Shown: piece after piece, positions 1-64,000 of the stretch
How positions within the stretch are numbered: position 1 is the first letter of the stretch
Layout of the letters: each line of letters starts with the position of its first letter
DNA from: Methanospirillum hungatei JF-1
GTDB taxonomy: Archaea > Halobacteriota > Methanomicrobia > Methanomicrobiales > Methanospirillaceae
Reading direction: 5' to 3'
Assembly (NCBI RefSeq): GCF_000013445.1
Contig: NC_007796.1
Span: 1-64,000 of the forward strand
Length of the DNA: 64,000 nucleotides
Position numbers and translations under genes: made by a program
Notes under the pieces: model-generated
What the model was told of the DNA's origin: nothing
Database searches by the model: none
The model's input: the letters and a program-made list of their open reading frames with translations, nothing else

Positions 1-504
1 TCACGGCTGCACATACCGTGATAGGAAAGCCCTATCGACCTATATATCCCGAGTTTCCAAAGACCAGTGCCAGGGTTTCAAAGATCCTGGTGAAAAACAT
101 GCATAATCCGGTTTTACGGATGACAGATCCGGATATCCGGTTGAAGATGTGCGTGGTTTTGGTGAAGAAAAAGACGGAGATCCGGTTTGTTTTCCATGAG
201 CGATCATTTCAGTTTCCTGCATTCTTTGGAACATATCACGACAAAGCTCGTGGTACTACGTACTGATTGGAGTGAAACAGGCCCTCTTTCCTGTTTCCAT
301 GCACATATTCATCTGTACATGCCCCCATGAGAATATGTACACTGATATCCGATCAGGACTGAACTGGAGGCTGACTAATAATATCTATCCCTGATGGATA
401 AGCATTTGCATTTCAATTCTGCCATGCATTGCAGAATTACATGTAATATTTTTCGGACGAGAGTGAGAGTGTGAAGAGTACAAAAAAAGTAGAATGATCT
501 CGTA
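1..504. other. No recognisable gene
   Basis: About 500 bases at the window edge. The only open frame of note (18-266, plus strand) gives a basic protein with no family pattern, no good ribosome-binding site and no counterpart in the neighbouring genes, so I do not call it. The stretch carries short inverted words built on CCGGATATCCGG near 130-140. It also contains the 3' flank of the TPR gene. Confidence 0.4.
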
Positions 505-891
505 CTATACCCGGTACCGGGGGGAAGGAGCACTCATGGCAAGGGAGATCCCTTTTTGAATGCATGAAAGCCCCTCTTCCTGGTACCCGGTCTTTCGAAG
601 AGTCATTCCTTTATTGTACCAAACTTCTGCATTGTTCGGATCAGATTCGAGTGCCTTATCATACCAGACCAGTGCATCTGCATGGTTTCCCATATGATCC
701 AGGCAATCTGCAACCTTTTGAAATGCCCGCCCATTATTCGGCTCTTTTTCAATAATCTCTTTGTAAAGCCTGATTGCGATCTCATACTCACCCCTTATCT
801 GACATTCATCAGCAGCACAAAAAACTGATTCAATCAAGGGATCGATTGTCGCATACATTCGTTCAAAAGCTGACGTTCCCTCTGTTGACAT
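505..891 (-). CDS. Small tetratricopeptide-repeat (TPR) protein
   Basis: A 128-residue protein with two clear TPR units, roughly residues 35-68 (GEYEIAIRLYKEIIEKEPNN) and 69-102 (GNHADALVWYDKALESDPNN), followed by a partial third (WYNKGMTLRKTGYQEEG). TPR units stack into a helical scaffold that binds other proteins; no catalytic motif is present and no signal peptide or membrane segment is seen. The ATG at 891 is preceded by AGGAT at a suitable distance. It stands alone beside a CheW gene and a kinase operon, so a scaffolding role in signalling is possible but is only inference. The partner is unknown. Confidence 0.8.
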   Translation of the reverse strand: MSTEGTSAFERMYATIDPLIESVFCAADECQIRGEYEIAIRLYKEIIEKEPNNGRAFQKVADCLDHMGNHADALVWYDKALESDPNNAEVWYNKGMTLRKTGYQEEGLSCIQKGISLAMSAPSPRYRV

Positions 892-1256
892 GTGTATCCT
901 GTCCTAAAAACAAAGACCGGTAAAAATACCCCAAGACGCTCGTCACACACACATTTAAGACTCCCTTTTACCTTTCCCGGTCTTTGGCCTGCAACCAGAA
1001 TATTCAGATGATACATATCAGATCCATACGGCGATTCTCTTGTCCGGTAAAGAACTGACCTATGCATTGAATGTTCATCATTTATGGGATAGTACTTGAG
1101 GTAATTTCCATTTAGAGAGTATATTGATAAGGATATGCCATTCAGATATGCACGTCAGTAATGCCATGCAATAAAACAAAAACAGGGAATTATGATAGGC
1201 AAATAAAAATTTCCCCCACATAAAAGGATATTTACGAGGGAGATCCGGACACGGGA
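892..1256. other. Intergenic, no gene seen
   Basis: A gap of 365 bases between the TPR gene and cheW, both on the minus strand. Short open frames overlap it but have no family pattern. It should hold the TPR gene promoter; an A/T-rich word (cttaaatg on the minus strand near 952) is a weak TATA candidate. CheW transcription terminates into this gap. Confidence 0.35.
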
Positions 1257-1826
1257 TCAGAGCTCAGCGGCGATTTTTTCGATCATGGTCCTGATATCAA
1301 GCCAGACAACCAGTCCGCTTTTATCCTTCTCACCGGTTGTTTTTGTCTTCTTCCTGATGACACCCAGAATGTCCCGGTGAGTCTTCTGCGATGATGTATT
1401 CTCCTTGTCGATATCTTCATTGCCATAAGTTGTAACAGAGAAGACATCATCCACGAGGATGCCGATTGGCTTTTCTGTTATCGAACGATCAAGCACGATG
1501 ATCCGGGATTTTTTCTTCCCCGATGATTCGGTGGTGATATGCATGAGATCTTTCAGGTCAATGATGGTGGTTATCATTCCCCGAAGGTCTATGATACCCT
1601 TTAGATAAGGAGGGGTGTTTGGGAGCGGAGTTACTTCGGTCTGGGTGATCACCTCCCTGGTATCAAAGAGATCAATTGCAAAGAGTTCATTACCAAGGAT
1701 GAATTCAACGACCTGGATGGTCCCTGCCCCCTTTGTCCTGATCCGTGACGTTGTCTGAACGGGAGCCTGTATTGCAGGTCCTTCCTCATCAAAGGCTGCC
1801 TGGGCCTCAACACTATAGGTTGCCAT
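1257..1826 (-). CDS. cheW: CheW-family chemotaxis coupling protein
   Basis: CheW couples chemoreceptors to the CheA kinase in the cytoplasmic array. After a poorly conserved 45-residue leader the CheW fold begins at QVVEFILGNELFAIDLFDTREV and runs through TPLPNTPPYLKGIIDLRG and TTIIDLK, the family hallmarks, then a lid region ending in WLDI. I start at ATG 1826 (189 residues) because AGGAGAGG lies just upstream; a longer frame reaches 1859. Compared with the other CheW in the window (11176-11685) it has a longer N terminus and the same core. It is not in an operon with a receptor. No CheA gene is in the window, so its array partners lie elsewhere. Confidence 0.92.
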   Translation of the reverse strand: MATYSVEAQAAFDEEGPAIQAPVQTTSRIRTKGAGTIQVVEFILGNELFAIDLFDTREVITQTEVTPLPNTPPYLKGIIDLRGMITTIIDLKDLMHITTESSGKKKSRIIVLDRSITEKPIGILVDDVFSVTTYGNEDIDKENTSSQKTHRDILGVIRKKTKTTGEKDKSGLVVWLDIRTMIEKIAAEL

Positions 1827-2055
1827 GATATATCCTCTCCTGATACTTGGTTTATTCATTCATAAACTTACCCCTGTCGGTTGGCATACAGGGAAAATGG
1901 ACATACCAGAGGCAGGTAAATAAATCCTGAATCAACCGGATTTAAGTAATCAGGCCGCAATTGAAGCGACCTCACAGGATTATACAGTGCACTACGAAAA
2001 TTCCTTATTATAACAGGACATAAACCTCATCAATTATCCCACGGTCACGAAATAT

Positions 2056-5000
2056 ATGCATACCTCCTCACGCACCTCATCAGATATTTTAAAAATACTC
2101 CTTGTTGATGACGAGGATGTGGTTCTGCATGCTACCCGTGAGTATCTGAAGACATGTTTCTCTTTTGATGTTGATATTGCAGTATCAGGATCCTCCGCCC
2201 TTGCCAGACTTTCAGAAAACGAGTACGATGCCATCATTGCTGATTATGAGATGGAATCTATGAGCGGACTGGATCTCCTCAAGGCTATCAGGGAACGCGG
2301 GGATGATACCCCATTTATTATCTTCACCGGAAAGGGGAGGGAGGAGGTTGTTATTGAGGCATTTGAACGCGGTGCAGACGGTTATGTTCAGAAAGGCGGT
2401 GAAATTCGATCCCAGTTTGCAGAACTGGCCCAAAAGGTGAGAACCGCAGTATGCAGTACACGATCGGCACGAGCAGTTCATGAACAGGATACCAGACACC
2501 GGATACTCTTTGAAACGATGGGGCAGGGAGTGATATACCAGGACAGGGACGGTACAATCATCGAAGCAAACCCTGCAGCAGAAAGAATCCTTGGGATCCC
2601 TCTGGATCAACTTACCGGAAAGCGATGGGATGAGTTATCCCTACACATGATTCAGGAAGACAACTCTCCGTTTCCGGTAGAGAAGCAGCCATCAACACAG
2701 GCCCTGCACACGGGAAAGGTGATTGCCGATACCATTATGGGTATCTGCCATTCGGATGATGATGAATGCCGATGGATTCACGTGGATGCCACACCCCTGT
2801 TTCGGAATGGAGATGAGAAACCCTTTCAAGTTTATTCGATATTATCAGACATTACCGGACTTCGGGCAATAAAAGAACAGGTTACCCTCCATGCAGAGCG
2901 GATATCAGCCTTCCTTGAACTGAACCGGTTGAATGCTCCATCACGTGCAGAGCTTCTGGATTATGCAATAAATGCATGTCTGAAGATTACTCAGAGTCAG
3001 TTCTCATTTATTGGTCTTGTTAATCCTGATGAGACCGAAGTCACCATCCATGCCTGGTCACCTTCGGTTATAGAGACTTGCAGGGTACAGGAACAGAAGA
3101 AGAATTTCCAGGTTGCGGATTCAGGAATCTGGGGGGATGTGCTGAGAACGCGAAAGCCTCTTATCCTGAATTCATTTCAGGACCTAGACTCCGGTAAAAA
3201 AAGATTTGTAAAAGGCCATGTTCCTATCACCAGGTTTTTGGAGGTTCCGGTTTTTGACGGGGATAGGATCGTTGCTCTTCTGGCGGTAGCAAATAAAACC
3301 CGTCCATATAATGAGGACGACAGTCAGGCACTCATTGCCTTTGGAAATGAATTATGGGGGATTATACATCAAAGAGAGACCAGGGAGGCTTTATTTCTTA
3401 AGAATTATGCAATTGAATCATCGATGAACGGGATTGCTATCGCAGACCTCTCAGGAATACTGACTTATGTAAACCCTGCTTTTTTGTCAATCTGGAATTA
3501 TCATCATCGAGATGAGGTGATCGGAAAGAGTGCGATTACATTCTGGAAGAACCATGACCAGGCTGCAGAAGTTATCGAGGCAATCAAAACTGCAAAACAA
3601 TGGCAGGGAGAGATGGAAGCTGAACGGACAGATGGTTCTCATGCGATCCTCTTAGTTTCAGCCCATTCCATACTGGATGAATCAGGCACCCCTCAGGCCA
3701 TTATGGCATCTTTCATTGATATTACTGATAAAAAAATGGCAGAACAGGAACTCATTCAGGCAAATAATATCATTGAGGGTATGCTTAATGGCATCCATGA
3801 TATCGTGGGCCTGCAGCTTCCTAACCATTCGGTTGTCAGGTATAATAAAGCAGGGTATGAGGCTCTTGGTCTATCCGCTTCTGAAGTTGTGGGAAAGAAA
3901 TGCTATGAACTCATCGGCAGGGATACCCCCTGTGTTCCTTGTGCGACCAGTGAAGCTATTGCACGAGGACAGTTATATACAATTCAGAGATATAGCCCTG
4001 AAATTGGAAAGTTCCTTGAATGCACCAGTAATCCTATCCTCAACGATCAGGGAAAGCCAGAGCTTATTGTTGAACTCCTTCATGATATCACCAGTCAGAA
4101 AAAGGCTGAAGAGGCACTCAGGGAGAGTGAGGAACGGTTTCGCCAGCTCTTCAACAATGCATCAGATGCCATTTTCCTCCATGAACTGCATGATGATAAC
4201 TCCCATGGGCGATTCATTGAGGTCAATGATGCAGCTTGCAGGGCTCTTGGGTATTCACATGAGGAACTCCTTGAGAAAGCGGTGTTTGATATTAATACCC
4301 TATCTGACAAAGAGGCTGCTCCGGATATCACCAGGCAGCTTATCAGTGAAGGACATGCCTTATTTGAAGGCACCCATGTCAGGAAAGACGGCTCTATCTT
4401 TCCGGTCGAGGTTTCAGCACATCTCTTCGAGCTTCATGGATCACGGGTGGTCCTTTCCATCTGCCGGGATATCACTGAACGGAAACGGAGCGAAAAGTCA
4501 ATAATCGAAGCGAACCGGAAACTTCAGCTTCTATCCAGTATCACCAGACACGATATCTTAAATTCACTTGGGGGTCTTCTCCTCTTCCTTGATAGTATTC
4601 CACGATCAGATCTCTCGCCTGTTGTCAGAGAAAACCTCCACCGGATTGAGGCATACGCACTGACTATTCAAAAACAGATCAAATTTACCCATGATTATCA
4701 GGTTCTGGGACTGCAAAAGGCAATCTGGCAGGATCTTTCCCGCTGTTTTCAGAAAGCATCCGATCAATTTGATACAGGGAGGATAACGGTTGAAGAACAT
4801 CTGTCAGGGATAGAGATCTTTGCTGATCCCATGCTGGAGAAGGTCATATACAACCTGATTGATAACGCCCTTCGGTATGGTGGCGCCAAGCTCTCGAAGA
4901 TATTCGGATATTACCGAACGGACGGTGAAGATCTGATATGGATTATTGAGGATGACGGAGCGGGTGTTGCCCCGGAGATGAAAGATCAGATCATGGAGAG

Positions 5001-5175
5001 AGGCGTCGGGTGTAATACCGGATTCGGACTCTTTCTTTCAGCAGAGATCCTCTCCATCACCGGCATGACCATCACCGAAACCGGCACAGATGGGGAGGGG
5101 GCCAGATTTGAGATCCGAGTTCCAAAAGGGATGTTCCGTCTTGGAACAGATCAGAGACCGGAGGAGAGAGGATGA
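2056..5175 (+). CDS. Hybrid sensor histidine kinase: receiver-PAS-GAF-PAS x3-kinase
   Basis: A 1039-residue soluble sensor kinase. Order: an N-terminal receiver domain (residues 10-125; acidic pair D18/D19, phospho-acceptor D63, T91, K113), PAS (about 135-270), GAF (about 290-430), three further PAS domains (about 440-815), a dimerisation/phosphoacceptor helix with RHDILNS (H832) and a HATPase_c domain with the N box near N937, DDGAG at about 966 and GFGLFL. The third PAS (565-690) carries cysteines in the pattern CYELIGRDTPCVPC, a possible metal or redox site. There are no membrane segments, so the signal is cytoplasmic. The receiver sits at the N terminus, upstream of the sensors. The stop overlaps the next kinase by 4 bases (ATGA), so the two are translationally coupled. 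Confidence 0.93.
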   Translation: MHTSSRTSSDILKILLVDDEDVVLHATREYLKTCFSFDVDIAVSGSSALARLSENEYDAIIADYEMESMSGLDLLKAIRERGDDTPFIIFTGKGREEVVIEAFERGADGYVQKGGEIRSQFAELAQKVRTAVCSTRSARAVHEQDTRHRILFETMGQGVIYQDRDGTIIEANPAAERILGIPLDQLTGKRWDELSLHMIQEDNSPFPVEKQPSTQALHTGKVIADTIMGICHSDDDECRWIHVDATPLFRNGDEKPFQVYSILSDITGLRAIKEQVTLHAERISAFLELNRLNAPSRAELLDYAINACLKITQSQFSFIGLVNPDETEVTIHAWSPSVIETCRVQEQKKNFQVADSGIWGDVLRTRKPLILNSFQDLDSGKKRFVKGHVPITRFLEVPVFDGDRIVALLAVANKTRPYNEDDSQALIAFGNELWGIIHQRETREALFLKNYAIESSMNGIAIADLSGILTYVNPAFLSIWNYHHRDEVIGKSAITFWKNHDQAAEVIEAIKTAKQWQGEMEAERTDGSHAILLVSAHSILDESGTPQAIMASFIDITDKKMAEQELIQANNIIEGMLNGIHDIVGLQLPNHSVVRYNKAGYEALGLSASEVVGKKCYELIGRDTPCVPCATSEAIARGQLYTIQRYSPEIGKFLECTSNPILNDQGKPELIVELLHDITSQKKAEEALRESEERFRQLFNNASDAIFLHELHDDNSHGRFIEVNDAACRALGYSHEELLEKAVFDINTLSDKEAAPDITRQLISEGHALFEGTHVRKDGSIFPVEVSAHLFELHGSRVVLSICRDITERKRSEKSIIEANRKLQLLSSITRHDILNSLGGLLLFLDSIPRSDLSPVVRENLHRIEAYALTIQKQIKFTHDYQVLGLQKAIWQDLSRCFQKASDQFDTGRITVEEHLSGIEIFADPMLEKVIYNLIDNALRYGGAKLSKIFGYYRTDGEDLIWIIEDDGAGVAPEMKDQIMERGVGCNTGFGLFLSAEILSITGMTITETGTDGEGARFEIRVPKGMFRLGTDQRPEERG

Positions 5176-8100
5176 CTGATCCTGGGTCAGACCAATCGAT
5201 TCCTGGATTTGAGGAGATACCCTATGAGGCTTTTTTTTCAAACGCACCAATAGGTATCTTTGTTGCCGACGACCAGGGCAGATATCTCTTTGTGAATGAT
5301 GCTGCCTGCACCATGACCGGGTATACCAGAGATGAGCTCATCGGAAAAAACCTCATACAGTTCGTCTACCCTGATGACCGGGAATTTGCATATAGACACT
5401 TCGCACAGGTCAAGGAGACCGGATCTGCGGTAGGAGACTGCCGGTATGTTACGAAGTCTAAAGAGATCAGATACTGGGAAGTAAAGGCAGTCAGAATTTC
5501 TGATACCTGTTATATCGGATATACCTCGGATATTACCGATAAAAAACGATCAGAGCATGAAATTGTACGGAAGAATGAGGAACTTCAGGCAACTTTTGAA
5601 GAACTTTCATCAACCGAAGAGGAGCTGAAGCAGCAACTTGAAGAGATCCTCTCGGCACAGGCAGAGATTGAAGAACGTGAGCAAAAATATCGCCTTTTAT
5701 TCAACACCAGCGAAGCAGGTATTGCTCTGCATGAAATTATCTGGAACGAAGAAGATGTTCCGGTTGATTACCGGTTCCTTGAAATAAACCCGGCATTTGA
5801 GAAGATTACCGGACTTTCAGCCAAAGATATCATCGGAAAGCGGGTAACTGAAGTCCTGCCCGGTGTGGAGTCATATTGGATTGAAACATACGGAAAAGTA
5901 GCACGTACCGGAAAGACAGTGCATTTCGAGAATTTCAGTCATGAACTCGGAAAATATTACGAGGTCACTGCATACTCCCCGGTCAAGGGCCAGTTTGCAA
6001 CTCTGATTCAGGATGTAACCGAGCGGAAGAAACAGGAGATACAGCTCAAAGAGACGAACAGCTTTCTTGAAAATCTTATTAATCATGCAAATGTGCCCAT
6101 TATTGTCTGGGATCCCTCATTCACCATTACGCGAATAAATCACGCATTCGAACTTCTTATTGGGAAACCTGCAAATGAGATCGTGGGAAAAAAGCTCGAG
6201 ACCCTCTTCCCTCCTGATGAGGCAGAACGCTCGATGCGGCTCATCCAGACAACCCTTGAAGGGGTCAGGTGGGAGACCGCAGAAATTCCTCTTTTAAATA
6301 AAGATGGTGAGATAAAGACAGTCCTGTGGAACTCGGCAACCATTTATGATCCTGATGGGATGACACCCCGTGCAACTATCGCTCAGGGCAGGGATATTAC
6401 CGCAGAACGGCAGCTAGAGCGGGAAAAAGATGAGGCTGCTGCCCAGATACAGGAAAATATTGCAAAACTGGCCATACTCAATGACGGTATCAGAAATCCC
6501 CTCACCATCATCGCAACATTCACTGAAATGGCTGCGGATACACAGACTGCAGACCTCATTCTTGCAGAGATAAGCAGGATAGATGAGATGGTAAATAGTC
6601 TTGACCGGGAGTGGATAAAATCAGAAAAGATTCTGAACTTCCTGAAGAAGCATGATTTCGAAAAGACCGGATTTGACATCAACAAATACCCGGATGTATT
6701 ACCAGATATCCATCAGAACGGTGAAAAATCGGGTTTTAGCCCATCCGGCAGATATGAACTCTTTATCGAAGAGCTCCAGGCACAACTCTATACCATCTTG
6801 GACAGTATTGATGCCCTGATTTATGTAGCAGATATGGAGACGTATGAAATCCTCTACCTGAATAAACAGGGTCGTTATATATTTGGAAATATCCTGGGCC
6901 AGAAATGTTACACCTATTTCCAGAATAATGCAGATGGTCCCTGCCAGTTCTGCACAAACCATCTCCTCGTTGATGAAAAAGGGCCAACAGGTGTGTACCG
7001 GTGGGAATATTATAATACCAGAACCGGAAGGTGGTTTGACTGCCGGGACCGGGCTATCAGGTGGACGGACGGAAGACTTGTGCGACTGGAAATTGCTACA
7101 GACATAACAGAGAAGAAGCACAAAGAAGAAGAGATCAAAGAAAGTGAGGAACGATTCAGGACTCTTGTCAATGCAATACAGGAGACAATGTCTGTCATTG
7201 ACCGGGACGGGACATTCATCTATGCAAATGCCACCGCAGCAAGGAATCTTTCAGGTAAGGATCCATCGTTTGTAATCGGAAAGAACATCAGGGATTTTGT
7301 ATCTGAAGAGAAAGCAGAAGAGTTGATTCAGAATTACCGGACAACCATTGATACCGGCATTCCGTTTGCCGGTGAGGTTCCGGTAATGATGCAGGGGGAG
7401 CTCAAATACTTTTATAACCGGCTGATTCCTTTCAGGTTTTCCCAGGATGACGAGCAGGCAGTGCTCTCCCTTTCCCTGGATATTACGAAGCAGCATGCAA
7501 TCAGGGAAGAGCTGACTCTTCGGGAGGAGCAGTACCGGAGAATAGTTGATACTGCACAAGAGGGCATCTGGCAGATGGATCGACAGAAGAATACGGTATA
7601 TGTAAATCCACGGATGGCAGAGATGCTCGGGTTTACTCCTGAAGAGATGCTGGGGAAAAATGTCACATCATTTATGCCACCAGAGGAACTTGATCATCAT
7701 GCACAAAGGATGATCCACCGGATGCATGGAGAGAATGAGCGGTATGAACAGGAGTTTGTGAAAAAGGATGGATCCCGGATCTGGCTGCATGTATCAGCAA
7801 CCGCTCTGGTAAATGCAGATGGAACGTTCAACGGCTCTTTTGCGATGCTTACCGACATTACCGAACAAAAGAGGGCAGAAAAGGCACTTATTGAGAGTGA
7901 AACCAGGTTTTATGAACTCTTCAATAATCTGCCTGTTGCAGTAGCCATTTATCGGCCGGTAGATAACGGAACTGATTTCATCTTTACAGACTTTAATCGT
8001 GCAGGTGAACAGATTGAGAAAATAGAAAGAACAGACATTATTGGGAGAAGTGTTCTGGAAGTATTCCCCGGGGTCAGGGATTTTGGTCTTTTTGAGGTTT

Positions 8101-9371
8101 TTCAGCGAGTATACGAGACTGGAATCCCTGAAAAATTTCCGATCTCATTTTACAAGGACAACCGGGTGACCGGATGGAGGGAAAATTATGTCTACAAACT
8201 TCCATCAGGAGAGATGGTCGCAATTTATGAAGATATGACGGAGCGAAAACAGGCAGAACATGAACTGTTCGTTCTCTCCCGTTCACTATCAGAAGCGATG
8301 AAGATTGCAAAAATGGCAGCATGGGAGTATGATCTGAAGACCGGGATGTTTACTTTTAATGACTTGTTTTATTCCATGCTCAAGATAACGGCTGCAGAGG
8401 CTGGTGGTTACCAGATGTCAGCTGATGAGTTTGCAGATAGGTTCATCGTCCCGGCATATGCCAGTCAGGTACGTGAGATAATACAAAAGGCAGCAGAATC
8501 ATCTGATCCCGAATTCGAGATGATAATCGAGGGAGAGCTACGCCGTCCGGATAACAGCACCTTCTGGGTGACCACCTGGCTGAAGACTGACCGGGATGAT
8601 GCAGGAGAGATTACCAGGCTCTTCGGGGTCAACCAGGATATTACCGAACGGAAGGAGATGGAGACTAAACTGAAAGACTCCACACAGAAGTTACTGCTCC
8701 TCACCCAGATCAACCGACATGACATCTTTAATGAGCTGACGGCAATGCATCTCATGCATGACCTTGCCCTTGATACCAACGACCTTACGGAGATCTACTC
8801 ACTTATCAAGAGATCTGAGGAAGGACTGCGAAGGATTGAGAGAGTATTACAGTTTACCAAGGAGTACGATAATTTTGCCTCCTCACAGAGTTTGTGGATG
8901 GTCCTCCACCGGATCATAGACTCGATTCGGGAAGAAGTTGCGGCAGGGGATATCCTTTTTGAAAATTCTGTTCCGGAGAACATTGAGGTTTTTACAGATC
9001 CGATGATTCAAAAAGTTTTCAAGGCCCTGTATGAAAATGCTATTCGACATGGACAGAACCTGACAAAAGTCTGGTTTTACACCCAGGAGCGTGAGGGAGG
9101 TCTGATAATTTACTGCGAAGATGACGGTGTAGGAATTCCGGATGTAGAGAAAGATGCAATTTTCAGATATGGCCATGGAAAACATACGGGAATAGGTCTC
9201 TTTCTTGCGAGGGAGATGCTTTCGATAAACAGCCTGACCATATGCGAATCTGGAATGGAAACAAAGGGGTCCAGATTTGAAATACATATCCCTAAGGGGA
9301 AATGGAGATATAGAAGAAGTACCTCCGATACCACTACAAATTCAGACAGAAGAGAGCATACAGGAGAATAG
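5172..9371 (+). CDS. Giant multi-PAS sensor histidine kinase
   Basis: A 1399-residue cytoplasmic kinase with about eight PAS domains. Three PAS domains and a coiled coil (about 135-170) fill residues 15-415. A degenerate acceptor-helix segment follows (about 425-505, core LNDGIRNPL), then five more PAS domains (about 535-1165), the true acceptor helix with NRHDIFNE (H1183) and a C-terminal HATPase_c (NAIRHG, EDDGVGIPD, TGIGLFLA). The PAS at about 535-650 has CYTYFQNNADGPCQFC, again a cysteine set. The first 500 residues resemble the whole 412-residue PAS protein at 9683-10921, so this looks like a fusion of that architecture to a second kinase. GGAGAGAGG precedes the ATG, which overlaps the upstream kinase stop. 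The last about 15 residues lie antisense to an ATPase remnant. Confidence 0.92.
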   Translation: MTDPGSDQSIPGFEEIPYEAFFSNAPIGIFVADDQGRYLFVNDAACTMTGYTRDELIGKNLIQFVYPDDREFAYRHFAQVKETGSAVGDCRYVTKSKEIRYWEVKAVRISDTCYIGYTSDITDKKRSEHEIVRKNEELQATFEELSSTEEELKQQLEEILSAQAEIEEREQKYRLLFNTSEAGIALHEIIWNEEDVPVDYRFLEINPAFEKITGLSAKDIIGKRVTEVLPGVESYWIETYGKVARTGKTVHFENFSHELGKYYEVTAYSPVKGQFATLIQDVTERKKQEIQLKETNSFLENLINHANVPIIVWDPSFTITRINHAFELLIGKPANEIVGKKLETLFPPDEAERSMRLIQTTLEGVRWETAEIPLLNKDGEIKTVLWNSATIYDPDGMTPRATIAQGRDITAERQLEREKDEAAAQIQENIAKLAILNDGIRNPLTIIATFTEMAADTQTADLILAEISRIDEMVNSLDREWIKSEKILNFLKKHDFEKTGFDINKYPDVLPDIHQNGEKSGFSPSGRYELFIEELQAQLYTILDSIDALIYVADMETYEILYLNKQGRYIFGNILGQKCYTYFQNNADGPCQFCTNHLLVDEKGPTGVYRWEYYNTRTGRWFDCRDRAIRWTDGRLVRLEIATDITEKKHKEEEIKESEERFRTLVNAIQETMSVIDRDGTFIYANATAARNLSGKDPSFVIGKNIRDFVSEEKAEELIQNYRTTIDTGIPFAGEVPVMMQGELKYFYNRLIPFRFSQDDEQAVLSLSLDITKQHAIREELTLREEQYRRIVDTAQEGIWQMDRQKNTVYVNPRMAEMLGFTPEEMLGKNVTSFMPPEELDHHAQRMIHRMHGENERYEQEFVKKDGSRIWLHVSATALVNADGTFNGSFAMLTDITEQKRAEKALIESETRFYELFNNLPVAVAIYRPVDNGTDFIFTDFNRAGEQIEKIERTDIIGRSVLEVFPGVRDFGLFEVFQRVYETGIPEKFPISFYKDNRVTGWRENYVYKLPSGEMVAIYEDMTERKQAEHELFVLSRSLSEAMKIAKMAAWEYDLKTGMFTFNDLFYSMLKITAAEAGGYQMSADEFADRFIVPAYASQVREIIQKAAESSDPEFEMIIEGELRRPDNSTFWVTTWLKTDRDDAGEITRLFGVNQDITERKEMETKLKDSTQKLLLLTQINRHDIFNELTAMHLMHDLALDTNDLTEIYSLIKRSEEGLRRIERVLQFTKEYDNFASSQSLWMVLHRIIDSIREEVAAGDILFENSVPENIEVFTDPMIQKVFKALYENAIRHGQNLTKVWFYTQEREGGLIIYCEDDGVGIPDVEKDAIFRYGHGKHTGIGLFLAREMLSINSLTICESGMETKGSRFEIHIPKGKWRYRRSTSDTTTNSDRREHTGE

Positions 9372-9582
9372 AACGTATCGATGAATCTGATCCGAAATTT
9401 TTCGTTGAAACACGAATCGCATAGGGAGGATTATACAATTCGACGTATCGCATCAGACTTTTCGATCGTATGGTATCAGAATAGAATATTCATCCAACCT
9501 GCCGTGCTCTCTGAATAATTATAGGCTTTCTCCGGGGATCAGCTTTCCATGCATCCAGACAGGGGATGATTTTACGTTCCAT
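9334..9582 (-). pseudogene. Internally deleted remnant of a DUF4143-type AAA ATPase
   Basis: From ATG 9582 the minus strand encodes 30 residues beginning MERKIIPCLDAWK and ending KPIIIQRARQVG, the N terminus and first half of the Walker A loop of AAA/DUF4143 proteins. A TGA follows at 9490-9492. In the same frame, a C-terminal piece (SLMRYVELYNPPYAIR, VSTKNFG, then SILLYALFCL) continues to TAG 9334-9336. This matches the usual end of the same family, which normally has about 400 residues, so roughly 330 residues are missing between the pieces. The remnant overlaps the 3' end of the upstream kinase on the opposite strand. Family assignment is from memory of motif layout. Confidence 0.7.
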
Positions 9583-9682
9583 TTTCTGTACGAATGGTAC
9601 ACTTTTTGGATCATAAAAGTGTTGCAAAAGTACACTTTTCTGAACGTTCGCTCAAAAAAAGTCCTTCAATATCTCTGGGGGT

Positions 9683-10921
9683 TTACTTCGATTCCCCGTC
9701 AGTAATGGACGCTGTATTAAAATTATGATGTTTTCGAAGAAACTCGAGGACCTTATCAGACTCCATCCACCGGTGATCCAGATCATTCACGATGGAATCT
9801 ATCTTTGCAACCTGCTCACTGATCTTCTCTGCAAATTCCACGTCATCAGACATACTTGCCAGCGTAAGGATGATACTGAGAGGATTGCGGATCTGGTCAT
9901 TGAGAACCGCTAGTTTTGCAATATTCTTCTCTATCTGTCTGACTGCTGCAGTTTTTTCATCTTCGAGCTGCCGTTCCCGGGTGATGTCTTTCCCTGAAGC
10001 AAGAATTCCGATGCATTTGCCAGAAGGAGAGCGAATCGCATGCATAAACCATGAGATGAACCGGGGTGAACCGTCACTGGTTAGAATTTCCCCTTTGAAC
10101 CGTGAACAATCTCCATACCAGCCCTGGAAGAATTCATGGAAGAATTGCCGTGTCAGGGCCCATTCAGAGGGGGGAAGAAACTGATCAAACCAGTTTTTTC
10201 CAATGATATCATCATGCGAAAGACCCAGGAACTCACACCCTCTCCGGTTGATAAGAGTGATTGTGCCATGCCGGTCAAAGGCCAGAATCATCACCTCTGC
10301 AACGTTGAGATACTGATGTGCACGTTCCCGTTCAAACCTGATCCGTTCAGCGGCTTTCACCTGCTCTGTGATATCATATGCAATCCCGATAACGCCGTTG
10401 ATTATCTGATCCGGTCCGGTCATAGGGGTGAGCGAGGTCTGGAAGATTACCCCGTTATGATCATATTCAAATGTTACTTCTTCTCCGCGTAATGCACGGA
10501 TATGCGCCTCTATTGCCGGGTGATTCCCTTTTGAAGAGTGAAAAAAATCATAAAGATTCTGTCCGACAACTTCTCCGGGGGTAAGACCAATAAGGGATAG
10601 GCCCTTTCCTTCTGATAGAAGATAATTGAGCTCCCTGTCAACAACCCAGAGAGTTGCCGGAATCTGCCGGGTAATAAACCGCAGTTGTTCCTCACGCTTA
10701 CGGATTTCATACTCCGCCTGGGCAAGCTGCTGGTACTGGAGACGCAGCTCATCCTGCTGAGCGATGAGTTCCTCATTTAAAACAGAGATTTCAGCATTTT
10801 GAAGGATAAGAGAGTTATAGAGTTTCTGGTAATCTTCAGTGTATTCGGGTTTTTTCTGGAGAGGATGCTGATCAGGAGCATCTGGGAGAGGGGTAGGGAT
10901 CTGGCGCCTTGAGTTATCCAT
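9683..10921 (-). CDS. PAS-PAS sensor protein with degenerate acceptor helix and no ATPase domain
   Basis: A 412-residue cytoplasmic protein. Residues 30-80 form a glutamine-rich coiled coil, then two PAS domains (about 80-200 and 205-325) and a C-terminal helix pair (about 330-400). The helix resembles a kinase dimerisation domain, but the phosphoacceptor box reads LNDQIRNPL, with D where histidine is expected (about residue 343) and Q for the usual glutamate. There is no HATPase_c domain, so it cannot be an ordinary kinase. It may dimerise with, or regulate, a true kinase; the giant kinase at 5172 carries the same module internally. GGAG lies eight bases before the ATG. The upstream 68-residue frame on the same strand is not convincing. 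Confidence 0.85.
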   Translation of the reverse strand: MDNSRRQIPTPLPDAPDQHPLQKKPEYTEDYQKLYNSLILQNAEISVLNEELIAQQDELRLQYQQLAQAEYEIRKREEQLRFITRQIPATLWVVDRELNYLLSEGKGLSLIGLTPGEVVGQNLYDFFHSSKGNHPAIEAHIRALRGEEVTFEYDHNGVIFQTSLTPMTGPDQIINGVIGIAYDITEQVKAAERIRFERERAHQYLNVAEVMILAFDRHGTITLINRRGCEFLGLSHDDIIGKNWFDQFLPPSEWALTRQFFHEFFQGWYGDCSRFKGEILTSDGSPRFISWFMHAIRSPSGKCIGILASGKDITRERQLEDEKTAAVRQIEKNIAKLAVLNDQIRNPLSIILTLASMSDDVEFAEKISEQVAKIDSIVNDLDHRWMESDKVLEFLRKHHNFNTASITDGESK

Positions 10922-11175
10922 TATATAACTCCGGATTCAGATGAGACTAATCGATTCCATCGCTGATATGGGAGACCAAAGAACATTTTTTGGAAGGAAT
11001 TAATACTGATGGTAAGATCAGTAGATTGCATAAACCTGATTAAAGGTAGTCCATAAGTCGATAAATACGTTATATTGTGCTGTACATATTCAAGCCATAT
11101 AGCATCATAAAACCGGAAGACCGTCATTTCAATAACAGGAGTCAGAAATAATTATGAAATTAAGATATATTATTA

Positions 11176-11685
11176 TTACTGATTCATATCTGATATCAAC
11201 TTACGGACATCAATCCAGATAACCAGTTCTTTTCTGCTCTCTCCCCGCTCACCTACTTCCTTCTTTATTATCCCAAGAATATGCCCCTCTTCTTCAGTGC
11301 CACCCCGTGCAGCCTGATCAATGTCCGTGACCGGCACGGTCAGAACTGAAGTAACCTCATCCACAACAATTCCGGTTTTTTGTGACGAGACCGTATCATC
11401 CATAACAATAAACCGGAGGTCTGCAGAAGACTTGTCTTTTGCTGCTGCAATCTGAAGGAGCTGACGAAGGTCAATGATCGTGGTTATCTCACCGCGAAGA
11501 TCAATGATTCCTCTGATATGGGATGGAGCGTGAGGGAGAGGGGTAATTTTTGAGGCTTCAACGATCTCCCGGACATCAAAGAGATTCACTGCAAATTTAT
11601 CCTCTCCAATAATAAACTCAACAACCTGGATTTCATCATCCTGTTCCTTTTTGCCAGTATGAATCTTTAGATCAGCAATTTCCAT
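11176..11685 (-). CDS. cheW: CheW-family chemotaxis coupling protein
   Basis: 169 residues with the CheW core starting at QVVEFIIGEDKFAVNLFDVREI and containing TPLPHAPSHIRGIIDLRGE and TTIIDLRQ, ending in WIDVRKLI. It links receptors to CheA. The start is supported by AGAGGG just before the ATG. It lies 8 bases downstream of the C-terminal half of the interrupted chemoreceptor gene, so receptor and coupler originally formed one transcript. The insertion element upstream may now reduce or alter its expression. It is a clear paralogue of the CheW at 1257-1826. Confidence 0.93.
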   Translation of the reverse strand: MEIADLKIHTGKKEQDDEIQVVEFIIGEDKFAVNLFDVREIVEASKITPLPHAPSHIRGIIDLRGEITTIIDLRQLLQIAAAKDKSSADLRFIVMDDTVSSQKTGIVVDEVTSVLTVPVTDIDQAARGGTEEEGHILGIIKKEVGERGESRKELVIWIDVRKLISDMNQ

Positions 11686-11693
11686 GATTCCCT

Positions 11694-13322
11694 CTAAATT
11701 TTAAACTTCGCCATTTCACTGGAGACAATTTCCACGATCTCATTCACATTTGCAACTATCTTACTGATCTGGTCAATAGACGCCGAAGCTTCCTGGGTTG
11801 CAGCTGCTGCATCTCCTGCCTCTTTTGCCGTATTTTGAACCAGCCCGCTTACTTCATTAATACTGGCGGTTACTTCTTCTACTGATGCTGCCTGTTCTTC
11901 TGATGATGATGCCACATCGGTTGCGTTCCGGGTGATGTCATCAATGGATGCTGCAATCTGCTCAAAAGCCCCGAGCGTTTCTGAAAGGGCAGAACTTCCC
12001 ATGGCAACAGTCTCTCCTGCATGACCCATGGCATCATTCGCCTTTTTGGCTTTTGTCTGGAGGGCCATGATCATATCTGCAATATTCTCGGCGGACTGAC
12101 GTGAATCCTGGGCAAGGGATTTGACTTCAGCTGCAACTACCGCAAATCCTCGTCCTGCTTCACCGGCCCGTGCTGCTTCAATAGCTGCGTTCAGGGCAAG
12201 AAGGTTGGTCTGGTTTGCGATATCTGAAATGAGTCTTACAATTTTACCGATCTCATCCATCTGCTGATTGATGTCTTTGACTATCTGATCAACTTCAGAC
12301 GATGACCGCTTGATCTCCTCCATTGCCGTCTCAGATTTTTGTGCCAGTTCAACCCCGTTCTTTGCATACCCGTTTGCTGCGGTTGCGGTGGATGATACCT
12401 CCTCGGCACGGCGGGATACTTCAGCAACGGTGGTATTGAGATCTTCCATAGCTTTGAGAACCTGGTGAATACCATCTTCTCCCCGTATTGCATTAGAACT
12501 GACTTCCCCGGCATTTTTTGCAATTTGTTGTGCTCCGGCTGAAACCTCCTCAATACTTGCGGTCGCTTCTTCAGCATTGGAGGCAAGGTCAAGAAGTTGT
12601 TTATTGATAAGACCCACAGCTGCCGATATCTGGATACCGATATTGTTCAGGGCGTCTTTAAATTCTACCCAGTCACCTGATACCTTCAGTGATGGATCCA
12701 CCCGTGCAGTAAAGTTGGAATTTGCATATTCTTTGGAAACGCGAAGGGCTTCGTTCACCGGGACGATAACACTGTCCAGTGTCTCATTGACTCCTTGTAC
12801 GATCTTGCGGAAATCACCCTGATGTTTGGAGGCATCTGCACGTGTTTTAAGTTTTCCATCAAGTGCTGCCCTGGAAAGCATATTTGCATCATCGACCAGA
12901 GCGTTGACAGCATCAATACAGACATTTAGATTATTCTTGATGGTGTTGAAATCACCGTTATAGTTATCAGTGATCTTTGCCGGAATATCTCCTTTGGAAA
13001 TACGATCAACATATCTCGCAGCAACATTGAGCGGTCCAATAACCGCGTCTAGCGTATCATTCACACCCTCAACGATCTTCCGGAAATCGCCCTGATGTTT
13101 GGAGGCATCTGCACGGGTATCTAAACGACCTTCTACAGCTGCTTTGGAAAGTAAATTTGCATCCTCCACTAATGCTTTAATATTATCCCGTAGTTGTATC
13201 AAATATTCATGAATTTGATCTTTTTCTGAGGCTTTTTGAACATCTGCAGTCATATCGCCCTCAGATAGTTTTGTCACGTACACAATTAAGTCTGAAAGCC
13301 AAAGAGGCTGTTGCACAAACAC
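11694..13322 (-). CDS. C-terminal half of an IS-interrupted chemoreceptor (HAMP repeats + signalling domain)
   Basis: An open frame of 542 residues. It starts at a GTG inside the end of the insertion element, so the first five residues are not native; receptor sequence begins at [11 protein letters not shown]. It has about four HAMP units (motifs such as [15 protein letters not shown] and [14 protein letters not shown]), then a cytoplasmic MCP signalling hairpin with the tip [20 protein letters not shown] and predicted methylation helices, ending KFKI. There are no membrane segments. Joined to 15045-17297 after removing the element, it gives one 1279-residue receptor. Whether this half is made today depends on initiation from the IS end; no Shine-Dalgarno sequence is seen there. 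Confidence 0.88.
13299..13305 (+). repeat. Target-site duplication, left copy
   Basis: CCAAAGA directly abuts the left end of the insertion element. The identical 7-mer recurs at 15063-15069 beyond the right end. Deleting the element plus one copy restores the chemoreceptor frame (VHLW|LSDL), which confirms that it is the duplicated target. Confidence 0.85.
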
Positions 13323-15062
13323 AAAAAAAGCTTAATATAAATTATTAAAGCTTAATTATATATATTATTAAGATCAATATATTATATGTCTCATCGCTAT
13401 AACATGATTAGAGGATATGGTAATGAACAACAATTTTTACTCCCTGTCAATGCGATGGACTGGCTATCTGAAAATGATATTACTTATGGCATATTAGAAA
13501 TTCTTTCGATTCTCGATATTAGTCCATTTATTAATAAATATCGTGACGATGGTCGCGGTTCTGCCTTTTTTGATCCTCGTTCAATGCTTGGAATAATAAT
13601 TTATTCAATGATTCGTGGAGAAAAATCTAGCAGAAAAATTGAGATGTGCTGCCATTATGATATTGGATATCGGATCGTCGCCAATAATCTTACACCTGAC
13701 CATACAACGATCTATCGTTTCAAGAAGAATAATTCAAAAGAAATCAAATCCCTTTTTAAACAATTATCTCAAATTATCGTAGAATCCGGGATAGCAAGAA
13801 TCGGTGTCCTAGCCCTCGATGGATCAAAATTTGGCTGTAATGCCTCTTTATCAGCCAATAAAAAATTAAAATACCTTGAAGCAGAGCTAGGTCGGCTTTT
13901 TGATGAATCACAGGAAATTGATGAGTTAGAAAACGATGATATAAATATTCAGGATATGGAGATTAACCGACTACCTGAGCATCTTTCAACAAAAGAAAAA
14001 CGAAAGGAAGTTCTTAATCGGGCTAAAGAGAAATTAATTGAACGACATGATATCGAATCTAAAAAACAAGAAGAAAAGATTCTGGACCGCGAAAAAGAAG
14101 AATTAGAATCGGGTAAAAAGAAACGAGGTAGAAAGCCTTTAGAGCCTAAAAAAGAGCCATCTTCAGATTCAAAAGTAAATCTCACTGATCCTGAAAGTCA
14201 GATAATGTCAACCACCAATGGCTGGATTCAAGGGTATAATGGGCAGATTATCGTTTCTGAAAATCAATTTATCCTCGCTGCAATGATATCAGATGAGCAA
14301 AACGATAAAAAATTATTAATACCTATGCTAAATGAACTCGAAGACCTTTTTACGGGTATTCATCCATCAATTTCGCCTAATATACTACTATCTGATGCAG
14401 GTTATTTCTCATACCCGAATTCTTTAGCAGAATTGGATTATGGCATTCAACTCATCATCCCTCCTTCTAAAGAAAGAAAAATTCCAGAATATTCAGATAA
14501 TGATGGGTATATCTCACGAATGGAAATGATATGTCGGGCGATTTGTATGGGAGAAATAATCACATTTCCGGAATTGCAAAGTATCGGGACGTTTGTTTGG
14601 CAATCTTTTATGAACAGAGAGAAACAAGCAACAACTCAGGAAATTTGTAAACGAGTTATGGAAGTACGTGTGAAATCCCCCACTGGTAGAGAGTTATATC
14701 GAAAACGAAAATACATGGTCGAACCAGTTTTTGGTAATATGAAACATAATATGAGGTTTAGGAGTTTCTCTCAAAAAGGGAAAGAGAATTGCGAGGGAGA
14801 ATTCTTTTTAGCTGCATTAGTGCATAATATAAAAAAACTTATCAGATTTGAGGGTATAGTTAAAATTAAAGAATTTGCTACGAATATTATAAAACCGTCA
14901 AGAGGTTCAGGTTTTTCCTATATTTTTGCAAACACAGTATGTAAAGTGGGAATTGATACATGCAGGTTCATACATCAATTAGTCTATTTTGGTTGATAGC
15001 TTAAGGGGTAGAGATCGATCATTTGTGATCCTGCATGATATTGATCATTGGTGCAACACCCT
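13306..15062 (+). mobile_element. Insertion sequence, probably IS1182-like
   Basis: A 1757-bp element with imperfect terminal inverted repeats: GGCTGTTGCACAAA at 13306-13319 and, on the opposite strand, GGGTGTTGCACCAA at 15048-15061 (12 of 14 match). It contains a single transposase gene and is flanked by the 7-bp direct repeat CCAAAGA. It is visibly richer in A+T than the flanking receptor sequence, consistent with horizontal arrival. It interrupts a chemoreceptor gene in the opposite orientation. The family is assigned from transposase character and termini by memory; IS1182 and relatives are the best fit, IS5-like is the alternative. Confidence 0.88.
13386..14996 (+). CDS. Transposase of the insertion sequence
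   Basis: A 536-residue DDE-type transposase. The N-terminal part (residues 1-110) matches the DUF772-like domain of IS1182-class transposases (FFDPRSMLGIIIYSMIRGEKSSRKIE, then HTTIYRFKK). The catalytic region starts at VLALDGSKFGCNAS, is broken by a long charged lysine/glutamate-rich insert (about 160-260), and continues through ILLSDAGYFS to the last acidic block near YRKRKYMVEPVFGNMKHN. The frame is intact, so the element may still be active. It carries many A/T-rich codons compared with the surrounding genes. It is transcribed opposite to the interrupted receptor. Confidence 0.9.
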   Translation: MSHRYNMIRGYGNEQQFLLPVNAMDWLSENDITYGILEILSILDISPFINKYRDDGRGSAFFDPRSMLGIIIYSMIRGEKSSRKIEMCCHYDIGYRIVANNLTPDHTTIYRFKKNNSKEIKSLFKQLSQIIVESGIARIGVLALDGSKFGCNASLSANKKLKYLEAELGRLFDESQEIDELENDDINIQDMEINRLPEHLSTKEKRKEVLNRAKEKLIERHDIESKKQEEKILDREKEELESGKKKRGRKPLEPKKEPSSDSKVNLTDPESQIMSTTNGWIQGYNGQIIVSENQFILAAMISDEQNDKKLLIPMLNELEDLFTGIHPSISPNILLSDAGYFSYPNSLAELDYGIQLIIPPSKERKIPEYSDNDGYISRMEMICRAICMGEIITFPELQSIGTFVWQSFMNREKQATTQEICKRVMEVRVKSPTGRELYRKRKYMVEPVFGNMKHNMRFRSFSQKGKENCEGEFFLAALVHNIKKLIRFEGIVKIKEFATNIIKPSRGSGFSYIFANTVCKVGIDTCRFIHQLVYFG

Positions 15063-17297
15063 CCAAAGATGAACACCATTTATCGCGTTTTTCATCTTTT
15101 CATGATCACCATGACAAACGATCTCTACTTTTTCACGGAGATTTCCACCCCTAATCTGCTCGAGAATACGGTTACCCTCTCCAATAGGGATAAGAATCTC
15201 ATCGAGCATCTGATTCATACCCCGGATGACATCAGCATATGCTCCTTTGAACTGATCCGGGTTTCCACGCTCAGATAATTTTCCCGCTTTTGAAGCTTCG
15301 GTTAACCGAATCAATTCATTTTGTAATGCCTGAAGGGTTTCATACACCTTAATAAATGCGGGAACAAGTATATCTTCATCAGACCTCTTCCCACCTTTTA
15401 CAAAATTATTATACTCTGAAAGATCTCCGTTGCTTATTTGAATTATGGAGTTTGCGATATGATTAACCCGGTCCCTCACTTCATTCACATCAGATGCAAC
15501 AAGTGCAAAATCACCAAGATATTTCTTTTCTATGCCATGTGAGTAGTCATTCACAGCCATCCTTTTAAGGACAGCAGAAATGTCATGTAATGGACCGATG
15601 ACGGCATCCAGGGTATCATTCACACCCTCTACGATCTTCCGGAAATCACCCTGATGTTTGCTTGTATCTGCACGGGTATTTAAACGACCTTCTACAGCTG
15701 CCTTACTCAGCATATTTGCATCGGCAACCAGAGCGTTGACAGCGTCGATACAAGAGTTCAGATTATTCTTGATGGTGTTGAAATCACCATTATAGTTATC
15801 AGTAATCTTTGCCGGAATGTCACCTCTGGATATATCATCAACATATCTGGCAGCCACATTCAGGGGACCAATAACCGCATCCAGGGTATCATTCACACCC
15901 TCTACGATCTTCCGGAAATCACCCTGATGTTTGCTTGCATCTGCACGGGTATTTAAACGACCTTCTACAGCTGCCTTACTCAGCATATTTGCATCGGCAA
16001 CCAGAGCGTTGACTGCGTCGATACATTGATTCAGATTATTCTTGATGGTGTTGAAATCACCATTATAGTTATCAGTAATCTTTGCAGGAATGTCACCTCT
16101 GGATATATCATCAACATATCTGGCAGCCACATTCAGGGGACCAATAACCGCATCCAGGGTATCATTCACACCCTCTACGATCTTCCGGAAATCACCCTGA
16201 TGTTTGCTTGTATCTGCACGGGTATTTAAACGACCTTCTACAGCTGCCTTACTTAGCATATTTGCATCGGCAACCAGAGCGTTGACTGCGTCGATACATT
16301 GATTCAGATTATTCTTGATAGTATTGAAATCACCATAATACGTATCAGTGATTTTTTCTGGAATATCACCTTTCGAGATACGATCGACATAACCGGCGGC
16401 AACATTGAGCGGCACGATAACCGCATCCAGAGTATCATTCACACCCTCTACGATCTTCCGGAAATCACCCTGATGTTTGCTTGCATCTGCACGGGTATTT
16501 AAACGACCTTCTACGGCGGCCCTGGTGAGCGTCAGAACATCCTGGATTGCTGCTTTTTGAGAGGTAAGATCAATAATAAACTCTACTGCACCGGTACATA
16601 CCCCCTCATCATTTACTATCGGGGTTGCGGTGATGAGTATGGGAATATCCCTTGAACCGATGTGGGCAACCGTCTCTTCAGTGATAACCCGACGTTCCCG
16701 GATACTTCGCATGGTCGCACAATTCCCACCCTGACAAACATCATTTTGAAACAGGGTATGGCAAATTGTCCCGATTAAATCTTCCGGTTTTTTCTGAAAG
16801 AGGTCTGCTCCTGCATTATTGATATAAGTAATTTTCTGGCTCATATCAATGGCAATCACCGGGGTTGCAACACCATTGAGTACCCCCTGAATCTCCTTTC
16901 CGGCGCGTCTTAAATCATCTTCCTTTTTCTTGATCTCAGTGAGATTCTCAAAATATTCAACTGCTCCAATGACCTCACCTGAATCATTGAACAATGGAGA
17001 GGCATAGTAATGGATGGGGATATCTTTTCCCCGTATGTGAGCAACAGTCTCACTCTCAATCTTTCTCTTTTCCCTCATAGCCCGAAGGGTAGCACATTCC
17101 CCACCATCACAATCGTCGGTTCTGAATAATTCATGGCATTTCTGACCAACAGCCTGCTCACGGGTCAAAGCCAGTATTTCAAGAGCGGCATCATTGATCA
17201 TCTGAATTGTCCTGTCAGGACTTATTTGAATAACCGGCGTTGCAACCCCGTTCAGAACATTCTGACAGAATCCTAAATCATCTCTATCAAAAGTCAT
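15045..17297 (-). CDS. N-terminal half of an IS-interrupted soluble chemoreceptor (PAS-PAS-HAMP ladder)
   Basis: An open frame of 750 residues; native sequence ends at NGVHLW and the last residues (RVLHQ) come from the IS. Two PAS domains (about 1-120 and 125-245) each carry a cysteine set (CHELFRTDDCDGGEC and CHTLFQNDVCQGGNC). A ladder of HAMP units follows, including four near-identical 91-residue double-HAMP repeats, then more divergent HAMPs. No membrane segment is present, so it sensed a cytoplasmic cue. It lacks the signalling hairpin, which lies beyond the insertion at 11694-13298, and cannot signal alone. The start has GGTGAT upstream, matching the 16S 3' end. It is divergent from the HTH-PAS gene at 17422. 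Confidence 0.88.
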   Translation of the reverse strand: MTFDRDDLGFCQNVLNGVATPVIQISPDRTIQMINDAALEILALTREQAVGQKCHELFRTDDCDGGECATLRAMREKRKIESETVAHIRGKDIPIHYYASPLFNDSGEVIGAVEYFENLTEIKKKEDDLRRAGKEIQGVLNGVATPVIAIDMSQKITYINNAGADLFQKKPEDLIGTICHTLFQNDVCQGGNCATMRSIRERRVITEETVAHIGSRDIPILITATPIVNDEGVCTGAVEFIIDLTSQKAAIQDVLTLTRAAVEGRLNTRADASKHQGDFRKIVEGVNDTLDAVIVPLNVAAGYVDRISKGDIPEKITDTYYGDFNTIKNNLNQCIDAVNALVADANMLSKAAVEGRLNTRADTSKHQGDFRKIVEGVNDTLDAVIGPLNVAARYVDDISRGDIPAKITDNYNGDFNTIKNNLNQCIDAVNALVADANMLSKAAVEGRLNTRADASKHQGDFRKIVEGVNDTLDAVIGPLNVAARYVDDISRGDIPAKITDNYNGDFNTIKNNLNSCIDAVNALVADANMLSKAAVEGRLNTRADTSKHQGDFRKIVEGVNDTLDAVIGPLHDISAVLKRMAVNDYSHGIEKKYLGDFALVASDVNEVRDRVNHIANSIIQISNGDLSEYNNFVKGGKRSDEDILVPAFIKVYETLQALQNELIRLTEASKAGKLSERGNPDQFKGAYADVIRGMNQMLDEILIPIGEGNRILEQIRGGNLREKVEIVCHGDHEKMKNAINGVHLWRVLHQ
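15063..15069 (+). repeat. Target-site duplication, right copy
   Basis: The second copy of CCAAAGA, directly outside the right terminal inverted repeat. See the left copy at 13299-13305. Confidence 0.85.
15627..16445 (-). repeat. 273-bp tandem repeats encoding double-HAMP units
   Basis: The same sequence word (CTCTACGATCTTCCGGAAAT) recurs at 15627, 15900, 16173 and 16446, exactly 273 bases (91 codons) apart. Each period encodes two HAMP-like helices pairs. Similar, more diverged units occur in the other half of this gene and in the receptor at 25025. Confidence 0.85.
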
Positions 17298-17421
17298 CCG
17301 ATATCACCAATACTCAGTAAATATGTATAAACTGTGATTGAGTATAACACGGCTTATTTGCCGGGCAATAATGCCATGCATATCGCTCTCCTTATTATCT
17401 CTGAATTAAAACCAGAAACAT

Positions 17422-20331
17422 ATGCCAAGCCAGGAGAGTGACATTGCAACCAGTTCACGTATCCTGGAATTATTATCCGACGCTCCACAGGGAGCCAGTA
17501 TCGGGGAGATATCATCTGCCCTCAACATGAACCGGAACCTGGTTGCAAAATATCTGTCCATTCTTCACATGCAGGGCAGGGTTGAACTGCGATCCTATGG
17601 AAAAGTGAAGCTTTACAAAAAAACGACGAGAATACCATTCCATGCCCTTTCACTGATTACCCGTGGCTGTGTCATCGGTCTTGACCAGCTGTTGTATGTC
17701 AAGGAGGTTTTAGGCTATTGCAGGGAAATGACCGGATCAGATAAGAATGAATTATTATCAAAACCATTTTCAGAAATATTTCATCCGGCATTTACCAATC
17801 CTGTTGTAAAAAAATACATACAGGAATATCGGAATGGAGCAGTCGCACCCCCTCTTTATAAAGAGATATCCTGGCGTAAACGAGGATTTGATCTCACCGT
17901 TGTTCCCTGTATATTTGATGATGGGACACAGGGGCTTGCACTTATCCTTGCCGAACAGGCAAACAATGCACCCTCCCATAAAAAAGAGAAGAGCCACATC
18001 AGAACCTACCAGTACCTGACTCGCGAGACGCCGAACTTTATCCTTCATCTGAACGCCGAGGGAGATGTTCTGTATGTCAATGAATCGTATGCCACTTATT
18101 GCAATGCACGGGCGTCAGATCTTCTGCACACGAATGGCATCCCTCTAGCCACCCAGGATGATTTTACCCGAATCAAAGAGGATGTTTTAAAAAACTGGTC
18201 TTTGAATGAACCGACAGTCAGCGATATTCAGGTCGTGATGAATGACGGATCTGTGCGATGGCAGACCTGGGTATTTCATCCGGTCAGAGAACAGGGCATC
18301 CTGACTGAACTTCACGGATATGGCAGAGATATCACCGATGAGCGTGAAAGAGAGAATCTCTACCTGCGACTCCAAAAAGAGTTTAATCAGGATGTCCAGG
18401 AGAAAACATCTGAACTTCGTGAGATAACGGCCCAACTCAGGAAAGAGATTGACGAGCGAAAGTCACTTGAACTGGCACTGAAAAGAAGTGAAGAAAAATA
18501 CCGGAACCTGACTGAGATTACCACCGACATAATCTGGGAAACAGATCTCTTTGGAACAATCGTATACATCAATCCAAAAGCAACATCCATCCTGGGGTAT
18601 TCTCCCGAAGAATTAGTCGGGAAAAAAATCTGGAGTAAAATTAATCCGGATTACCGGAATCATATCGAGCACTATTTTTCAGGGGCTAAATGTTCGCCAT
18701 TTGAACAGATTGCATTCCCTATGACCCGATCTGACGGATTAGAAGTATGGATTGAATTTTCCGGCATACCACTGTTTAATGATGAACATCAGTTCTCCGG
18801 GTATCGGGGGATCGGCAGGGATATTACCAAATCAAAATTGATTGAAGAGCATAATCAAAGGCTTCGTGCCATAATAGAAAATACTCCAGATATTGTCAGA
18901 ATTTCAGATATTCATGGAGATCTCCTCTATATGAATAAGGCAGGAAGAAAGATCCTGAAAATACCTGAAACCGAGGATATCACCAGATATAATAATGCCA
19001 GTTTCATGACTTCTGATGAATGGACAAAGATTCTTGAAGGTCGGAGTATTGCCATCAGGGAGGGGATATGGCAGGGACTGACCAGACTTATCGCAACGGA
19101 TGGAACCATCATCCCGGTATCGCAAGTAATCATCGCTCATAAGCAAGGCAAAGGAGAAGAGATGCTCTTCTCCACAGTAGCCCGGGACATATCAGACATA
19201 ACCAAATTCAGACAGGAACTTGAAGATGCCAGCGTCTATAGCAGGAATCTCATTGAAGTAAACCTTGATCCACTCGTGACCATCGGTCCTGATGGTAAGA
19301 TTCAGGATGTCAATCACGCAACCGAGATGGCAACAGGATTTTCTCGCGAGAAACTTATCGGAACAGACTTCTGCTCGTACTTTTCGGACCCGGTGATGGC
19401 AAGGGAGGGATATGAACGTGTTTTCTTACAAGGGTATGTCAGGGATTATCCGCTTGAAATTATCCATAAAGATGGTCATAGCACTCCGGTCCTATACAAT
19501 GCTTCAGTATACCGGGATAAAAACGGAAATATACAGGGAGTATTCGCAGCAGCACGTGATATCACAGAGATCGTAAAATTCCAGAAAAAACTGGAAGAGT
19601 CTCATAATTACACACGAAATTTGATAGAGGCATCCCTTGACCCTCTGGTGACCATCGGTCAGGATGGAAAGATTCAGGATGTCAATCATGCAACCGAGAT
19701 GGTCACCGGATATGCCAGGGAGAACCTTATCGGAACGGATTTCTGCGCATACTTTAAAGACCCCAAAAAAGCAAGGGAGGGATATGAACGTGTTTTCTCA
19801 CAAGGGTATGTCAGGGATTATCCGCTTGAAATTATTCATAAAGATGGTCATAGCACTCCGGTCCTATACAACGCTTCAGTATACCGGGATAAAAACGGAA
19901 ATATACAGGGAGTATTCGCAGCAGCACGTGATATCACTGCCCTGCTGGAAAGTGAATTCACACTTGCAGCCTCACGGGATTATTACCTGAAGATCCTGGA
20001 TGAATTTCCTAATCCAATATGGCGCTCCGGGCCTGATGCAAAATGTAATTACTTCAACAAAGCATGGTTGAAATTTACCGGGAGGACTCTGGAAGAGGAA
20101 TATGATGACGGATGGGCAACCGGAGTTCACCCGGATGATCTTGATCGGTGCATATCACAATACCTCTCTTCATTTGATAAAAGAATCCCATTTTATATAC
20201 AATACCGGCTCCGCCACCATGATGGCTCATATCACCGGATTGCCGACTATGGCGCCCCCATCTATGATCTGAAGGGAGAATTTACCGGATACATCGGATC
20301 ATGTTATGACCTGGACAAGGAGGAACCATGA
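17422..20331 (+). CDS. HTH-PAS multidomain sensor, truncated histidine kinase
   Basis: A 969-residue soluble protein. Residues 10-70 form a winged-helix-like HTH (IGEISSALNMNRNLVAKYLSIL), followed by about seven PAS domains with a coiled coil near 310-350. Two adjacent PAS domains (about 600-720 and 725-845) are recent duplicates. The frame stops after YDLDKEEP, just where another PAS begins in a shifted frame, and parts of a kinase domain follow out of frame, so the gene once encoded a longer kinase. As it stands it has no kinase output and might act through the HTH. The ATG at 17422 lies in the divergent gap with the chemoreceptor gene. Confidence 0.85.
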   Translation: MPSQESDIATSSRILELLSDAPQGASIGEISSALNMNRNLVAKYLSILHMQGRVELRSYGKVKLYKKTTRIPFHALSLITRGCVIGLDQLLYVKEVLGYCREMTGSDKNELLSKPFSEIFHPAFTNPVVKKYIQEYRNGAVAPPLYKEISWRKRGFDLTVVPCIFDDGTQGLALILAEQANNAPSHKKEKSHIRTYQYLTRETPNFILHLNAEGDVLYVNESYATYCNARASDLLHTNGIPLATQDDFTRIKEDVLKNWSLNEPTVSDIQVVMNDGSVRWQTWVFHPVREQGILTELHGYGRDITDERERENLYLRLQKEFNQDVQEKTSELREITAQLRKEIDERKSLELALKRSEEKYRNLTEITTDIIWETDLFGTIVYINPKATSILGYSPEELVGKKIWSKINPDYRNHIEHYFSGAKCSPFEQIAFPMTRSDGLEVWIEFSGIPLFNDEHQFSGYRGIGRDITKSKLIEEHNQRLRAIIENTPDIVRISDIHGDLLYMNKAGRKILKIPETEDITRYNNASFMTSDEWTKILEGRSIAIREGIWQGLTRLIATDGTIIPVSQVIIAHKQGKGEEMLFSTVARDISDITKFRQELEDASVYSRNLIEVNLDPLVTIGPDGKIQDVNHATEMATGFSREKLIGTDFCSYFSDPVMAREGYERVFLQGYVRDYPLEIIHKDGHSTPVLYNASVYRDKNGNIQGVFAAARDITEIVKFQKKLEESHNYTRNLIEASLDPLVTIGQDGKIQDVNHATEMVTGYARENLIGTDFCAYFKDPKKAREGYERVFSQGYVRDYPLEIIHKDGHSTPVLYNASVYRDKNGNIQGVFAAARDITALLESEFTLAASRDYYLKILDEFPNPIWRSGPDAKCNYFNKAWLKFTGRTLEEEYDDGWATGVHPDDLDRCISQYLSSFDKRIPFYIQYRLRHHDGSYHRIADYGAPIYDLKGEFTGYIGSCYDLDKEEP
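19401..19937 (+). repeat. Near-identical PAS duplication, 372-bp offset
   Basis: The segment from about 19401 to 19565 (starting AAGGGAGGGATATGAACGTG) recurs from about 19773 to 19937 with only a few base changes, an offset of 372 bases (124 codons). The 5' parts of the two PAS domains are more diverged, so the near-identity of the 3' parts suggests recent duplication or gene conversion. Confidence 0.85.
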
Positions 20332-20885
20332 TCCGGGTCCACCCTTTACCATTAACCTGAGCGGTGAAGTAATAGCCTGGAACCGGGCTCAGGCTGCCCT
20401 TACCGGAATTTCGGGAGATGAGATAATCGGGAAGGGAGACGGGATGTATGCACGAGCACTGTACGGGGACAACCGTCCGATGCTGGTGGATACTATCCTC
20501 AATGAAAGGATTCCGGTTTTTGAGTATTACCGTGAAATATGCCGGGATGCGGGTACCATTACCGCAGAGACATCATGGGGAAGGTCACCATCTAAAAGAC
20601 AATTCAATCAGGCATGGAGACCGGGCCACCCATATTTTTATTCACGTTGAATCATCATAGGATAATCTGAATATCATATACCAGGATAATGGGTGTGGAA
20701 TTTTAGATGATGTGAAAGAGCAAATTTTCCAGATTGGGTTCGGTTCAGATACCGGTTTAGGACTGTTTCTTATCAGGGAGATTTTACAGATTACTGGTTT
20801 GACCATCACCGAGAAGGGAGTGCCAGGGATGGGAGCTCAATTCATTATCTCGGTTCCCAAGGGTAGGTTTCGGATAGGTTCGTGA
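20332..20885 (+). pseudogene. Decayed C-terminal part of the HTH-PAS histidine kinase
   Basis: Directly after the stop at 20331, a shifted frame (about 20306-20580) encodes a PAS domain start (INLSGEVIAWNRAQAALTGI, then GKGDGMYARALYGDNRP). The third frame then carries its end (GHHLKDNSIRHGDRATHIFI), terminated by TAG at 20658-20660. From 20661 the same frame encodes the end of a HATPase_c domain: YQDNGCGILDDVKEQIF, then TGLGLFL, then VPKGRFRIGS before TGA 20883-20885. The acceptor histidine helix and N box are missing. At least two frameshifts and one deletion therefore separate it from a working kinase. Confidence 0.85.
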
Positions 20886-20994
20886 TAAGGCGCGTCAAAA
20901 ATATTTTTTTCGCAGAGTATTTCACCGGTAATTCTAACAGCCAGAACATATAAGTGTACGATCATCAAAACGGAATGAAATACTCATCAATAAC

Positions 20995-22542
20995 ATGACT
21001 CAGAGAAAACTTCCCATCGGTATTCAGTCGTTCCAGGAGATTCGAACCGGAGGATATGCATATGTGGATAAAACGCCATATATTGCGTCTCTTGTGCGGG
21101 AAGGAAAATACTATTTTCTATCTCGTCCACGGAGATTCGGGAAAAGTCTTTTCATTGACACCCTTGAGTGTGCTTTTTCCGGAAGGAGTGATCTCTTCAC
21201 AGGTCTGTATCTTCACGCAGTGGAATCCGGGTGGGATTTTTCACACATATATCCGGTTCTCAGAATTGATTTTGCTGGAGGAACACTCCGGAGTCAATCT
21301 GACCTGACAAACCGCCTGCACAGGATCCTGGATAGCTGGGAACATAAGTACTCCATAGGGCCTTCAAATGGTTCTCCCGGTGACCGGCTCCTCACCCTCA
21401 TCCCCCAAATTTCTGAAAAAACACAATCACAGGTTGTTATACTTGTTGATGAATATGATAAACCAATCCTGGATAATCTGGGTGATTCATACCTCGCCAC
21501 TGATATGAGGGATCTGTTAAAAGATTTTTATGGAGCGATAAAACCACTTGATGTCCATGTGAAATTTGTTCTGCTCACAGGTGTCTCAAAGTTCTCAAAA
21601 ACCGGAATATTCTCAGGACTGAATAACCTGAAAGATATCACACTTGACCGCAGGTATTCAGCAATCTGTGGGTATACAGAAGAGGATCTGGAGAACGTAT
21701 TTGCAGAATGGCTTTGCCAGTTTCATAAGCACGAGGTCAAAGAGTGGTATAACGGATACAGCTGGACAGGCCAGCCAGTCTATAATCCCTTTGACATTCT
21801 TCTGCTTTTTGACCAGGGAATATATAAGGCCCACTGGTTTGAAACTGGCACCCCGTCATTTCTCATAAATCTGTGGAAACAATCCCCACGTCTTCCTGCA
21901 GAATATGAAAATCTCATCGCCGGTGAGGAGTTACTGGGATCCTTTGATACCGATTCAATCCGGTTAGAGACGCTCCTCTTTCAGACAGGATATCTTACGA
22001 TCCGCTCATGGGTAAGCAATGCCAGTGAAGGAACCTGGTATACTCTGGGGTTTCCAAACAGAGAGGTCAGGGAGGCATTTAACAAACAAATACTACTCCT
22101 TTTTGATTCGAAAAAACAGGTTCCACTTCCCCTAATCAGGACGGCTTTTGAGTCTGGAGATACAGAAAAATTACGTTCACTCATACATGCATTCTTTGCA
22201 TCCATACCCCATGACTGGTACAGAAAAACCCAGATAAAAAAATTTGAAGGATTTTATGCCACTGTCCTGTATGCCTACTTTGCCAGTCTGGGGTATGAGA
22301 TTACTCCTGAAGACACAACAAATAAGGGAAGGATTGATCTCACCGTTAAAACCAGAACCGGGATATGGATTTTTGAATTTAAAGTACTAGGCCTTGATAC
22401 CTCCAGGGATACAAGCCCTCTGACCCAGATCAGAGAAAGGAGATATGCAGAAAAATACTATTCCGATCAAAAAAAGATCTACGAGATTGGAATTACATTT
22501 AACCCGGAAACAAAAAATATCGATAAATGGGAAGTTGGATAA
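20995..22542 (+). CDS. AAA-ATPase-like / PD-(D/E)XK nuclease-domain protein
   Basis: A 515-residue protein of the family with an N-terminal AAA-ATPase-like domain and a C-terminal PD-(D/E)XK nuclease-fold domain. The N terminus has the usual PIGIQSFQEIR and YVDKTPYI, a Walker A variant RPRRFGKSLF (about residues 43-52) and a Walker B-like VVILVDEYDKP (about 144). The C-terminal nuclease-like region has GRIDLTVKT and IWIFEFKV, the D and ExK of the fold. The family is common and often multicopy in archaea and anaerobic bacteria; its role is not established and may be mobile-element or defence related. The frame is intact and stands alone. Confidence 0.85.
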   Translation: MTQRKLPIGIQSFQEIRTGGYAYVDKTPYIASLVREGKYYFLSRPRRFGKSLFIDTLECAFSGRSDLFTGLYLHAVESGWDFSHIYPVLRIDFAGGTLRSQSDLTNRLHRILDSWEHKYSIGPSNGSPGDRLLTLIPQISEKTQSQVVILVDEYDKPILDNLGDSYLATDMRDLLKDFYGAIKPLDVHVKFVLLTGVSKFSKTGIFSGLNNLKDITLDRRYSAICGYTEEDLENVFAEWLCQFHKHEVKEWYNGYSWTGQPVYNPFDILLLFDQGIYKAHWFETGTPSFLINLWKQSPRLPAEYENLIAGEELLGSFDTDSIRLETLLFQTGYLTIRSWVSNASEGTWYTLGFPNREVREAFNKQILLLFDSKKQVPLPLIRTAFESGDTEKLRSLIHAFFASIPHDWYRKTQIKKFEGFYATVLYAYFASLGYEITPEDTTNKGRIDLTVKTRTGIWIFEFKVLGLDTSRDTSPLTQIRERRYAEKYYSDQKKIYEIGITFNPETKNIDKWEVG

Positions 22543-22543
22543 C

Positions 22544-22821
22544 CTATAATTCACCCCGCTCCAGAAGTATCGGACTCACATCATATACCTTGTATCCTGT
22601 ATTGCCAAAACAGGAGATGATATGAAGTGACAGATCTGCTTTCCGGATATCAGGTTTGGTAAATCCGGGCATACCCTCAAGCTGAGGATGAAATGCTATA
22701 ACGTGTTCGATATTATAGCAGAGGTAAGATTGTCAATCGTGATCGGGAGAATACCGGTAATAAATATGTTCGCGATTGCACCTGATTGCCTCCCGGCATT
22801 TCGACTTGAAAGATGGATTTT
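22544..22821 (-). pseudogene. Remnant of an AAA-ATPase-like gene
   Basis: The minus strand encodes GAIANIFITGILPITIDNL followed by TSA, the conserved block of AAA-ATPase-like (PF09820-type) proteins. After a one-base shift it continues YNIEHVIAFHPQLEGMPGFT. The remaining sequence, to a TAG at 22544-22546, ends in YKVYDVSPILLERGEL, which I do not recognise. Walker motifs and the nuclease domain are absent. It lies tail to tail with the intact paralogue at 20995-22542 and fills what would otherwise be a 310-bp gap. Confidence 0.6.
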
Positions 22822-22853
22822 AAAAATAATTAAAAGAAAAAGACGGTTAAGAT

Positions 22854-24974
22854 TTATATCTTAAATCGTTTCATCTCATCATTGGTTACCGAAACAACCT
22901 CATTAATCTCATTAATTATGGTTGTTATCTGCTCAACCACAGTCAGGGCCTCCTCTGCAGTGGCCGACGAATTCAGAGCATCCTTTGCAGTGTTCTTGAC
23001 AAGTCCGCTCATCTCGTTAATACTTGCGGTAATCTCTTCAAAAGAAGCAGCCTGTTCTTCTGTTGCTCCGGCCACACTGGTCATATTATGACTGATCTCC
23101 GCCACGGATTTAGTAAGATCAGTAAATGCCGATATGGTCTCCTGAACCGCTCTCTCACCCTGGTTGATAGCAGAACCTGCCTGTTCCATTGCGGTGACGG
23201 CCTTCATACTCTGTGACTCAAGATTACTGATCATGGTTGCGATCTTCTGTGCAGATTCACCGGTCTGGTTCGCAAGTGCCTTTACTTCACCGGCTACAAC
23301 GGCAAACCCTAGTCCAGCATCGCCAGCCCGGGCAGCTTCGATTGCTGCATTCAGGGCAAGAAGGTTGGTCTGTTCAGAGATGTCGGTGATAATCCCGATG
23401 ATCTTGGTAATCTCATTCATCTGAGACTGGATATCCCGGATCACAACTTCGACCTCGTCAGATGAACGTTTGATACTCATCATCCCATTTTCAGCACTCG
23501 CTGCAGAATCAACCCCTTTTCGTGCCAGCTCATCGGCTTCAGCTCCGGCACGGGCAACTGCTTCGACATTGGAAGACACCGATGCAACGGTACTGGTAAG
23601 ATCCTCCATGGCCCGGAGCACCTGGGAGATTCCTTCTTCACTCTGTTCTGCGTTGGTTTTAGTCTGGTCTGCATTATCAGCGATAATCCCTGCACCACGC
23701 CTGACATCGTCAATACCAACTGTTGCTTTTGTCGCATGAACAGCGAGATCATGCATCTGCCTGGTCACAATCTCAAGTGCTTTTGAGACCTCGCTCCCAA
23801 TGGCATCAAGGGCCTGCCTGAATGCAAGGAAATCACCCATTACCGGGATGTCATGAGGGAACCGGGCAGTAAAATCACAATCGGCATAACTCTTTGAGAG
23901 CTGAATTGCACCGTTCAGTGGATGAATGAGTGCTTCAAGCGTTGCATTAAAACCTATAATGATCTCACGATATGAACCTGCCAAATCACCGGGATTTCCA
24001 CGAACGGTAAGATCTCCTGCTGATGCCCGTTCGGACAAGATCTTTAACTCAGTTATTACAGATTTTAGTGACGCAAGGGTATCTTTAAGAGCGGGAGTGA
24101 TCTGATCATTCCCACCTCTTATCGTGAGATCTGCAGAGAGATCTCCTGCGGCAATCTGATGCATGGTCCCGACCACGTCGTGTTCAAGATAATCAGAAAA
24201 ACGGTCAAACATTCCGGCCATTTCTCCGACTTCATCTTTTCGTTCCAGATGCAGACGACCGGAAACAACTCCCTGGCTCATCTGGTCAAACTGGTCCATG
24301 ACCTGCCGTAGAGGCAGAGTAATACTTCTTGTCACCGCGAATGCAAATCCCAGGGCAATAATTACCGCAAGGAAGCCCAGAATAATCATAACCGGAACGG
24401 TCCGATCCTTTTCAGCCTGACCCTCTTGTGCAATCTGTTCAGCATGGGTGAGAATACCGGATTTTAATTTGTCGAACGTATCGACGGTAGCCCGGCGTGC
24501 ATTCGAGTGTTCTCCCCCATTTGCTATGGAAACCAGTGCCTCATTGGTCTTTCCCTCTGATAATAATGAGAATACTCCCTGCGCAGCCGATTTATACGCA
24601 TTCCATTGTTCTTCGAATTTTTTAAGATTCTGCTGTACATCGGGCGATAATGAAACTGTTTTCAGACGTGCAATCTTTTCATCGATTTTTTGTATCTCAC
24701 TCGTAATCCGATCATAATCCTGGGTCCGTTCTGCAGGAATAGCGACAATCCGAAAGACCAGTGCACGAATTGAATTGAGTGAGGTTTCGATCTCTGATAC
24801 CTCAAGAAGCGGTATTGTTCCATCAGAATAGACCTTATCCATCCCGATGCTGATAGAATTCATCCCGATAAACCCAATCACTCCAACAAGGCCCATCAGG
24901 AGGATGACTATGATAAAACCGATAAGAAGACGCGGTCCTATCCGAATATTTGAAATTATATCCATTATGCTCAT
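22854..24974 (-). CDS. Transmembrane methyl-accepting chemotaxis protein
   Basis: A membrane chemoreceptor of about 706 residues. TM1 is near the N terminus ([21 protein letters not shown]). A four-helix-bundle-type sensor lies outside (about 35-190), TM2 follows ([20 protein letters not shown]), then HAMP ([14 protein letters not shown]), further HAMP-like units, and the signalling hairpin with tip [20 protein letters not shown]. The tip has L where most receptors have R (usually GRG). I favour ATG 24974 with GTGGAT upstream; GTG 24983 and ATG 24965 are alternatives. It is the only membrane-anchored receptor in the window and sits just downstream of the soluble receptor at 25025, same strand, about 50 bases away. 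Confidence 0.93.
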
Positions 24975-25024
24975 GATATCCACTGATGATAACGTTCGCT
25001 CATAGTAAAAATTTGAGAATTAAT

Positions 25025-28000
25025 TCAGCTTTTATTCTTATAGGTGAACTTATCCATTTCGGTGCCAATCGTTTTGACCACTTCATTAATCTGGCTAATA
25101 ACATTTGTTATCTGATCCACAACCGCAAGAGCCTCTTCACTGGTTGCAGATGAGTTCAGGGCGTCCTTTGCCGTATCCTTCACAAGCAGACTCATCTCGT
25201 TCACACTTGCAGTAATCTCCTCAAATGATGCTGCCTGTTCTTCTGTTGCACTAGCAACCATCTCCATATTCCGGGTAATATCCTCAACCGACGTCGTCAG
25301 GGTATTGAATATGCCAAGAGTCTCTGAAAGTGCTGCACTTCCTTCTGCAACCGCCGTTCCTGCTTCAGCCATCGCTCCGGATGCTGCATCACTCTTCTTT
25401 TGCAGATCACTGATCATGTCAGCAATATGTTCGGCAGACTGCCTGGACCGTTGCGCAAGAGACTTGACCTCCGCTGCAACCACGGCAAATCCTTTTCCGG
25501 CCTCACCGGCTCTGGCTGCTTCGATGGCTGCATTTAATGAGAGAAGATTGGTCTGGTTTGCAATGTCAGTGATGAGATCCACGATCTTTACGATCTCGTG
25601 CATCTGTGCCCTGATCTCTGCAAAGATCGTCTCAACCTCTTCACTGGTCTTGGTAATGCTCTGCATTCCCTTATCTGCTTTCCCCGCCGCACCAATTCCC
25701 TGCTTTGCGAGATCATTCGCCTGGACACTCAGACCTGCAACCCGTTCAGCATTTGACGATACCTCGGAGATCGTTCTGGTAAGGTCTTCCATGGTCTGCA
25801 GGACCTGATTGATTCCATCTTCACTCCGTTCGGCATTCTGCTTTGTCTGATCTGCATTCTTGGCGATAAGCTCAGCTCCCCTGCTTAAATCCTCTATACC
25901 TGTCCCGGCCGTCTCCGCCTGGTGGGCGAGTTGTTTCATCTCACGGGCGATAACTGAGAGGACTTCGGAGACATTCATTCCGATCGTATCAAGGGCATCT
26001 CTCAGGAGGGCAAGATCCCCTTCAATCTTCAGATTCCGATCAAACTCCGCTGCAAAGTTGCCTGAAGCATATAAATTCGAGATTCTCTGTATCTCCTGAA
26101 TCGCGCTTTGAACAAAAATGCCGATATTATTTAATGAGTTTTTAAAGAGGACAAAATCTCCTGCAACATGGAGGTTCTCATCAACACGGGTTGAAAAATC
26201 AGCCTTCGCATATCGTTCAGCAACCCGCATCGCCTCTTTCACCGGACCGATAACCGCATCAAGCGTGGCATTCACACCTTCGACGATCTTCCTAAAGTCA
26301 CCCTGATGCTTCGTGGCATCAGCACGGGTATCCAGTTTCCCTTCAACCGCAGCACGGGAGAGCATACCGGCGTCAGCGATGAGACAGTTGACGGCATCAA
26401 TGCACTGGTTCAGGTTATTCTTGATCTCGTTGAAGTCACCGTTATACGAATCAGTGATCTTCGGGGGGATGTCACCTTTCGAGATACGATCAACATAATC
26501 GGCAGCGACATTCAAGGGGCCGATAACTGCATCAAGAGTGGCATTCACACCTTCGACGATCTTCCTAAAGTCACCCTGATGCTTCGTGGCATCAGCACGG
26601 GTATCCAGTTTCCCTTCAACCGCTGCACGGGAAAGCATACCGGCGTCAGCGATGAGATAGTTGACGGCATCAATGCACTGGTTCAGGTTATTCTTGATCT
26701 CGTTGAAATCTCCGTTATACGAATCAGTGATCTTCGGGGGGATGTCACCTTTCGAGATACGATCAACATACTCGGCAGCGACATTCAAGGGGCCGATAAC
26801 TGCATCAAGAGTGGCATTCACACCTTCGACGATCTTCCTAAAGTCACCCTGATGCTTCGTGGCATCAGCACGGGTATCCAGTTTCCCTTCAACCGCTGCA
26901 CGGGAAAGCATACCGGCGTCAGCGATGAGATAGTTGACGGCATCAATACACTGGTTCAGGTTATTCTTGATCTCGTTAAAGTCTCCGTTATATGAATCAG
27001 TGATCTTCGGGGGGATGTCACCTTTCGAGATACGATCAACATACTCGGCAGCGACATTCAAGGGGCCGATAACTGCATCAAGAGTGGCATTCACACCTTC
27101 GACGATCTTCCTAAAGTCACCCTGATGCTTCGTGGCATCAGCACGGGTATCCAGTTTCCCTTCAACCGCTGCACGGGAAAGCATACCGGCGTCAGCGATG
27201 AGATAGTTGACGGCATCAATACACTGGTTCAGGTTATTCTTGATCTCGTTAAAGTCTCCGTTATATGAATCAGTGATCTTCGGGGGGATGTCACCTTTCG
27301 AGATACGATCAACATACTCGGCAGCGACATTCAAGGGGCCGATAACTGCATCAAGCGTGGCATTCACACCTTCGACGATCTTCCTAAAGTCACCCTGATG
27401 CTTCGTGGCATCAGCACGGGTATCCAGTTTCCCTTCAACCGCAGCACGGGAGAGCATACCGGCGTCAGCGATGAGACAGTTGACGGCATCAATGCACTGG
27501 TTCAGGTTATTCTTGATCTCGTTGAAATCTCCGTTATACGAATCAGTGATCTTCGGGGGGATGTCACCTTTCGAGATACGATCAACATACTCGGCAGCGA
27601 CATTCAAGGGGCCGATAACCGCATCTAGAGTGGCATTAATCCCTTTGGCAAGCAGGAGAAGATCGCCCTCATATTTATCCGGATCAACCCGGGTATCAAG
27701 CTGGCCTGCTTTTGCAGCTTGAGTCAGACTGATAATATCCCTGACTGCAGTCTTCTCCGCTGTTTTATCCACATAAAAACTAATAACTGATAGAACATCG
27801 CCATTGTCGTCAAGGATCGGGAGATAGAGGTATTCAAGTACCTTCTGCCCTGCCGGAACATCAAGTTCAAGCTCTCCTGAAAGAACGGTCTTCATTTCAA
27901 TGGCATCCCGTGCTGTTCTTCCGGTTCGTTTGGTCACCGTAAGTTCGGAGAGGTTCATCTTCAGGAGTTGTTCGGTTGAATAACCAGTAACCTGAGAACA

Positions 28001-28174
28001 TGCTGAGTTGATCTTCGCAATAGAGAGGTCAGGATTAATTTCAAATATCGGCACCGGGGCATTCTGAATGATAAACTCTGCCTTCCTCTGCAAAAGTCTG
28101 CTCTCATGTGCCTGCCGGTATCTTTTTTGTGAGTGCCGGGAGCTACCAACCCGAAGCGCTTCATCAGATCTCAT
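25025..28174 (-). CDS. Soluble poly-HAMP chemoreceptor with PAS sensor
   Basis: About 1049 residues: an N-terminal PAS domain (about 35-145, starting [15 protein letters not shown]), a ladder of roughly twelve HAMP units made mainly of five nearly identical 91-residue double-HAMP repeats, then more diverged HAMPs and an MCP signalling hairpin (tip [20 protein letters not shown]). There are no membrane segments. The first about 30 residues (to about 28090) lie antisense to a fragment of an RPA-associated gene, so the native 5' end seems to have been replaced by rearrangement. ATG 28174 has GGTGATT seven bases upstream and is my choice; ATG 28189 is the longest frame. The ladder probably relays conformational change from PAS to hairpin. 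Confidence 0.9.
26239..27640 (-). repeat. Five-copy 273-bp tandem array encoding double-HAMP units
   Basis: The word CTTCGACGATCTTCCTAAAG occurs at 26278, 26551, 26824, 27097 and 27370, each exactly 273 bases apart. Copies differ at only a few bases, mostly silent or C/Y and A/E variants (AVNCL or AVNYL, AAEYV or AADYV). Such identity in a coding region implies recent unequal crossing-over or conversion, and the copy number may vary between strains. Confidence 0.93.
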
Positions 28175-28452
28175 CGATCGAATCACCATCCTATGTAGTC
28201 ATTATTGGAAAGCCTGGGGTGTTTCAGGCCCCTGATGGCAGAAACCTGGTATCAATCAGGGCAGAATCTATTACCGCCGTTGATAAAACTGTGGTTGACT
28301 GCTGGATTCTGGATACTGCCCGGCTTACGCTGGACCGGATTGAGAAGAATAATGACGATCCCGATCATCAGAAAGCTGCTGAAATATATCAGCGGCCATT
28401 TGAATCCTGGAGACCAAAAGTAAAAGAAGCACTTGCTTCTATACAACTCTGA
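28108..28452 (+). pseudogene. 3' fragment of an RPA-associated (COG3390-type) gene
   Basis: The plus strand encodes about 114 residues: [62 protein letters not shown]. This matches, from memory, the C-terminal half of the archaeal RPA-associated OB-fold protein (rpap), usually encoded next to replication protein A. The N-terminal half is missing and the homology begins at about 28111, immediately beside the chemoreceptor PAS-coding region on the other strand. There is no RPA gene next to it and no good ribosome-binding site, so it is probably inactive. The break point lies between about 28085 and 28111. Confidence 0.65.
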
Positions 28453-28469
28453 TTTTTTGCTGAAAAAAG

Positions 28470-30347
28470 TTATATTACGGTTATTAACCGCTGTTTATAA
28501 ACCGTACTTGCCTGTCCGCCTCTGTTTACCGTCAGCCGGACTGAGAATGTCCCTTTCTTGAGATAGGTGTGATATGGATTTTTCTGATATGAAAATCCAC
28601 CATCACCGAATGACCATGTCCACCTGTTCGGGTTTCCATATGACTGGTCAATGAACTGTACCCGTAATGGTGCCCTTCCATAGGTTGGTGCAGCATAAAA
28701 AGCAGCACTTAAATCAGACCCTGGTTTCGGTGTAGGTGATACGGTCGGTGTCGGGGTTGGATATGGAGTATATGTCGGCGTTGGTGTCGGTGTCTTCGTA
28801 GGCGTTACCGTCGGGTAAGGGGTATTGGTTGGTGTCGGAGTCGGCGTTGGGGTTGATCCTCCAAGGGCCTTTGCGGCGTTCAGTCTTCCTCCAGATCCAA
28901 CCTTGCCGGAGAGGGATGATATCGTATCAACACTGCTGAAGATTCTGCTTCGAATCTGGGTCGCAGACATTGACGGATTTTGTGACTTTATCAATGCCGC
29001 AACTCCCGACACATGTGGTGTGGCCATGGATGTCCCGCTCAGGTACTGATAGGTGCCTGATTTGGACGTGCTGTAAATACTGACACCCGGCGCTGCAAGA
29101 TCGACTGAGTTGGGTCCATAATTGGAGAATGATGCCAGTTTGTCATTATAATCCGTCGCCGCTACCGAGAGGATGTTACTGCTGGTAAATGCTGCCGGGT
29201 ACTGGGGAGCAATATCCGAATTTGCACCGCTGTTACCTGCTGCACATACGACAACTGCAGAAGATGCATCTATGGCATCCTTCAGTGACTGGGTATACCC
29301 GGTACCACTCCATGAGTTGGAGATTACGGCTACCCCTTTCCGGTTGGCGTATAAAATTGCAGAAATTGCATCAGATACATATCCAGAGCCCTGGGCATTC
29401 AAGAACTTGAGTGGCATTATCTTTACATTCCAGGCTGTCCCGGTGACCCCGATCCCATTGTTTCCCACCGCAGCAATGGTACCTGCACAATGAGTTCCAT
29501 GACCATTGTCATCCATGGGATCATTGTTCTTTGAGACAAAGTTCCAGCCCCGGACATCATCGATATATCCGTTCCCGTCATCATCAACCCCATTGATGAT
29601 CTCACCGGAATTTTGCCAGATATTCGCAGCAAGGTCAGGATGATTGTAGTCAACACCAGTATCTACGACAGCAACAACAACATTGGGTGAACCGGTCGTG
29701 ATGCCCCAGGCTTCAGGTGCGTCGATATCGGCATCGGCCATTCCATAAAACGGGGCCTGTCCGGTGTTGTGAAGTCCCCATAAATACTGGTAGCCGGGAT
29801 CATTCGGGTATGCAGCAGAATTGATACTCATCGTATCGACATCCGCCACTTTTCCGGTCTTTTCAATCGGACTTAAGGAGATCTTGTAGTCTGGTTCGAC
29901 ATACAAAACATCCGGACTGTTTTTATATGCCTCCATTGCTGCATCAAGTGTGTTCGTGGTAACCTGAACGACCTGCATACCAGGAATTCCTGCATCACTC
30001 AGGTCCTTTACCACCGATGTTCCGGCCTGTGTATTTGTTGCTGATTGAATCGACATCATCGAGGATTCAGCTCGTGGGCGGTCAGGATTATATCGCACAA
30101 TCAGCCGATCAGGCGCATATTCTGTTGACACTTCAACCGACTGGACAGCTATGGGAAGAGCTGAAGACTGTAATACAGCACCAGAAACCCCCGGTGATAC
30201 CGTCGGAGGAGAAATCTGTTGTATTGGCGATGGATTGGATAAAATACTCTGATCAGGAATCGCCGTTCCTGCCTGTGTGAGTACACAGATGATGACTATC
30301 ACTCCTGTAAGAAGAGTGAGAGATGAAATGTTCCCTGGAATTATCAT
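28470..30347 (-). CDS. Secreted subtilisin-like serine protease with PKD domain
   Basis: A 625-residue exported protease of family S8. It has an N-terminal signal segment ([20 protein letters not shown]), an inhibitor-I9-like propeptide (about 75-155; [11 protein letters not shown], then VLYVEPDY) and a catalytic domain with the full triad: D in [16 protein letters not shown] in [13 protein letters not shown] and S in [17 protein letters not shown] threonine/proline-rich linker (about 505-550) and one PKD domain (about 555-625; [11 protein letters not shown]) follow. The linker is the kind used to hold a domain off the cell surface. No C-terminal anchor is seen, so it is secreted or sheath-associated. 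It lies alone, convergent with the RPA-like fragment. The role is probably extracellular protein turnover; the substrate is unknown. Confidence 0.93.
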
Positions 30348-30549
30348 GTAAACCCCCTGTGAAATAGCACAGCTAATTTCTTATTTGCCGTCTATATGAA
30401 AGAAGTTTCCCGAACAATGACTCTTGATCAGGCAAACAGAGAAAAGACCTGATGTTGTATATATAATGCATCTGCGTATCACCGGGTTCAAATAGATCCA
30501 GATGCAGAATTGTAAGTAAGACCCCCCCGGGTGATGTGATGCTGATATC

Positions 30550-30690
30550 ATGGGAGATATAATCTGCCCGAAATGCAACTCGAAAGACACGGATTTTGAA
30601 GATCTGGTCACGACGGAATCAGGAAGTATGATTGCAAAATGTAAATGCAATGCCTGTAGTCATACTTGGGATATGCCGTTCGGGTTGTAA
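30550..30690 (+). CDS. Tiny zinc-ribbon protein
   Basis: A 46-residue frame from ATG 30550 to TAA 30690. It has two CxxC knuckles, C6-P-K-C9 and C33-N-A-C36, plus C31, with HTW after the second, spaced like a small zinc ribbon. It has no other domain. The function is not known; such proteins may bind nucleic acid or other proteins. It is 43 bases upstream of a small membrane-protein gene on the same strand and may share its transcript. Confidence 0.65.
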   Translation: MGDIICPKCNSKDTDFEDLVTTESGSMIAKCKCNACSHTWDMPFGL

Positions 30691-30733
30691 TAGTGTACCG
30701 CTTTCTGATTTATCCTATGGAATTGTTACGGAA

Positions 30734-30925
30734 ATGAAATATTTTCATAGAATGAATGTCGGGGTCATCGGACTTGGCATTTTAATCTTTTGCTGGGGAT
30801 TTGTCTGGCTTGGAAATGATATCGGATGGTGGAATTTTTCCTTCCCCTTCTGGCCGGTAATTGTGATTCTCACTGGTATTATGATCCTCCTGTATGAATT
30901 GAAAAAAACAGTCAGGGAGGAGTAA
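30734..30925 (+). CDS. Small two-helix membrane protein
   Basis: 63 residues from ATG 30734. Two hydrophobic helices (VGVIGLGILIFCWGFVWLG and FPFWPVIVILTGIMILLYEL) are separated by a short aromatic loop, GNDIGWWNFS. The layout (FWPVIVILTGIMILL) resembles the LiaI/LiaF-like transmembrane region found in many small archaeal and bacterial membrane proteins, which are poorly understood. Its 3' end overlaps the end of the convergent ligase gene by 14 bases. The longer frame from 30632 would overlap the zinc-ribbon gene and is unlikely. Confidence 0.6.
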   Translation: MKYFHRMNVGVIGLGILIFCWGFVWLGNDIGWWNFSFPFWPVIVILTGIMILLYELKKTVREE

Positions 30926-31688
30926 TATATGCCTTTTTCAGGCTTCCGATAAAGATACACTCATCCGGTGCGATAAGATCTATCCCTTCGAACTCCCCAA
31001 ACTCGATATCAAGACCACGAACCAAGGCTGCCGGGGTCTGTTCATCGGATTCTCCCATGACCAGTTCGGCTGCAGATGCGATATTGTCTGCGACCGCCCG
31101 CCTGGTGACCTTGAGTTCCCGGCCAAAGAGATCTTTTCTTCCCCTTTCATCGATGATGGCAGGAATGCCGGAACAGGCGATGGCTACCCCTCCGGATCCA
31201 TATCGCATGGGATGAGTCCTGCTGTCGATAATGAGAATTGCAACAACACAGCCGGTCTTTTCAAGAATAGTTTTCCGGAGATCGTGTGCCAGTGCATCAG
31301 GATCTGCCGGAAGGAGCGTGACATGCCCTTCAGGTGCATTTGATCCGTCAACCCCTGCATTCGGAAGAAGATGTCCAGATTTTATGGATAGTAAAAACCC
31401 GGGTATCCCCCCTACAATAGCATCAGACTCCTGGATTACCACTTCAGCCAGAGCCGGTTCGATGTCATACTGCAAAGCTACCTCTCGTGCCTCTTCTGAT
31501 GGCTGGATAGATTGGAGTTCGATAATTCTACCCTGGGCGGTTGCAACCGCTGACTCTGCAAGGACGATGATATCATGATCCTGCAGGACAAGTCCCTGAG
31601 TATCAAAGGCAGCATAGAGATGTTCCAGCAGGGAGTCTCCAGGTTTTATGAGTGCAGTCTGTAGTCCGAAGATCTGAAATTGTCTCAT
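30912..31688 (-). CDS. CofE/FolC2-family gamma-glutamyl ligase
   Basis: 258 residues of the F420-0:gamma-glutamyl ligase superfamily (COG1478). Conserved parts: LIKPGDSLLEHL, AQGRIIEL, NAGVDGSNAPEGHVTLLPADPD, IIDSRTHPMRYGSGGVAIACSG, GRKDLFGRELKVT and ADNIASAAELVMGE. True CofE adds glutamates to F420-0 using GTP; a sister group, FolC2, glutamylates folates. Two points favour the folate role here: the DSRTHPMR block differs from the DTNGR-type block I recall for archaeal CofE, and the gene is last in a glyA-folD-folP operon, two bases after folP. Both readings remain open. Soluble; it overlaps the convergent small membrane-protein gene. Confidence 0.85.
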   Translation of the reverse strand: MRQFQIFGLQTALIKPGDSLLEHLYAAFDTQGLVLQDHDIIVLAESAVATAQGRIIELQSIQPSEEAREVALQYDIEPALAEVVIQESDAIVGGIPGFLLSIKSGHLLPNAGVDGSNAPEGHVTLLPADPDALAHDLRKTILEKTGCVVAILIIDSRTHPMRYGSGGVAIACSGIPAIIDERGRKDLFGRELKVTRRAVADNIASAAELVMGESDEQTPAALVRGLDIEFGEFEGIDLIAPDECIFIGSLKKAYITPP

Positions 31689-31690
31689 TC

Positions 31691-32494
31691 CTACCTCATC
31701 AGGTGCATGACACTTTTTATTACGTCCCTGGTCTCCGGGATGTCATGGGCACGAATAACTGATGCCCCGTTTTCAATTAATCTGGTCGTCACGGCAAGTG
31801 TTCCGGCAAGTCTTCCGGTTGGTGACTGACCGGTTAATTCTCCAATAAATGACTTTCTTGAGACAGCGACAAGAAGTGGCAGATTATATGCCGATAATTC
31901 ATGAAAATGCCTGCATAGTTCCCAGTCATCTTCTGCTGTCCGTTCAGGTATCCATTTGCCGATGCCAGGATCAAGAATTATATCCTCAATCCCCTGGTCA
32001 CGTGCCCGTGTCAGAACATTTCTGATGGAGTCATGGGTATCCTTTAGAGAGCGGGCATCACCCGGGGCTTTTCCAGATGCCATAAGAACTGCCGGAAGTC
32101 CGGCATCTGCGATGAGCTTTGCCATATCCGGGTTTGAAAGCCCGGAAATATCATTTGCAAGATGGATATCAAAATGAAGAGCTGCATTCAGGACTTCTGG
32201 GTGCATGGTATCAATACTGATGACAGAGTCCTCACCTTGCAGTTTGTGTAAAGACTCTTTTATCCGGGCAGTCTCTTCAGATACTGAAATCGGAGGGCTG
32301 CCCGGTGCAGTGCTTCGTGCCCCAATGTCGAGAATCTCAGCCCCGTCAGCGATCATCTGAACGGCAGTCTCATGAACCGCTGAAATTGGCACAAAAGAAC
32401 CTGGATAAAAAGATTCGGGACTAATGTTCAGAACACCCATCAGAACAGGGCAGGGCCTGCCGATATGAATGCCCTTTACATGAAATGTCCGCAT
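31691..32494 (-). CDS. folP: Dihydropteroate synthase
   Basis: 267 residues of the pterin-binding TIM barrel. Family marks: [15 protein letters not shown] near residue 20, [16 protein letters not shown] (about 51-66), [43 protein letters not shown] and [12 protein letters not shown]. The enzyme joins a hydroxymethyl-pterin diphosphate to an aminobenzoate acceptor. Methanogens making only methanopterin use a different route at this step, so a real DHPS points to folate, although a methanopterin-related acceptor cannot be ruled out. Its start overlaps the end of folD by 19 bases and it is followed after two bases by the ligase, so all are co-translated. Confidence 0.9.
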
Positions 32495-33315
32495 CGATTC
32501 CTTGCAATATCTGCGGTGTTTTCCATAAGTGATGCGATGGTCATCGGCCCGACACCACCCGGCACCGGCGTAATAGCCCCGGCAATCTTCTCCACCTCAT
32601 CAAATGCTACATCACCACAGAGTTTTCCGTTAACCTGGTTTGTCCCGACATCAACAACCGTCGCTCCTGGTTTTACCATATCAGCAGTAATGATGCCTGC
32701 TTTTCCAGCAGCACTCACGAGTATGTCAGCCTGTTTTGTAATCTCCTTCAGATTCTCTGTCTTGCTGTGACACATGGTCACAGTTGCGTCTGCATGGAGA
32801 AGAAGCAGAGCAATAGGACGACCGACGTCTACACTCCTACCAACAACAACAGCCCGCTTCCCTGCTATTGAAATTTTGTTCTCATGAAGAAGTGTCATGA
32901 TCCCATTTGGTGTGCAGGGCCGGGGACCGGGAAGTCCGGTGACCAGCCTGCCCATATTCAGGGGATGAAATCCGTCCACATCCTTTTCAGGCAGAATGGC
33001 TGCAAGAACCGCTTCGGTGTCGATGGATTTTGGGAGAGGAAGCTGGACCAGTATTCCATCAATATCCGGGTCTTCGTTCAGTTGCCGGATACGTTCAAGG
33101 ATAGTCCGGGTTGTTGTGTCCTCCGGCAGGGAGATATTTACCGAAGATATTCCCACCTGTTCACAAGCCCGGTGCTTCATCCTGACATACATATGTGATG
33201 CCGGGTCATCACCTACAATAACGGTAGCAAGAGTTGGGGAGAGGCCCCCCTCAATAATATCTTCTTTCAGCAGTTCGAGTCTACGTGCTGCAAGTCCTTT
33301 ACCATCTAATATCAT
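32476..33315 (-). CDS. folD: Methylenetetrahydrofolate dehydrogenase/cyclohydrolase
   Basis: 279 residues, the usual FolD length. It oxidises methylene-H4folate and hydrolyses methenyl-H4folate. Visible motifs: [17 protein letters not shown] with the catalytic lysine in [39 protein letters not shown], the nucleotide-binding [19 protein letters not shown], and [27 protein letters not shown] differs from the common GRSxxVGKP only slightly. The start overlaps the glyA stop by 4 bases, and its 3' end overlaps folP. Together with GlyA it forms a one-carbon module feeding C1 units from serine. Confidence 0.95.
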
Positions 33316-34556
33316 GTAAGATCAGGGTAGAGGGGATATTGGCTGGCAAGAGATTTGACTTCTTCCCTGATTGTTTCCTGAAGTCTGGTATTCTTGCTGT
33401 CACGGATGATTGCTGCAATCCATTCTCCGATCTGTTTCATTTCACTCTCCTTCATACCCCGGCTGGTAACAGCGGGAGTTCCGACACGAAGACCGCTGGT
33501 GACAAAGGGGCTCTTGGTCTCATTTGGAATGGTGTTCTTGTTTACGGTAATCCCGGCATTTCCAAGAGCTTGTTCCGCCTCAAGTCCGGTAATTCCAAAG
33601 TTCGTCAGGTCAAGAAGACAGAGATGGTTGTCGGTTCCTCCTGATACAAGTCTGACACCGTTTGCTGATAAAGTCTCAGCCATCGTCCGTGCATTCTTCA
33701 CAACCTGTTCTGAATATTTTTTGAACTCTTTTGTGGATGCTTCCTTGAAACAGACTGCTTTTGCAGCAATGATATGCATCAGGGGTCCGCCCTGCATTCC
33801 GGGGAATACTGCTTTGTCAATTGGTGCTGCAAACTCCTTGTCACAGAGGATGAATCCACCACGGGGACCACGAAGTGTTTTATGCGTGGTTGAAGTGGTA
33901 AAGGTTGTCAGACCGACCGGGCTTGGGTGGATGCCGGTTGCACACAGACCAGCAATATGCGCAATATCTGCAACACAGTATGCTCCGACCTCTTCTGAGA
34001 TTTCAGCAAAGGCCTTAAAGTCAATCTCTCTTGGGTAGGCGCTCGCACCGCATACAATAATCTTCGGTTTGATAGTTCGTGCCATCTCGGCGATCGTGCC
34101 ATAATCCATCCGCTCTGTCTTTAAATCAACACCATATTGGTGCGATTCATAGATAATACCTGAAAAGTTCACCGGTGACCCATGGGAGAGATGGCCACCC
34201 TGTGAGAGGTTCATGGAAAGGATCTTGTCACTTGGCTTGAGGACAGTAAAGTATACTGCCATATTTGCCTGGCTGCCGGAATGTGGCTGAACATTTGCAT
34301 GTTCTGCACCAAACAGGGAACAAACCCTGTCGCGAGCCAGATTTTCTGCCATGTCATGGAACTCACATCCGCCGTAGTATCGTTTACCCGGATACCCTTC
34401 TGCGTATTTGTTCGTCATGATTGAACCGGAAGCTTCAAGGACTGCCCTGCTGACGACATTCTCTGAAGCAATAAGTTCAAGGCCGTTTATCTGACGGTTG
34501 GTTTCTTTATCGATGATCGCTGCAATTTCTGGATCAGTCGTTTCCAGATAGGACAT
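33312..34556 (-). CDS. glyA: Serine hydroxymethyltransferase
   Basis: About 414 residues. The PLP enzyme interconverts serine and glycine with a tetrahydropterin C1 carrier. Motifs: [83 protein letters not shown] with the PLP lysine, and [15 protein letters not shown]. The first 22 residues of the longest frame (from 34622) do not look like the family, so I start at [11 protein letters not shown] (ATG 34556), although no strong Shine-Dalgarno is present. It is the first gene of the glyA-folD-folP-ligase operon and diverges from the coiled-coil gene at 34729; A/T-rich sequence at about 34655-34680 could serve promoters on either side. Confidence 0.95.
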
Positions 34557-34728
34557 GTGCATACACATCTGGCATAAAAGGGTAATATGGTTTTGTAAAT
34601 CCGGATAATTTTTCCCTGTCATGCGGCCAGTTTAAGAGAAAATGAAAAATTGAGAAGGGAAATATATATGTATTAGTATCAAATACTAACACAGACAGAT
34701 TGCCGGGTTATATCAGGATTGTAAGGTT

Positions 34729-35172
34729 ATGAGTGAAGAAGGGTACGGGACAAATAATCTTGATGAACGGGTTCGTCTGCTAGAACGGAAAGTAGCAGAC
34801 ATGGAAGCGCTCATCAAAGGCCTGACTGATGAAATGCTGGATATGAAGGCGGTAGTTATGAAGCTGAAAAAGGAACAGCGACCACCACCGGTTATCCAGG
34901 CAGTTGCTCCACCAATCTCCCGAAGCAAGGTTGAGCGGGAAAGTCCTGAACCGGAGGCTGAAACGGTAAAACCTGTCTCTCCTCCGATACGGGATAAGAT
35001 CACCCTGAAGATGCAGCCTGATGGTACATTACAGCCGGAAAAGGAGAGCGGTGAAGAGATTATCATTGCATCCGCCCGCGATGCCCGGATGAGATATAAA
35101 GACCAGCATCAGAGAAGTGGTTCGAATGATCTCATCATTGCAGAAGATAAAGAGCCTTCAGAAGACTTGTAA
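34729..35172 (+). CDS. Coiled-coil protein upstream of smc
   Basis: 147 residues of no recognised family. Residues 10-50 form a strong coiled coil (LDERVRLLERKVADMEALIK), followed by a proline/glutamate-rich disordered middle and a C-terminal segment with IIIASARDARMRYKDQH and DLIIAEDKEP. Cytoplasmic, acidic. It ends 41 bases before the smc start on the same strand, so it is likely co-transcribed with smc and scpA. A role with the condensin is suggested by position only. A TATA-like AAATATATATGT near 34660 fits its promoter. Confidence 0.7.
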   Translation: MSEEGYGTNNLDERVRLLERKVADMEALIKGLTDEMLDMKAVVMKLKKEQRPPPVIQAVAPPISRSKVERESPEPEAETVKPVSPPIRDKITLKMQPDGTLQPEKESGEEIIIASARDARMRYKDQHQRSGSNDLIIAEDKEPSEDL

Positions 35173-35213
35173 ATCAGGAAAATAATTCCCTTTCCTTGCT
35201 CTGGTGTAAGGAT

Positions 35214-38200
35214 TTGCATATCACACAACTTGAAATAGATAACTTCAAATCTTTTGGGAGAAAAACAAAAATCCCATTTTTACCAGGATTTACAGTAATT
35301 TCCGGACCGAATGGTTCAGGAAAAAGCAATATTATTGATAGTATCCTTTTTGTTCTTGCCCTTTCTTCATCCAGGCATCTTCGTGCAGAGAAACTGACTG
35401 ATCTCATCAATCTGAACACCGATAGAAATACCGCTGAAGTTGAGATCACCTTCTCTGACGGGACGAATATCCGGCGTCGTATCAAGAGAACCGAAAACAC
35501 CTATTATAATTATCTGTATCTGAATGGACGCTCCTGCAGGCAGGGGGAGCTTCTGGACTTTCTTGCGGGTCATGGAATTGTCCCCCATGGGTATAATGTG
35601 GTCATGCAGGGGGACATCAACCGCATTATTGAGATGAGTGATAATGAACGGAGAAAGATTATAGATGAGATAGCCGGCGTTGCCGAGTTTGATTCAAAGA
35701 AAGATATGGCCCTTTCCGAACTCTCACAGGTCAGAGAGCGAATGACCGAAGAGTCGGTTCACATTGAGGAGCTGAGTGTCAGGCTTGCTCAGCTGGAGAA
35801 ACAGAAAGAACAGGCTGTTTCCTATCGGAAATTACAGGATGAACTGAAATATCTGACAATGTGCCGGTCAGCCGCACGACTATCTGCCCGAAAGAAGGAT
35901 CAGGATGCACTTCTGCAGTCAATAGCCGAAGAAAAAAGTCAGGTTGTACAGATTGAGGCAGATATCTCATGGAAGTCTCATGAACGGGATTTTATCAGGG
36001 ATGAGATTGCGGAGATAGATCAGAAGATTGCCGCCAGGACTGGAAGTGAATATATGGCTCTGGTGTCCAGGATTGCTGAGGCAAAGGCTGCAATTGATGG
36101 ATTTTATCGTTCGATAGATCGGGCCGGACGAGACAAGGAGGAAGCGAATAAAAGGCTTTCTGATGTTTTCACGGATGTAAAGCGACAGGAAGAGCGTATA
36201 CAGGCCCTTGATACCGAAATGCGGAACCTGATGATTGACCGGACCAATCTCTCTATGACGGCATCTGCAGTACAAAAGGAGTTTGATCGCATATCGCAGG
36301 CAATAGCCCAGGAGACGAAAGGTCTTGAAGAAGAGGAGGCTCGACTGGAAAACCTGCGTTCAGAGATTCACAAAATCCGCGAAGAACGGGGTGAATTACT
36401 GCATCAACAGGATATTCTCATTGAACGGTCACGGATGCGAAGCGCTGAAGAAGACCGCCTTACCTCCCGTATAATTGCGATAGACAAAGACATCCGGGAG
36501 AAGGATGAGGATATCGCAGGTCTTACCACGGCATTATCCCGGCTTACCGAAGAGAAGAAAGAGCATGATCGGATGATGGCCGCTCTTGATACTGCTCTTT
36601 ATACGAAACGTGAAGAGCATGATCGACTGATTCGACAGATCCGGGATCTTAAAGTTGAAATCGGGAGAAAAGAAGCGCAGCAACAGGCCCAGGGTCGGTA
36701 TAATCGCGCGATGGAAGCAGTTCTCGGGATGGACGGGGTGTATGGCACTATTGGAGATCTTGCAACCTGTAAACCTGAATATGCGAATGCACTGACTATT
36801 GCAGCTGGAGGAAAGATCCATTTTGTTGTTGTAGAAACAGATCAAATTGCTGCGGATGCAATCCGGTACCTGCAGGAGCATAAACTGGGTCGGGTAACAT
36901 TTCTCCCATTAAATAAGCTCAGGCCAAAACCGCTTCCTTCTCTGCCACCAGGATCAGATGTTCTGGGATTTGCTCTGGATCTGCTTGATTATGATCCCCG
37001 GTTTGATGCAGCCTTCAGGGTTGTATTCGGTTCCACCATAGTTATTGATACCCTTGACCATGCACGTAAACGGATTGGTTCATCACGCATGGTGACGCTT
37101 GATGGCTCGCTGCTTGAACCATCAGGAACAATGACCGGAGGAAGTATAAAGAAAGATGCCGGCGGGTTTGGGACGACATCGGTTGATGAGGTGAAGCATC
37201 TTTCATCCCAATTAGCTGCTCTGACTGCAGATGAGCAGGCACTGTCCGAGTCATTGAAAGCTGATACCACAGAGCGTGATTCTGTACAGAGCCGGAGACT
37301 GGAACTTGAAGGTGCCATTGTCAGGGCGAAAGGACAATTGGAATCTGCAGAATCAGCAAAGGTTAATCTCCTTTCCGAGAAGGATTCTCTTCAGAAACAG
37401 CGTGAAGCAGCAGGCGGGGGAGGCGGTGGCAGTTCTCTTGAACTTGCAACAGTTGAAGCTGCAATAGAAGAGAAGAATCAGACTCTTGCGGGAATTCAGA
37501 AAGCGATTCAGGATATCACTGATCATCTGTCAGAAACCGGCATTCCTCAACTCTACGAACAACGTGAAGAGGCAGAACGACAGATCACCGAGATACAGAG
37601 GAGGCTGCATAATAAGGAACAGGAGATCAACGAAATCCGGTTGGAGATTGGGTTTGCCCAGAAAAAAGTTGAGGAAGAACGTCAGCAGATGGAGCGTATC
37701 CGGGAACAGATGAAACGGTACGAGGAAGAGATACGCGAGTGTCATGACGAGATTGCGAAGAAGCAACAGGATATCAAGGATGCCGAGACAACAGTAGCCA
37801 AGTTCTCCCAGGAGATAGAGGATCTCCGGTCAGAGCGTTCATTACTTTCAAACAAGGCAGACTCCTTTGATCTGGAGATTCGCGAGTTTTCAGGGAAAAA
37901 GGATCGGGTTCTGCTGAAAATAGAGAGTATGGAGGAGAAATTATCTGCTCTGAAATCGGAAATTGCAGAGCTGGTAACCGAAGCAGGTGAGTGCAGAACC
38001 GATTTAAGTGAAGAGGAGATTGAAGACCGGTCACAGAAGACAATCGTCGCCATTGAACGTCTTGGGGATGTCAATATGCGGGCCATAGAGGAGTATGAAC
38101 AGGTCCATGCAGTTGTTGCGGAACGAATGTCCAGGGTTGAAACGTTAAAACGGGAGATGAATGATATTCAGGAACGGATAGAATTTTTCTCAAAGAAAAA

Positions 38201-38654
38201 GTATGAAGCCTTTCAGGATGCGTTCACATCTATAGATGCCAATTTCAGGGATATCTTCTCACGCCTTACCATGGGTTCCGGAGAACTCAGGCTTGAAAAC
38301 CCCGATGATCCCTTTACTGGTGGTCTGTCTTTTGCAGTCCAGCCACGTGATAAAAAAGTGCACCATCTCTCTGCACTCTCCGGTGGTGAAAAGTCGCTTA
38401 CAACGCTTGCCTTTATCTTTTCAATACAGAAATACATCCCTGCGCCATTTTATGCATTTGATGAAGTGGATATGAATCTTGATGGATCAAACGTAGTGCG
38501 GATAGCAGAGATGATCCGGGAGTTATCAGGAACGTCACAATTTATTAACATCTCTCTTCGAAAACCGATGATTGATTCTGCAGACCGAATCCTCGGTGTG
38601 ACTATCCGGCCTGACAAGACCAGTCTTGTGACCGGGGTGAGTATGGATGATTGA
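35214..38654 (+). CDS. smc: Chromosome segregation ATPase SMC
   Basis: About 1146 residues, the usual SMC length. An N-terminal head with Walker A (SGPNGSGKSNIIDS), a long coiled coil, a hinge at about 500-680 (GVYGTIGDLATCKPEYANAL, then MVTLDGSLLEPSGTMTGGS), a returning coil with an unusual glycine run (AAGGGGGGSS), and a C-terminal head with signature LSALSGGEKSLTTLAFIFSI and Walker B FYAFDEVDMNLDGSNV. SMC dimers with ScpA entrap and compact DNA. I prefer TTG 35214 because family members begin HITQLEIDNFKSFG and GGTG lies seven bases upstream; TTG 35196 is the longest frame. The stop overlaps scpA by 8 bases. Confidence 0.96.
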   Translation: MHITQLEIDNFKSFGRKTKIPFLPGFTVISGPNGSGKSNIIDSILFVLALSSSRHLRAEKLTDLINLNTDRNTAEVEITFSDGTNIRRRIKRTENTYYNYLYLNGRSCRQGELLDFLAGHGIVPHGYNVVMQGDINRIIEMSDNERRKIIDEIAGVAEFDSKKDMALSELSQVRERMTEESVHIEELSVRLAQLEKQKEQAVSYRKLQDELKYLTMCRSAARLSARKKDQDALLQSIAEEKSQVVQIEADISWKSHERDFIRDEIAEIDQKIAARTGSEYMALVSRIAEAKAAIDGFYRSIDRAGRDKEEANKRLSDVFTDVKRQEERIQALDTEMRNLMIDRTNLSMTASAVQKEFDRISQAIAQETKGLEEEEARLENLRSEIHKIREERGELLHQQDILIERSRMRSAEEDRLTSRIIAIDKDIREKDEDIAGLTTALSRLTEEKKEHDRMMAALDTALYTKREEHDRLIRQIRDLKVEIGRKEAQQQAQGRYNRAMEAVLGMDGVYGTIGDLATCKPEYANALTIAAGGKIHFVVVETDQIAADAIRYLQEHKLGRVTFLPLNKLRPKPLPSLPPGSDVLGFALDLLDYDPRFDAAFRVVFGSTIVIDTLDHARKRIGSSRMVTLDGSLLEPSGTMTGGSIKKDAGGFGTTSVDEVKHLSSQLAALTADEQALSESLKADTTERDSVQSRRLELEGAIVRAKGQLESAESAKVNLLSEKDSLQKQREAAGGGGGGSSLELATVEAAIEEKNQTLAGIQKAIQDITDHLSETGIPQLYEQREEAERQITEIQRRLHNKEQEINEIRLEIGFAQKKVEEERQQMERIREQMKRYEEEIRECHDEIAKKQQDIKDAETTVAKFSQEIEDLRSERSLLSNKADSFDLEIREFSGKKDRVLLKIESMEEKLSALKSEIAELVTEAGECRTDLSEEEIEDRSQKTIVAIERLGDVNMRAIEEYEQVHAVVAERMSRVETLKREMNDIQERIEFFSKKKYEAFQDAFTSIDANFRDIFSRLTMGSGELRLENPDDPFTGGLSFAVQPRDKKVHHLSALSGGEKSLTTLAFIFSIQKYIPAPFYAFDEVDMNLDGSNVVRIAEMIRELSGTSQFINISLRKPMIDSADRILGVTIRPDKTSLVTGVSMDD

Positions 38655-39381
38655 TGATCCGGTTGAAATCCTGGTAAAGATGGCTGAACGCGGGGAGATT
38701 GATCCCTGGAATGTTGATATTACTGAAGTTACGGATCGGTTCTTTGTCGAGATGGAAAAACAGGAGATGCTTGATCTCCGCCTTTCAGCGAGAACTCTTC
38801 TGTATGCCGCAACTCTTCTGCGGATCAAATCCGATTATCTGAAAGATCGCTCCTGGGGATTTGAGGAAGAAGATGACGGGGGGGATATCCCTGAGAGTCC
38901 GGACGATGATGTTCTGTCACGGATTCACAATCCAGTCCAGCTGCTTGAACATGAGATCACGCGCCGGCTGGAACGAAAGAGTATGCGCAAACAGCCGATT
39001 ACCCTTTACGACCTCATCAACCTTCTTCGGAATGCAGAAAAAGAAGAGCGAAGGCGACAACGCGAAGTCTGGAGTTATGACGGGCTCGTGTATACTGAAG
39101 AAGTCGTCTCAATCGCCCATGAGGAAGCGTACCAGGAGAATGCCATGGAAGTATTAACCTGCTGTGTGGACTGTGTGTCTCAGGGCAGGAAAGTCACTTT
39201 ATCGGAGATTGCAAACCGTCTGAAATGGCCGGTCGTTCATGTATTTATCCCGCTGCTCTTCCTTATGCATGAAGGATACCTGGAGATTTCCCAGGATACG
39301 TTTTTTGGCGAGGTATATATTGAGCCCAATCCAGCCACGTATGCGGCGATTCAGCATGCGACCGGATCAGGTATGATCTGA
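38647..39381 (+). CDS. scpA: Segregation and condensation protein A (kleisin)
   Basis: 244 residues of the ScpA kleisin that bridges the two SMC heads. The N-terminal domain has DDPVEILVKMAERGEIDPWNVDI, then EMLDLRLSARTLLYAATLLRIKS, both typical. A charged middle follows, and the C-terminal winged helix is VTLSEIANRLKWPVVHVFIPLLFLMHEGYLEI. It overlaps smc by 8 bases, so SMC and ScpA are made in a coupled way. No ScpB gene follows; the next feature is the rRNA operon. Confidence 0.95.
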   Translation: MIDDPVEILVKMAERGEIDPWNVDITEVTDRFFVEMEKQEMLDLRLSARTLLYAATLLRIKSDYLKDRSWGFEEEDDGGDIPESPDDDVLSRIHNPVQLLEHEITRRLERKSMRKQPITLYDLINLLRNAEKEERRRQREVWSYDGLVYTEEVVSIAHEEAYQENAMEVLTCCVDCVSQGRKVTLSEIANRLKWPVVHVFIPLLFLMHEGYLEISQDTFFGEVYIEPNPATYAAIQHATGSGMI

Positions 39382-39813
39382 ATCTGCGCTCTAGAGAGAA
39401 TAGAGACCTCCGGAGATCCTCCCGGCTCCTGCATCGGAAGTATAATTCCGAAAAAATATCTTCATAAAACCGAGTTGGAAAATATTGACCGATGTAACGC
39501 AGATAGAGTGAATGTGATGAAGTGACAGAAATTTTTCTTCAGAACCTCGTTATCTATATATGTGAATTCGATCAACTATTGTATCCCACACGCTTCCTGA
39601 AACATCAGGAGCCGGCGGCCGGGGAATGATTGTTCGGGAAGGGCAATACGAAAGTATATAACCTTCAGCGAGCAACGTAAGAGGCCGTTTTAATGGAGAC
39701 CCGACGAATGCACTTTGGTGCAGTATCGGTTCTGACATAGGAATACTGGTAATGTGGATATCTGTCTGCATCTGCCAATACTTTAAGAGATACAGTGTGC
39801 GAGAAAAATAGAA
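39382..39813 (+). promoter_or_regulatory. rRNA operon leader and promoter region
   Basis: 432 bases between scpA and 16S with no gene. The best promoter is CGAAAGTATATAACC at 39649-39663, a BRE-plus-TATA arrangement that would place a start near 39685-39690. A second TATA-like word (ATCTATATATGTG, about 39551-39563) may be another promoter. The segment 39762-39777 (CTGTCTGCATCTGCCA) pairs with sequence after 16S to form the processing stem. Confidence 0.6.
39762..39785 (+). other. 16S processing stem, 5' arm
   Basis: CTGTCTGCATCTGCCA (39762-39777) is the reverse complement, with one mismatch, of TGGCAGATGGAGACAG at 41296-41311; pairing extends further with small bulges (ATACTTT against AAGTTGT). 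In archaea such a stem contains the bulge-helix-bulge cut by the splicing endonuclease. Confidence 0.7.
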
Positions 39814-41280
<1,467 letters not shown>

Positions 41281-41295
41281 ACGAAATGAAAGTTG

Positions 41296-41311
41296 TGGCA
41301 GATGGAGACAG
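41296..41311 (+). other. 16S processing stem, 3' arm
   Basis: TGGCAGATGGAGACAG pairs with 39762-39777 across the 16S gene. See the 5' arm. Confidence 0.7.
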
Positions 41312-41347
41312 ACCATAGAGTTATCAGTGTTCCGGAATGGAATCAGA

Positions 41348-41420
41348 GGGCTCGTAGCTCAGCTGGAAGAGCGCGGCGTTTGCAACGCCGAGGCCTGGGG
41401 TTCAAATCCCCACGGGTCCA
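41348..41420 (+). tRNA. tRNA-Ala (anticodon TGC)
   Basis: A full cloverleaf in the 16S-23S spacer: acceptor GGGCTCG/CGGGTCC with the G3-U70 pair that marks alanine tRNA, D arm GCTCAGCTGGAAGAGC, anticodon arm GGCGTTTGCAACGCC with TGC, T arm GGGGTTCAAATCCCC, discriminator A. No intron and no encoded CCA. Alanine tRNA in this spacer is typical of euryarchaea. Confidence 0.97.
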
Positions 41421-41553
41421 CTGGTATTTTTCGATGCACCCGGTCTGGCGACAGAACCGGGGAAGGGCTTGAGACCCCGTGAAACCGGGGCGATGATACG
41501 CTGTGTAGAGGAGATGCGTAGAGAAAATCACTAGGCGTTTCTGGACGTTACAT

Positions 41554-41567
41554 GGGTTTGAAGAAAC
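41554..41567 (+). other. 23S processing stem, 5' arm
   Basis: GGGTTTGAAGAAAC pairs with GTTTCTCAAACCC at 44497-44509 with one bulged base. Pairing extends outward: GGAGATGCG near 41512 matches CGCATCTTCC near 44545. This is the usual long stem around archaeal 23S. Confidence 0.65.
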
Positions 41568-41574
41568 TACAAAA

Positions 41575-44490
<2,916 letters not shown>

Positions 44491-44496
44491 ATTCAT

Positions 44497-44509
44497 GTTT
44501 CTCAAACCC
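44497..44509 (+). other. 23S processing stem, 3' arm
   Basis: GTTTCTCAAACCC pairs with the 5' arm at 41554-41567. Confidence 0.65.
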
Positions 44510-44564
44510 AGACGAAATCCTTAAACGCTGGTGTAATTATATCTCGCATCTTCCACACATCCAA

Positions 44565-44640
44565 GCCAGGCCAAGTGGCTGAGCAGTCACGCGGTTGACA
44601 GCAGGTCAACTCAATTCCGGTTCGAACCCGGAGTTTGGCT
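44565..44640 (+). tRNA. tRNA-Cys-like gene (GCA), atypical
   Basis: It lies between 23S and the first 5S. A T arm (TCCGG-TTCGAAC-CCGGA, 44616-44632), a 3' acceptor strand GTTTGGC (44633-44639) with T as discriminator, and a 5-bp anticodon stem GTTGA/TCAAC (44594-44610) are clear. The seven-base loop is CAGCAGG, so the anticodon is GCA (cysteine), but position 33 is A instead of the near-universal U. The 5' end is ambiguous: GCCAGGC from 44565 or GCCAAGT from 44570 can both pair with the 3' acceptor strand, and neither gives a normal D arm with U8. It may be a variant tRNA-Cys or a decaying copy. Confidence 0.6.
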
Positions 44641-44642
44641 AT

Positions 44643-44765
<123 letters not shown>

Positions 44766-44837
44766 TTCAACGAGAAAATTCTATTGTAACTGATTTAAAA
44801 GCACGAGGCTTAACCGGGTCATACCGGTGTTCAGTTT

Positions 44838-44960
<123 letters not shown>

Positions 44961-45113
44961 TTCAATGAGAAAAACTATTCTTTTAGGTTTGTTTCACGTA
45001 TTGATTTTGCAATGCTTTTTACTAAAGAATCAATACAAAAATTGATATCTGTCCCTTTCTTCTCACGGGAAAACCTCATATGGTTACCTGATCCTCAGGT
45101 TATTGAAAGTCAT

Positions 45114-45851
45114 ATGATAAAATGGTCAGATGTTTTTCGGATATGCAGTATATTATTTTTCGTTGGATTGTCCTGCAGTTACTCTGTTATTGCAGCAAAT
45201 ACAAGTGAACCAGATACAGCATTCATGGATTTAACGTCTTCAAAATCTGTAGTTGAAGTTGGGGACACCATCCTCGTCGAGGGTTACATTGTCCCTTCGT
45301 TACTATCCAGACCTGGAGATCGGGTTCTCCTGCAGGTAACCTCTCCGAAAGAAAGCAGGGCTGATACCTATTATCAATTGAAAACCAGCACTGAAGGATT
45401 ATTTAATATCGAGTTTCTGGCTGATGCCATTGGTGACTGGAGTTTTCAGGCACGATATAGTGAATATGCAAGCCCGGTCGTTCCGGTTAAAGTAACCCCA
45501 CGGGCAAAAGTGAAAGAGACAGAACTTACCATATCTGGTCCTTTTAATCGTGTCTTTATGGGAGAGTCCGGCCAGATGAGTGGCTGGCTTCGGGATTATG
45601 AAGGAAACGGCATCCCTTACCGAGAGGTCTGGTATTCATTTGGTCTTCCTTCATACAGTTGTGTCCTGTGTGAAGATGATGCAAGGCGAATCTGGCAGAC
45701 ACTGGGACCTGTTACTACTGATGAAATAGGGTATTTTGAATTCAGTTTTCCCGCCCGTGACAAGGGAACGTATGCCGTAAAAGCATCATTCCCTGGTGAT
45801 GAAATATTTGCAAAGGCTGAATCAGAAACAGTATATCCAAACGTTCTCTGA
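45114..45851 (+). CDS. Exported protein with Ig-like domains
   Basis: 245 residues. The ATG at 45114 gives a clean signal peptide (VFRICSILFFVGLSCSYSVIA); a longer frame from 44958 would run out of the 5S gene and hides the signal. The mature part has two beta-rich repeats (about 40-130 and 135-240; SKSVVEVGDTILVEGYIV and LTISGPFNRVFMGESGQMSG), similar in layout to Ig-like/carboxypeptidase-regulatory-like surface domains. A CVLC pair lies near residue 187. No C-terminal anchor is seen. No enzymatic motif; its function is unknown. Convergent with the permease gene. Confidence 0.75.
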   Translation: MIKWSDVFRICSILFFVGLSCSYSVIAANTSEPDTAFMDLTSSKSVVEVGDTILVEGYIVPSLLSRPGDRVLLQVTSPKESRADTYYQLKTSTEGLFNIEFLADAIGDWSFQARYSEYASPVVPVKVTPRAKVKETELTISGPFNRVFMGESGQMSGWLRDYEGNGIPYREVWYSFGLPSYSCVLCEDDARRIWQTLGPVTTDEIGYFEFSFPARDKGTYAVKASFPGDEIFAKAESETVYPNVL

Positions 45852-45869
45852 AAATAGGGATAGTCCGGT

Positions 45870-46526
45870 TCATCCCGGAATTGCATATTTTTTCTCCAAA
45901 GCATTTGCCCCGAACGTTGTGATGGTTACCAGAAGAAGGTACACAATCGCAACGGCGATGAAGGTTTCATTGTATGCAAAATATTTGGTTGCAATAAGCT
46001 TGCTTGCACCGGTTAATTCAATCACGGTGATCATATAAGCCAGCGATGAATATTTTATAAGATAAATAAATTCATTCGAAATCCCTGGTATTGACCGACG
46101 TAATGCCTGGGGTAATACAATATTTAAAATAGCCTGATTCTTTGTCATACCAAGTGCTTTTGCAGCGATTAATTGACCTTCTTTTACTGATAATATTGAG
46201 CCTCTGATATATTCTGAATTATAGGCACTATTGCAGAATATAAATCCCAGAACTGAGGCAACAAAGGGGGTCAGAACAATACCAACTGAAGGTAGTCCGA
46301 AATACAGAATAAAAAGGAGCAGTAATAATGGGCAACCCCTGAAAAATATGGTGTATATGTGCATCAGCCAGGAAAGACCTTTTCCACCATACACCCGCCC
46401 GCATGCAACTCCAACCCCGAGAAGAAAACCAATGGGTGCAGTAATAGCAACAAGCGCCAGAGTTATGAGCAGGCCATTTGCAAAGGCCGGGACCATAATG
46501 TCAAAGATGAAGGATATCTGATCCAT
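45870..46526 (-). CDS. Polar amino-acid ABC transporter permease
   Basis: 218 residues with about five membrane helices and the HisM/GlnP-family loop FFRGCPLLLLLFILYFGLPS. The EAA loop is GQLIAAKALGMTKNQAILNI, followed by VLPQALRRSIPGISNEFI, which contacts the ATPase. It is the last gene of a four-gene transporter operon (binding protein, permease, ATPase, permease), 9 bases after the ATPase gene. It is a paralogue of the permease at 47293 and probably forms a heterodimer with it. Substrate not determinable from sequence. Confidence 0.93.
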   Translation of the reverse strand: MDQISFIFDIMVPAFANGLLITLALVAITAPIGFLLGVGVACGRVYGGKGLSWLMHIYTIFFRGCPLLLLLFILYFGLPSVGIVLTPFVASVLGFIFCNSAYNSEYIRGSILSVKEGQLIAAKALGMTKNQAILNIVLPQALRRSIPGISNEFIYLIKYSSLAYMITVIELTGASKLIATKYFAYNETFIAVAIVYLLLVTITTFGANALEKKYAIPG

Positions 46527-46535
46527 GGTTCTGCC

Positions 46536-47288
46536 TTACTGACTATACTCCCTGAATTCTCCAATAAATGCCTTACACCGTTCAAATTTAGGATTATTCA
46601 GAAGTTCAGCGGGAGTTCCCTGTTCCTTGATATGTCCATGTTCCATAAAGCAGATTTTACTGGCAACAGAACATGCAAATCCCATCTCATGAGTCACGAC
46701 CAGCATGGTCATACCCTCTACAGCCAGTTTTTTCATCACTTCAAGAACTTCCCTGGTCAGTTCGGGATCAAGAGCACTGGTAGGTTCATCAAACAACATG
46801 ATGTCCGGGTCCATGGCAAGAGCTCTGGCAATCGATACCCGCTGGGCCTGTCCTCCGGATAACTCTGCAGGATAATGATCAGCCCAGTCAGCCATGCCGA
46901 CCTGTTTTAACTCAAACATTGCCTTTTCCCGTGCTTCTTTCGGGTCCATCTTTTTCACTTTCAGGAGGGCAATCTCAACATTTCTGACAGCAGTGAGATG
47001 ATCGAACAGGAAAAAGTTCTGAAAAACCATGCCGATCTTTTGTCTGAAATAATTTATCCGGGGGCCTGCATGAGTGACCTCTTCGTCATTCAAAAATATC
47101 TTTCCACTATCAGGAATTGTCAGCTGATTAATGCACCTGAGGAGAGTACTTTTTCCTGTACCTGATGGGCCGATAAAACAGATCGTCTCGCCTTTTTTGA
47201 CATCTAATGAAACTCCTTTCAGGACTTCATTTTTTCCAAAGGCTTTTTTGATATTTTCAATCCGTAAAATATATGTGGTGTCAGTCAT
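46536..47288 (-). CDS. Polar amino-acid ABC transporter ATPase
   Basis: 250 residues from ATG 47288 ([18 protein letters not shown]). Walker [19 protein letters not shown]-loop region [18 protein letters not shown], signature [16 protein letters not shown], Walker [17 protein letters not shown] and switch histidine in [12 protein letters not shown]. It belongs to the GlnQ/HisP subgroup and powers the two neighbouring permeases from the cytoplasm. Its start overlaps the 3' end of the upstream permease by a few bases, so they are coupled. The longer frame from 47366 is read within the permease and is not used. Confidence 0.95.
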
Positions 47289-47292
47289 GTGA

Positions 47293-47964
47293 TTATGATC
47301 CTCCTGGTCCGAAACCTGGTATTGCAATCTTCTTCTCGACCATATGAATGCATGAAGTTCCCGCATAACTGAGCAGAATAAAAATTACAGCACAGGCAAG
47401 GTAAATTGGCATGGTAACGTAGGTTTGTGAGACAATTTGTGATGACCGGGTGAGTAACTCGGCTACTCCGATTGCATAACAGACAGATGACTCGGTTAAT
47501 ATCTCCGGATACTGATTCGACCATCCGGGAAGAGCAATTCTCAAGGCCTGGGGTAGAATAATGCTTTTGATTGCCTGAAACCGTGACATACCCAGTGAAC
47601 GAGCAGCGATCATCTGACCTTCGGAGATTGACTGGATTGCTCCACGGAATACCTGTGACTGATATGCTGCACCCCACAAACCCAGAACTACTGCTCCAAC
47701 ATAGAATGCAGGTAAATCCAGTCCTAATGCAGGAAATATACCAAAATAGAATAAAAATAGGAGAACAAGGACAGGAAGACCTCTGAAAAACCATACGAAC
47801 GTTGCAATTGCAGATCGTACAGGAAGTGATCCATAGACCTGACCCAGAGCCAGGGGAAGTCCGACTCCCGCCCCGATAATAAGGGCAGATGCGACAAGAC
47901 CTAGTGTCAGTACAATTCCACTGAAAAGATATGGAAACCAGTCGATTAAAATGGATAATGCCAT
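47293..47964 (-). CDS. Polar amino-acid ABC transporter permease
   Basis: 223 residues with about five membrane helices. Family features: [20 protein letters not shown], the EAA loop [20 protein letters not shown], and [20 protein letters not shown]. It overlaps or abuts the ATPase gene (46536-47288) and follows the binding-protein gene by about 120 bases on the same strand. It should pair with the permease at 45870. Confidence 0.93.
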
Positions 47965-48085
47965 AATCTGTTAAACTCCGGCCCTGACATCATGATCTTG
48001 CGGGATGCAATCCCTTATAGATCCACAATAGATGGCCTTGGATCTTTTATAATCAATAATGGGTAGTAAGAAAAGATGAATTGAT

Positions 48086-48904
48086 TTATTCCATCTCATA
48101 CTTCTTCTTAAGCTCATCCCATTTTGGAGATGCCATCAGCCGGACAAGTCCTTCATTCATGGTCTCAAGAAGTTCAGTATCAGTCTTTCTGATAGCAATA
48201 CCATATTCTTCTCCGGTATCAATTTCACCGATGATATGAAGCGGTTTTCCTGCAATAGCATCAAGCATTGGTGGCCGGTCATATATTGCGAAATCAATCC
48301 GCTTATTCTGAAGGTCTGTTGCAACGAGTGGGAAATTATCATAAGTAACGAGCATATCTGCAGTCATTATACTCTTATTGACCAGGTTGTCTTCAGCCCA
48401 GAAGGCACCGGTAGTCCCGCGCTGTGCTCCGACTTTTCCTGCACCAGCCATGAAGTCATCCATGGTGAACTCTGAGTCATCGTGAACTGCTACTGACTGG
48501 TTTACCTTCCAGTATGGGTCGCTGAAATTGACGACTTCTTTCCGTTCATCGGTGATGGTCATTCCGGAGTAGACCATGTCAATCTTTCCTGCCTGCAGAG
48601 CGGGGATGATACCGTCCCATGCCATAGCCTGAATCTTGACATTAAAGCCCATTTCATCGGCAATCCACTTGACTGATTCAACATCAAATCCCTGGGGTTC
48701 CCCATTTTTGTCAATGAAACTGTACGGTGGATATTCCCCGTCAATACCTACGATATATGTTGGCTTCTCCTCGGAACCTGCTGCTGTGGCTTCCGGGGCG
48801 ACAACCGCACCTTTCTCCTCTGCCGGTTTCTCCGTACATCCGCACAGACAAACTCCAATAAGAACAAAGAATGTGATAAGAACAGATACAACCTTTTTGT
48901 CCAT
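48086..48904 (-). CDS. Amino-acid ABC transporter substrate-binding lipoprotein
   Basis: 272 residues from ATG 48904 (a TTG two codons upstream is the alternative). Lipoprotein signal: VLITFFVLIGVCLCGC, with the lipobox cysteine anchoring it outside the membrane. The mature part is a type-II periplasmic binding protein of SBP family 3: YIVGIDGEYPPYSFID, GFDVESVKWIADEMGF, WDGIIPALQAGKIDMVYSGM, TITDERKEVVNFSDPY, KVGAQRGTTG, IAIRKTDTELLETMNEGL. It is the first gene of the transporter operon. A closely related binding protein (49051) is encoded divergently 146 bases away, so the two may widen the ligand range of one permease. Confidence 0.94.
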   Translation of the reverse strand: MDKKVVSVLITFFVLIGVCLCGCTEKPAEEKGAVVAPEATAAGSEEKPTYIVGIDGEYPPYSFIDKNGEPQGFDVESVKWIADEMGFNVKIQAMAWDGIIPALQAGKIDMVYSGMTITDERKEVVNFSDPYWKVNQSVAVHDDSEFTMDDFMAGAGKVGAQRGTTGAFWAEDNLVNKSIMTADMLVTYDNFPLVATDLQNKRIDFAIYDRPPMLDAIAGKPLHIIGEIDTGEEYGIAIRKTDTELLETMNEGLVRLMASPKWDELKKKYEME

Positions 48905-49050
48905 CAACAAACGTTTTTCCTGCCATTCATTTATCCGTTTTCATTTGGTTTTCTTTACCTGAACAGGTCTTTAAAAGTCATGTGGATACATCCCGACACG
49001 TCCTCTGATTCAATTCCTAATACATATGTATATGCTCAACAAATCCAACA

Positions 49051-49881
49051 ATGATGAAAAGAAAAGGATTGGTGCTGGTCTCTCTTATTGGACTGGTTTT
49101 GTTATTGTTCATGAGCGGCTGTACGACTACTGAGCAGACTGCTCCATCATCTGAAGTACATGTTCAGCCAACTGAAGAAGTATCGCAAGCAAAAGAATCT
49201 GTTCCCCTTTACCGGGTAGGTATAGATGCTGCATATCAACCATTTTCAATGGTCGGACCTGATGGAAAAGCGACCGGATTTGATGTTGATTCCATGAAAT
49301 GGATCGCAAAAGATCAGGGATTTGAAGTTGAATTTTTACCCATTGCCTGGGACGGTATAATTCCTGCTCTCCTTGCCGGAAAAATTGATCTCGTCTACGC
49401 AGGAATGACCATTACTGAAGAGAGAAAAGAAAAAGTAAACTTTTCAAAGCCATACTGGACAGTCAACCAGATGGTAGTTGTGAAAGAAGGATCTCCGATA
49501 ACATTAGAACAGGTAAAGAACGGTTCTGTTGTCATCGGAACGCAGCGTGGATGTACTGCAGCAATATGGATCGATGAAAACCTGGTAAATCAGAGTCTTA
49601 TGCCCGCACAAAATCTGAAATTGTACGACAACACCCCGCTCGCCGTTGATGATCTGGTTTCAGGTCGTATTGATGCGGTGATGTATGACAGTACGGTCAT
49701 GAATGACATCATTGCTGGAAAACCTGTTGCAAAGATTGGAATGGTTGAGACGAATGAGGATTTCGGCATTGCTGTTCGGAAGGAAGATACAGAACTGCTG
49801 GAAAAGCTCAATTCAGGCCTTGAGAAACTCATGGCTTCACCTGATTGGGAAGCACTGAAACAGAAATATAAAATGGAGTAA
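49051..49881 (+). CDS. Orphan amino-acid substrate-binding lipoprotein
   Basis: 276 residues; lipoprotein signal LVLVSLIGLVLLLFMSGC. SBP family 3 core as in the paralogue at 48086: YRVGIDAAYQPFSMVG, GFDVDSMKWIAKDQGF, WDGIIPALLAGKIDLVYAGM, TITEERKEKVNFSKPY, VIGTQRGCTA, GIAVRKEDTELLEKLNSGL. No transporter genes follow it, so it probably uses the divergent permease/ATPase set. A TATA-like CATATGTATATG at about 49022-49033 is only some 20-25 bases before the ATG pair, so the mRNA may be leaderless. A T-rich tract after the stop (49886-49896) could end transcription. Confidence 0.93.
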   Translation: MMKRKGLVLVSLIGLVLLLFMSGCTTTEQTAPSSEVHVQPTEEVSQAKESVPLYRVGIDAAYQPFSMVGPDGKATGFDVDSMKWIAKDQGFEVEFLPIAWDGIIPALLAGKIDLVYAGMTITEERKEKVNFSKPYWTVNQMVVVKEGSPITLEQVKNGSVVIGTQRGCTAAIWIDENLVNQSLMPAQNLKLYDNTPLAVDDLVSGRIDAVMYDSTVMNDIIAGKPVAKIGMVETNEDFGIAVRKEDTELLEKLNSGLEKLMASPDWEALKQKYKME

Positions 49882-49885
49882 TCCA

Positions 49886-49896
49886 TTTCTTTTTTC
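49886..49896 (+). terminator. T-rich tract after the orphan binding-protein gene
   Basis: TTTCTTTTTTC five bases after the stop codon, before the next gene. Archaeal terminators are often simple T-rich tracts without a stem. Weak evidence. Confidence 0.4.
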
Positions 49897-49960
49897 CGAA
49901 TAGCATAAACCTGATCATGATGAACCTGTCAGGAATATTCTGACACGGACTTTATGCATC

Positions 49961-51052
49961 ATGAATTTTCAAAAAAAAGATTATATCCCTCTCCTGTATG
50001 CTATACTATCTGCGTTATTTTTTGGAAGTTGTGCTCCGGTAACGAAATATTTCGTATCAGATATCGGTCCGCTTATGCTTGCTGCTCTCTTTTATCTTGG
50101 CAGCGGGCTTGGTATGTGTTGTATAATCACCGGTAGGCGGATAATCAGACGAGGAGCATCTCCTGCTGATTCTCCTGTCTCACGGTCTGACATACCCTAT
50201 CTGGCCGGCATGTCATTTTTCGGAGGCATTCTTGCACCAGTCACCCTCATGTATTCTATGGAGATTACCCCGGCAGCAACCGGTTCTCTTCTGTTAAATT
50301 TTGAGTCAGTTGCAACCGGGCTGATGGCTGCCTTTCTCTTCAGGGAAGCGGTGGGAAAGCGCATCTGGGCTGCAATGGCATTCATCACCCTTTCATGTCT
50401 TATTTTATCATATGATCCAAAGGGAATATTTGGTTTTTCCATCGGGGCATTTGGAGTTCTTCTTGCGTGTTTTTTCTGGGCCTTTGATAACAATATCAGT
50501 CGGAGGGTTTCAGGAAAAGATCCATTTATGTGTATTATGATTAAGGGACTTTCTGCTGGAGTTTGCACCGGAGTAATAGGCCTTCTGGCAGGTGAGATCG
50601 CTCCTCCTCTCCTTGAAATTCCTCTTTTCTTACTGATCGGCTTTTTCAGTTATGGAGGGCTTGCCAGTGTATTCTTCCTGTTGGCACTTCGTTCAATAGG
50701 AACCGCCAGAACCGGTTTATTTCTTGCTCTATCTCCCTTTTTCGGAGTATTATTCTCCTCCTTTCTGTTCCGAGAACCATTCCATGAGGTCTTTTTCCTG
50801 GCATTTTTGGTCATGGTTATTGGGGTATATCTGCTGGTAAGCGAGAGTCATTCACATCAGCATTATCACCCTCCGCTGGTGCATAATCATCGTCATTCTC
50901 ACACTGATCTTCACCATGATCATGTCCATGATCCCTATGCTCCACCGGTCTCTTCTTCCGATGAACACAGTCATCTCCATGCACACAAGGAGATAACGCA
51001 TGATCATCCGCATAAACCGGATCTGCATCATCACCATGATCATAAAACCTGA
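49961..51052 (+). CDS. DMT/EamA-family transporter with histidine-rich tail
   Basis: 363 residues. About ten membrane helices in two EamA-type repeats fill residues 8-300 (first repeat SALFFGSCAPVTKYFVSDIG, second FGVLLACFFWAFDNNISRR, then GLASVFFLLALRSIGTARTG). The last about 65 residues are soluble and packed with histidine (about 25 His, with runs such as HHDHVHD, DLHHHHDHK), a typical metal-binding tail. The family exports metabolites or drug-like solutes; the tail suggests a link to Ni, Zn, Co or Cu, as substrate or regulator. Single gene between the binding protein and the agmatine enzyme; its substrate is unknown. Confidence 0.88.
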   Translation: MNFQKKDYIPLLYAILSALFFGSCAPVTKYFVSDIGPLMLAALFYLGSGLGMCCIITGRRIIRRGASPADSPVSRSDIPYLAGMSFFGGILAPVTLMYSMEITPAATGSLLLNFESVATGLMAAFLFREAVGKRIWAAMAFITLSCLILSYDPKGIFGFSIGAFGVLLACFFWAFDNNISRRVSGKDPFMCIMIKGLSAGVCTGVIGLLAGEIAPPLLEIPLFLLIGFFSYGGLASVFFLLALRSIGTARTGLFLALSPFFGVLFSSFLFREPFHEVFFLAFLVMVIGVYLLVSESHSHQHYHPPLVHNHRHSHTDLHHDHVHDPYAPPVSSSDEHSHLHAHKEITHDHPHKPDLHHHHDHKT

Positions 51053-51099
51053 TTTGAGGATCAGGTCTTTAGTTCTATAAAAAGAGAATTATAAGAACA

Positions 51100-52995
51100 A
51101 TGTCATGCATAATTGGCCTGATACAGATCTCTGTAAGTCCTCACAAATCCTGGAATATTCAGCATGCCATGGAAAACATCAGAGAGGCTGCTGAGAGTGG
51201 TGCACAGATAATCTGCCTTCCAGAATTATTCTCAACACCATATTTTCCACAACATATCGGACTTGATAGTTCCCCATTTACCGACACATGTGATGGCGCT
51301 ACGATTTACCGGTTCAGTAAACTGGCATTGGAACTGGGATGCGTTCTGATTGTTCCAATTTGTGAAAAAAGCTCAGATAATCGAATATATAATAGTGCAG
51401 TGGTGATTGATGCTGATGGGTCGGTTTTTCGGCCATATCGTAAGATTCACATCCCTCAGGATCCGCTCTTTTATGAGAAGGGATATTTTAACCCTGGCGA
51501 TGAATACAGAGTTTATAAGACAAAATATGCAAATCTAGCAGTTTTAATCTGTTTTGATCAATGGTTTCCCGAAGCAGCTCGGGAGGTAGCACTGAATGGT
51601 GCTGATATCATTTTTTATCCAACTGCTATCGGTCATATCAGGGGCGAGATCCCCGCAGAAGGTGACTGGAAGGAGTCATGGAAGGTAATTCAGCGGTCAC
51701 ATGCTATCGCGAACAGTATTCCGGTCGCTGCGGTAAACCGGTGTGGCTGGGAGGATGAACTCTTCTTTTTTGGAGGCTCCTTTATCTGCGACGCATTTGG
51801 AAAGATCCTCGTACAAGGAGATATAGACGAGGAAATTATTCTTGCAGAAGTTGATCTCTCGCTTGGCCCCTCAATCCGTGAAGCATGGGGCTTTTTTAGA
51901 AACAGAAGGCCGGACACCTATCACTCACTCACTGCTTTGGAAAAACCCGGATCAAGCACAGAATCTCTGACACCGGCAAACCAGGGATATCACATGCCGG
52001 CTGAATGGGAGCATCATGATGCTGTCTGGATGGCATGGCCATATAATGATCTGACATTTCCCCACCTTGAGGCAGTAGAAGAGACCTACCTGACCATTCT
52101 CTCTTCACTCCGATCAGAACGGGTTGAACTTCTCATCGCTGATCCCACCTATCAGGAGAAAATCCTACACATGCTCTCATTCAGGGGTGTGGACTGTTCA
52201 CATATCAGGTTCCATATTGTTCATTACTCTGATGTCTGGATACGGGATTTCGGTCCGACATGTGTAGTAAACCGGGCCCTTCATGATGTATCAGCAGTAT
52301 TCTGGGATTTTAATGCATGGGGGAACAAGTATGATGAGCTCATTCTGGATGGGGTAAAAACCCATGAGTTATTTCAGACCCTTGGCATGAAGATATTCAG
52401 GCCTGGTATCGTGCTTGAAGGGGGATCTATTGATAGCAATGGACGGGGATGTGTTCTTACCACACGGCAATGTCTCCTGAATCCAAATCGTAATCCCCAT
52501 CTCACCCAGGACGATATAGAGCATTATCTGTGTGAATATCTGTGTGCAAGAAAGATCATCTGGTTACATGAGGGTATTGCAGGAGATGATACCGACGGAC
52601 ATATTGATGACATTGCACGGTTTGTGAATCCAACCACGGTAGTATGTGCCATTGAGGAGAATCAGGAGGATGAGAACTATCTTCCTTTACAGGAAAATTT
52701 CAGGATTTTGTCTAAAGAAACCGATCAGAATAATAATCCTTTAACGGTCATCCCAATACCGATGCCTCATCCCGTGAAGGATGAATCAAACCGGTATCCG
52801 GCAAGTTATCTCAATTTTTATATTGGAAATGAAGTAGTTCTGGTCCCGGTTTTTGATGATGAGCATGATAGTCGTGCTCTTGAGATACTTCAGCCTCTCT
52901 TCCCGGATCGTGAAGTCATAGGAATACCGGCACGAGCCATGGTTGAAGGATTTGGAACGATTCATTGTGCGACGCAGCAGCAGCCTTTTGCATGA
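51100..52995 (+). CDS. Fused N-carbamoylputrescine amidase/agmatine deiminase
   Basis: 631 residues in two enzymes. Residues 1-285 are a carbon-nitrogen hydrolase (AguB type) with the E-K-C triad: E in ICLPELFSTPYF (E42), K in PYRKIHIPQDP and C in AVLICFDQWFPEAAR. Residues 295-630 are a peptidyl-arginine-deiminase-fold agmatine deiminase (AguA type): HDAVWMAWPYND, SDVWIRDFGPT, VLEGGSIDSNG, HEGIAGDDTDGHIDDIARF, and the catalytic cysteine in GTIHCATQQQP at the C terminus. AguA makes N-carbamoylputrescine from agmatine; AguB cleaves it to putrescine, CO2 and ammonia, so one chain performs both steps. The usual arrangement is two genes. Single transcription unit. Confidence 0.95.
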   Translation: MSCIIGLIQISVSPHKSWNIQHAMENIREAAESGAQIICLPELFSTPYFPQHIGLDSSPFTDTCDGATIYRFSKLALELGCVLIVPICEKSSDNRIYNSAVVIDADGSVFRPYRKIHIPQDPLFYEKGYFNPGDEYRVYKTKYANLAVLICFDQWFPEAAREVALNGADIIFYPTAIGHIRGEIPAEGDWKESWKVIQRSHAIANSIPVAAVNRCGWEDELFFFGGSFICDAFGKILVQGDIDEEIILAEVDLSLGPSIREAWGFFRNRRPDTYHSLTALEKPGSSTESLTPANQGYHMPAEWEHHDAVWMAWPYNDLTFPHLEAVEETYLTILSSLRSERVELLIADPTYQEKILHMLSFRGVDCSHIRFHIVHYSDVWIRDFGPTCVVNRALHDVSAVFWDFNAWGNKYDELILDGVKTHELFQTLGMKIFRPGIVLEGGSIDSNGRGCVLTTRQCLLNPNRNPHLTQDDIEHYLCEYLCARKIIWLHEGIAGDDTDGHIDDIARFVNPTTVVCAIEENQEDENYLPLQENFRILSKETDQNNNPLTVIPIPMPHPVKDESNRYPASYLNFYIGNEVVLVPVFDDEHDSRALEILQPLFPDREVIGIPARAMVEGFGTIHCATQQQPFA

Positions 52996-53047
52996 TATAT
53001 CATGCAAAGGTTCTTTTTCTTTTGCGGTGGATGTATCTCTGATACAA

Positions 53048-53353
53048 ATGACGTTGATATCTGAATTTCTTGATTTTTTAAAAGAGTACAAAGTAGTTGC
53101 CCTTGCTATAGCGTTTATCATGGGAGTTGCTGCAACTGCTCTTGTAAAATCATTTGTAGATAACCTGATTATGCCTTTTGTCAGTGTTATCACTCCTTCC
53201 GGAGACTGGAAAGAAGCCGTCCTGGCGATTGGTCCTGTCCAGCTTGGCATCGGTCCATTTGCGGCAGAATGTATTAATTTTATTATCATCGCCCTGGTTG
53301 TCTTTATGGTCGCTAAATATGTGATGAAAGAAGAGAAGGTTGAAAAGAAATAA
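53048..53353 (+). CDS. mscL: Large-conductance mechanosensitive channel
   Basis: 101 residues, short for MscL but with its layout: an N-terminal amphipathic start EFLDFLKEYKVVALAIAFIMG, TM1 to VAATALVKSFVDNLIMPFVS, a short loop, TM2 INFIIIALVVFMVAKYVM and a charged cytoplasmic tail EEKVEKK. It relieves turgor during osmotic downshock. ATG 53048 is chosen because the family begins FLDFLKEYK; a longer frame from 52943 overlaps the fused agmatine gene. It is followed after two bases by the next gene. Confidence 0.9.
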   Translation: MTLISEFLDFLKEYKVVALAIAFIMGVAATALVKSFVDNLIMPFVSVITPSGDWKEAVLAIGPVQLGIGPFAAECINFIIIALVVFMVAKYVMKEEKVEKK

Positions 53354-53355
53354 GA

Positions 53356-53886
53356 ATGTCTTTTCAGGATTTTGTTCCCGATGTCTGGTATATGATAGCA
53401 GGGAGGATTGCACCTCCTCTCTGTTGTACCCGTCCTGCCCCGGTTCATCAGGTCTTTAAAAAAGCTCTTTTCGAGGTCTTTAAAAAAGAGGGGGATATTG
53501 ATGAGGCAGTTCGTCTTCTTCAGGATATTCTATTACATGCTCCACCTGAATGGATGGTTTTTGATCAGGCAGGACAACTTCTGAATGTGATCGGGTGGCG
53601 GAATTCCTATCATAAAGATTGGTTTGAACCTGATCGGAAGGTTCATTCATTTAAACCCGGACGGTGCGGACCCCATGTTGCCCATGCCTATGCTCTTATG
53701 CAGGCAGCAGTGGATGATGAAGCACTCGGTCTCGTTTCCAGAATCATCTCTGAAGGAGAACAAGATTCGGATGACGTTCATATGGCCAGACTGATTCGTG
53801 CATCAATATGTATCTGTCAGGGCAGAATTGAAGAAGGAGAAGAAGAACTCAGAATGCTCTCCTCTTCAGAAAAATACTATTCATAA
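53356..53886 (+). CDS. Conserved-looking hypothetical protein
   Basis: 176 residues that I do not recognise. It has helical, TPR-like stretches (IDEAVRLLQDILLHAP, then IEEGEEELRMLSSSEKYYS) and a middle region with FKPGRCGPHVAHAYALMQAAV. Cysteine pair CC at about residue 23-24. No signal or membrane segment. It begins two bases after mscL and ends 31 bases before the NIF3-family gene, so it sits inside an mscL-hypothetical-nif3-swim-alaS run on the plus strand. A helical-repeat binding role is a guess. Confidence 0.7.
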   Translation: MSFQDFVPDVWYMIAGRIAPPLCCTRPAPVHQVFKKALFEVFKKEGDIDEAVRLLQDILLHAPPEWMVFDQAGQLLNVIGWRNSYHKDWFEPDRKVHSFKPGRCGPHVAHAYALMQAAVDDEALGLVSRIISEGEQDSDDVHMARLIRASICICQGRIEEGEEELRMLSSSEKYYS

Positions 53887-53917
53887 TTATTTTTACTCTG
53901 CTCTGCAATCTCATTAC

Positions 53918-54655
53918 ATGACATATGATCCTCACTCAAAATCCGGAACCTCCAGACAGGAGATTCTTGATCTTCTTGCAGGTCTTGCACCACCTGAACT
54001 TGCAGAATCTTTTGATTCCGGAAGGATTGGTCTGATTATTGAAGGAAAAGAACATATCACTAAGATCAGTACCTGTCTTGATGTTACCCCTGCGGTTGTC
54101 AGAAAAGCAATTGAGAACAGATCTGATCTTTTGATTGCTCATCATACTCCTATCTGGGCTCCTTTGACTTCTATTGGAGGAGATGATGCCAGACTTTTCT
54201 CGATGATTCTCCAGTCGGAGATGAATGTGTATGTGATGCACACGAACTGGGATCATGCACCAGGAGGAGTGAATGATATTCTTGCAGATCTCCTTGGTCT
54301 GACTGAGCGTGAGAATATGTCACTGGGTCTTGTCGGTACCTGCGTACGAACGGTAGAGGAGATGGTCAGAATATTGAAAGCTCCTTTACGGATATGGGGA
54401 AATGTGGAGAAGGTACAGAGATTAGCCATTGCCGCAGGTTCAGGGTTTGATAGTGCGCTCATCAGGGAAGCGCAGTCTCTGGGAGCTGATGCATTCCTTT
54501 CTGCTGAACTTCGGCATTCGGTGTACCGGTCATCACCTCTTCCTCTTCTGGAGTCAACCCATTATGCTCTGGAATCTCCTGCAATGCGCGTTCTTGCTGA
54601 AAAACATGGATGGGAGTACATCGACGATCTTCCGGTGTTGCACTCTCTTTCATGA
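53918..54655 (+). CDS. NIF3/DUF34-family metal-binding protein
   Basis: 245 residues from ATG 53918. NIF3-family features: EILDLLAGLAPPELAESFDSG, STCLDVTPAVVRKAI, LLIAHHTPIWAP (metal-binding histidines), VYVMHTNWDHAPGGVNDILA (second metal site), VQRLAIAAGSGFDSALIREA and GADAFLSAELRHS, then STHYALESPAM. Members bind two metals; the physiological role is not settled, with proposals from metal insertion to cofactor repair. The usual DAAPG-type start of the metal loop is here WDHAPGGVND. It overlaps the next gene by 4 bases (ATGA). Confidence 0.88.
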   Translation: MTYDPHSKSGTSRQEILDLLAGLAPPELAESFDSGRIGLIIEGKEHITKISTCLDVTPAVVRKAIENRSDLLIAHHTPIWAPLTSIGGDDARLFSMILQSEMNVYVMHTNWDHAPGGVNDILADLLGLTERENMSLGLVGTCVRTVEEMVRILKAPLRIWGNVEKVQRLAIAAGSGFDSALIREAQSLGADAFLSAELRHSVYRSSPLPLLESTHYALESPAMRVLAEKHGWEYIDDLPVLHSLS

Positions 54656-55005
54656 AAAGTCCCATAGACATTCTGCATGAAACAAACATACTTGATGAGC
54701 GGATGCGCAAGCGCATTTCCGGATATTATCGCCATCGGGGAGAAAAAGCCCTTGAAATAGTGGATGATGACCGGGTCAAACGGTATCGTGATTTCTTTGT
54801 GGTGGTTGGAGAGACGGGGGAATACGTTGTTGAGGGGAATTATTGTTCATGTGAAGATTTTCTTCACCGGGGCACCGTCTGCGCCCATGTACTTGCAGTA
54901 TGTATTGCCCGGGCAATTGGCAGGTATGAATTGATAGATCTCTGGTATTATCAGGATCTGAAAGAACAGGGAATTATCCCATATAGAATACAAACGGATA
55001 TCTAA
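54652..55005 (+). CDS. Small SWIM zinc-finger protein
   Basis: 117 residues. A single SWIM finger: C-S-C then C-A-H, i.e. YCSCEDFLHRGTVCAHVLAV (about residues 64-83), the CxCxnCxH pattern that binds zinc and often nucleic acid or protein partners. An N-terminal charged helix (ILDERMRKRISGYYRHRGEKAL) precedes it. The start overlaps the NIF3-gene stop (ATGA), so it is translationally coupled, and alaS follows 19 bases later. Stand-alone SWIM proteins in archaea lack an established role. Confidence 0.8.
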   Translation: MKSPIDILHETNILDERMRKRISGYYRHRGEKALEIVDDDRVKRYRDFFVVVGETGEYVVEGNYCSCEDFLHRGTVCAHVLAVCIARAIGRYELIDLWYYQDLKEQGIIPYRIQTDI

Positions 55006-55024
55006 GGCATCGCAGGCAATTTTC

Positions 55025-57775
55025 ATGATGGAAGATGAATATCAACTTGAATATTTTAAGTCTGAAGGTCTGACTCGTAACATTTGTTCCTCGTGTGGAA
55101 AGGCATTCTGGACTCGTAATCCTGATCGGATGGTATGTGGGGACGCTCCCTGCGAACCATACCAATTTATAGGAAATCCTATCTTCAGAGCGAAAACTGT
55201 AGATGAAATGCGGGAAGCATATCTCTCCTTTTTTGAGAAGCAGGGGCATACCCGGATTGACCGGTATCCGGTCGCTGCACGATGGCGTGATGATATCTAT
55301 CTGACAATTGCATCGATCGCAGATTTTCAGCCATTTGTTACCAGCGGCGTAGTGCCTCCCCCGGCAAATCCCCTTACCATCTCTCAGCCCTGTATCCGTC
55401 TCAATGATCTGGATTCTGTCGGTCGTTCAGGGCGTCACCTCACATGCTTTGAGATGATGGCTCATCATGCCTTCAACTCTGATGAGAAAGAGATCTACTG
55501 GAAAGATCGCACGGTTGAGCTCTGTGATCAGCTCCTGACGTCACTTGGTGCAAATAAGGAGATGGTGACCTATAAGGAACACCCGTGGATTGGAGGAGGA
55601 AATGCAGGTCCAAGTGTGGAGGTTTTGATAGGCGGGCTTGAGGTTGCAACGTTGGTGTTCATGAGTCTTGGAAAGCAGAAGACTGAAAAGCCTCCCATTG
55701 AACTTGAAGGAACACCCTATTATCCGATGACTCTTCGGATTGTCGATACGGGGTATGGACTTGAACGGTTTGTCTGGGCATCACAGGGATCACCCACTAT
55801 TTATGATGCTGTATTTCCCGAGATGGTCAGTCATGTGATGCAGGAGGCAGGATTTGGTCACCGGCTCCATGATTCGGACTTCATTCATATTCTTGGAGAG
55901 AATGCGAAGTTCGCGGGTCTTATGGATATATCTGGCCAGCGGATTTTCGAGCTCAGACAGAAGGTTGCAGAAAAGATCGGCATACCGACCGACAAACTTG
56001 AGAAGATGATCGCACCGGTTGAGAGTGTCTATGCGATCGTGGATCATACCCGATGTCTGTCCTACATGCTTGGAGACTGCATTGTTCCGTCAAATGCCAA
56101 GGATGGATATCTTGCAAGACTGGTGCTTCGAAGAACACTCCGGATGATGCGGGAACTGGACCTGCCTGACGAAAAACTGGGGGATCTGATAGAGCGTCAG
56201 ATGAAGATTATTGGTCTTTCAAAGTTTGAGCAGGATCCAGATGTGGTTATGGAGATTGTTGACCGTGAGGTTGACAAGTACCGGACAACCATGGAACGGG
56301 GAGCCAGGACAGTTGAGCGTCTTGCACAGACATATAAGAAGAAGTGCGAAAAGATTCCGCTTGATGAGATCATCACGTTGTATGATTCACATGGCATTCC
56401 TCCTGACATGGTAAAAGATCTTGCAACTTCTCAGGGAGCGGTTGTAGATCTTCCTGATGACTTTTACTCACGGATTGCGAATATGCACTCCGAATCAGAG
56501 CAGATCCAGGAGAAGAACCCGCTGTTTGATTATCTAGATCGGCTTGCTCATCTTCCCGAAACCAGGAAATTATTTTACGAACGGCCCGGATCGATGGAGT
56601 TTGAAGCGAAAGTTCTGGAAATCTTCGATGGTCAGTATGTTGTCCTCGATCAGACTCTCTTTTATCCAGAAGGAGGAGGCCAGCCAGGTGACACCGGTTT
56701 GTTCCTGACACCTGATGGTCTGACGGTCAGAGTCTGCGATACTATCAAGCTTGGCGAGTCAATTCTTCACCGTATCGATGGGGGGAATGTAAGAAAAGGG
56801 GACATGATTCGTGGTATCCTCGATGAGGATCGGAGATTATCTCTGATGCGGCACCACACCGCAACCCACATTCTCCTCCATGCGGCAAAAGAAGTGCTCG
56901 GTGCTCATATACATCAGGCAGGTGCCCAAAAGGGTGAATATAGTTCACGGATTGATATCAGGCACTATAAGCACATCACTCCTGAAGAGCTTAAAAAGAT
57001 AGAGGTTGTTGCAAACCGCCTGGTTATGGCAAACAGCTCCACCTCCATCGCCTGGGAAGATCGTACTGATGCAGAACAGAAATACGGTTTCTGTCTGTAT
57101 CAGGGAGGTGTACCTCCCGGATCACGGATTCGTGTGGTCAAGGTTGCCGGTGATATTGAAGCCTGTGCCGGAACACATTGTGCCCATACTGGTGATATAG
57201 GAACCATCTCTATCATCCGCGTTGAGCATGTACAGGATGGAGTGGAGCGTCTGGAGTTTGCCGCCGGTATCGCTGCAATCCAGCATAAACATCATCAGGA
57301 AGATCTTCTGAACCGATCTGCAGAGGCATTTTCAGTTCAGGTTGAGGCACTCCCGGCAACATCCAAACGGTTCTTTGATGAGTGGAAGGAGCAGAGAAAG
57401 GAGATTGAAAAACTCTCTTCACGCATTAGTGAATTGGAGAGTAAAAACCTTGAGACTGTTGATTATAATGGAATTTCAGTCCTTGTGAAACGGCTTGATC
57501 TTCCAAATCCGGAACTGGTCAAAGTTGCGACCGGTATCTCTGATAAAGGTGGGATTGCCATCCTTGTCGCCGGGGGAGAGACAGCCCGGGTTGTAGTGTC
57601 TTCCGGGCAGAAAGGAGTAAAAGCGGGAGATGTCATATCAACAGTCTGCGCTGTACTTGGAGGAAAGGGCGGAGGAAAACCGACATTGGCCCAGGGCGGC
57701 GGTCCAGATGTCTCTAAAATTGATGATGCTCTTGCTGCAGGTGAGAGTTTTATAAAAAGCGCTCTTCATGTCTGA
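55025..57775 (+). CDS. alaS: Alanyl-tRNA synthetase, archaeal type
   Basis: 916 residues, the archaeal length. It begins with a characteristic archaeal extension carrying a zinc-ribbon-like CSSCGKAFWTRNPDRMVCGD, then the class-II catalytic core (RYPVAARWRDDIYLTIASI, GRSGRHLTCFEMMAHHAFN, RIVDTGYGLERFVW), an editing domain with the zinc motifs HHTATHILLHA and CAGTHCAHTGDIG, and a C-terminal DHHA1/oligomerisation domain with GGGKPTLAQGGGPDVS. It charges tRNA-Ala, one copy of which is in the rRNA spacer here. ATG 55025 or the adjacent ATG 55028 can be the start. Its end overlaps the next gene by 8 bases. Confidence 0.97.
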   Translation: MMEDEYQLEYFKSEGLTRNICSSCGKAFWTRNPDRMVCGDAPCEPYQFIGNPIFRAKTVDEMREAYLSFFEKQGHTRIDRYPVAARWRDDIYLTIASIADFQPFVTSGVVPPPANPLTISQPCIRLNDLDSVGRSGRHLTCFEMMAHHAFNSDEKEIYWKDRTVELCDQLLTSLGANKEMVTYKEHPWIGGGNAGPSVEVLIGGLEVATLVFMSLGKQKTEKPPIELEGTPYYPMTLRIVDTGYGLERFVWASQGSPTIYDAVFPEMVSHVMQEAGFGHRLHDSDFIHILGENAKFAGLMDISGQRIFELRQKVAEKIGIPTDKLEKMIAPVESVYAIVDHTRCLSYMLGDCIVPSNAKDGYLARLVLRRTLRMMRELDLPDEKLGDLIERQMKIIGLSKFEQDPDVVMEIVDREVDKYRTTMERGARTVERLAQTYKKKCEKIPLDEIITLYDSHGIPPDMVKDLATSQGAVVDLPDDFYSRIANMHSESEQIQEKNPLFDYLDRLAHLPETRKLFYERPGSMEFEAKVLEIFDGQYVVLDQTLFYPEGGGQPGDTGLFLTPDGLTVRVCDTIKLGESILHRIDGGNVRKGDMIRGILDEDRRLSLMRHHTATHILLHAAKEVLGAHIHQAGAQKGEYSSRIDIRHYKHITPEELKKIEVVANRLVMANSSTSIAWEDRTDAEQKYGFCLYQGGVPPGSRIRVVKVAGDIEACAGTHCAHTGDIGTISIIRVEHVQDGVERLEFAAGIAAIQHKHHQEDLLNRSAEAFSVQVEALPATSKRFFDEWKEQRKEIEKLSSRISELESKNLETVDYNGISVLVKRLDLPNPELVKVATGISDKGGIAILVAGGETARVVVSSGQKGVKAGDVISTVCAVLGGKGGGKPTLAQGGGPDVSKIDDALAAGESFIKSALHV

Positions 57776-58442
57776 AGAACCTGAAAAAGACAGTGTACAA
57801 AAAGTCCGGCTGCTCTCTCCGGATGATGAGCAGGCACGGCTTATCGGAAAGGCCATAGCGAGTGAGACCGCCGGGAAGATCCTCTCATCCATGGCCGGAC
57901 GGGAAGTCACTGCGATGATGCTGTCAGAGGAACTTGAAACTCCTGTCTCTACAGTCATGTATCATCTGGAAAACCTTGCATCTGCTGGTCTTATTGAGGT
58001 CAGCAGAACCAGATATAGTGTAAAAGGCCGTGAGATGAAAGTGTACCGGCTTATTGATCAGGTTCTTATCGTATCACCGAAATCATTTGATTTAAAAGCG
58101 GTTCTGGCAAGATGTGCAACACTGCTTTCAATTCCCCTCGCACTTGCGGTTCTGCTTACCTCATTCACTCTGTTTCATTCTCAGAAGGCCGCCCCGCTTT
58201 ACTATTCTGCGCCAGCAGGCAGCGCCCAGAAGATGGAGTCCAATATTGCCTCTTATGCAGCGGATCGGATGATGGAGATGGCACCCGCTCCAACAGTTGC
58301 TCCATTAGCGGGTCCCACCCAGTGGTTGGAAGAAATTGAAACGCCATTTCCGCACCTGCCCGAATTTGCAGAGGGAATTCTCATTGGGGCAGTGCTGGTA
58401 ATTATCATCGGTCTCATTTTTGATTTCTATCGAAAAAGATAA
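57768..58442 (+). CDS. Membrane-anchored winged-helix regulator
   Basis: 224 residues. Residues 25-105 form an ArsR-like winged helix (AGKILSSMAGREVTAMMLSE, then STVMYHLENLASAGLIEVSR, wing VKGREMKVYRL). Two membrane helices follow, about 117-136 (LSIPLALAVLLTSFTLFH) and 200-218 (GILIGAVLVIIIGLIFDFY), enclosing a proline-rich loop with MEMAPAPTVAPLAGP. Such a one-component design couples a membrane or outside signal to a cytoplasmic DNA-binding domain. It overlaps alaS by 8 bases, but its target is unknown. T-rich sequence follows (58456-58462). Confidence 0.8.
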   Translation: MSEEPEKDSVQKVRLLSPDDEQARLIGKAIASETAGKILSSMAGREVTAMMLSEELETPVSTVMYHLENLASAGLIEVSRTRYSVKGREMKVYRLIDQVLIVSPKSFDLKAVLARCATLLSIPLALAVLLTSFTLFHSQKAAPLYYSAPAGSAQKMESNIASYAADRMMEMAPAPTVAPLAGPTQWLEEIETPFPHLPEFAEGILIGAVLVIIIGLIFDFYRKR

Positions 58443-58455
58443 TGATATCATCCCC

Positions 58456-58462
58456 TTTTTTT
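58456..58462 (+). terminator. T tract after the membrane HTH gene
   Basis: TTTTTTT, 14 bases after the stop, before a 250-base gap to the convergent gene. A plausible simple archaeal terminator for the mscL-to-HTH run. Confidence 0.35.
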
Positions 58463-58694
58463 GCTCATGGAGCGAAATGTGTAATGTTTTGCAGAAATTT
58501 TCCGGAATATAATTTCCGGTTCTTCAGATTATCTGATAGTTGATAAGATGGACGGTTCTGACCTGCCTCAGTATATTATCGGATTATTTGCCCCAGAATG
58601 GCCGACACCGGGATGACCACTCATGTATATTGCTCCTGACATTCCAGGAGATGATAGTGTTGGGAATATTGGCACTATCGAAATCCTTTAAATC

Positions 58695-59555
58695 TCATCT
58701 TTTCTTTCCGGTAATCAGGATGAAACATAAGAGACTTAGAATTCCTGCAAGGATCCCTGAAGATGCCTGTGTTTTAGTCGGTGAAGGAATAACTGGTGTT
58801 TCAGGGATGGTTGTTGCAGGAATGGTTGTTGCGATCGTCTCAATAGTAGGCGCCGGAGTAATGATTTCTGTCTTTTTCGTATCTGCTCCGGTGATGGTAA
58901 ACTGGTACTCTCCGATAAAACCGTTCTTATCTGAAATACTTGCCACGTACTCCCCGGGTGACGGTACCGGAATTGTTGTTGAAAAATCTCCGGAATTATC
59001 AGCAAACCCCTTTTTAGTAATTACTTGTTCGGGCCCGTACGTAAAGTCACCAGGTCCGAAGACACGGATAGTAAGTACTCCGTCCCCGATTCCTCTCATT
59101 CTTCCGCTTATCGTTAACGCCTGTGAGAGCGGTTGTGTAACTGGGGATGTGATGGAAATCTCGTCAGATCTATCTGTAATCTGAATGATTCGTCTGACAA
59201 TAGAAGATGAACCCAGTTGTCGCTCGACAAACATTTCATTGTCTGATACGATATTATGAACTTCTACCTTGTATTGACCACGCTCAAGGTGTCGTGTATC
59301 AAAGTCTACACGAAAGGTTTGAGTCTTATCAACAATCACCCGTGTTCTGGCAACCTCACCCGCCGTATATTTTGAATAGAAAAGAACCAGATCAAAATAG
59401 GAATCCTCTGGAAATGTTGTTGTTCCGGTGACCAAAAGGGGACTTCCTTTAATAACAGTTTTCGGCGTATCAATTGTGATGATATATCCCTGCACAATAC
59501 CGGTGGCACAGATGAGCAGGGCAAGGCAGATGAAAAAAAACAGGTATCGTTTCAT
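58695..59555 (-). CDS. Cell-surface protein with C-terminal anchor helix
   Basis: 286 residues from ATG 59555 (a start at 59573 adds six). Signal peptide MKRYLFFFICLALLICATGIV. The exposed part has repeated beta-rich segments (VIKGSPLLVTGTTTFPEDSY, PLSQALTISGRMRGIGDG, FSTTIPVPSPGEYVASISD), reminiscent of the DUF3821-type surface proteins of methanogens. A threonine/proline-rich stalk (TIETIATTIPATTIPETP) leads to a final helix SGILAGILSLLCFILI and a basic KKR end, consistent with membrane anchoring. Function unknown. It is convergent with the HTH gene. Confidence 0.8.
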   Translation of the reverse strand: MKRYLFFFICLALLICATGIVQGYIITIDTPKTVIKGSPLLVTGTTTFPEDSYFDLVLFYSKYTAGEVARTRVIVDKTQTFRVDFDTRHLERGQYKVEVHNIVSDNEMFVERQLGSSSIVRRIIQITDRSDEISITSPVTQPLSQALTISGRMRGIGDGVLTIRVFGPGDFTYGPEQVITKKGFADNSGDFSTTIPVPSPGEYVASISDKNGFIGEYQFTITGADTKKTEIITPAPTIETIATTIPATTIPETPVIPSPTKTQASSGILAGILSLLCFILITGKKR

Positions 59556-59599
59556 ATATAGAATTCTGATCATCTTCTATATTGCCATAATGGATGGTT

Positions 59600-59959
59600 T
59601 TATTCACATGTCATTGCATAAAATCCACGTATTGTATGGGCTATATCTTCACCAAGGACCTCAGCAATTCGCATGTCCAATACTGAATAATAATCCGGAG
59701 AAATACAATGCAGGCTCTCTTCTCCCGTCATAACAAGATCGATGAGATATCTGAGATCATCCGCACTTAACCGGTCAACCCGTCTCCTAAAATCCTCTGC
59801 GCTTGTTGCATAATGATTTGCGACCGGAGGCAGAATCGATCGATAGGGCATCCCCGAACCATTGCAGATTTCCCCGGAGAATTCAGGAGCGAGAACCTGG
59901 AGGAGTTGGATATCGCGTTCAGATAGTTCACGAGGCATGAATACTAATCGATGGCTCAT
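59600..59959 (-). CDS. Hypothetical soluble protein
   Basis: 119 residues from ATG 59959 (a frame from 59989 adds ten). All-helical and acidic, with RELSERDIQLLQVLAPEFSG, then AEDFRRRVDRLSADDLRYLI and MRIAEVLGEDIAHTIRGFYA. No signal, no membrane helix, no known catalytic motif. It lies divergent to the membrane protein at 60009 with 49 bases between the starts, so they may share control. I do not recognise the family. Confidence 0.65.
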   Translation of the reverse strand: MSHRLVFMPRELSERDIQLLQVLAPEFSGEICNGSGMPYRSILPPVANHYATSAEDFRRRVDRLSADDLRYLIDLVMTGEESLHCISPDYYSVLDMRIAEVLGEDIAHTIRGFYAMTCE

Positions 59960-60008
59960 CCTATTATTCCTGTGAAAGTAGTATTGCACTCAGAACTAAC
60001 AGATAGGC

Positions 60009-60746
60009 ATGGTTGTAGTACCCTGGCAGGCACGTCTTGGAATCCTTCTGGTGAGTTGTTCTGCTCTTGTGTATCTCACAAAACTTACCGTGATTGACAA
60101 TATATCAGGAACGGTTGAGTATATCTTCAACTCGTTCGGTTTTTTGTTCATCAATGTCCTGCTTGTTACGTTGGTCATTAATGAGCTTCTTTCACGTCGT
60201 GCAAGAAATGCCCGTCTTGAAAAATTGAACATGGTTATCGGGATTTTTTTTACCGAAGTCGGAAATGAATTGTTGAAAAGGATTATTCAAGCTGATCCTG
60301 AATCAACAGCCTTTGGGTCTTCATTTGTTCTCCAGGGAAAAGAGCATCCTGATGAGAAAGCTATGGAAAGAGTGGTATCTGATCACCGTTTTCAGATTCA
60401 ACATGAAAAGATAGATTTTAAGGAAATTCAGGATTTTCTACAAGAAAAGCGCAATTTTCTATTACGGCTCATGGAAAACCCGGTCATGCTTGAGCATCAG
60501 AGTTTTACTGCGCTCCTTCAGGCAGCATTTCACCTTACGGCGGAACTTGGTCATCGTGAAGTTATTGACCGACTATCTGCATCAGATCAGGCACATCTGG
60601 CAGGAGATATCAGCAGAGTATATCGGGCACTCGCTTATGAGTGGGTTCATTACATGGGATATCTGAACCGGAACTATCCGTATCTGTATTCTCTTGCCGT
60701 CAGAACAAATCCGTTTGATCCATATACCCGTATTGAGGTGACCTGA
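60009..60746 (+). CDS. Hypothetical membrane protein with cytoplasmic helical domain
   Basis: 245 residues. Two N-terminal membrane helices (LGILLVSCSALVYLTKLTVI and FGFLFINVLLVTLVINELL), then a basic turn RRARNARLEK and a mostly helical cytoplasmic domain with TEVGNELLKRIIQADPES, IDFKEIQDFLQEKRNFLL and LAYEWVHYMGYLNRNYPYLY. The arrangement recalls uncharacterised archaeal membrane proteins; no enzyme motif is visible. AGATAGG lies close before the ATG. Divergent from 59600-59959 and convergent with ferritin. Confidence 0.75.
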   Translation: MVVVPWQARLGILLVSCSALVYLTKLTVIDNISGTVEYIFNSFGFLFINVLLVTLVINELLSRRARNARLEKLNMVIGIFFTEVGNELLKRIIQADPESTAFGSSFVLQGKEHPDEKAMERVVSDHRFQIQHEKIDFKEIQDFLQEKRNFLLRLMENPVMLEHQSFTALLQAAFHLTAELGHREVIDRLSASDQAHLAGDISRVYRALAYEWVHYMGYLNRNYPYLYSLAVRTNPFDPYTRIEVT

Positions 60747-60774
60747 ATCAGGAACTCAAAAAGGTAAAAAATTT

Positions 60775-61335
60775 TCATGAGGGGGATGTAACTGGTGGTG
60801 TATAGACTCTTGTGCCAAGTTCTTTATCCAGCATATAAAGAAGGCCAACACCTTTCTCCTGGCTGATCATTTGGAGTTGATCCAGGATCGTCCGTGCATT
60901 CTCTTCCTCCTCAACCTGTTCATTTACAAACCACTGTAAAAAATTCACCGTTGCATGATCTTTTTCGGTAATAGACAAATTCACAAGGTTATTGATAAGA
61001 CTGGTTACTTTTAGCTCGTGAGCCATCTGTGTCTCAAAGGCATCTTTTGCATCCCTCCACTCAGTTTGCGGGGCTTCAATCTGCTGCATTACTGCACGAC
61101 CACCGCGGGCCAGAACATAATCGAAGATCTTTAATGCATGATCCCGTTCTTCCATGGCCTGAACCCGTTCCCAATTGGCAAATCCACGAAGTCCGACTGA
61201 GTCAAACCAGGAGGACATCGAGAGATACAGATATGCGGAATAGAGTTCTGCATTTATCTGTTCATTCAGTGCTTTTTCGACTTTTGGATTCATACTACCC
61301 ATAGGAGCAGCAGTTCCTTTTACCTTTGGGGGCAT
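60775..61335 (-). CDS. ftn: Ferritin
   Basis: 186 residues of the non-haem ferritin four-helix bundle. Ferroxidase residues are visible in LNEQINAELYSAYLYLSM, MEERDHALKIFDYV (E and ExxH), and LQWFVNEQVEEEENARTI. It stores iron as a 24-subunit shell and protects against Fenton chemistry. The first 14 residues (MPPKVKGTAAPMGS) are an extension; ATG at residue 15 (MNPKVEKALN) is a possible alternative start matching the usual N terminus. No strong Shine-Dalgarno for either. Convergent with 60009; divergent from the glutamate-synthase-like gene. Confidence 0.93.
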   Translation of the reverse strand: MPPKVKGTAAPMGSMNPKVEKALNEQINAELYSAYLYLSMSSWFDSVGLRGFANWERVQAMEERDHALKIFDYVLARGGRAVMQQIEAPQTEWRDAKDAFETQMAHELKVTSLINNLVNLSITEKDHATVNFLQWFVNEQVEEEENARTILDQLQMISQEKGVGLLYMLDKELGTRVYTPPVTSPS

Positions 61336-61556
61336 GTGTGGTGATTAGACGTGTTCATATTTTAAGATGCAGGTAGGTGGGTTTTCTCTGATAATCTACT
61401 TCCTTCTTACTTCTCTCTTAAAGACTTTCCAAATATATTTTAAGAGTGACGGAAGGAAAGGGATTATACGGTTCACAAAGAAAGATAACATGTTCGGATT
61501 TAACCGGACCATCTCATCCGGTGCAGATAGAAGTCTGTGCTCAGGGAGAAGTTACC

Positions 61557-63146
61557 ATGAATCTTAAACGTCCTAATTCCAATGAGGCGGTCGGGACTGT
61601 AAATCGCTCACGCGATGTTGTTCCGATGTCTGGCATGTGTTCCCGTTGTGTGGACGGGTGTAAAGGTGCCTGCGATGTATGGCTTGCATCATTTCGGGGA
61701 AGAGAAGTTCTGTATCCCGGGCCTTTTGGTGAGGTCACTGCAGGGGCAGACAAGAACTACCCGATTGATTACTCACATCTGAATATACATGGGTATGCCT
61801 GCGGAGCAAACGGGCTTCCGGATGGCGTTGCAGCAAATCCGGATACTGCTGTTTTTGATGATGTCAACACTGAAACTGATTACGGCTGGGACATTAAAGT
61901 AAAGATGCGCGTACCCATCTTCACCGGTGCACTGGGCTCTACTGATATTGCACGAATCAACTGGGAGCACTTTGCCGTTGGAGCAGCAATTTCAGGAATT
62001 ACCCTTGTCTGTGGTGAGAATGTCTGTGGTGTCGATCCGGAACTCAAGCTGGGATCAGATGGGAAGGTTGTCTCCTCACCGGAAATGGACCGTAGAATCA
62101 ACACCTACAAAAAGTTCCACGAGGGATATGGAGAGCTTCTCGTTCAGATGAACGTGGAAGATACCCGTCTTGGTACTGCAGAGTACGTCGCTTCCAAGCA
62201 CAACCTTGAGACTATTGAACTGAAATGGGGACAGGGTGCCAAGTGTATTGGTGGAGAGATCAAGGTTAAAAACCTCGAACGAGCCCAGGAACTCAAGAAA
62301 CGTGGGTATATCGTTCTTCCAGATCCGACCCGGGCTGACAATATCGCCGCATTTAAGGACGGGGCAATCAAGGAATTTGAGCGTCATTCAAGACTTGGAT
62401 TTGTATCAAAGGAAGGTTTCCTGGAGGAAGTAGACCGGCTGCGTGGTATTGGCTTTAAGCGTGTAACCCTGAAGACTGGTGCCTACTCCATGAAAGAGCT
62501 TGCAATGGCGATCCGCTGGTCATCAGAAGCAAAGATTGATCTGCTCACCATCGACGGAGCTCCTGGTGGAACTGGTATGAGCCCCTGGCCTATGATGAAT
62601 GAGTGGGGTATTCCGACCTTCTATATTCAGTCCCTTGCCTACCAGATGGCAGAGGCATTAAAGAAGAAGGGAATGCGTGTTCCAGATCTTGCCATTGCTG
62701 GTGGATTTGCCGATGAAGCAAATGCATTCAAGGCCCTCGCCATGGGTGCCCCGTACTTCAAAGCTGTCTGTATGGGTCGTGCCCTCATGATCCCGGGAAT
62801 GGTTGGAAAGAATATTGAGAAGTGGATCAAGGATGGAGAACTTCCAAAGACCGTCTCCAAGTACGGATCTACCATCCCTGAACTCTTCGTTACTTACGAG
62901 ACCCTGAAAGAGAAGTATGGAAACCGTCTGAGTGAGATTCCGGTTGGTGCTATTGGTATCTACACCTATGCACAGAAATTCAGAACCGGAATGCAGCAGA
63001 TCATGGCAGGCAGCAGAAACTTCTCCCTGAAATCTGTGAACAGAAATGATCTGATGGCCCTTACTCCAGAAGCAGCAGAAGTTTCAGGTATCCCCTATGT
63101 CATGGAATCATACCGCGACCAGGCCTGGGATATCCTTCTTGAATAA
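61557..63146 (+). CDS. Glutamate synthase-like FMN-binding protein
   Basis: 529 residues from ATG 61557, chosen for GGGAG upstream (a frame from 61446 has no such site). The N terminus has a cysteine cluster, CSRCVDGCKGACDVW (about residues 22-36), followed by YPGPFGEVTAG. The rest is the TIM-barrel FMN domain of glutamate synthase large subunits: GALGSTDIARINWEHFAVGA, KWGQGAKCIGGEIK, LTIDGAPGGTGMSPWPMMNE, IAGGFADEANAFKALAMGA and CMGRALMIPG. It lacks the glutamine amidotransferase domain, so nitrogen must come from a partner or as ammonia. The Cys cluster may carry an Fe-S centre. The T-rich tract after the stop could end transcription. Confidence 0.9.
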   Translation: MNLKRPNSNEAVGTVNRSRDVVPMSGMCSRCVDGCKGACDVWLASFRGREVLYPGPFGEVTAGADKNYPIDYSHLNIHGYACGANGLPDGVAANPDTAVFDDVNTETDYGWDIKVKMRVPIFTGALGSTDIARINWEHFAVGAAISGITLVCGENVCGVDPELKLGSDGKVVSSPEMDRRINTYKKFHEGYGELLVQMNVEDTRLGTAEYVASKHNLETIELKWGQGAKCIGGEIKVKNLERAQELKKRGYIVLPDPTRADNIAAFKDGAIKEFERHSRLGFVSKEGFLEEVDRLRGIGFKRVTLKTGAYSMKELAMAIRWSSEAKIDLLTIDGAPGGTGMSPWPMMNEWGIPTFYIQSLAYQMAEALKKKGMRVPDLAIAGGFADEANAFKALAMGAPYFKAVCMGRALMIPGMVGKNIEKWIKDGELPKTVSKYGSTIPELFVTYETLKEKYGNRLSEIPVGAIGIYTYAQKFRTGMQQIMAGSRNFSLKSVNRNDLMALTPEAAEVSGIPYVMESYRDQAWDILLE

Positions 63147-63529
63147 AATTAAACCGATAAAATCCCTCTTTTTTCTAACATTCCCTGAATATGCGGGGAT
63201 AGATAAATACTTCTTTGATAGAATGAAGGTACCCGTCTTCTTGATCCTGCCTGTCTGAAAATTGTCCGGGGAGAATTGTTTGGAAGATTCTTGATATCAT
63301 TCCGGAACCAGTCATTTATCCATTCCCTGTAGAAGATATTCTCAAATAGGCTATTATTCTCTCAAAGCCCTGGAGATCTTGTATGCCACAGATCTATTCG
63401 GGGACTTTGAAAACCAAAAATAAGAATGTGAGGGGTAAAGGGGATAAAAATTATCTGGATTTTTTATTTTCAGGATAATATGACGGGTTTCACAGGGAGA
63501 AGTTTTCTGGTATCAGGGTAAAGATATAT
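63147..63529. other. Intergenic, no confident gene
   Basis: 383 bases. A T-rich tract (CTCTTTTTTCT, 63166-63175) soon after the flavoprotein stop is a likely terminator. A short open stretch (about 63269-63345) reads VWKILDIIPEPVIYPFPVED, which looks coding-like but is stop-bounded, and I cannot assign it. An A/T-rich AAGATATATATG lies directly before the broken ATPase. Confidence 0.4.
63166..63175 (+). terminator. T-rich tract after the glutamate synthase-like gene
   Basis: CTCTTTTTTCT about 20 bases after the stop codon at 63146, a simple archaeal-type terminator candidate. Confidence 0.4.
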
Positions 63530-64000
63530 ATGATGAGGTTCTTTAATACCGCCGGACCGGTAAATTGTGAGAAACATTATTGTCTCCCACCTCTTAGCCG
63601 GTTTAATCTGCCAGAAATACTTACTCTCATTAGCCAGGAGAAGTATTTTGTTCTCCATGCGCCAAGACAAAGTGGGAAGACCTCCTGTCTTCTTGCATGT
63701 GCTGAATACTTCAATAAAGACGGGCGGTAATATGCACTCTATACAAATGTTGAAGCAGGCCAGGCTGCGAGGGAAGATGTCACGTTAGCAATGCGGGCTA
63801 TCCTGTATGGGATGCTTCAGAGAATGGAGATTCAATTTCCAAATCTTATCTCATCTGGGGAACTTGAGCAGATAATTCTTGATAATGGCCCGTTTGGTGC
63901 CATGACAACCTTTTTTACAGATTGTCTAACAGACTGGATAAACCACTTATCCTGATGATAGATGAGATCGATACACTTGTGGGTGATACATTAATTTCTG
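63530..64000 (+). pseudogene. Broken AAA ATPase gene, continues beyond the window
   Basis: It begins MRFFNTAGPVNCEKHYCLPP and reads through Walker A, LHAPRQSGKTSCLLACAEYF, typical of a methanogen/anaerobe AAA ATPase family. A TAA at 63728-63730 then interrupts the frame. The same frame resumes (YALYTNVEAGQAAREDVTLA, LYGMLQRMEIQFPN) up to TGA near 63953. The Walker B region (KPLILMIDEIDTLVGD) is in another frame, so there is also a frameshift near 63935. At least two lesions make it nonfunctional unless recoded. The gene runs off the right edge. Confidence 0.75.

Follow-up and report, generated by a model that had tools for sequence, protein, structure and literature searches.

A probable bifunctional AguB-AguA fusion enzyme converting agmatine to putrescine in Methanospirillum hungatei JF-1

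The DNA analysed here (the window) comprises the first 64,000 nucleotides of contig NC_007796.1 of M. hungatei JF-1. Translation of the window identified an open reading frame that runs from an ATG at 51100 to a stop codon ending at 52995 with no internal stop, and in which an AguB-type domain is followed by an AguA-type domain. The gene, its parts and its upstream neighbor are as follows.

49961..51052, + strand: EamA-family transporter gene, directly upstream across a 47-bp gap; found at this place only in Methanospirillum
51100..52995, + strand: aguBA fusion, 631 amino acids, a single open frame from ATG; the continuous frame is repeated in relatives
51100..51939, + strand: AguB-type nitrilase-fold domain, residues 1-280, from domain, fold and alignment matches
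51223, 51442, 51475 and 51550: AguB-domain catalytic residues E42, K115, E126 and C151, respectively, with roles from PMC4812014
51940..51975, + strand: linker, residues 281-292, with neither length nor sequence conserved in fused relatives
51976..52992, + strand: AguA-type pentein domain, residues 293-631 (Pfam match 298-629)
52246, 52417, 52600, 52606 and 52966: AguA-domain catalytic residues D383, E440, H501, D503 and C623, respectively, with roles from PMC6447857

EamA and ABC transporter genes lie upstream of the fusion and genes for MscL, a TPR-like protein, NIF3 and alaS lie downstream, an arrangement that follows the fusion only in Methanospirillum. No recognised polyamine gene was found within about 5 kb. 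A conserved operon with polyamine genes was considered and rejected, as the neighbors differ in the other loci inspected. The EamA-family transporter has a very His-rich C-terminal tail; it is possibly an exporter of metals, amines or amino acids, and a functional relationship with aguBA is possible. Positions 45870-49881 of the window encode a polar amino acid type ABC transporter with two permeases and an ATPase. Two divergent family-3 solute-binding proteins accompany it, encoded on opposite strands. A scan for sigma-70-type promoters, a model that is not apt for an archaeon, gave no more matches than shuffled sequences.

The initial annotation had proposed that a single protein contains both N-carbamoylputrescine amidase (AguB) and agmatine deiminase (AguA), with the enzyme of the second step first. 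Both proposals held, as the frame of 631 residues is uninterrupted, the N-terminal half is closest to AguB and the C-terminal half is closest to AguA. Pfam matched residues 6-255 to CN_hydrolase (E 7.7e-54) and residues 298-629 to PAD_porph, the agmatine deiminase type (E 3.5e-117). The top NCBIfam match for residues 6-277 was agmatine_aguB (TIGR03381), whose 259 bits miss the curated equivalog cut-off of 410. The best NCBIfam models for the C-terminal half were PRK13551 and agmatine_aguA (TIGR03380), both under their curated cut-offs; the latter scored 277 bits over residues 291-629 against a cut-off of 381.8 (382). Because both scores are sub-cut-off, the protein is filed under neither TIGR03381 nor TIGR03380. 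The nearest solved structure to the N-terminal half is the N-carbamoylputrescine amidohydrolase of M. truncatula (MtCPA, 5h8i), and those nearest to the C-terminal half are of the agmatine deiminase type (1xkn, 2ewo, 6nib and 2jer). Searching structures by fold, starting from the predicted model, led to the same two families.

Catalytic residues were located by alignment. In MtCPA, Glu48, Lys121 and Cys158 are catalytic and Glu132 is supporting (PMC4812014). E42, K115, E126 and C151 align with Glu48, Lys121, Glu132 and Cys158, and the N-terminal half has a nitrilase fold with a Glu-Lys-Cys triad and the second Glu. In the C-terminal half, D383, E440, H501, D503 and C623 sit on the deiminase motifs WIRDFGP, LEGGS, GDDTDGHID and HCATQQQP. 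MtAIH (6nib) uses a Cys366/His224/Asp226 triad, and its Asp220 binds the substrate tail (PMC6447857). H501, D503 and C623 align with His224, Asp226 and Cys366, and D497, four residues N-terminal of the catalytic His, is the counterpart of Asp220. This half has a pentein fold, the Cys-His-Asp set and the tail-binding Asp, and the earlier claim that both active sites are intact is thus borne out. The catalytic columns other than E440 are invariant or near-invariant across 112 fused and 29 split relatives, as is the E440 column in 40 fused sequences. In a straight alignment Ile180 takes the place of MtCPA Glu187, the plant residue that holds the free amine of the substrate. The M. hungatei protein has its own Glu187 a few residues on, in a loop that is two residues longer; it is kept in 104/112 fused relatives and may stand in for the plant residue. 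Both halves are under purifying selection: their dN/dS (NG86, against Methanospirillum relatives) is 0.08-0.17 in all comparisons that allowed an estimate of dS.

The rest of the genome was searched for polyamine genes. Pyruvoyl-dependent arginine decarboxylase (PvlArgDC) is encoded at genome positions 133037-133570, and there are two SpeD homologues, one adjoining SpeE; SpeD/SpeE for spermidine lie at about 3.166 Mb. Neither an arginase/agmatinase family (PF00491) member nor a second AguA was found in the M. hungatei JF-1 genome, which has one further nitrilase besides the fusion. Because arginine decarboxylase is present and agmatinase is absent, the fusion is the only recognisable route from agmatine to putrescine. 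Of the two M. hungatei SpeD proteins, SpeD1 (WP_011449828) is reported to decarboxylate AdoMet and SpeD2 (WP_011448617) to decarboxylate ornithine (PMC10407285). PvlArgDC and the fusion, together with the published ornithine decarboxylase, therefore provide two predicted routes to putrescine. The suggestion that the fusion makes polyamine synthesis a single-gene trait must be abandoned, since PvlArgDC, SpeD and SpeE are encoded elsewhere and ornithine decarboxylase gives the second route to putrescine. The text and Figure 2B legend of PMC10407285 apparently place M. hungatei among the genomes without agmatinase or AguA/AguB; contrary to that apparent listing, the genome holds both the AguBA fusion and PvlArgDC.

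We favor, with a probability of about 0.88, the reading that AguBA is a bifunctional enzyme that converts agmatine to putrescine, that it replaces agmatinase, and that it was born by stop loss between aguB and aguA. The conversion itself is very probable from the sequence evidence. Using Cys623 as its nucleophile, the C-terminal half would deiminate agmatine to N-carbamoylputrescine, which the N-terminal half would hydrolyse through its own nucleophile, Cys151, giving putrescine, CO2 and ammonia. AguBA would stand in for agmatinase downstream of PvlArgDC, and its putrescine would feed SpeD/SpeE for the production of spermidine. The benefit of the fusion may be tethering or equal stoichiometry.

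The linker had been placed at residues 285-295. It is indeed short, though its position was misjudged: it lies at about residues 281-292, and an AlphaFold monomer is disordered at residues 270-288 (pLDDT <50). The model has two well-folded domains (pLDDT 89.5, pTM 0.57) whose relative placement is not confident. Among fused relatives the linker ranges from 1 to 38 residues with no conserved sequence, and it looks like a tether. A more intimate arrangement would be one in which AguBA channels N-carbamoylputrescine, AguA being carried on a swapped AguB tail beside the entrance of the neighboring amidase. The C-terminal tails of nitrilase-fold dimers swap and line the partner active site, and in MtCPA the partner Cys276 and Trp277 shape the active-site entrance (PMC4812014); by analogy, AguA may be brought near the amidase entrance. 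Trp263, the equivalent residue, is invariant in 112 fused relatives, and the fusion is kept across most of the order and in Methanothrix, both of which are consistent with channelling. However, the variable linker and the lack of a confident inter-domain placement at a pTM of 0.57 argue against it, as do the separate aguB and aguA genes of genus g17. We consider it unlikely that AguBA is a channelling putrescine synthase whose AguA domains ring an AguB oligomer and pass N-carbamoylputrescine straight to adjacent amidase sites. On that reading, such a synthase would have spread through Methanomicrobiales and Methanothrix, with re-splitting in a single genus.

A survey of the proposed fusion across Methanomicrobiales covered 232 genomes, with five weak nitrilase-only matches set aside. 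It bore the fusion out, with AguBA found in 138/232 genomes and nearly always in one frame; the exceptions are contig-end cuts, a small number of broken genes from draft genomes, and the genus g17. PvlArgDC is present in 126 of the 138. With family f4 left aside, 1/102 genomes of the order with AguBA have a canonical agmatinase, scoring about 220-245 bits to PF00491, versus 74/90 without AguBA. In this comparison a PF00491 subfamily near 300 bits was not counted as agmatinase, the split having been chosen after the scores were seen, and the Fisher value overstates significance because the genomes are not independent. Several families nevertheless show the swap. In family f5, nine genomes have agmatinase only and three have AguBA only, and in family f6 genus g38 has AguBA only. 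Unlike canonical agmatinase, the subfamily near 300 bits accompanies AguBA in 9/10 genomes (the ten being G126, G129, G133, G145, G158, G173, G177, G193, G194 and G195). The fusion was also found outside the order in family f22, which probably represents Methanothrix-type loci. The distribution of the fusion is thus unusually broad, and telling with regard to function.

Family f4 differs in that fusion and agmatinase occur together in 35/36 genomes. In genus g27 (L153 in G056 and L160 in G076) the AguB nucleophile Cys is replaced by Ser and the supporting Glu by Asp, and both genomes also carry agmatinase; by these substitutions their AguBA is probably a naturally half-dead fusion. Because of the coexistence in f4 and the loss of the AguB nucleophile in this f4 subclade, the agmatinase-replacing role of AguBA is not strictly exclusive everywhere. 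This clade raises the question of whether one half of the M. hungatei protein is likewise non-catalytic, or acts on another substrate, for example another N-carbamoyl amine in the case of the amidase half, in which case the conversion would be incomplete. The NCBIfam scores of both halves under the equivalog cut-offs and the plant Glu187, which is not aligned, point the same way. Nevertheless, the M. hungatei protein has the full catalytic set, selection is purifying on both halves, the genome offers no other AguA and no agmatinase, and AguBA and agmatinase are near mutually exclusive in distribution, all of which make an incomplete conversion quite improbable. An error of frame or assembly that linked two separate genes is almost certainly not the explanation: adjacent separate aguB and aguA genes do occur in relatives, but the same continuous frame is present in independently sequenced Methanospirillum (L004, an M. 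hungatei MAG with 95% identity, L005, L007 and L008) and in nearly all Methanomicrobiales and Methanothrix having the gene, and the source genome is one contig of 3,544,738 bases (3.54 Mb), 99.97% complete. The fusion is therefore real. An internal start giving a separate AguA was also rejected, as no Shine-Dalgarno-like sequence precedes Met299 and the linker lacks an in-frame ATG, GTG or TTG.

The kinship of the fusion to split gene pairs bears on its origin. In split relatives, which come from bacteria, DPANN archaea and Thermoplasmata-related genomes, aguB is followed by aguA, adjacent and on the same strand. The two genes often overlap or lie a few bases apart, and in several pairs a Shine-Dalgarno-like site overlaps the aguB stop. 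Loss of the stop codon between such adjacent, co-translated genes would have produced the fusion. Because split relatives run aguB-aguA, the domain order is inherited gene order, and no functional reason for it is needed. In a tree of 125 rows the split relatives mostly branch outside the methanogen fusions. The tree requires seven fused/split changes, and fusion or fission has therefore occurred more than once; the root and several deep branches of this tree are weak. The ten split rows of genus g17 (L120-L129) form a well-supported group nested among fused rows. A constraint uniting the fused Methanomicrobiales without g17, a group named after the tree was seen, was marginally rejected (p-AU 0.047), which weakly favors re-splitting (fission) of a fused gene in g17. 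In several g17 genomes the UGA stop of aguB overlaps a Shine-Dalgarno-like site for aguA, and the two genes look translationally coupled.

The aguBA operon, known from Pseudomonas aeruginosa and represented by split relatives among L048-L083, has the same two enzyme families and the same predicted chemistry as the M. hungatei fusion, and the split relatives share its order of aguB before aguA. The fusion differs in being one polypeptide in an archaeal clade, with an identity of roughly 40-55% to these relatives. MtCPA and MtAIH share folds and catalytic residues with the two halves but are separate enzymes, octameric and dimeric, respectively, and the plant Glu187 is unmatched in the alignment. 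Agmatinase SpeB (PF00491) carries out the same overall conversion; it is an unrelated one-step enzyme, absent from the M. hungatei genome. A fused aguA-aguB gene has been mentioned in a Ca. Diapherotrites archaeon (PMC10407285), with both enzymes in one gene as in M. hungatei. That gene was reported to be clustered with speDA and speY, whereas the M. hungatei fusion has no recognised polyamine gene within about 5 kb and arginine would be decarboxylated by PvlArgDC. A Diapherotrites genome in our set, which may differ from the published one, has one continuous frame (L061) that is 47% identical, with AguB first. This passing mention was the only one encountered, and no characterised AguBA fusion was found among the openly accessible papers searched. 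Fused aguB/aguA as such has thus already been noted, and the M. hungatei gene adds a sound further case.

The published picture of polyamine synthesis in M. hungatei stressed the SpeD-derived ornithine decarboxylase, and the genome also has a complete predicted route from arginine. AguBA would explain the formation of putrescine from arginine in Methanospirillum and in many other Methanomicrobiales without agmatinase, with a two-step route in one fused protein substituting for an unrelated one-step enzyme. Were channelling true, AguBA would be a protein-fusion alternative to agmatinase. The fused, re-split and half-dead forms found in related genomes provide a natural test of what the fusion is used for.
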